DNA of 32,406 nt from an uncultured Nitrosospira sp. (lineage in GTDB: Bacteria; Nitrospirota; Nitrospiria; Nitrospirales; Nitrospiraceae). The stretch lies in the NCBI GenBank assembly GCA_900696505.1, contig CAADGJ010000123.1, forward strand, positions 1-32,406, in the 5' to 3' direction. Below are positions 1 to 32,406 of this stretch, piece after piece (the first letter of the stretch is position 1; each line of letters opens with the position of its first letter). The notes below the pieces were generated by a model. The model made no database searches, was not told where the DNA came from, and was given only the letters and a program-made list of their open reading frames with translations. The translations under genes and the position numbers were made by a program.

Positions 1-41
1 CTGGCTTTTCCCTCGCAGCATCGGTGTGTTAGCATCCGCGT

Positions 42-968
42 ATGCATCATCTCGTGATCATCGGCTCCGGACCTGCAGGTCTGACCGCGGCCATCTACGC
101 CGCGCGGGCCAACCTGTCGCCTCTTCTCATCGAAGGCTGGCAATCCGGCGGACAACTTACAACCACGACGGAAGTCGAGAACTATCCTGGGTTTTCGAAA
201 GGGATTATGGGGCCGGAGTTGATGAAGGAGATGCGTGGTCAGGCCGAACGATTCGGGACAGAGTTCCTGACCGGCGACGTCTCCGCGATCGATCTGTCGA
301 CCAGACCGTTTCGCCTGACCATCGACGGAGAACAAACGATCGGGGCGAGCGCTCTCATCTTGGCTACCGGCGCCTCCCCCATTCGACTCGGATTGCCGAA
401 CGAACACCGTCTGACCGGGTATGGTGTCTCGACCTGCGCCACCTGCGACGGATATTTTTTTCGCGGCCAGGATTTAGTCGTGGTCGGCGGCGGCGACAGC
501 GCGGTGGAAGAAGCGACCTTCCTGACGAAGTTTGCGCGCACCGTCACCCTTGTGCACCGCCGCGATAAGCTGCGTGCCTCCAAAATCATGCAAGACCGGG
601 CCATGAACAATGAAAAGATCTCCTTTGCCTGGAACTCCATCGTGGAAGACATTCTCGGGAAAGATCTGGTCACCGGTGTCCGGCTCAAGAACCTCGTGAC
701 GGGCCATTCCACAGACCTCCCCTGCGCCGGCGTCTTCGTCGCCATCGGCCACCGTCCCAACACTGATCTCGTCAAGGGTCAATTGGAGATGGACGAGCAG
801 GGCTACATCCTCACCTCGCGCGGGACGAACACCAGTGTGCCCGGCGTGTTTGCCGCAGGCGATGTCCAGGATGCGAAATACCGGCAGGCCATTACGGCAG
901 CCGGCTCCGGCTGCATGGCCGCCATCGACGCCGAACGGTTTCTAGAATCAGCGCTTCATTCTCTCTAA
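42..968 (+). CDS. trxB: Thioredoxin reductase (NAD(P)H-dependent flavoprotein)
   Basis: ORF with [19 protein letters not shown] motif, CATCDGYFF redox motif, [13 protein letters not shown](P) motif, C-terminal [27 protein letters not shown]. Confidence 0.96.
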
Positions 969-987
969 CCTCCCTAAACCTCCCGCA

Positions 988-1097
988 GGATGCTCAAAAT
1001 GGTTGTCCAACGAGGCCGCAGGCGAGACAGATACCGGAGGCGTACCCGCAGTGGTACGTTGAGGATATCGTCGAGCCGAGAACGAAGTTGCCAGCAG
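988..1097. repeat. Dispersed intergenic palindromic element, copy 1 (3' arm degenerate)
   Basis: GATGCTCAAAATGGTTGTCCAACGAGGCCGCAG left arm, central hairpin CGTACC-CGCAGT-GGTACG (1041-1058), then 19 nt to GAGAACG (1078-1084); shares architecture with the copies at 1149-1264 and 9271-9451. Confidence 0.7.
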
Positions 1098-1148
1098 TCG
1101 ACGATCGGCAATTCTTCACAAACCAATACCGAACTTAATTAAAAGGAG

Positions 1149-1264
1149 GTCGCTCAAAAATTTCTCCGGCAAGGCCGCAGGGAGCTTGGCCGACCGAGCG
1201 TACGAGTGGGTACGTGAGGAAGGACAAGCGACTGAGAACGCGGCCGGAGGAAGTTTTCAGCGAC
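1149..1264. repeat. Dispersed intergenic palindromic element, copy 2 (clear terminal inverted repeats)
   Basis: Left end GTCGCTCAAAAATTTCTCCGGC (1149-1170) is nearly the reverse complement of right end GCCGGAGGAAGTTTTCAGCGAC (1243-1264); GGCCGCAG at 1173-1180; central hairpin CGTAC-GAGTGG-GTACG (1199-1214); 19 nt to GAGAACG (1234-1240). Confidence 0.75.
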
Positions 1265-1271
1265 CGGGACT

Positions 1272-2450
1272 ATGCATTGCGCGATCATTCACTACCACGA
1301 ACTCGCCCTCAAAGGCCGTAACCGCGATTTCTTCGAACAGCGGCTCGTCCGCAACATCCGCCTGGCCCTCAAAGACCTGAAGATCCGGCGGATCGAATCG
1401 CTGCAGGGACGCATCCGGGTGACGATTCCCGAGGACGTCACGCCGGACCTGCTGACGGAGCGGCTCCGTCGCATTTGCGGCGTCTCAAACTTCCTGCTGA
1501 GCGAATCCGTGCCGTTAGACATCAGGGAGCCGGACCTGTCGAGCATCAAGCAGGTTGCGCAGCGTCAACTTGGGACACAGACGTTTACCTCGTTTCGAGT
1601 AACGGCCAAACGCGCGGATAAACGCCTGCCGTTGACGTCGATGGATGTGGAGCGCGAAGTCGGCGCCTATCTCCATGAAGCCATGGGGAAAGCCGTCAAG
1701 CTGAAACAGCCGGACGTGACCCTCTACATCGAGCTCCTCACCAAGGAAGCCCATGTTGCAGCGAGGAAAATCGAAGGTCCCGGGGGCATGCCGGTAGGCA
1801 CCAGCGGCAAAGTCGCCTGTTTGATCTCGGGAGGTATCGATTCCCCGGTCGCGGCTTACCGCATGATCAAGCGCGGGTGCAAGGCGGTCTTCGTCCATTT
1901 TTCCGGCCGGCCGCTGGTCAGCCGCGCATCGGAGGAAAAAGTCCAGGAGCTGGTCCAACTTTTAACGACGTACCAATATCACTCCAAGCTCTACATCGTC
2001 CCGTTCGGCGAAATTCAACAGGAGATCGTCGCCAATGCGCCGGCGGCGTTTCGTGTGGTGTTATACCGGCGGATCATGGTGCAGATTGCACAGGAGCTGG
2101 CGCGGCGGGAAGGCTGCTGGGCATTGGTCACCGGAGACAGTCTCGGTCAGGTGGCCTCGCAGACAGCGGAGAATCTGGTGGTCGTCGAAAACGCGGCGGA
2201 GATTCCTTTGCTCCGCCCGCTCATCGGAATGGATAAAATCGAGATCACGGAACAGGCCCAACAGATCGGCAGCTTCACCACATCCATCGAACCCGATCAG
2301 GATTGCTGCAAACTGTTCGTCCCCCTCCATCCAAGCACCAGAACCAAATTGGAGGATATCGTCCGCATCGAACGAGGGCTGGAGATCAGCGCGTTCGTCA
2401 AGCGAGGCGTCGAGAAGGCCGAACTGACGACCTTTACCTTCCCTTCGTAA
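1272..2450 (+). CDS. thiI: tRNA 4-thiouridine synthase / thiamine biosynthesis protein ThiI (no C-terminal rhodanese domain)
   Basis: MHCAIIHYHELALKGRNRDFFEQRLVRNI (ferredoxin-like/THUMP N-terminus), PP-loop CLISGGIDSPVAAYRMIKRG, VTGDSLGQVASQTAENL; 392 aa. Confidence 0.95.
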   Translation: MHCAIIHYHELALKGRNRDFFEQRLVRNIRLALKDLKIRRIESLQGRIRVTIPEDVTPDLLTERLRRICGVSNFLLSESVPLDIREPDLSSIKQVAQRQLGTQTFTSFRVTAKRADKRLPLTSMDVEREVGAYLHEAMGKAVKLKQPDVTLYIELLTKEAHVAARKIEGPGGMPVGTSGKVACLISGGIDSPVAAYRMIKRGCKAVFVHFSGRPLVSRASEEKVQELVQLLTTYQYHSKLYIVPFGEIQQEIVANAPAAFRVVLYRRIMVQIAQELARREGCWALVTGDSLGQVASQTAENLVVVENAAEIPLLRPLIGMDKIEITEQAQQIGSFTTSIEPDQDCCKLFVPLHPSTRTKLEDIVRIERGLEISAFVKRGVEKAELTTFTFPS

Positions 2451-3036
2451 CCAGATCCAGCGCCCGTTGCCGCAGGAGACGAAAGTGCACCGTGAGCTCC
2501 CGCTCCATGGCAACGGCGATCAACCAATCGGGAATCATGGTCTTGGGCTCGACGAGCAATTCAAACTCCGCTCTCGTTTGAGTGCCTTCACCTGCCGCCT
2601 GCAGCCTCCACTCGCGATGGTACTGCTTGAAATCTCCGCCTTTGAGATCGGTCACCAACCCGCCGCCGGGTAACACCTGCGACTCACAGAGCAATCGCTG
2701 CTCGCCTGGCAGCAGCGCATGGGAAATATAGACGTCCGTCAGGACATGGCCTTCGCGCTCCTCCACCTGTGCCATGCGCATACGGGTTTCAAATAGCTCG
2801 GGCCACTTGCGATATTCGGTGAGAATGGAATGCAGGACGGAGGGACTGCCCGGGAAGAGCAGCGTGGCGGTGGCTTTGACCCCGCCACCCGGTTCAGACT
2901 GCACCAGAAGGGGCCGAAGCAAATGGATCGACCCGACCTCTCCTGCCCAGGATTGAGGGGTGGTCGCCAACACGAATGCCATCAAGCAGCCCAGCAGCGT
3001 TCCCAGAAAAGACATGAGCTGTACCATGGCACGCAT
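2434..3036 (-). CDS. SRPBCC/START-like domain protein with N-terminal signal sequence
   Basis: Hydrophobic signal-like N-terminus then KATATLLFPGSPSVLHSILTEYRKWPELF...; polyketide cyclase/START-like fold pattern; overlaps the thiI 3' end convergently. Confidence 0.7.
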   Translation of the reverse strand: MRAMVQLMSFLGTLLGCLMAFVLATTPQSWAGEVGSIHLLRPLLVQSEPGGGVKATATLLFPGSPSVLHSILTEYRKWPELFETRMRMAQVEEREGHVLTDVYISHALLPGEQRLLCESQVLPGGGLVTDLKGGDFKQYHREWRLQAAGEGTQTRAEFELLVEPKTMIPDWLIAVAMERELTVHFRLLRQRALDLVTKGR

Positions 3037-3302
3037 CAGTCTCTACCGAAGGGCCTGGCGAGTCGCAGAACGCTGGGTGTTACGAAGGGGATCGAGGCGC
3101 GTTCGACGGTGGCACGAGGAATCATGGGTACTCCAGGAAACGGACGGGCCGATGAACCAATCACCGTGGAAGAGGTCATAGGATAAGTATACTGATTGAC
3201 TGCCTGGAGTGCGAGTGCAGAGCATGACGGAATGACCGCCGATACCGATTTCTGCGATCGGTAAATCCGTGACTGACGGCAGCGAGCCGCGGTCCCCAAT
3301 AG

Positions 3303-4064
3303 CTACTCGATGGCGAGGCGGAATACCAGCACAGCTCCGGTCAGGCCGCCTTGTTCATCGTGGATCACGGTCGCGCTCTCGTGGATCACGTGCTCGACGC
3401 CTTGACGACTCAGGAGCAGGAACGGGCGCGTGCCCCGATCCCCAGCCTTGATCTGCTGCAGCACTGACAGGGCGGGATTCACGAGCGGCGTGCGCCGCTC
3501 CGCATCCACCACGACCATGACATCTTGAATCGGCTTTCCGAGCGCGTCCGGTTGGGACCAGCCGGTCAGCCCCTCCGCCGCCTGGTTGAGCAACGTCACC
3601 TTTCCCTGAGCATCGATTGTCACGACCGCCTCGCTCATCGACTGCAGCACCGAATCAAGCCAGCGGCCGCGCTGCTCGGCAATACGCAGCACACGATGAC
3701 GAAAGAGCGCCAGTTCGATCGCAGCGCGCAGATCACTGCTCACAAAAGGCTTGATCAGATACGCCAATGGCAATGTATACCGTGCACGCTTCAGCGTGTC
3801 CTCATCGGAGAAGGCCGTCAGATAGATGACCGGCGTGCCGTAGCGCGCTTGAATCATGCGAGCGGCATCGATCCCGTCGAGCGGCCCTTTGAGCTTGATA
3901 TCCATGAGGATCAGGTCCGGCCGATGCTCTCCAGCCATATCCACGGCCTCGCTTCCTGAGGCCACCACCCCGACGACAACATACCCCAGCGACCGCAGCT
4001 GGCGCCGAATGTCCTCAGCCACCACCACTTCATCATCGACAATCAAAATTTTTTCCTGAGCCAT
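3303..4064 (-). CDS. Response regulator (REC domain) with C-terminal PAS domain, no recognisable output or kinase domain
   Basis: MAQEKILIVDDEVVVAEDIRRQLRSLGY...DLILMDIKLKGPLDGIDAARMI...VIYLTAFSD...LIKPF then VVTIDAQGKVTLLNQAAEGLTGWSQPDALGKPIQDV; start at MAQEK preferred over the upstream start in the ORF track. Confidence 0.85.
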   Translation of the reverse strand: MAQEKILIVDDEVVVAEDIRRQLRSLGYVVVGVVASGSEAVDMAGEHRPDLILMDIKLKGPLDGIDAARMIQARYGTPVIYLTAFSDEDTLKRARYTLPLAYLIKPFVSSDLRAAIELALFRHRVLRIAEQRGRWLDSVLQSMSEAVVTIDAQGKVTLLNQAAEGLTGWSQPDALGKPIQDVMVVVDAERRTPLVNPALSVLQQIKAGDRGTRPFLLLSRQGVEHVIHESATVIHDEQGGLTGAVLVFRLAIE

Positions 4065-4351
4065 GGTGCAATCAGAAAACGGCTTGAACACAGGATTGTT
4101 GCCCGTCATGCCGGGATCTCGTGGTCCCGTCGCACACCTATGCACACGCACTAGTGGTCTACCGGTTCTCGCAACTAACATGCCACTTGCCCGATCCTGT
4201 TCTTGCACCAAGTTACGCCCTCGCGTTCCTGCTTCTCCCTACACCGACGGTGGTTTTTGAACAATGTCCGGACAGAATCGGAAGATCAGGGCCGGAAATA
4301 GCGGGGCATGCCGGAGATGAGGGTTCGCCGCAGAAACAAGGCTGTGGTACC

Positions 4352-4753
4352 ATGCCCTTTTCACTGGAGCGCTCTACTATGTCCTGGCTCGTCCGCCTGA
4401 TTTCCCCTGGCCTACTCAGTGTGCAGATTGCGCTTCTTGTCATGCCGTTCGACGCGCAGGCACAAGCACCTGCTGACTCTGCGGCCACCACCGAACACTC
4501 CTGCAGTTTCGGCATGGCCAAGGGTGATCCGGCCCATCAGTGCCAAGTACCAATTCCAGCCGGCTGTGTCATCGCAACATTTCCCGGGACAGACAAACCC
4601 TGGACGACCGTCTCAAAAGCCGGTCGCACCTTCTGCGCCTTCGACAAAAAAGGGACGGACTGGAAAAACAAGATTACCGGTCAATGCACCCGCTGCGATT
4701 CGAGCCATTGCACCGGCCAATTCATGGTGCGTTTCGAGTGCGCGAAACCGTAA
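4352..4753 (+). CDS. Small cysteine-rich secreted/periplasmic protein of unknown function
   Basis: MPFSLERSTMSWLVRLISPGLLSVQIALLVMPFDAQAQ signal peptide-like; mature part has 8 Cys incl. CTRC; stop overlaps the next start (TAATG). An ATG at 4379 is an alternative start. Confidence 0.65.
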   Translation: MPFSLERSTMSWLVRLISPGLLSVQIALLVMPFDAQAQAPADSAATTEHSCSFGMAKGDPAHQCQVPIPAGCVIATFPGTDKPWTTVSKAGRTFCAFDKKGTDWKNKITGQCTRCDSSHCTGQFMVRFECAKP

Positions 4754-5778
4754 TGCCCGAGCCACTCACAGCGCTGATTACACAAGCCGCGCGCGAGCTG
4801 GGATTCGATGTCGTCGGCATCAGCCGGTTGCCACCACAGCCGGCACCGAACCACAATCCCAGCGTTTCTCCCCACCGCCTCCTCGACCGGTTACATGAAT
4901 GGCTGCAGCGAGGCTTCCATGCCTCCATGAACTGGTTGACGCGCGACCCGGAACGACGGGCCGATCCGGCACTGGTCCTGCCCGGATGCCGGTCCATTAT
5001 TTCCGTCGGAATGAATTACTACACGGATCATCGGGCCGATGAACGACCGGGCAACGGGCGGATTGCCCGGTATGCCTGGGGACTGGACTATCACAACATC
5101 ATGGGTGACCGGTTAACGCAGCTGTCTGAACGGCTCGCCACTCTGGCACCTGAGGATCGCCATCGCGCCTACGTCGATACGGGGCCGGTCATGGAAAAAG
5201 CCTGGGCTCAGCAGGCCGGCCTGGGATGGATCGGCAAGCACTCCAACCTGGTCTCCCCTGAGTTTGGTTCATGGCTCCTGTTGGGAGAAATTCTGACGAC
5301 CCTGGAGCTCGATGCGGACGAGGCCGGAACCGATTTGTGCGGCAGTTGCACGCTTTGCATCCAAGCCTGTCCGACAGGTGCGATCACCGAGCCCTATGTC
5401 GTGGATGCCGGGCGATGCATTTCGTACCTCACGATTGAACTTCGAGGCAGCGAGCCCACGCTTTCTGAGGAGCTGCGACGGGGTATCGGCAATCGGATTT
5501 TCGGCTGCGACGATTGTCTCGATATCTGTCCGTATAATCATCAGGCCGAACCGACCAGCGAGCCGGGCTTCCAGCCCACACCGCTCACCACCTCACCGTC
5601 GTTGCGCAGCTTGATGGACATGAACGAGGCAACCTTCGCGGCGACGTTCAAACAGAGTCCGGTTCGACGCGCCAAACATGCCGGACTCCAACGCAACGTC
5701 TCCTGGGCACTGGCCAATGAAGCCGCGCCAGCCGGAAATGGCACGCCCGCCTCATCATCGAGCCGTGATTCCCGGTAA
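4753..5778 (+). CDS. queG: Epoxyqueuosine reductase
   Basis: ARYAWGLDYHNIMGDRL, DTGPVMEKAWAQQAGLGWIGKHSNL, CGSCTLCIQACPTGAI and CDDCLDICPYN 4Fe-4S motifs; start MPEPLTALITQ in a TAATG overlap. Confidence 0.94.
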   Translation: MPEPLTALITQAARELGFDVVGISRLPPQPAPNHNPSVSPHRLLDRLHEWLQRGFHASMNWLTRDPERRADPALVLPGCRSIISVGMNYYTDHRADERPGNGRIARYAWGLDYHNIMGDRLTQLSERLATLAPEDRHRAYVDTGPVMEKAWAQQAGLGWIGKHSNLVSPEFGSWLLLGEILTTLELDADEAGTDLCGSCTLCIQACPTGAITEPYVVDAGRCISYLTIELRGSEPTLSEELRRGIGNRIFGCDDCLDICPYNHQAEPTSEPGFQPTPLTTSPSLRSLMDMNEATFAATFKQSPVRRAKHAGLQRNVSWALANEAAPAGNGTPASSSSRDSR

Positions 5779-5867
5779 GCTCCCCTCTGTTTCTCTTTCG
5801 CCGATAGTGGTAGGCTACGACTCACGTCCTCGCCGAGTCGGGGACCCACCTCAGCGGTTGCGACACC

Positions 5868-7253
5868 ATGCACGCCCCCACCCTCCTGATCGTCGACGAT
5901 GAAGAACGCATGCGGCGGCTCTTTGAGCTGGTGCTGAAAGCAGCCGGCTATCAACTCCTGCTGGCGCGTTCCGGCGACGAAGCTCTTCACATGCTCCAGG
6001 AGCATGATTCGATCGACATGATCATCACGGATCTACAGCTGGGAACCGTCTCAGGCATGGACGTCCTGGAAGCCGCGCATAAACAGGCGCCCGATGTGCC
6101 GGTCCTCATTGTGACCGGATACGGTACGGTGAAGTCGGCCGTCGAAGCGATGCAAAAGGGCGCCTACGATTACATCTCCAAGCCGGTGGACAATGAGGAG
6201 CTGAAAATCGTCATCGCCCGCGCACTACAAGTCCGTCAACTCGCCCGAGACAATCGCACCCTACGCGCAGGGCTACAGGAGCAGTTCGGATTCGACCGGA
6301 TCGTCAGCGTCTCCAAAGAAATGGAGCTCGTGAAACGGCTGGCCAAGGAGGTGGCCCAGACCGATGCCACGGTGTTGATCACCGGCGAGAGCGGGACGGG
6401 CAAAGATCTCCTCGCGCGAGCGATTCATTTGGCCAGTCCGCGTGCCCAAGGCCCGATGGTGGCACTGAATTGCGCCGGGATTCCCGAGCATCTGCTCGAA
6501 TCCGAATTATTCGGTTATGAAAAAGGCGCCTTCACGGATGCCAAAAAATCTAAACCGGGCCGCTTTCAAATGGCAGACCGGGGCACCCTGTTCCTGGACG
6601 AAATCGGCGAACTCAGCCTGACCGCGCAGGCCAAACTGCTGCGTGTGCTCGAGCAGCATGTAGTCGAGCCGCTCGGCGGGGTACGCAGCATTCCGGTCGA
6701 TCTGCGAGTCATTGCCGCGACAAATCAGGAGTTGCCCGATCTCATCAAGGCCGGTCGCTTCCGCCTGGATTTGTATTATCGTCTCAACGTCTATCAGCTT
6801 CGCATGCCGCCCTTGCGCGAACGACCGGGTGACATTGAACCGATCCTGACCCAGTTTCTCGACCGAGCCCGGCGAGAGCGTGGCAGCCGGATCAAAGGCA
6901 TTGCTCAGAATGCGCTGACGCTTTTGACCCAGTACCCTTGGCCCGGTAACGTGCGGGAACTGCATAACGTTGTGGAATGGCTCACCATCACCTGCAAGCA
7001 GGACATGATTCAGCCCGAACATCTCCCCGCCTCGTTAACCGCCGCCGCCCCCCAACCGTCTGCGTCGCCGGCCGGCGCTCCTTCGCTCCTGTCGTTAGGA
7101 CTGTCGGTCGAAGAGGTGGAAAAGGCGATGTTGCAGGAGGCGCTGGCCAAGAGCGGCGGCAATGTGTCCGAAGCCAGCCGGCTGCTCAAAATCACGCGCA
7201 ACACGCTCCGTTATCGCATGGCGAAACATAACCTGTCGCAGCCTCAAGGGTGA
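5868..7253 (+). CDS. Sigma-54-dependent response regulator (NtrC family: REC-AAA+-Fis HTH)
   Basis: [45 protein letters not shown] (GAFTGA-type), [11 protein letters not shown], Fis-like C-terminus [20 protein letters not shown]. Confidence 0.95.
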
Positions 7254-9172
7254 TGCGCGCTGCACGACGGACCGGCGGCCTCCAGAGAAAGTTTTTTGTC
7301 GCGTTATTGATCGTCGGCATCGTCCCCGGCATGGCCGCACTGTGGGCCACGTACCGCTCCAGCACCGCCAGCCTCAAAGAGGCGATCGGCGAAGGGTTCC
7401 AGGAAATTGCGCGCTCGACCTCAATTCGATTGGCCGGCGCCGTCGACGATGAAATCGATCGCGCCGGCCGCCTCGCCATCAGCGTGGCGAATCAGCACGC
7501 ACAGGCTCAATCCAAGGCCGACAGCAACAAGACAGAAGCCGCCCGCATTCATTCCACGCATCGGCCTGTCAACAGTCCCGTCACTGCCGCCTACCTCGAG
7601 GATTGGGCACGCGAAGCGCGGCATTATCTGCGCGTGACCGTGGCCGATCACCGGGGGCTCGTCATTGCCTCAACCGATCCGGCTTTGCCACCGCAGCAGG
7701 CCGATCAATCGTGGTGGCGCGAGGCCATGCAGGCCCCGGCCGGCACGGCCTATGTCAGCAACGTCACGATCGATCCTGCCATCAATGACGCGTCCTTCCA
7801 CGTCGCGGTTCCCATCGTCGAGAAGGCCGGAGGTGCGGTAACCGGTGCCGTAGACCTCGTGATTCGGCACACGCTCCTCACCCAGCTGATTCTTCCCATC
7901 CATATCGGCAATACAGGCCATGCGATGCTCCTCGATACGCAAGGAACACCGCTCATCTGTCCGGTGCTGCCGCCGACTGCCCACCTGATTCCCGCGAACC
8001 TGATGAACCGGCTGGCCCTGGATCATCCCTTATGGTTGGTGGCCGAGGACGATGCCCACGGCGGCCGTGACGCAATCGTGGGAGCCTCGCCGGTCCGCTT
8101 CAGCCATCCGTTGACCCGGTCCAGCTTGGAAGGCAATCGATGGTATGCCTTTGTCCGGCAGGCTCCCGAAGAAACCTATGCGCCGATCTATTCGCTCCTC
8201 CTGTCGGTAGGCGTGATCGGCTTCGGGCTGGTGATCGCGTTGTCCATGTTTGGATTTGTGGTTGGCTACCGTATTGTGCAACCACTCACGGCGCTTCAGC
8301 GGGAGGCCGAAGGGCTGCGCCTCACGCTGGCGACGACTCAGACTGATCACGCTCTCCCCCTCGCTGCTACGCCCTTGTCCCGAGAATACCGCACCGGCGA
8401 TGAGATCGAAGATCTTGCCACCACGTTCAGCGCGATGCGAGCCGTGCTGGAAGAAAATCTGCGCACTATCAGGGCGCAACAACATGAATTGATCCGGCAG
8501 GAAAAGCTTGCCTCCGTCGGACAACTCCTTGCCGCCCTGGCTCACGACCTACGCAATCCCCTCGGTGTAATTCGAAGTTCCGCGCAAGTCGTGCTGGAGG
8601 GTCCGCAGGAGGAAGGAATCCGTCATGAAATGGCCCGCTATATCATCGACGAAGTCGACAAGCTGTCTCAGCGCCTGAACGACTTTTTGCGTTATGCCAG
8701 ACAGAAACCGCCGGATCTGGCCGACTGTGCTGCGGAAGGGATCATTGGCGCTGCGCTGAAGCAATGGGAGGCGCAAGGTGGCCATGAGCATATCCGGGTC
8801 GAACAGCGGTTCTCACGCGATTTGCCCATGATTCGCATCGATCCAGAACAGATCAAAGATGCGTTGGTGAATGTGCTGATTAATGCCCGGGAAGCGATGA
8901 CGGATGGAGGAGGGACTCTGACCCTGACGACTCGCAGCGCGGAAGGAGGCACGGTGGAAATCAACGTGACCGATACAGGATCGGGCATCGCTCCAGATCA
9001 TCTTGGAAGAATCTTCGAACCGTTTTTTACGACCAAGACCTACGGCACCGGCCTCGGCCTCACCAACGTCAAACGGCTCGTGGAAGACAACGGCGGGACC
9101 TTGGTCGTGACCAGCAACCAAGGAAAAGGTACCACGTGTACGCTGCGGTTTCGCCCGGCAACAGTCAGCTGA
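7253..9172 (+). CDS. Membrane sensor histidine kinase (Cache-like periplasmic region, HAMP, HisKA, HATPase_c)
   Basis: QLLAALAHDLRNPLGVIRSSAQV H-box, NVLINAREAM N-box, DTGSGIAPDHLGRIFEPFFTTKTYGTGLGLTNVKRLVEDNGG; start overlaps the stop of the upstream regulator. Confidence 0.93.
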   Translation: MRAARRTGGLQRKFFVALLIVGIVPGMAALWATYRSSTASLKEAIGEGFQEIARSTSIRLAGAVDDEIDRAGRLAISVANQHAQAQSKADSNKTEAARIHSTHRPVNSPVTAAYLEDWAREARHYLRVTVADHRGLVIASTDPALPPQQADQSWWREAMQAPAGTAYVSNVTIDPAINDASFHVAVPIVEKAGGAVTGAVDLVIRHTLLTQLILPIHIGNTGHAMLLDTQGTPLICPVLPPTAHLIPANLMNRLALDHPLWLVAEDDAHGGRDAIVGASPVRFSHPLTRSSLEGNRWYAFVRQAPEETYAPIYSLLLSVGVIGFGLVIALSMFGFVVGYRIVQPLTALQREAEGLRLTLATTQTDHALPLAATPLSREYRTGDEIEDLATTFSAMRAVLEENLRTIRAQQHELIRQEKLASVGQLLAALAHDLRNPLGVIRSSAQVVLEGPQEEGIRHEMARYIIDEVDKLSQRLNDFLRYARQKPPDLADCAAEGIIGAALKQWEAQGGHEHIRVEQRFSRDLPMIRIDPEQIKDALVNVLINAREAMTDGGGTLTLTTRSAEGGTVEINVTDTGSGIAPDHLGRIFEPFFTTKTYGTGLGLTNVKRLVEDNGGTLVVTSNQGKGTTCTLRFRPATVS

Positions 9173-9196
9173 ACGGAAGCTCGTCGCTCATCACTC

Positions 9197-9263
9197 GTGA
9201 AGCGTATCTCGTGGGAGAGAGCGCACGTTTTTTTCGACAGACGACAGACGAACGACGCTTCAC
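9197..9263. repeat. Inverted repeat GTGAAGCGT ... ACGCTTCAC
   Basis: Perfect 9-nt inverted repeat at 9197-9205 and 9255-9263 just after the histidine kinase gene. Confidence 0.5.
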
Positions 9264-9270
9264 AAACGAC

Positions 9271-9451
9271 GATGATCCCAGCCGCCACGCAAGGCCGCAG
9301 CAAGGTCCCTGGCGCGAAGCATAATGAGCGCCACGTTTGTGGACGCCGGCGAGACGGTGAGCCGGCAGTGTCTTAGAGGCGAGTCGTACCCTTGCGGTAC
9401 GTTGAGCCGATGAGTGACGCGAGAACGCCGCTGGTAGCCCATTTCAACATC
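9271..9451. repeat. Dispersed intergenic palindromic element, copy 3 (expanded left arm)
   Basis: GGCCGCAG (9293-9300), hairpin CGTACC-CTTGC-GGTACG (9385-9401), 19 nt to GAGAACG (9421-9427); right end CCGCTGGTAGCCCATTTCAACATC resembles the reverse complement of the copy 1 left end. Confidence 0.7.
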
Positions 9452-9456
9452 TTGCA

Positions 9457-10329
9457 CTAGATGCGTTTGGCCATGCGTGCAAACCGCTCCGGCAACAAGA
9501 CGCCGGTGGCCACGAGGTGTTTGCTCTGAATCGTTTTCTGCACGGCCTCGATACGCGCTGAAAAATTAGGATGGGTCTTAAACAAAGCCCGGTCGTCACC
9601 CTTGAGGTCTCGTAGGCGCGTCAGCAAGTTCACATAGGCGTCCGCATCATAGCCGACTCGCGTCGCAAACACTTCACCGATTGTATCCGCCTCCGTTTCC
9701 TTGTCCTGATCCAGGCCTTCATCGAGCAACTTCTTGACCGCGCCGTCGATCACGGTCTTGAACGCCGCCGGATTGCTCGTCGCGTAGGACAGGCCGGCTT
9801 CGGTCACCCCGGCCAGGCGTTTGCTGCGCTGAATGACATCGAGAATATGCTTTTGGCTCACGTGGGCGATTTCATGGCCCAGGACTGCAGCCAATTCCGC
9901 TTCGTTGCGGACCTGCTTGAGCAGACCACGCGTCACAAAGATGTAGCCGGCCGGCGCGGCAAACGCATTGATGGATTCATGTTCCAGAATCGCGACGCGA
10001 TACGGGATATCCGGCCGGTCAGACGTGTTCGCGACGGCCCGTCCCACCAGATTCACATACCGGACGAGCTCAGGTTGATCCACGACTCCGCCATACCGGG
10101 CGACGACCTGCAAAGCCATCGCCTGGCCGATCGACGACTCTTCCTCGTACCCGATCGGGAACAAACTCCCCACCACATTGCCGACTCCGTGAATGGCACC
10201 GGCCAGCCGCGGATTACCGGATTGCCGCGCGATATCTTCACTGGCGCGCTGCACTTCCGCGCAACCGGCCACCGTCAGTGAGAGGGCGATGAGCGTCGCT
10301 GTCAGGCCATGATTACTTCGCATATTCAC
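9457..10329 (-). CDS. M48-family metalloprotease lipoprotein
   Basis: Lipobox-like LTVAGC, HEIAHVSQKH zinc site, INAFAAPAGYIFVTRGLL, DKETEADTIGE; GTG start at 10329 (GGAGG 5 nt upstream) or ATG at 10323. Confidence 0.9.
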   Translation of the reverse strand: MNMRSNHGLTATLIALSLTVAGCAEVQRASEDIARQSGNPRLAGAIHGVGNVVGSLFPIGYEEESSIGQAMALQVVARYGGVVDQPELVRYVNLVGRAVANTSDRPDIPYRVAILEHESINAFAAPAGYIFVTRGLLKQVRNEAELAAVLGHEIAHVSQKHILDVIQRSKRLAGVTEAGLSYATSNPAAFKTVIDGAVKKLLDEGLDQDKETEADTIGEVFATRVGYDADAYVNLLTRLRDLKGDDRALFKTHPNFSARIEAVQKTIQSKHLVATGVLLPERFARMAKRI

Positions 10330-10855
10330 CGAGGCCTCCTTCTCGCAAAAATTCTTCGACCTCCTGATCAGGAATCTGATACGCGGTCATCCGGTCCACC
10401 GCGTCACGATCGCGCGCGGATACGCCGGCGCGATTGGCATAGCCTTCGGAGGCCTTATCCAGGCCCCTGGCGCCTGCCGACGCGGTCGTGGCCGACGCAT
10501 CGTTCCCCCGCATACTCTGCCCGAGTTTGGCCAGGGTATCATTGGTGCCGGACGGTTTGGACGACGAGGTTTTGTTGGCGAAGATCCATCCTTTCGCGCC
10601 AGCGGATGTCTTGACCTCCACCCAACTGCCGTCACGCCCCACCACCTCCAGCGCGTCGCCGAACTTGACGTTGCCGACGACAGCATCCAACGACGTTTTG
10701 CCGGCGCGCAGTTGTGCGGTCTTGGCTTGAACGTAGACGGTTTCGGCCCGGCCTTCTCCGCTCCAGACCAGGAGACCGATCCACAGAACGATCAGGACAA
10801 CGCGAAGCACTCGTGGTGATATCACAGCTTCCTCCCCTTCAACACGGCCGCTCAC
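10313..10855 (-). CDS. SH3-like (bacterial SH3) domain envelope protein
   Basis: N-terminal hydrophobic segment then VYVQAKTAQLRAGKTSLDAVVGNVKFGDALEVVGRDGSWVEVKTSAGAKGWIFA; GTG start overlapping the upstream stop (GTGA). Confidence 0.8.
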   Translation of the reverse strand: MSGRVEGEEAVISPRVLRVVLIVLWIGLLVWSGEGRAETVYVQAKTAQLRAGKTSLDAVVGNVKFGDALEVVGRDGSWVEVKTSAGAKGWIFANKTSSSKPSGTNDTLAKLGQSMRGNDASATTASAGARGLDKASEGYANRAGVSARDRDAVDRMTAYQIPDQEVEEFLREGGLGEYAK

Positions 10856-13020
10856 TTTGATGTCATTTCATAGACCCCGTCCCAATCCGCTGACGGAGGC
10901 GTCTGGCAATAATTAGTCGCGCGTTCGAGATAGACCCGCGACGGACCGTCCGATGGGTCCAAGGTCACCGCTTCAGAAAATTTGGCGCAGGCGGTCGAGA
11001 AGTTCCGCACTTTATAGGCCGCCAATCCTTCCAGATAGACGTCGATGACCCGCCGCTTCTTTTCCTCCACTTGCCCCTTGCGGGCCAGCAACTCAAAGAC
11101 GACGACCGGGTCTTTTTTGCCCTTCACTCGTAGCAGATCGATCTCTCGCACTTCAACGTCGTTCTTGGCCAATTCGGCCGTTCGCTGGCCGATCAAAATC
11201 AAGGTGTCGTAATACTTGCTGGCGCCCTCCAAGCGGGAAGCCAGATTCACGCTGTCCCCGGTCACCGTGTACTCCATGCGCTCCTCGGATCCCATGTTGC
11301 CCACGATGCAGGGTCCGGAATTAATACCGATGCGGGCGCCGATCTCTGGAAGTCCCTCCTGTTTCCAGACCTGACGGAGCCGGGCCAATTCGACCTGGCA
11401 ATCCAGTGCAGCATAACAGGCCAGCGACGCATGTTTGGGATCGTTCAGGGGCGCGCCGAAGAGCGCCATGATTCCATCGCCAAGATACTTGTTCACATTA
11501 CCGCGATGCGTCGTCTTAATGATGGTCGTCATCGCTGACAAGTACCGGTTCAGCAATGCGACAAGATCCTCCGGCGACATTTTCTCGGAAATGGTTGTGA
11601 AACCGGCGATGTCGGAGAAGAGAATCGAAATCTCCTTCTTCTCGCCACCAAGCTTAATGGCCGCGGGATTCCGCATGATTTCTTCGACCACTTCAGACGA
11701 CATGTATTTGTCGAACGCGGCCCGCATGAGCCGGCGCTGCTTACCTTCAGTGACGTACTCAACCGTCGCGGCCGTGCCGAACGTTAAGGCGAGGGCGACT
11801 TCCGGAAACACCAGATCCAGCCACCGCTCATGCCCCGCGAAGGCATGCGCCACCAACCCATAGTAGGCCAGTGCGAGGCCGATCGTGACGCCGAATTTGA
11901 CCGGATAGGACGGGAACAACATGAAGGCACCGGCTGAGACAAGGCAAAGCAGCAGAAGGATGGAAAGAGAAAACCAGGACGGCGCCGCTTGAAGCCCCTG
12001 CCCATGCAGCAGGTTGTCCAGCGCCGCCATGTGGATGAGCACCCCAGGCGTGGCGGACGAAAACGGTGTCACTCGCAGATCATATAACCCTGCCGCCGTC
12101 CCGGCGATAAACACGATCTTGTCTTTGAACAGGGACGCATCCAAGTCCGGACGGTCCCCTTTTTCTTGCTGCGCGAAGGCCTGCAAGACACGGCCGATCG
12201 AGTATCTCCTGGCGTGGTAGGTCTGCTCCAGGGACCCATGCCATTTGATCAGCAGATTGCCGTCAGCATCCAGAGGAACGCTGCTGTCGCCGATCTGCAA
12301 GCGGTCGTCCCGCATCGCGAGCTCGCTACCGCCTAACACGTATCGGGCTACCGCCAACGAGAGATGCGGCACCAGATTTCCTTGCACCCGCCCCAGCAGG
12401 GGAAGACGCCTTGTAGGCCCGTCGGCGTCGGCAGACAGATTGATGACGCCCAACCCACGCGCCTGTTGCGCCAACACAGGAATGGGCAATTTCACACCCG
12501 GGTGCGCTGCAGCCTGTACCGGTCCTGAGTCCGATCGTTCGGCCTTTACGGTGGCATGGTCCTGCAGCCCGGCTGGAACCGGGGCCGCTTCGGATTGAAA
12601 CAACATCGGCAGGAAGACATTCCCCGCTGCCTTCACATCGTCGGCGAAGGATTGATCGAATTCTTCGGCATTGTCGTCCGGTTCGAAAAACATCACATCG
12701 AAGACGACCGCCTTGGCTCCGGCCCGTTTGAGATACCGCACGACATACCCGTACCTGTCACGCGGCCAGGGCCAGCGCCCGAACGCTTCCAGGCTGGATT
12801 CATCGATGGCCAGCAGCACGAGACTTGAATCGGCCTTGGCAGGATCGGCATAGCGCCGGACGAGATGGTCGAAGGCCTTGAGTTCAACCACCTCGAACCA
12901 TCGCGTCATGCGGAGCCCGGTCACCAGGGCATAGACCGCAACTCCGACGGCAATCGCTGAAAGGATTTTTTTGGTTCGTGGAGAAAATGGCATGAACAAG
13001 ACAGGTCCGCCCCCGATCAT
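10852..13020 (-). CDS. CHASE2-domain adenylate/guanylate cyclase with C-terminal TPR-like segment
   Basis: CHASE2-like region (VLLAIDESSLEAFGRWPWPRDRYGYVVRYLKRAGAKAVVFDVMFFEPD), three TM segments, class III cyclase domain ISILFSDIAGFTTISEKMSPEDLVALLNRYL...GDGIMALFGAP. Confidence 0.93.
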   Translation of the reverse strand: MIGGGPVLFMPFSPRTKKILSAIAVGVAVYALVTGLRMTRWFEVVELKAFDHLVRRYADPAKADSSLVLLAIDESSLEAFGRWPWPRDRYGYVVRYLKRAGAKAVVFDVMFFEPDDNAEEFDQSFADDVKAAGNVFLPMLFQSEAAPVPAGLQDHATVKAERSDSGPVQAAAHPGVKLPIPVLAQQARGLGVINLSADADGPTRRLPLLGRVQGNLVPHLSLAVARYVLGGSELAMRDDRLQIGDSSVPLDADGNLLIKWHGSLEQTYHARRYSIGRVLQAFAQQEKGDRPDLDASLFKDKIVFIAGTAAGLYDLRVTPFSSATPGVLIHMAALDNLLHGQGLQAAPSWFSLSILLLLCLVSAGAFMLFPSYPVKFGVTIGLALAYYGLVAHAFAGHERWLDLVFPEVALALTFGTAATVEYVTEGKQRRLMRAAFDKYMSSEVVEEIMRNPAAIKLGGEKKEISILFSDIAGFTTISEKMSPEDLVALLNRYLSAMTTIIKTTHRGNVNKYLGDGIMALFGAPLNDPKHASLACYAALDCQVELARLRQVWKQEGLPEIGARIGINSGPCIVGNMGSEERMEYTVTGDSVNLASRLEGASKYYDTLILIGQRTAELAKNDVEVREIDLLRVKGKKDPVVVFELLARKGQVEEKKRRVIDVYLEGLAAYKVRNFSTACAKFSEAVTLDPSDGPSRVYLERATNYCQTPPSADWDGVYEMTSK

Positions 13021-13101
13021 GTCACAGGCGGGCTATCGTACTGGAGAACGAGAAAGAGCGAAAGGGGCTACGGGTGTTTTTGAGCGGGTCTCGGCGGGAT
13101 C

Positions 13102-15534
13102 TCACCGCAGCTGCACAATCGTGACGCCGTCGCCTCCCTCTGCGCGATCGCCCCCTCGAAACGCCACCACGTACGGTGAGTCTTTCAGGTAGTCTCGCAA
13201 GGCGCTTCTCAACCGGCCGGTCCCGTGCCCATGGATGATGCGTACGAACGGGCTACCGCCGAGAATGGCGCGATCGAGACCGGCGACCACCACATCCAAC
13301 GCATCGTCGGCTGCCTGACCACGGACATCCAGCGTCTCCTGGATGTCTTCAGGCGCCAAGGTCTGGCTGGTTCGCCTCGGTGAGACAACGGTCGTCTTGC
13401 CTGCGGCTGGCGCTTGTGGCTGGCGAGCCTTGGAGACTCCCGTCAGGCTCGCCACATTGGCCAGGATTTCGCCCTCGCCGACCTTCAGACGCACGCGTTT
13501 CTTACCCTGGGGACTTTCCAGCAACGTGCCTGTCATCCCCAGCCCGATCACTTCGACCGCATCTCCGACAGTCAGCTGATCAATCGGAATCGGTTCTTCG
13601 GAGTCTCCGGCCTCGCGCCGGACTGCCTCTTCCAATTCGACCAACCGGGCTTTGGCCTCCTTGGCCTTGAGCAGCTTTTGATCGCGCTTGAGATCGTCCA
13701 TCGTCGCCTGGACCGCGGCGCGGGCCCGCTGAAACTCCTGAGACAACTTTTTCTTCAACCCCTGCCGCTCATCCCGCTCGGATTCCTGCAGGAACGTGAG
13801 CAACTCCTGCGCCTCGCGAGAAGCCTGCTCAGCACCCTGTCTGGCCGCCGTGGCCGCCGTCAGGTCGTCATTGAGTCGTCGTTGTTTGTCCTGCAAATCG
13901 CTCAACAGTGTCTCCAGCAACCGGTGGTCTCCCTGCAGCCGTGCGCGGGCATCCTCCAGCAGCGACTGATCCATCCCGAGCCGCCCGGCAATTTCGATTG
14001 CGGCCGAGCCGCCTGGTTGCCCTTGAATCAAGCGGTAGGTCGGGGAAAGCGTGTCGAGATTAAATTCCACGCTGGCATTGGCGAAACCCGCCCTGTCCTG
14101 GGCCAGACCTTTCAGGAGACTGTAGTGTGTGGTGGCCACCACTTTCACCCCAGCCGCAGCAAGCCGACAGAGCAGTGCACTCGCGAGCGCTGCGCCTTCG
14201 GCCGGATCGGTGGAGGTGACCGGCTCATCTAACAACACCAGCGCTCGTCCGGGAGGCACTGGCTCCCTGTCGTGTTCACTCCCCACTCCATCAGACACTT
14301 CGTTCAGTAACTGCACCATTTGTGTGATGTGGGCAGAAAAGCTGGATAAGTCGCGCGCCAGATCTTGCGCATCCCCGATGTCTGCATACACAGACGGAAA
14401 GATCGCCATCTCCGACTCGGGGGCACAGGGAAGATGCAACCCGCAACGGACCATCAGAGAGAACAGACCCAGTAATTTCAAGATGACCGTCTTCCCGCCC
14501 GTGTTCGGCCCGGAAATGATCAGGACCCGTACGGTTTCATCGAACGCGAGGTCATTCGGCACGACCTGATCTTTGCTCACCACCAGAAACGGGTGCCGCG
14601 CCTGCGTCAGAAGAATGCGTCCCTGGTCATTGAGCCGGGGCGGGGAACCTTGCAGACGTTGACTCAGGCCTGCCTTTGCCGAAATGGCGTCCAGCCGACC
14701 AAGCAGAGCCACACTGCCGGCGAGCGCCGGTTGATGAGGGGCCACCAGCGCCGAAAGTTCCCGAAGAATCCTGCGCACCTCCCGTTCGATATCCAGATCG
14801 ACGACCTTGATGGAGTTATTGAGATCCACCAGTTCCCGAGGCTCCAGAAAAAGTGTGGCACCGCTGGATGAGACGTCATGTACGATACCGGGCATGCGGC
14901 CTTGCATCTCGGCCTTGATCGGAACCACATAGCGCCCTTCCCGCTGCGCGAAATATCGTTCTTGCAACACTTCTTCATAGCGCCGCGAATGCAGAATGTG
15001 CTCGAGCCGATGCCGCATCTGTTGTTTAAAATCGTTGGCCCGTTGGATCAACCGGTGCACCTCAGGGCTGGCCGAGTCACGAATGGACCCATCGGGGTCG
15101 ATGGCCCCGTTCAGCGCGACCGTTAGCCGGCGGTATTCCGTCACCGGTCCCAACTGCTCGGCCATGGCGCCGACCGTCGGAGCGTCGGACTGATGACGCA
15201 GCAGGTATCGCTGGACATCCACGACCAATTCCAACACCAGCGCGATGTCTCGTAGCTCATGCGCCTCCAAACAGGCGCCTTTCACCACTCGCTTCAACCA
15301 CTCCGTCACGTCAGGGAATCGCAGGACAGGAAAAGGGTCGACGCCGGCCCGCAGGCGCAACAGGTCGGAGGTTTCTTCCTGGCGAAGCCGAGCCTGCGCC
15401 ACGTCCCGCTCCAATTCCATGGACCGGCATTGCTCCGCCCCAACCGCCGACTGGGCGTAGCCGGCCAACAGATCCAACAGTTTGGCCCACTCCAAGACCT
15501 TGCACGCTTCGAACTGCAGCTTTTCAGATTGCAT
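13102..15534 (-). CDS. mutS2: Endonuclease MutS2 (MutS-like ATPase with Smr domain)
   Basis: ISGPNTGGKTVILKLLGL Walker A, LDEPVTSTDPAEGAALASALL, C-terminal Smr LDVRGQAADDALDVV...IIHGHGTGRLRSALRDYL; start at MQSEKLQFEACKVLEW assumed. Confidence 0.93.
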   Translation of the reverse strand: MQSEKLQFEACKVLEWAKLLDLLAGYAQSAVGAEQCRSMELERDVAQARLRQEETSDLLRLRAGVDPFPVLRFPDVTEWLKRVVKGACLEAHELRDIALVLELVVDVQRYLLRHQSDAPTVGAMAEQLGPVTEYRRLTVALNGAIDPDGSIRDSASPEVHRLIQRANDFKQQMRHRLEHILHSRRYEEVLQERYFAQREGRYVVPIKAEMQGRMPGIVHDVSSSGATLFLEPRELVDLNNSIKVVDLDIEREVRRILRELSALVAPHQPALAGSVALLGRLDAISAKAGLSQRLQGSPPRLNDQGRILLTQARHPFLVVSKDQVVPNDLAFDETVRVLIISGPNTGGKTVILKLLGLFSLMVRCGLHLPCAPESEMAIFPSVYADIGDAQDLARDLSSFSAHITQMVQLLNEVSDGVGSEHDREPVPPGRALVLLDEPVTSTDPAEGAALASALLCRLAAAGVKVVATTHYSLLKGLAQDRAGFANASVEFNLDTLSPTYRLIQGQPGGSAAIEIAGRLGMDQSLLEDARARLQGDHRLLETLLSDLQDKQRRLNDDLTAATAARQGAEQASREAQELLTFLQESERDERQGLKKKLSQEFQRARAAVQATMDDLKRDQKLLKAKEAKARLVELEEAVRREAGDSEEPIPIDQLTVGDAVEVIGLGMTGTLLESPQGKKRVRLKVGEGEILANVASLTGVSKARQPQAPAAGKTTVVSPRRTSQTLAPEDIQETLDVRGQAADDALDVVVAGLDRAILGGSPFVRIIHGHGTGRLRSALRDYLKDSPYVVAFRGGDRAEGGDGVTIVQLR

Positions 15535-15669
15535 CACGCCCCATCTCGATGAACGCTCAGGCATGAGACTCTACCGGACCCCATACGTCCACAACAAGAC
15601 GGCCAACACCCCATCATTTCCCTGAGGCCCTTTCGCCAATATCCACCGGCCTTCCCTCTTTTTGTATGC

Positions 15670-15698
15670 TTGACACGCAGAAAGTCGGTCAGTACTAT
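15670..15698 (+). promoter_or_regulatory. Candidate sigma70-type promoter for the gap-pgk-tpiA-secG operon
   Basis: TTGACA (15670-15675), 17-nt spacer, TACTAT (15693-15698), 52 nt upstream of the gap ATG. Confidence 0.6.
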
Positions 15699-15737
15699 CG
15701 CCCCAGATCTACTCTGTTCAACCCGTTTAATTCTTGA

Positions 15738-16757
<1,020 letters not shown>

Positions 16758-16853
16758 CAGGCGTCACGCACGACACGCTTTTCTGACGTGCAGCACCGGC
16801 CGGAGCTGCCAGCGCCCGGCGCGGACACACCAGAGGAGGAGTGAGGATCTGCC

Positions 16854-18053
16854 ATGAATATTCGCAAACGGATTATCGAGGACCTGCAACTTCGCGGAAA
16901 GCGCGTCATTATTCGCGCCGACTACAACGTACCCCTTGATGATTCCTTGCAGATCACCGACGACACGAGGATTCGATCGACCCTTCCCACCATCAATCGT
17001 GCCGTCGACGAGGGCGCCAAGGTCATTTTGTGCTCCCACCTCGGCCGTCCGAAAGGCAAATTCGATCCGAAGTTCAGCCTGGCTCCAGTGGCCAAACGCC
17101 TCCAGCGCCTGCTCGGCAAAGAAGTGATTTTTGCGCCGGATTGCATCGGCTCCGCCGTTGAAGGCCTGGTTGCCAAGATGCAGCCTGGCGATGTGATGTT
17201 ATTGGAAAACCTCCGCTTTCATCCCGAAGAAGAAAAGAACGACGAAGGATTCTCCAAGGCGCTGGCCGCACTCGCTGATGTGTATATCAATGACGCGTTC
17301 GGTGCCGCCCATCGAGCCCATGCATCCACGGTCGGCATCACCAAATATATTCCCGAAGCGGCAGCCGGGTATCTCCTTAAGAAAGAAATCGAATACCTGG
17401 AGGGAGCCGTCGAAAATCCGGTGCGTCCGTTCGTAGCCATTTTAGGCGGCGCTAAGGTATCCGGGAAAATCGGCGTGATCGAGAATCTCGGCAAGAAAGT
17501 CGACAAGGTCATCATCGGCGGAGGCATGGCGTTCACGTTCCTCAAAGCCATGGGTCTTGAGATCGGCCAGTCACTCGTTGCAAACGACATGCTCGACTTT
17601 GCCAAAGGGGTGCAGGACCACGCCTTTGCCAGTGGCGTCAAATTCTATCTTCCCGTGGACTGCGTCGTTGCGGCCGGCCGGGAGCCCGGAGCCGAAACGA
17701 AAATCGTTCCGGTTCAGGAAATTCCCAAGGGATGGTATGGCCTGGACATCGGTCCCGCCTCCGTAAAATTGTTCTCGGAAGCCGTGCAGGATGCGAAAAC
17801 CATTCTGTGGAATGGTCCCATGGGCATGTTCGAAGTCGACGCCTTCGCGAGAGGCACCCTCGCCATGGCTCACTCCGTGGCCAACGCCTACGCGCTGACC
17901 ATTGTCGGAGGAGGCGAAACAGCCCTGGCTATTCACCGCGCCGGAGAGTCCGAAAGCATTTCGTTTATTTCGACCGGTGGTGGCGCAGCCCTGGAGCTGC
18001 TCGAAGGGAAAACCTTACCGGGACTTGCCGCCCTCCCCAATCGTGCAGCGTAA
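16854..18053 (+). CDS. pgk: Phosphoglycerate kinase
   Basis: KRVIIRADYNVPLDD, LCSHLGRPKGKFDPKFSLAPVAKRL, LLENLRFHPEEEKND, GGGMAFTFLKAMG; RBS GAGGAGGAG upstream. Confidence 0.97.
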   Translation: MNIRKRIIEDLQLRGKRVIIRADYNVPLDDSLQITDDTRIRSTLPTINRAVDEGAKVILCSHLGRPKGKFDPKFSLAPVAKRLQRLLGKEVIFAPDCIGSAVEGLVAKMQPGDVMLLENLRFHPEEEKNDEGFSKALAALADVYINDAFGAAHRAHASTVGITKYIPEAAAGYLLKKEIEYLEGAVENPVRPFVAILGGAKVSGKIGVIENLGKKVDKVIIGGGMAFTFLKAMGLEIGQSLVANDMLDFAKGVQDHAFASGVKFYLPVDCVVAAGREPGAETKIVPVQEIPKGWYGLDIGPASVKLFSEAVQDAKTILWNGPMGMFEVDAFARGTLAMAHSVANAYALTIVGGGETALAIHRAGESESISFISTGGGAALELLEGKTLPGLAALPNRAA

Positions 18054-18088
18054 CGACACCCTTTCTCCATTCTCCCACTAGAGGCTTC

Positions 18089-18868
18089 GTGAGAACCCGC
18101 TTCCTCATCGGCAACTGGAAAATGAATAAGACCGCCACCGAAGCGGGGGCGTTCGTTCGTCGCCTCACCCAGGAGCTGCCTACGTCTGAAGGAATCCAGG
18201 TCGGTTTTGCACCGCCCTTTACCGCGCTGCATGCAGCCCATGAGGCGCTCGGTTCCTCACCGGATTTTCTGCTTGGCGCACAGGACGTGTATTGGGAAGA
18301 TAAGGGGGCGTTCACCGGAGAAGTGTCGGGAACCATGCTGAAGGATCTCGGCTGTCAATTTGTCCTGGTGGGCCATTCGGAACGCCGCCAATACTTCGGC
18401 GAGCAAGACAGCTGGACCAACCAGAAGGTTCTGGCTGCTTTGCGTAACGGCATCCAACCGGTTCTCTGTGTGGGCGAAACACTTCACGATCGCGATACCA
18501 ATCAAACAGATCACGTAATCCAGCGACAGGTTCGCGCAGGGCTGGCTGGAATCGAGGGGCAACATCTTGAGTCGATGGTCATCGCCTATGAACCAGTGTG
18601 GGCCATTGGAACGGGGCGAGCCGCATCGCCGGAACAGGCGGTGCCGGTCCATCGATTGATCCGCCAAACCATCAATGAACTGAGCGGAGCTGAAGCAGGG
18701 TCGCGTGTTCGGATTCTGTATGGAGGCAGCGTCACTCCGCACAATATCGCCGAATTTCTGGCTTCCGAAGAAATCGACGGCGCATTAGTCGGCGGGGCTT
18801 GTTTAGATCCGGTCTCTTTTGCTACACTCGCCAAAGTCGCGATCGGGTCCAAACCTACCACGGCCTAA
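18089..18868 (+). CDS. tpiA: Triosephosphate isomerase
   Basis: RTRFLIGNWKMNKT, VGHSERRQYFGE, AYEPVWAIGTGRAASPEQA, ILYGGSVTPHNIAEF; GTG start within the longer ORF. Confidence 0.96.
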   Translation: MRTRFLIGNWKMNKTATEAGAFVRRLTQELPTSEGIQVGFAPPFTALHAAHEALGSSPDFLLGAQDVYWEDKGAFTGEVSGTMLKDLGCQFVLVGHSERRQYFGEQDSWTNQKVLAALRNGIQPVLCVGETLHDRDTNQTDHVIQRQVRAGLAGIEGQHLESMVIAYEPVWAIGTGRAASPEQAVPVHRLIRQTINELSGAEAGSRVRILYGGSVTPHNIAEFLASEEIDGALVGGACLDPVSFATLAKVAIGSKPTTA

Positions 18869-18878
18869 AGACTCAACC

Positions 18879-19232
18879 ATGTACACATTGCTCATCATCA
18901 TTCATGTCATCGTCTGCCTCCTTATGATTGGAGCCATTCTGCTGCAATCCGGTAAGGGCGCTGAAATCGGAGCGGCCTTTGGTGGATCCAGCCAAACCGT
19001 GTTCGGCAGCCGAGGGCCCGCCAACTTCTTGAGCAAGTTCACGGTCATCACCGCGTTTGTCTTCATGTTCACTTCATTGTCTCTAGCCATTCTTGCGAAG
19101 GATCGGAACTTTTCCTCGACGGTCATTGATCTGAACAAGAAACCTGCGGCAACCACTCCCAGTACGACACCGTCAGAAACCGCGACGCCACCGGCGAAAG
19201 ACTCGCATTCCTCCACCGATAGCTCCCACTAA
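18879..19232 (+). CDS. secG: Preprotein translocase subunit SecG
   Basis: MYTLLIIIHVIVCLLMIGAILLQSGKGAEIGAAFGGSSQTVFGSRGPANFLSK. Confidence 0.94.
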   Translation: MYTLLIIIHVIVCLLMIGAILLQSGKGAEIGAAFGGSSQTVFGSRGPANFLSKFTVITAFVFMFTSLSLAILAKDRNFSSTVIDLNKKPAATTPSTTPSETATPPAKDSHSSTDSSH

Positions 19233-19472
19233 GACCTACTGTTCCAGCTAGCCTTCGATTCCACGCAGGTTTCGATCAACGAGCCGAATCGTTTCCTCTC
19301 GCTCTGACTAAAAATTGAGACCCCTATGATTGCTCGCGCGGGCACTACGCTAGTAGTGGAATGGAGAAGCACTCTGAGTGCAGGAGTTCGAAGGCCAGTG
19401 CAGCGTTCGCGCCACAGCACATCAATGTGATGAATGCTCGACTAAGAGATCAGGTGAGGTTACCGAGACTTG

Positions 19473-20387
19473 CTAAACGGGAGTCAGCCACTGACTGTGA
19501 GCCGCATCGGTCCCGCGCACGACATCAAAAAACGCTTTCTGTAAGGTCTGCGTGATCGTCCCTGGTTTTCCGGTCCCGATACGCCGCTGATCAATTTCGG
19601 TCACCGGCGTGAGTTCTGCAGCCGTCCCCGTCACAAAAACTTCCTCGGCCACATACATTTCATCACGGGTGAATCGTTCCTCAACCACGGGAATGTTGCG
19701 CTCTTTCGCCAGCTGAATGATGGAATTGCGCGTAATCCCCTCCAGAATCGAGGTTAACGGAGTCGTCTTCAACACACCGCGTCGCACGATGAAGACATTT
19801 TCTCCCGTCCCCTCAGCCACATAACCTTCGGGATCGAGCATAATCGCTTCATCATACCCGTCGGCTTTGACCTCCCGCTTGGCGAGAATCGAGTTCACGT
19901 AGTAGCCGGAAATTTTGCCACGCGTCATGGACACGTTCACATGGTGTCGTGTAAATGAAGACACTCTGGCACGAATGCCCTTCTGCAGCGCCTCATCCCC
20001 CAGATAAGTCCCCCATTTCCAGGCAGCGATACTGACCTTGATGGGATTTTCTCCCGGATACAGTCCCATGGCGCCATAGCCGATATACACGAGCGGGCGA
20101 ATGTAGCAAGCCTCTAGCCGATTGACTCTGACCGTTTCGATAATGGCGTCGGTCATTTGCTTTCGGTCATAGGGAATCTCGATCAGACCGATGTGCGCCG
20201 ACTCAAATAGGCGGTCCACATGCTCGGGTAGCCTGAAAATGGCCGACCCGCTGGTGCCTTTATAGCAGCGGATGCCTTCAAAGGCCGCTAATCCATAATG
20301 AAGTGAGTGGGTCAACACATGAACCTGTGCATCGGCCCACGCCACAAACTTGCCATCCATCCATATTTTTTCGCTGGTTTGTAACAT
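19473..20387 (-). CDS. ilvE: Branched-chain amino acid aminotransferase
   Basis: KIWMDGKFVAWADAQVHVLTHSLHYGLAAFEGIRCY, YYVNSILAKREVKADGYDEAIMLDPEGYVAEGTGENVFIV. Confidence 0.95.
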   Translation of the reverse strand: MLQTSEKIWMDGKFVAWADAQVHVLTHSLHYGLAAFEGIRCYKGTSGSAIFRLPEHVDRLFESAHIGLIEIPYDRKQMTDAIIETVRVNRLEACYIRPLVYIGYGAMGLYPGENPIKVSIAAWKWGTYLGDEALQKGIRARVSSFTRHHVNVSMTRGKISGYYVNSILAKREVKADGYDEAIMLDPEGYVAEGTGENVFIVRRGVLKTTPLTSILEGITRNSIIQLAKERNIPVVEERFTRDEMYVAEEVFVTGTAAELTPVTEIDQRRIGTGKPGTITQTLQKAFFDVVRGTDAAHSQWLTPV

Positions 20388-20535
20388 GCGCGGGATAATA
20401 CCAGCGGCTCGCGATGAGCGTCAAGATAACAGCCGCCACGCTCCCGGGCCGTAGTTTTGTTGCCTCCGACCGTACGACTCCACTTCTTCGTGCCGCACGA
20501 CAAGGAATGGTTTCGCGCAACACCAGGACTAATTC

Positions 20536-20563
20536 TTGACACTCTCGCCGAGGCTGTGATAAA
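20536..20563 (+). promoter_or_regulatory. Candidate sigma70-type promoter for rplU-rpmA
   Basis: TTGACA (20536-20541), 16-nt spacer, GATAAA (20558-20563), about 35 nt upstream of the rplU ATG. Confidence 0.5.
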
Positions 20564-20597
20564 CACCCACGTTCTGCTGACGAGGAGAAGGACGCAC

Positions 20598-20912
20598 ATG
20601 TACGCTATTATCGAAACAGGTGGAAAACAGTATCGAGTGGAAACAGGGACCGTACTCCAAGTGGAGTCGCTCCCGGGCGATGTCGGCCATTCCGTGCAGA
20701 TCGACAAGGTTCGATTGCTGAATGGCGACAGTGGACTGGTCATCGGCCAGCCGGTCGTTGCCGGCGCGCGAGTCACCGCGGAAATCATCCGCCAGGGACG
20801 CACCAGGTCCATCACGGTTTTCAAGAAGCAACGTCGCAAAAATTATCGCCGAACCAGAGGCCACCGGCAGGGCTTTACGCAGCTGCGGGTCACTGAGATC
20901 GCATCGAAGTAA
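20598..20912 (+). CDS. rplU: 50S ribosomal protein L21
   Basis: MYAIIETGGKQYRVETGTVLQVESL...KKQRRKNYRRTRGHRQGFTQLRVTEI. Confidence 0.97.
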   Translation: MYAIIETGGKQYRVETGTVLQVESLPGDVGHSVQIDKVRLLNGDSGLVIGQPVVAGARVTAEIIRQGRTRSITVFKKQRRKNYRRTRGHRQGFTQLRVTEIASK

Positions 20913-20933
20913 CGACTCGAAGGGGAGTTTGCC

Positions 20934-21197
20934 ATGGCAACAAATAAAGGCGGCGGTTCGACAAGAAACGGCCGTGACAGTAACCCACAATACCTCGGCG
21001 TAAAAGCCTACGGCGGAGAGACCATCAAGGCCGGCTCCATCATTGTGCGCCAACGGGGAACGAAATTCTTCCCCGGCCTCAACGTCGGCCTTGGACGCGA
21101 TCACACCCTCTATGCCTACGTGTCCGGTGTCGTAAAGTTCGAAGGTGGCCGCGGACGGCAAAAGGTCAGCGTCTATCCAGTTACCGCGAAGGCCTGA
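20934..21197 (+). CDS. rpmA: 50S ribosomal protein L27
   Basis: [61 protein letters not shown]. Confidence 0.97.
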
Positions 21198-21324
21198 TCC
21201 CTCCTTAGCTTCAGTCTTGTTCCGCGGAACAGCGCCCCTTCGCTTACGCAGCACCCCCCATGAGCCGGCGGATACGCTATACTGTGATTCCTGAATAAAT
21301 GACGCCGGGTGGGGGCTCGCTGCG

Positions 21325-22356
21325 ATGTCTACATTTGTCGATCAAGTCCAAATCCTGGTAAAGGCCGGGCACGGCGGCAACGGAGCCTGCAGCTTCCGTC
21401 GGGAAAAGTTTGTCCCGCGCGGCGGCCCCGACGGCGGGGACGGCGGGGACGGAGGCAGCGTCATTGTCGAGGCCACGACTCGCCTCAGCACCCTGCTGGA
21501 TCTTCGATACCAAAAACATTACGAAGCAGAAAACGGCGAGGTCGGCGGCGGCAGCAACTGCCAGGGTCGACGCGGCGCAGACGTGCGGATACCTGTCCCG
21601 GTCGGCACGATCGTGCTCGATGCAAATACGCAGGAACTTTTGGCGGACCTGACCGCGGATGGCGAGAGTTGCGTCATCGCCAAGGGAGGACTGGGAGGCC
21701 GCGGCAACTCGCGATTCGCCACCTCAACCAACCGCGTTCCGACTCAGTTCGAGCCGGGCACACCGGGCGAAGAACGCCTCCTGCGCCTCGACTTGAAACT
21801 CCTCGCGGATGTCGGATTAGTCGGCTACCCGAACGCCGGAAAATCGACGCTCATCGCCGCCGTCTCTGCGGCGCGTCCCAAGATCGCTGACTATCCCTTT
21901 ACAACCCTTACACCGAACCTGGGTGTCGTCCGCTCGACGGGCGAACACAGCTTCGTCATTGCCGACATTCCCGGACTGATTGAAGGCGCCCATGAAGGGA
22001 AAGGCCTCGGCTTTCAGTTCCTCCGGCACATCGAGCGCACCAGCCTGCTGATCCATGTCATCGATATTTCAGAGTGGGCCACGGAGGAGCCAGTGGCGAG
22101 CCTCAAGGTCATGCGTCATGAACTCTCCGCCTACGATGAGGCACTCGCCGCGCGTCCCTTTGCCGTAGTAGGCACGAAGCTCGACATCAAAGGCGAAGGC
22201 GAGCGCCTCGAACAACTTCGGAAATATTGCCAGCGGCGCAAGATTCCATTTTTTGCGATTTCGGCAGCCACGCGAGAAGGTCTGGACGAGTGCATACTCT
22301 ACATGGGCCAACAGGTGGAACTGCTCCGGAAGACCCCGTGCGAGACGAACTCCTAA
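21325..22356 (+). CDS. obgE: GTPase Obg/CgtA
   Basis: FVDQVQILVKAGHGGNGACSFRREKFVPRGGPDGGDGGDGGSV, GYPNAGKSTL, DIPGLIEGAHEGKGLGFQFLRHIERT. Confidence 0.97.
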   Translation: MSTFVDQVQILVKAGHGGNGACSFRREKFVPRGGPDGGDGGDGGSVIVEATTRLSTLLDLRYQKHYEAENGEVGGGSNCQGRRGADVRIPVPVGTIVLDANTQELLADLTADGESCVIAKGGLGGRGNSRFATSTNRVPTQFEPGTPGEERLLRLDLKLLADVGLVGYPNAGKSTLIAAVSAARPKIADYPFTTLTPNLGVVRSTGEHSFVIADIPGLIEGAHEGKGLGFQFLRHIERTSLLIHVIDISEWATEEPVASLKVMRHELSAYDEALAARPFAVVGTKLDIKGEGERLEQLRKYCQRRKIPFFAISAATREGLDECILYMGQQVELLRKTPCETNS

Positions 22357-23459
22357 AGCAAGCCAGACGTGTCGTCATCAAGATCGGAAGCAGTCTGGTC
22401 GCCTCACGCGAATCCGGCCTGAGCACCGAGCGCATCGAACGACTCGCCTCCGAAATTGCCCACGTGCGCGCACAGGGGCGAGAAGTGCTGGTCGTCTCGT
22501 CCGGTGCCGTCGTCTCGGGCATCAAAAAACTGGAGCTACGTGAGTACCCCAAAAGCCTGCCGGTCAAACAGGCGGCCGCGGCGGTCGGTCAGAGCCTGCT
22601 GATGTGGGCCTACGAGAAGGCGTTCGAGCGCCTCTCGCTTCGCGTGGCCCAAGTGCTGCTGACCCATGAAGACCTCGCGGATCGCCGCCGGTTTTTGAAC
22701 GCCCGGCACACCCTCACCACGCTGATCAAATTCGGCGTCATCCCCATCATCAATGAGAACGATACGGTTGCCGTCGAAGAGATCCGCGTAGGAGACAACG
22801 ATACGCTGGCAGCACAGGTCGCCCACCTCGTAGACGCCGACCTGCTGATCATTCTGTCAGACGTGGATGGACTGTTCACCGCCGACCCTCGCAAAGATTT
22901 ACAAGCCACCTTGATTCCCCTGATTCAGGAGATCACGGCCGACATTGAACAACGGGCGGGCATGTCCTCCACCTTCGAAGGAACCGGCGGCATGGCCACG
23001 AAGGTCCGCGCCGCTAAGAAAGTGGGCGAATACGGGGTCGCGACCTTGATCCTGAACGGGACTCGCACGGGTCTGCTTCCGGATGTGCTGTCCGGGCAAC
23101 CGGGGGGCAGCCTGTTTCTCGGCCGGGAGCGACGCATGAACAGCCGCAAACATTGGATTGCATTCACGTTGCGGCCCCGCGGACATGTGCAATTGGATCA
23201 AGGCGCGGTGGATGCACTGGTGCGAAACGGCAAAAGCCTTCTGGCCTCAGGCATTCGCGACATCACCGGCCAGTTCGAAGCTGGGGATCCGGTCACCTGC
23301 GCCGGACCTGACGGCAAAGAGTGCGCCAAAGGCCTGGTTAATTTTTCCTCCACGATCCTGACCCGCATCAAGGGCCTCAAGACCGCCGATATCCAAAAGA
23401 TCCCCGGTCTCCAAGAGTATGAAGAGGTCATTCACCGGGACAACCTGGTGCTCTTGTAG
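22338..23459 (+). CDS. proB: Glutamate 5-kinase (with PUA domain)
   Basis: RRVVIKIGSSLVASRESGLS, NENDTVAVEEIRVGDNDTLAAQVAHLVDADLLIILSDVDGLFTADPR, C-terminal PUA; GTG start overlapping the obgE 3' end. Confidence 0.95.
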   Translation: MRDELLKQARRVVIKIGSSLVASRESGLSTERIERLASEIAHVRAQGREVLVVSSGAVVSGIKKLELREYPKSLPVKQAAAAVGQSLLMWAYEKAFERLSLRVAQVLLTHEDLADRRRFLNARHTLTTLIKFGVIPIINENDTVAVEEIRVGDNDTLAAQVAHLVDADLLIILSDVDGLFTADPRKDLQATLIPLIQEITADIEQRAGMSSTFEGTGGMATKVRAAKKVGEYGVATLILNGTRTGLLPDVLSGQPGGSLFLGRERRMNSRKHWIAFTLRPRGHVQLDQGAVDALVRNGKSLLASGIRDITGQFEAGDPVTCAGPDGKECAKGLVNFSSTILTRIKGLKTADIQKIPGLQEYEEVIHRDNLVLL

Positions 23460-23548
23460 CGGCCGCCAGACGCCGCCGATGCAGGGCGTCGTTCGACGGG
23501 GGCCTGTCCATCCGAGACCTGCACAATCGTGCGTGAAGGTAGCCTCCT

Positions 23549-24229
23549 ATGCGTCTGGGAGTTTTGGGCGGCAGTTTTAATCCGATTCACCGCTGCCATC
23601 TCTCGATTGCGCAGTCGGCGCGGCGTCTGCTGTGTCTGGATCAAGTCTTGTTCATCCCGACCGGAGATCCTCCGCACAAACAACCAGACACCTTGGCGTC
23701 CGCACAGCATCGCTACCGCATGGTGCAATTGGCTATTCAGGACGAGCCTGCCTTCACCCTTACCGATATCGAAATCTGCCGATCCGGCAAATCCTATTCC
23801 ATCGACACGGTCCGTGCCCTTCAAGAGCAATACGGGTCCGACACGGAGATTTTCTTCATCATTGGCCTCGATGCCTTTCTGGACCTGCCTTCCTGGAAGG
23901 ATGCCGCACAGCTTCTTAGCCTGTGTCATTTCGTCGTAATTTCCAGGCCCGCCACAACGTTTCTGACCGTGGCCTCGCTGCCTCTCTTTCCCGAAGTGCC
24001 CAAGGAGGAGTTGCTCGCTCTGGATACAGGCCGGCTGGAGCGAGCGGACGTGCCCCTGAAAACCGGCCGGACCGTGACTTTCCTGAGGCTGCCGCCCTGC
24101 GAGAGCTCTGCCTCGGAAATCAGAGCACGCGTCGCGGATGGCCGTGCACTGGCAAATCTGTTGCCCCCCCTGGTCGAATCCTATATACTTCGCGAGGGGT
24201 TATACAGGGAGGACAGTGAGCGTTTCTGA
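23549..24229 (+). CDS. nadD: Nicotinate-nucleotide adenylyltransferase
   Basis: MRLGVLGGSFNPIHRCHLSIAQSARR, LFIPTGDPPHKQ, SSASEIRARVADGRALANLLPPLVESYILREGLY. Confidence 0.95.
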   Translation: MRLGVLGGSFNPIHRCHLSIAQSARRLLCLDQVLFIPTGDPPHKQPDTLASAQHRYRMVQLAIQDEPAFTLTDIEICRSGKSYSIDTVRALQEQYGSDTEIFFIIGLDAFLDLPSWKDAAQLLSLCHFVVISRPATTFLTVASLPLFPEVPKEELLALDTGRLERADVPLKTGRTVTFLRLPPCESSASEIRARVADGRALANLLPPLVESYILREGLYREDSERF

Positions 24230-24638
24230 AACAAAAGCCAAAGCTCTCGCGGTGGCGGCCGCCATTCTGGACAAGAAAGCCACCGATGTCCTGATCCTGC
24301 ATATCGCCAAGCTGACCTCTATCGCCGACTATTTAGTCATCGGCTCCGGAGAGTCGGAGCGTCAAGCACGGGCGATCGCGGACCATGTCGGCGATGTGCT
24401 CAAGGCCCAGGGGCATCCGCCGCTCGGTATCGAGGGCGCGTCGTCTGCCAAGTGGGTCGTCATGGACTTTGGTGACGTCATCGTCCACATCTTCCAAAAG
24501 GATATTCGCGAACACTACGCCCTCGAACGACTGTGGGGCGACGCAGGACAGGTCAAGCTGCCGGAAGAGCGCGCCGTGAAGGTGACTCCCCCCGCACGAA
24601 CGAAGGCCCGTCCCGCTCGCACCCGGAAACGGGTCTAG
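24216..24638 (+). CDS. rsfS: Ribosome silencing factor RsfS
   Basis: ILHIAKLTSIADYLVIGSGESERQARAIADHVGDVLKAQGHPPLGIEGASSAKWVVMDFGDVIVHIFQKDIREHYALERLWGDA; GTG start with GGGAGGACA upstream, overlaps nadD. Confidence 0.94.
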   Translation: MSVSETKAKALAVAAAILDKKATDVLILHIAKLTSIADYLVIGSGESERQARAIADHVGDVLKAQGHPPLGIEGASSAKWVVMDFGDVIVHIFQKDIREHYALERLWGDAGQVKLPEERAVKVTPPARTKARPARTRKRV

Positions 24639-24639
24639 C

Positions 24640-26040
24640 ATGTTTCGGCTCCTCTCCACGATCTTCCTGGTCAGTGTCGGCATCTTTCTCTACAGCTATT
24701 TCCGCGAACTGAACCCGGGCACGATCACCGTCCGGACCAGTCCCGACGCGATCTTCGAGCTCAGCCCCGTCTCCTTGGTGCTATTCTCGATGGCCCTGGG
24801 CGCCACGCTGGTTGCACTGATCGTGACGATCAAAGAAACCTCCCACGTCTTCATGAATTGGCGCACCAATCGCCTCGTCCGCCGTAAAGAGAAAGTGGAC
24901 GCGCTCCACCGGGATGGCACGCACGCCTTCATGTCCAAGCGTACAGCCGATGCGGTGAGTCTGTTTGAGCGGGCCCTGGTCATTGATCCGAACCGGACCG
25001 ATTCGCTGCTCTGGCTCGGAAATATCTATCGCTCTGAAAGCAACTTTACGGAGGCCATCCGGCTCCACCAGCAGGCCTATCGCATTGAAGAACGAAATGT
25101 GGAGGTGCTTCTCGAATTAGCCAAAGATCTTGAAGGCGCCCGTCGCTATGAAGAGGCACTTCAGACACTCCAGAATATTCTGCGGATCGAGCCGGACAAT
25201 CTAATGGCCCTGATCCGCAAGCGCGATCTGCAAATCAGGCTCGAAAAATGGAGCGACGCGCTGGAGATTCAACACCGGTTGGTCAAGGCTAACCTGCCGG
25301 AAAGCGAGCGACGCGCCGAGGCCAATCTGTTATTGGGCTGTATGTACGAAGTCGGCCGCCAACTCTTGGAACGAGGGCACCCGGACAAGGCCCGCCGGTA
25401 CTTCCGAGGCGCGATTAAGAAAGATCGCACCTTTCTGCCGGCCTACATCGGCATCGGGGAAATCTTGGTCCGTGAGGGCAAAATCAAGAACGCGGTCGAA
25501 ATTCTCAAGAAGATTTACGCCAAGACGCGCAGCGTCATCATCCTTCACCGCCTCGAGGAACTGTTCCTGGAGCTGGGAGAACCGGATGAAATCATCCGTG
25601 TCTACCAGGAAGCTCTGCAACAGGATCCGCACAATGCTGTGATCCAGTTCTACCTGGGCAAGCTGTATTACCGGCTCGAAATGGTCGATGAAGCGTACGA
25701 CGTGCTTTCAACGCTGGATGGCACGCAGGAACAGCTCGTTGATTACCATAAGATCATGGCCAATCTGTTCCTGCGCAAGCAACACATGGACGAAGCGGTG
25801 GGCGAGCTCAAGAAAGCCCTGGGCTTCAAAAAGCGAGTCGTGGTGCCCTACCAATGCACCCAGTGCCACCATGAGTTGGCCGAATGGTCCGGCCGGTGCC
25901 GGCGGTGCGGCCGCTGGAATACCTACGTCGCCCTTCCCTGGAGAGACAGCACCAAATCCGGTGCCGATCAGGACGGACAGGCTGCCCGGCTGCCTGCCGT
26001 CCCCTATCAAGGCATTGCATCTCCGTTTGAAACCGTGTAG
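24640..26040 (+). CDS. TPR protein with N-terminal two-TM LapA-like region and C-terminal zinc ribbon (LapA-LapB-like fusion)
   Basis: Two hydrophobic helices around FRELNPGTITVRTSPDAIFELSPVSLVLFSMALGATLVALIV, multiple TPRs, C-terminal CTQCHHELAEWSGRCRRCGRWNTYVALPW rubredoxin-like ribbon. Confidence 0.8.
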   Translation: MFRLLSTIFLVSVGIFLYSYFRELNPGTITVRTSPDAIFELSPVSLVLFSMALGATLVALIVTIKETSHVFMNWRTNRLVRRKEKVDALHRDGTHAFMSKRTADAVSLFERALVIDPNRTDSLLWLGNIYRSESNFTEAIRLHQQAYRIEERNVEVLLELAKDLEGARRYEEALQTLQNILRIEPDNLMALIRKRDLQIRLEKWSDALEIQHRLVKANLPESERRAEANLLLGCMYEVGRQLLERGHPDKARRYFRGAIKKDRTFLPAYIGIGEILVREGKIKNAVEILKKIYAKTRSVIILHRLEELFLELGEPDEIIRVYQEALQQDPHNAVIQFYLGKLYYRLEMVDEAYDVLSTLDGTQEQLVDYHKIMANLFLRKQHMDEAVGELKKALGFKKRVVVPYQCTQCHHELAEWSGRCRRCGRWNTYVALPWRDSTKSGADQDGQAARLPAVPYQGIASPFETV

Positions 26041-26061
26041 GGTTTCCACCGCCCGTTTTTC

Positions 26062-26148
26062 ATGTTACAGACAGATCCTTTGCTCACGGAGGCATTGCTG
26101 AAGGAGCGGGGCTTGCCTGTTTTTTCGAGGAGTAGCGTGCATGACTGA
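26062..26148 (+). other. Possible 28-codon small ORF overlapping the bioB start
   Basis: ATG...TGA encoding MLQTDPLLTEALLKERGLPVFSRSSVHD, overlapping bioB by 8 nt; no clear Shine-Dalgarno. Confidence 0.2.
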
Positions 26149-27172
26149 TTTCACGATCCTGGCCGACAAGGCCTTGCGGGACGAATTACTCACCCGAGAG
26201 GAATGCCTCACCGTACTACATACACCGGACACCAACCTGCTCGAGCTTCTGCAGGCCGCCTTTAAGGTCCGGGAACGGTACTTCGGTAAGACGGTGCGCC
26301 TGCAAATGCTCTTGAACGCCAAGAGCGGCGCCTGCCAGGAAGACTGCGGCTACTGCTCGCAATCATCCGTGTCCACGGCGCCCATCGAACGATATGGATT
26401 GTTGCCGCAAGATCAAATGGTGACCGGCGCGCGCCGTGCGGCAGCCGCGAAAGCCCAACGCTACTGCATCGTCATCAGCGGACGCAGCCCGCTGGATCGG
26501 GAGATCGCCGATATCGCCTCAGCCGTCCGATCCATCAAGCAGGAAGTCCCGATCCAGATCTGCTGTTCCCTGGGAATCCTCAACGAACGGCAGGCAAAAG
26601 ACCTCAAAGCAGCCGGCGTGGATCGCATCAATCACAATTTGAATACGAGCGAAGCCTATCACACGGAAATCTGCAGCACGCACACCTTTCAAGACCGGCT
26701 CGCCACCATTCGACATGCCAGGACGGCCGGACTGGAAATCTGTTCAGGCGGCATCGTCGGGATGGGAGAAGGCGATGAGGACTTGATCGATTTGGCACTG
26801 GCCCTGCGCGAGGTCAAGCCCGATTCGATTCCGCTCAACATGCTGCATCCGGCCTCCGGCACGCCACTGGAGCATTGCACTCCGCTGACGCCGCAGCGGT
26901 GCCTGAAAGCCCTCTGCCTCTTCCGCTTCCTTCACCCGCGGACGGAGCTTCGTATCGCCGGCGGACGAGAACACAACTTACGCAGCCTCCAGCCATTGGC
27001 ACTCTACCCGGCCGATTCAGTGTTTGTGAACGGGTATCTCACCACTCCGGGACAACCGGCCGCAGAAGTCTGGCGCATGATCGAAGACCTGGGATTCGAC
27101 ATTCAAGTGGACGCGCTTCCGACACAGGGTGCCACTTCGTCCGCCGAACCGGCTGTCGGCCTTCATTCATAA
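26141..27172 (+). CDS. bioB: Biotin synthase (radical SAM)
   Basis: NAKSGACQEDCGYCSQSS radical SAM motif, NHNLNTSEAYHTEICSTHTFQDRLATIRHARTAGLEICSGGIVGMGE; RBS GAGGAG. Confidence 0.97.
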   Translation: MTDFTILADKALRDELLTREECLTVLHTPDTNLLELLQAAFKVRERYFGKTVRLQMLLNAKSGACQEDCGYCSQSSVSTAPIERYGLLPQDQMVTGARRAAAAKAQRYCIVISGRSPLDREIADIASAVRSIKQEVPIQICCSLGILNERQAKDLKAAGVDRINHNLNTSEAYHTEICSTHTFQDRLATIRHARTAGLEICSGGIVGMGEGDEDLIDLALALREVKPDSIPLNMLHPASGTPLEHCTPLTPQRCLKALCLFRFLHPRTELRIAGGREHNLRSLQPLALYPADSVFVNGYLTTPGQPAAEVWRMIEDLGFDIQVDALPTQGATSSAEPAVGLHS

Positions 27173-29818
27173 CGCAGTCCCTCGACCAAGGGTTGTCTGG
27201 CGGCCCAGCGGGCCGGCCAGAACCCTGCGACGAGCGAGGCCACCAGGGCCAAGGCGGCAACCTCCGCCATCAGGCCGATGGGCCACGAAATCTGGATGGT
27301 CCAACCGAATGACTGCCGGTTGATCACCCGGATCAGAATGAGCGCCAGGGCTCCCCCTCCGACCAAACCCATCCCTGTCCCCAGCAATCCCAAATAGCCG
27401 GCCTCCCATAAAATCAACGCCGTGACCTGCCCCCGGCTACTGCCCAAGGCCTGGAGCGTGGCCAATTCACGACGCCGCTCAACCACCGACGTGACCAACG
27501 TGTTGATGATACCTAACGTCGCAATAATCACGGCGATGGCTTCCAGCACATAGGTCAACGTAAACGTCCGGTCGAAAATTCGAAGAAGCTCCTGGCGCAA
27601 TTCTGCATTACTCAATACGGTCGGCATGAGATTTCCCTGCGACGCCTGAGCGAGGGTGCCGAGAATCGCCATTCTTGCCTTCCCCATATCGGCTCCCGAT
27701 TCGACATAGACGGGAAACACGGTCACGCCGTCATCAGGCCACCATTGTTGATACAAGGATCGATCAATGACGATCTTTCCGCCATCGGTGGCATAATCAT
27801 AAAAGACTCCCAGCACCTCCACGGACTGTTCGCCCTTTGGGGTCACGATGGACAATCGATCCCCTTTGCCCAGCGCCAAATGATTCGCCACGACTTCCGA
27901 AAGAATCGCGCCTTCCCCGGCCGCAGCACGAGCCAAGATTGCCGCGGACTCCCCTGCGACGAAGAGATACCGGCTCCGTGCCGCATGGAGTGCCAGGTCT
28001 CTCGAAACCAGCGAGACCGGCCGGCCCTGCAGATCGATACGCAGGTCACGGTACATGTCTACCGCCGAGACCAGAGGAGCATTGGCCAACCGAGCCCGCC
28101 AGGCACCAGGCAGTACCGGACTGGACGACCCGCTGCGCACGGCGTGCGGCCATCCGGCAGGAGCGACAATAAAGTCCGCCATGACGGTCTGATCGATCCA
28201 GATTTCAACCGTGTCGCGAAAGCTGCGGATCATCACCAGCACACCAACCATGATCGCAACGCCCACGAGAAAGGCCGACACCGTGACGGCATTTCTTCCC
28301 ATGCCCCGGCTGGTCTGCTCTCGGGCAATGTGCCGAATGGCTCCGCCCAACGTCGGCGCCTGCGAAAGCGTCGTTAATTCCCGGGTACGGCAGAGGCTCT
28401 GCAACAGGATGGGGACGAGGCAGGACAGGCCGGCAAGAAGACAAAAGGTTGCCACGTACCCGAAGATCGGTACGCCACCCACCGGGCCGGCCAATGCGCA
28501 TCCCAGAGCGATGAGTAACAGCACTCCACCCGCCCCCCCCCAGTGACGCCGCGCGAACACGTTGAGCGACGTCGTACTCACCCGGTGCCAGAGCCGCGAC
28601 CACAATCGTACGTCCGGCATCGACGCTCGGACCAAGCGCGCCCAGAACCGACACTCCGCTCCCGATCAATACCGCTTCGACCAATAACCGGCCAGACCCG
28701 ACAGGAAAACCAACAGTTCCTGTCGAATGGGACAGCGGTGTATACAGATCATGGATCGTCCTGCCGACCAGCGCGACAAGCACATCGCCCAACAACAGGC
28801 CGAGCATGCCTCCGAGCAGCCCGCCCACGACACCGAACATCCCGGCTTCCGCCAGGAACACAGCGACGACCATCGGCTCCGACATGCCGATGGCGCGGAG
28901 AATCCCCACCTCCCGACGTCGCTGCGCCACCGTAAAGGAGACCGTGTTGTAGATCAGGAAGATCCCGACCAACAGCCCCACCATGCTCAACACGGAGAGA
29001 TTCAGTTGAAAGGCCCCCACCATCGATTCAACCTGCTGGCTGCGCTGAATCGGGCGACGTATGGTGGTAGCCGGGGGCAAAACCCGCCCGATGGCCTCCG
29101 CCACCTGCTCAACCGACGAAGTGGGCGTCGTCACCACATCGATACGATCAAGGCGGCCGATCAGTCCGAACGTCCGCTGCACTGCTGCAATATCCATCAC
29201 CGCCATGCGGTCCCAGGGCGAAGGCCCACCAGGACGCCGGCCCATGACTCCGATAATCGACACCGACACGTGCTGATCCCCGCTCTGCAGCGCCAACTGA
29301 GCCCGTGGCGCGAGACTCAACTCCGACGCTAGGGCGTGCCCGATCAGAAGGCCATTTCTTGCCAGGAGGTCTTCCAGTGGCATTCGCTCACCGGCCCCCT
29401 CCCCTCGATTCGCTGGAGAAACGACACGTCCTCCCTCCGGGCTCAACTCTTCCAATAGGTCCAGGCCAAGGATCGAAAACGACTGCCGGGGGGACCGGCC
29501 GTCTGTGACCCGCACCCCGACCTCCAGCACCGGTCGAGCCGACAAGACACCGGGGACCGTCCGTACGGTGGAGATCAGACGTTCGTCCAAGCCGGTTTCC
29601 CCGGCCGACACCTCCAGCGTGACCGGGCCGGCTACCGTCAAGACTGATTCCTCGAAGGAACGCAGGACTTCCACGTTGGCCGTTTGGACGGCAATAGTGG
29701 CCGCCACGCCAAGCCCGACACCGAACATGGTCAACGCTGTCCGCCCCGGATGGGTGGACAAATGTGTCCACCCCAGGCTCGCACAGACTCTCAGTAAAGA
29801 AGAGTGAAACAACGACAT
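27163..29818 (-). pseudogene. ABC transporter permease (FtsX/MacB-like, two FtsX domains), frameshifted at a C9 run
   Basis: ORF 28205..29818 (MSLFHSSLLRVCASLGWTHLSTHPGRTALTMFGVGLGV...) and ORF 27163..28635 (C-terminal FtsX half) are in different frames. Continuity VRAASLGG|AGGVLLLIALGCALAG is restored if the C run at 28533-28541 is 8 rather than 9. Could be a sequencing error, phase variation or a true pseudogene. Confidence 0.8.
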
Positions 29819-29849
29819 ACGTACGCGCGTTCGTCCTACAGTCTAGTAA

Positions 29850-29878
29850 TTGTTTTTACAGATTTACCCAGGTATGTT
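29850..29878 (+). promoter_or_regulatory. Candidate sigma70-type promoter for the LuxR-type HTH gene
   Basis: TTGTTT (29850-29855), 17-nt spacer, TATGTT (29873-29878) in a locally AT-rich divergent intergenic region. Confidence 0.5.
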
Positions 29879-29916
29879 AAGATTACTTTCAGTAGAAATT
29901 GGGGTACAAAATCTTT

Positions 29917-30252
29917 ATGGCACTACGCAAACGACCTCAAGCAAAAAAATCCTCGAAGACCACCAAAGCTGCTCCCGCAGCGAAGAAACGAAAGCCCGTG
30001 AAGTTGGCCAAGGCGTCTCCCGGACGCACAAGGCGCTCAGACGGACTCACTCCCCGACAAAAGGAAATTCTTAAACTGGTGTCGCAAGGAAACACCAACC
30101 GGGACATCGCCCGCCGTCTGGATATCAGCGTGCGAACGGTTGAAGTGCATCGGTTTAACTTGATGCGGCGATTGAAGGTCCGCAACGTGGCCCAACTGCT
30201 CCGCCAGGCGCTGCAGCAAGGTTTCCTGCCGAAGAACTTTGCCTTTAGATAA
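29917..30252 (+). CDS. Stand-alone LuxR-type HTH DNA-binding protein with lysine/alanine-rich N-terminal tail
   Basis: MALRKRPQAKKSSKTTKAAPAAKKRKPVKLAKASPGRTRRSDG then LTPRQKEILKLVSQGNTNRDIARRLDISVRTVEVHRFNLMRRLKVRNVAQLLRQAL (GerE/LuxR HTH); no receiver domain. Confidence 0.88.
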   Translation: MALRKRPQAKKSSKTTKAAPAAKKRKPVKLAKASPGRTRRSDGLTPRQKEILKLVSQGNTNRDIARRLDISVRTVEVHRFNLMRRLKVRNVAQLLRQALQQGFLPKNFAFR

Positions 30253-30265
30253 TCCGACCGAAGAC

Positions 30266-30294
30266 CGCGTGGCGTGAAATCTCCGCGCCACGCG
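30266..30294. terminator. Hairpin between convergent genes, possible bidirectional terminator
   Basis: Perfect 9-bp stem CGCGTGGCG (30266-30274) / CGCCACGCG (30286-30294), 11-nt loop, between the HTH gene stop and the pyrD stop; only weak T-rich tail (CTCTTTT). Confidence 0.6.
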
Positions 30295-31221
30295 TTACAA
30301 CTCTTTTAACCTGCCCCGATAGTCCTCCACCCGTCGCGCTCCGCGAGAAGACAGTTCGGCTTCCAGTTCACGCTCCAGGCGTTCGAAGACACCGACACCT
30401 TCTTCCACCAACACCGTGCCCACCTGAACGGCTGACGCCCCGCAGAGGACATGCTCGAACGCATCGAGCCCCTGCACGACTCCGCCGGTCCCGATGATCG
30501 GAATGCGCCCACTGAGCAGCTTCCAGAATGCTCGCACATTGGCCAAGGCAACAGGCTTGATCAACGAACCTCCCAATCCGCCGAACCCCCCCTTGGGTTT
30601 GATGACGGGCGTTTCACGCTTCGGGTCGATCACGAGGCCGTTGCCGACGGAATTGATCAAATTCAAATAGTCCACTCCGCAACGGCCGATCACCTCCGCC
30701 ATCACCGCATGGTGAGCCGGATCAAAATAGGGCGGCAGCTTGACGCCCATCGGCACCGTGATGAGCGGCCGCACCCGCTTCAGAAGCCGTTCGGAATCGA
30801 CCGGGTCATAGGCGATCTGTGGCTTGCCGGGGATGTTCGGACAAGACAGGTTCACCTCGATGAGATCGGGTTTTGCGTGATTGATCACGCGCGCCATGGT
30901 GAGAAAGTCGTCTTCGCACAGACCGGCAATACTGGCAATCACAGGCTTGCCGAACTGCTTCAGCTCCGGAATGAGGTCCGCATAGGCCAGATAGCCGAGA
31001 TTCGGAAGTCCCATGGAATTAATCGACCCGCCGGGAAATCCGTAATAACGCGGTTCAGGATTTCCGCCCCGCGGTTCCACCGTCATCGACTTGGTCACGA
31101 TGGCGCCGGCCCGCGAGCGTCCCAAAGCCAGCAATTCCTCCCGCGTCATACAGAGCGCCCCGGACGCATTCATCAAACAGCTCGGAAACGTGACGCCCGC
31201 AATGGTCATGCTGAGACTCAT
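30295..31221 (-). CDS. pyrD: Dihydroorotate dehydrogenase, class 1A-like
   Basis: MTIAGVTFPSCLMNASGALCMT, GAIVTKSMTVEPRGGNPEPRYY, NLSCPNIPGKPQIAYD (Cys catalytic loop), GIPIIGTGGV-type region (GRIPIIGTGGVVQGLDAFEHVLCGASAVQVGT). Confidence 0.88.
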   Translation of the reverse strand: MSLSMTIAGVTFPSCLMNASGALCMTREELLALGRSRAGAIVTKSMTVEPRGGNPEPRYYGFPGGSINSMGLPNLGYLAYADLIPELKQFGKPVIASIAGLCEDDFLTMARVINHAKPDLIEVNLSCPNIPGKPQIAYDPVDSERLLKRVRPLITVPMGVKLPPYFDPAHHAVMAEVIGRCGVDYLNLINSVGNGLVIDPKRETPVIKPKGGFGGLGGSLIKPVALANVRAFWKLLSGRIPIIGTGGVVQGLDAFEHVLCGASAVQVGTVLVEEGVGVFERLERELEAELSSRGARRVEDYRGRLKEL

Positions 31222-31294
31222 ACCGATCCGTTCTCTTCTGCATCACGAACAGGTCCAGCGTTAGGAACAGTAAGCATCCGTCACCCTCCCGGAA

Positions 31295-32080
31295 TCAGTG
31301 CGCAATGCGATTGACCAAACGCCCATCTCGCATGTGCCAGACATAATCTGCAGCTTCCGCCGCGCTGTCGCTGTGGGTCACCAACAACACGGAATGGCCG
31401 AACCGTTGAGGAAGGGTCCGGAAGAGGCTCACGATATCGGCGCCTTGCTTGGAGTCCAAATTTCCCGTCGGCTCATCCGCCAAAATCAGACGGGGCCGAT
31501 GCACGATCGCGCGGGCGATGGCCACCCGCTGCTGTTCTCCACCGGACAATTCACTGGGTCGATGAGAACGGCGTGCCTCCATCCCCACCGCCTGCAGGAC
31601 TTCATCGATCCGATCCGTGACGGCGCGGCCTTGCTCTCCTTTGAGTAACATGGGCAACGCCACATTCTCCGCGACCGTAAGGCCGGGAATCAAATGAAAG
31701 GCTTGAAACACAATGCCAATCAACTCGCGCCGGAGACGGGTCCATTCCGTCGCGCTCGCATCGGTGACGGCCCGACCTTCGATCATGATGGTTCCCGAGG
31801 TGGGTTGATCCAGGCCTCCGATCAAGTTGAGTAACGTGCTTTTCCCGCAGCCGCTGGGCCCCACAAACGCGCAGAACTCTCCGGCCTTTACCTCAAGCGT
31901 GACGCCCTGCAGAGCGCACAAGACCGTTCCGCCACGGCGATATTCTTTCGAGAGGTTGTGTACGCTCACGAGTGGGGCCGCAGAACCGCTCATATCAGCA
32001 GGACTGGACGGTGAATGATCGTGGGATGTTCCAAGCATCGTCAGCCGGCCAACCCTGTCCAATGGTGAAATCGCCCGCAT
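31295..32080 (-). CDS. ABC transporter ATP-binding protein (LolD/MacB-type)
   Basis: [25 protein letters not shown] Walker [37 protein letters not shown] signature/Walker B; start uncertain (Met at 32038 is an alternative). Confidence 0.92.
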
Positions 32081-32126
32081 GCAGACCGAATGGTGCTATA
32101 TCACACCCCCTTTACAGCCCACAACC

Positions 32127-32154
32127 TTGACAGGTCTGGAGCGTTCCTTAGACA
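32127..32154 (+). promoter_or_regulatory. Weak candidate promoter upstream of the comF-like gene
   Basis: TTGACA (32127-32132), 16-nt spacer, TAGACA (32149-32154). Confidence 0.25.
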
Positions 32155-32206
32155 ATCCCACCAGGCTGAAGGGCTTCACGTCAACGATACGTAGTCGACA
32201 ATGATA

Positions 32207-32406
32207 ATGGACTTTCTCAGGCAGGCCTCGCGGCTGCTGCTTCCGATGGATTGCACCACCTGTGCGCAACCCCTCGCTGATGATCCGGTGCCCTTTTTCT
32301 GCCGCCGGTGCTGGGAGCTGATTCGACCATTGCGCGGGCCTTCCTGTCCACGGTGTCATCGCCCGTTCGCTTCACCCTCGGCCCTCACCTACAGCCCGAC
32401 GCACGA
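32207..32406 (+). CDS. ComF family protein / phosphoribosyltransferase-like, 5' fragment truncated by the window end
   Basis: Open frame MDFLRQASRLLLPMDCTTCAQPLADDPVPFFCRRCWELIRPLRGPSCPRCHRPFASPSALTYSPTH with CxxC...CxxC double zinc ribbon typical of ComF N-termini; absent from the ORF track because no stop is present. Confidence 0.7.
   Translation, partial: MDFLRQASRLLLPMDCTTCAQPLADDPVPFFCRRCWELIRPLRGPSCPRCHRPFASPSALTYSPTH

Follow-up and report, generated by a model that had tools for sequence, protein, structure and literature searches.

A phylum-wide hairpin family in Nitrospirota, probably MITE-like, with IS5-type ends and insertion beside stop codons

Palindromic repeats that lie between trxB and thiI, and once more beside an M48 peptidase gene, in a 32,406-nt stretch of a Nitrospirota draft genome (the window) belong to a dispersed family of hairpins of about 124 nt, which is much larger than an earlier note on this DNA had suggested. 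The family is probably MITE-like, with a hairpin half that is conserved across the phylum and has probably been exapted. The reading that we favour, with a probability of roughly 0.6, is a phylum-wide, non-autonomous IS5-type family whose hairpin has been retained and is used by the host.

Copies in the window and the extent of the family

The window holds three copies, whose positions and neighbours are collected in Table 1. GGCCGCAG lies at window positions 1014, 1173 and 9293, and all three copies have the CGTAC..GTACG hairpins with differing loops and a spacing of exactly 19 nt from GTACG to GAGAACG, as the earlier note had described. This 19-nt spacing is constant in 27 of the 28 copies that could be scored in this genome and in 58/58 in a related genus, and the apical stem-loop of copy 1 corresponds to conserved helix 6 of the family, in which 97.1% of cells are paired. 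Copy 2, previously proposed to be a large imperfect palindrome, indeed forms one long hairpin (-63.2 kcal/mol, z = -6.97 versus shuffles); it ends 3-4 nt upstream of the start codon of thiI, a gene with orthologues in 29/29 genomes of the genus, and its own orthologues occupy the same position in most Nitrospira of the genus. Because it lacks the 3' arm, copy 1 by itself shows no folding advantage over shuffles (z = -0.98). The right end of copy 3 lies 2 nt from the TAG stop codon of the M48 peptidase gene (9457-9459, minus strand). The palindrome of about 73 nt nested in copy 3 (GTCCACGGCGCGAAG..TGAGCGCCACGTTTGTGGACGCCGGCGAG..GTGAGCCGGCAGTGTCTTA) occurs at the same internal hairpin position in several species, and a different type of insert (TTACCCGCCC..GACAGGCTCTTT..CATGGGGG) sits in the apical loop at L135:1626-1793 and L082:1713-1884.

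Table 1. Features of the three window copies and their neighbours, with further sites of the nested palindrome
Feature	Position	Strand	Evidence or remark
trxB-like pyridine nucleotide-disulphide oxidoreductase gene, upstream of copies 1 and 2	42-968	+	Pfam PF07992, 187 bits
Copy 1 of hairpin element	986-1110	+	Covariance-model match 986-1108, 87.1 bits
Copy 1, intact core	986-1087	+	
Copy 1, apical stem-loop CGTACC-CGCAGT-GGTACG	1041-1058	+	Conserved helix 6 of the family
Copy 1, conserved internal-loop strand GAGAACG	1078-1084	+	19 nt past GTACG
Copy 1, 3' arm: relic of trxB 3' end, not element sequence	1088-1119	+	Comparison with L371, L384, L389, L393, L395
Copy 2, complete imperfect hairpin	1146-1268	+	Covariance-model match 87.3 bits; fold z = -6.97; orthologues
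thiI, downstream of copies 1 and 2	1272-2450	+	Pfam ThiI, 234 bits
Copy 3, degenerate 5' arm and nested insert	about 9274-9454	+	Covariance-model match 9355-9433
Nested ~73-nt palindromic repeat inside copy 3, unrelated to hairpin	9304-9376	+	Same insert in L126, L133, L135
M48 peptidase gene, TAG stop facing right end of copy 3	9457-10329	-	Pfam PF01435, 106 bits
Nested ~73-nt palindrome, other sites	L126:7524-7692; L126:9037-9226; L133 ~6963; L135:4456-4625		

That these repeats form a dispersed family and not a chance resemblance was evident from BLAST with copy 1, which returned 28 places in the genome including the query itself, the next best at E = 1.7e-25. A covariance model built from 24 copies, with genome matches taken at E <= 1e-3, found 62 copies in this draft genome (best E = 5e-35), far beyond the three of the earlier note, whose proposed check for an intergenic location gave a positive result. 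Copies occur in all 29/29 congeneric genomes, from at least 36 to at least 114 in each, with the exception of the complete genome G004, which has two. Our survey covered Nitrospirota, and in an even sample across the phylum at least 67 of 148 genomes had matches, including members of other orders and classes; the copy counts for the genus and for this sample are lower bounds, scoring having been capped at 122 and 23 candidates per genome, respectively. Searches of Rfam (gathering threshold or E <= 0.1-1) and of plasmid and phage collections returned no matching family and no match, respectively, and a literature search found no description of the hairpin family. Some copies stand in head-to-tail tandem arrays with a period of about 128-131 nt (L094:5096-5482, L093:10759-11014 and L101:5687-5937).

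Full-length form, insertion sites and IS5-type relatives

Related genera contain younger copies, and there full-length elements measure 200±1 nt, lie between YTAR flanks and end in inverted repeats of IS5 type. The first 124 nt of this form make up one long imperfect hairpin, which is followed by a tail of about 75 nt, and the imperfect terminal inverted repeats read CAGGATGCTGAAAAAG on the left and CAGGCTGCGGAAAAACT on the right; the element is of short, defined length and has no coding capacity. The tail with the right terminal repeat is present in 38 of 251 copies (about 15%), 23 of them 199-201 nt long, a count of tailed copies, as the tail holds too little information for tail-only fragments to be counted. 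Among the 38 full-length copies, the left flank is YTAR in 18 and the right flank in 22, with both flanks YTAR in 10 and identical 4-mers in 7. The right-hand CTAG is often present even though the left 4-mer differs, and may be part of the element and not a target duplication.

The related genus with young copies (G155, G112 and G104), which are up to 99% identical within a genome, gives the clearest view of how the boundaries meet genes. When the copies there are read in reverse, 38 of 64 come after TAG and 6 after TAA, the 4-mer at the hairpin foot (n = 64) being CTAG in 20, TTAG in 10, ATAG in 5 and GTAG in 3. In almost half (31/64), no gap separates the element from the stop codon of an ORF with 90 or more codons (27 TAG, 4 TAA and 0 TGA). 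Stop codons that face the right end lie <=3 nt away in 34/46 and 24/36 cases, versus 0/37 and 0/27 for those that face the left end. In aligned cases, relatives without the element terminate the gene at the same codon, indicating that the stop position is native. As insertion is beside YTAR, one end of the element often comes to lie immediately behind a TAG or TAA stop.

The terminal repeats point to IS5-family relatives within the same bacterial family. The right repeat matches the ends of the insertion sequences at L263, L312, L313 and L328, and the left repeat is similar. The insertion sequence in N. defluvii is 1316 bp long and has CAGGCTGCGGAAAAAC at its ends and TTAG on either flank, and its transposase scores 278.9 bits against the NCBIfam IS5 equivalog (cut-off 140). 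Similar ends occur in relatives from other genomes, together with 4-base duplications that match (TTAG, ATAG, CTAA and CTAG), and the target duplication of E. coli IS5 is YTAR (PMC10359306). A search of 44 genomes with the N. defluvii query located the IS5 transposase in 18; the same query detected no IS5 relative in the three genomes with the youngest-looking copies, a result that bears on whether the IS5 partner is active at present. The N. defluvii IS5-family copy with the matching ends (L263:1260-2575) has an in-frame TGA near the N-terminus, which interrupts it. The almost hairpin-free genome G004 carries 14 identical copies of a 1177-bp IS5-type insertion sequence (L262-L279), which have YTAR-type duplications that match; this DUF772-domain (PF05598) element was considered as a partner and rejected, its terminal repeats being different.

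In their general features, the hairpins resemble bacterial MITEs derived from insertion sequence families, such as NEMIS/Correia, RUP, Nezha and EFAR (PMC3733652), which are likewise 70-300 bp long, intergenic, noncoding and strongly structured, and have terminal repeats in common with resident insertion sequences. They differ from these MITEs in that only one half persists, as a hairpin, internal loops are conserved in sequence across the phylum, evolution at orthologous sites is slow and insertion is flush with stop codons. With IS5-family insertion sequences (NCBIfam NF033581; PMC10359306) they share terminal repeats and YTAR-type flanks, but they lack a transposase gene and are 200 or 124 nt long versus about 1.2-1.4 kb. 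The 127-bp ERIC/RU-1 elements (PMC2759123), set beside the hairpins here by description and not by sequence, are also multicopy intergenic repeats of about 127 bp with MITE-like features, although from an unrelated taxon. Multicopy nucleotide sequences of Geobacter (PMC2700814, PMC2996986) are, by description, also palindrome-based intergenic families, with no known function.

Covariation and retention of the hairpin

The earlier note had proposed looking for stem covariation and boundary conservation, and both are present. Standard pairs make up 95.7% of pair cells across 137 distinct copies, versus 31-39% with the partner slid; double changes occur in 27 of 32 pairs, and double-change cells number 426, compared with 90 in shuffles. 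The stems covary strongly and the internal loops keep their sequence, the conserved unpaired parts being AAGGCCGCAG opposite GAGAACG, GGAG opposite TTGAGG and a C.C mismatch near the foot. Distant members retain the core loops, with different stems and, in some, different outer arms as well. Stem mismatches on the GGCCGCAG strand comprise 336 G.T versus 47 A.C cells, or 110 versus 47 without two consensus G.T pairs, a weak hint that the plus strand is the folded molecule, since both the covariance model and RNAalifold are biased towards G.U relative to A.C.

To assess what happens to hairpins after insertion, we compared orthologous copies. At seven orthologous Nitrospira sites, hairpin divergence is 6-14%, versus 39-54% at cysK fourfold sites, and flanks at these sites that are neither coding nor fused to coding sequence mostly diverge by 16-44%. 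Five of the seven were also compared with one another: copies from different sites within a genome differ by 23%, and in 35 of 36 cases the closest counterpart in another species sits at the orthologous site, a pattern that speaks against homogenisation of these copies. Eight sites in the other genus show divergence of 6.4% for the hairpin, 37% for the adjacent tail and 47% at fourfold sites; taken alone, this result is ambiguous, because paralogues among these young copies are as similar as orthologues and gene conversion is possible there. Changes within sites include 20 double changes that preserve a pair versus 45 that are disruptive, indicating constraint on the sequence as much as on the pairing. 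Slow divergence of the hairpin against fast divergence at fourfold sites argues that the hairpins, including that at the trxB-thiI site, are held by selection after insertion, a conclusion drawn from these sequence comparisons. Deletion remnants at the cysK site (L138, L154 and L176) have internal deletions between short CGCTGA repeats, which is one route of copy loss.

At the trxB-thiI junction itself, 22 of 28 genomes of the genus carry a copy, 3-10 nt ahead of the thiI start codon, and the hairpin diverges by 13%, versus 42-44% at thiI fourfold sites. Several species have two copies at this junction, separated by sequence that resembles the 3' end of trxB, so that the tandem pair in the window and the broken arm of copy 1 would be explained by tandem duplication of the trxB 3' end together with one copy of the element. 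G004 retains only a deletion remnant at this junction (L396). Hairpins of the copy 2 type (window 1141-1272; L371, L372, L379, L382, L388 and L398) have a AAAGGAGG-like left foot and the thiI start at the right foot, and folding would therefore put a Shine-Dalgarno-like sequence beside the start codon.

These properties also bear on a more tentative explanation, that of a conserved structured RNA or ssDNA motif with a cellular role of its own, whose core is older than the transposon ends and whose arms are variable carriers. The phylum-wide core loops (CAAGGC-G, GGAG-CGTAC, GTACGTTGAGG and AACGC-GCAG), retained where stems and some outer arms change completely, are consistent with such a motif, as are the strong covariation, the slow evolution after insertion and the excess of G.T on the plus strand outside the two consensus pairs. 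The hairpins match no Rfam family, however, and lie in mixed orientation relative to genes; their fixed abutment to stop codons is accounted for by YTAR targeting, and the G.T asymmetry is biased by the preference of the covariance model and RNAalifold noted above. The suggestion in the earlier note of a structured RNA under selection for structure holds as regards structure, through the stem covariation, and the folded molecule itself is a candidate RNA. Some distant members have quite different ends, and the core of the hairpin may therefore predate ends of the IS5 type.

Other modes of spread and a possible role

Mobilisation as a REP-like element by a HUH/Y1 transposase (RAYT or IS200/IS605 type), acting on an NTAG-tagged ssDNA hairpin without target duplication, is an unlikely alternative, although it would accommodate the NTAG tag at the foot of a bulged hairpin, the high copy number, the persistence of the right-hand CTAG beside differing left 4-mers and the preponderance of G.T over A.C mismatches on one strand. 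It would also fit termini that provide TAG stop codons, as in GTAG REPs (PMC3733652), whose tagged hairpins are likewise numerous and located downstream of genes. The hairpins described here are, however, 124-200 nt long, unlike the 20-40 bp unit of GTAG REPs, have a YTAG tag (CTAG, not GTAG) and end in IS5 terminal repeats on the far side. A cognate RAYT, which the earlier note had suggested looking for, did not emerge: a search of 40 Y1 loci found one strong and one marginal element match nearby, and the element does not flank Y1 transposases, which several genomes rich in copies, one of them with young copies, lack. RAYT mobilisation was rejected on this lack of association, so that, of the MITE- or REP-like element first envisaged, the MITE part survives through the IS5-type terminal repeats and YTAR flanks and the REP part does not.

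We regard it as improbable that the hairpins are bidirectional intrinsic terminators at gene ends, whether evolved in place or spread by transposition. A GC-rich stem between an A-tract and a T-tract, in both orientations and directly after stop codons, has the appearance of a terminator, but this stem has loops and much exceeds the usual length. Nitrospira loci show no enrichment of convergent gene pairs (7/87 versus 100/642 in the background) and the related genus only a slight one (16/56 versus 18/76), and divergent gaps are not depleted; a terminator role for convergent genes was set aside because this bias in gene-pair context is not clear. A simple terminator scan of the trxB-thiI site returned nothing. 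Integron-type attC recombination sites in cassette arrays, which long imperfect hairpins and same-orientation clusters with genes between might call to mind, are scarcely credible, since inspection found no RYYYAAC/GTTRRRY core sites (the ends are YTAG followed by CAGGATGC, and GCATCCTG) and the intervening genes (cysK, PALP, ThiS, ABC transporter and deformylase) proved to be a conserved core set that keeps its order from species to species.

For the non-autonomous IS5-type family that we favour, the ends, target and length suggest that an IS5-type transposase would move the 200-nt element in trans into YTAR sites, with insertions behind stop codons surviving. Several observations weigh against this reading: the small share of copies with the right terminal repeat, the seldom identical flanking 4-mers, the three genomes with the youngest-looking copies in which no IS5 relative was detected, and the deviating ends of some distant members. 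The tail of about 75 nt has decayed, and the hairpin has been kept, with slow, site-specific evolution and covarying stems. The retained hairpin would serve the host, most likely in the transcript, as a structure at an mRNA end or operon junction that affects stability, termination or translation of the next gene. Such a transcript-level effect is suggested by the intergenic location, in some cases 3-10 nt ahead of a start codon, and, judged from sequence, we see roughly even odds for it; gene-pair orientation and the terminator scan do not single out termination.

Small bacterial palindromic repeats are usually seen as decaying selfish DNA, and their use by the host is a long-standing question. 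Here, orthologous insertions in globally important nitrifiers show directly that the hairpin part is retained and the tail decays, and, in contrast with dead transposon debris, sequence and folding are conserved long after landing, making the exaptation of a MITE hairpin a testable question. A bolder and more doubtful extension is that the core is a phylum-wide regulatory RNA or ssDNA module with a partner protein, seeded by IS5-type transposition at hundreds of gene ends and operon junctions and kept there by selection. If this is true, Nitrospirota would carry a domesticated transposon network that controls transcripts.
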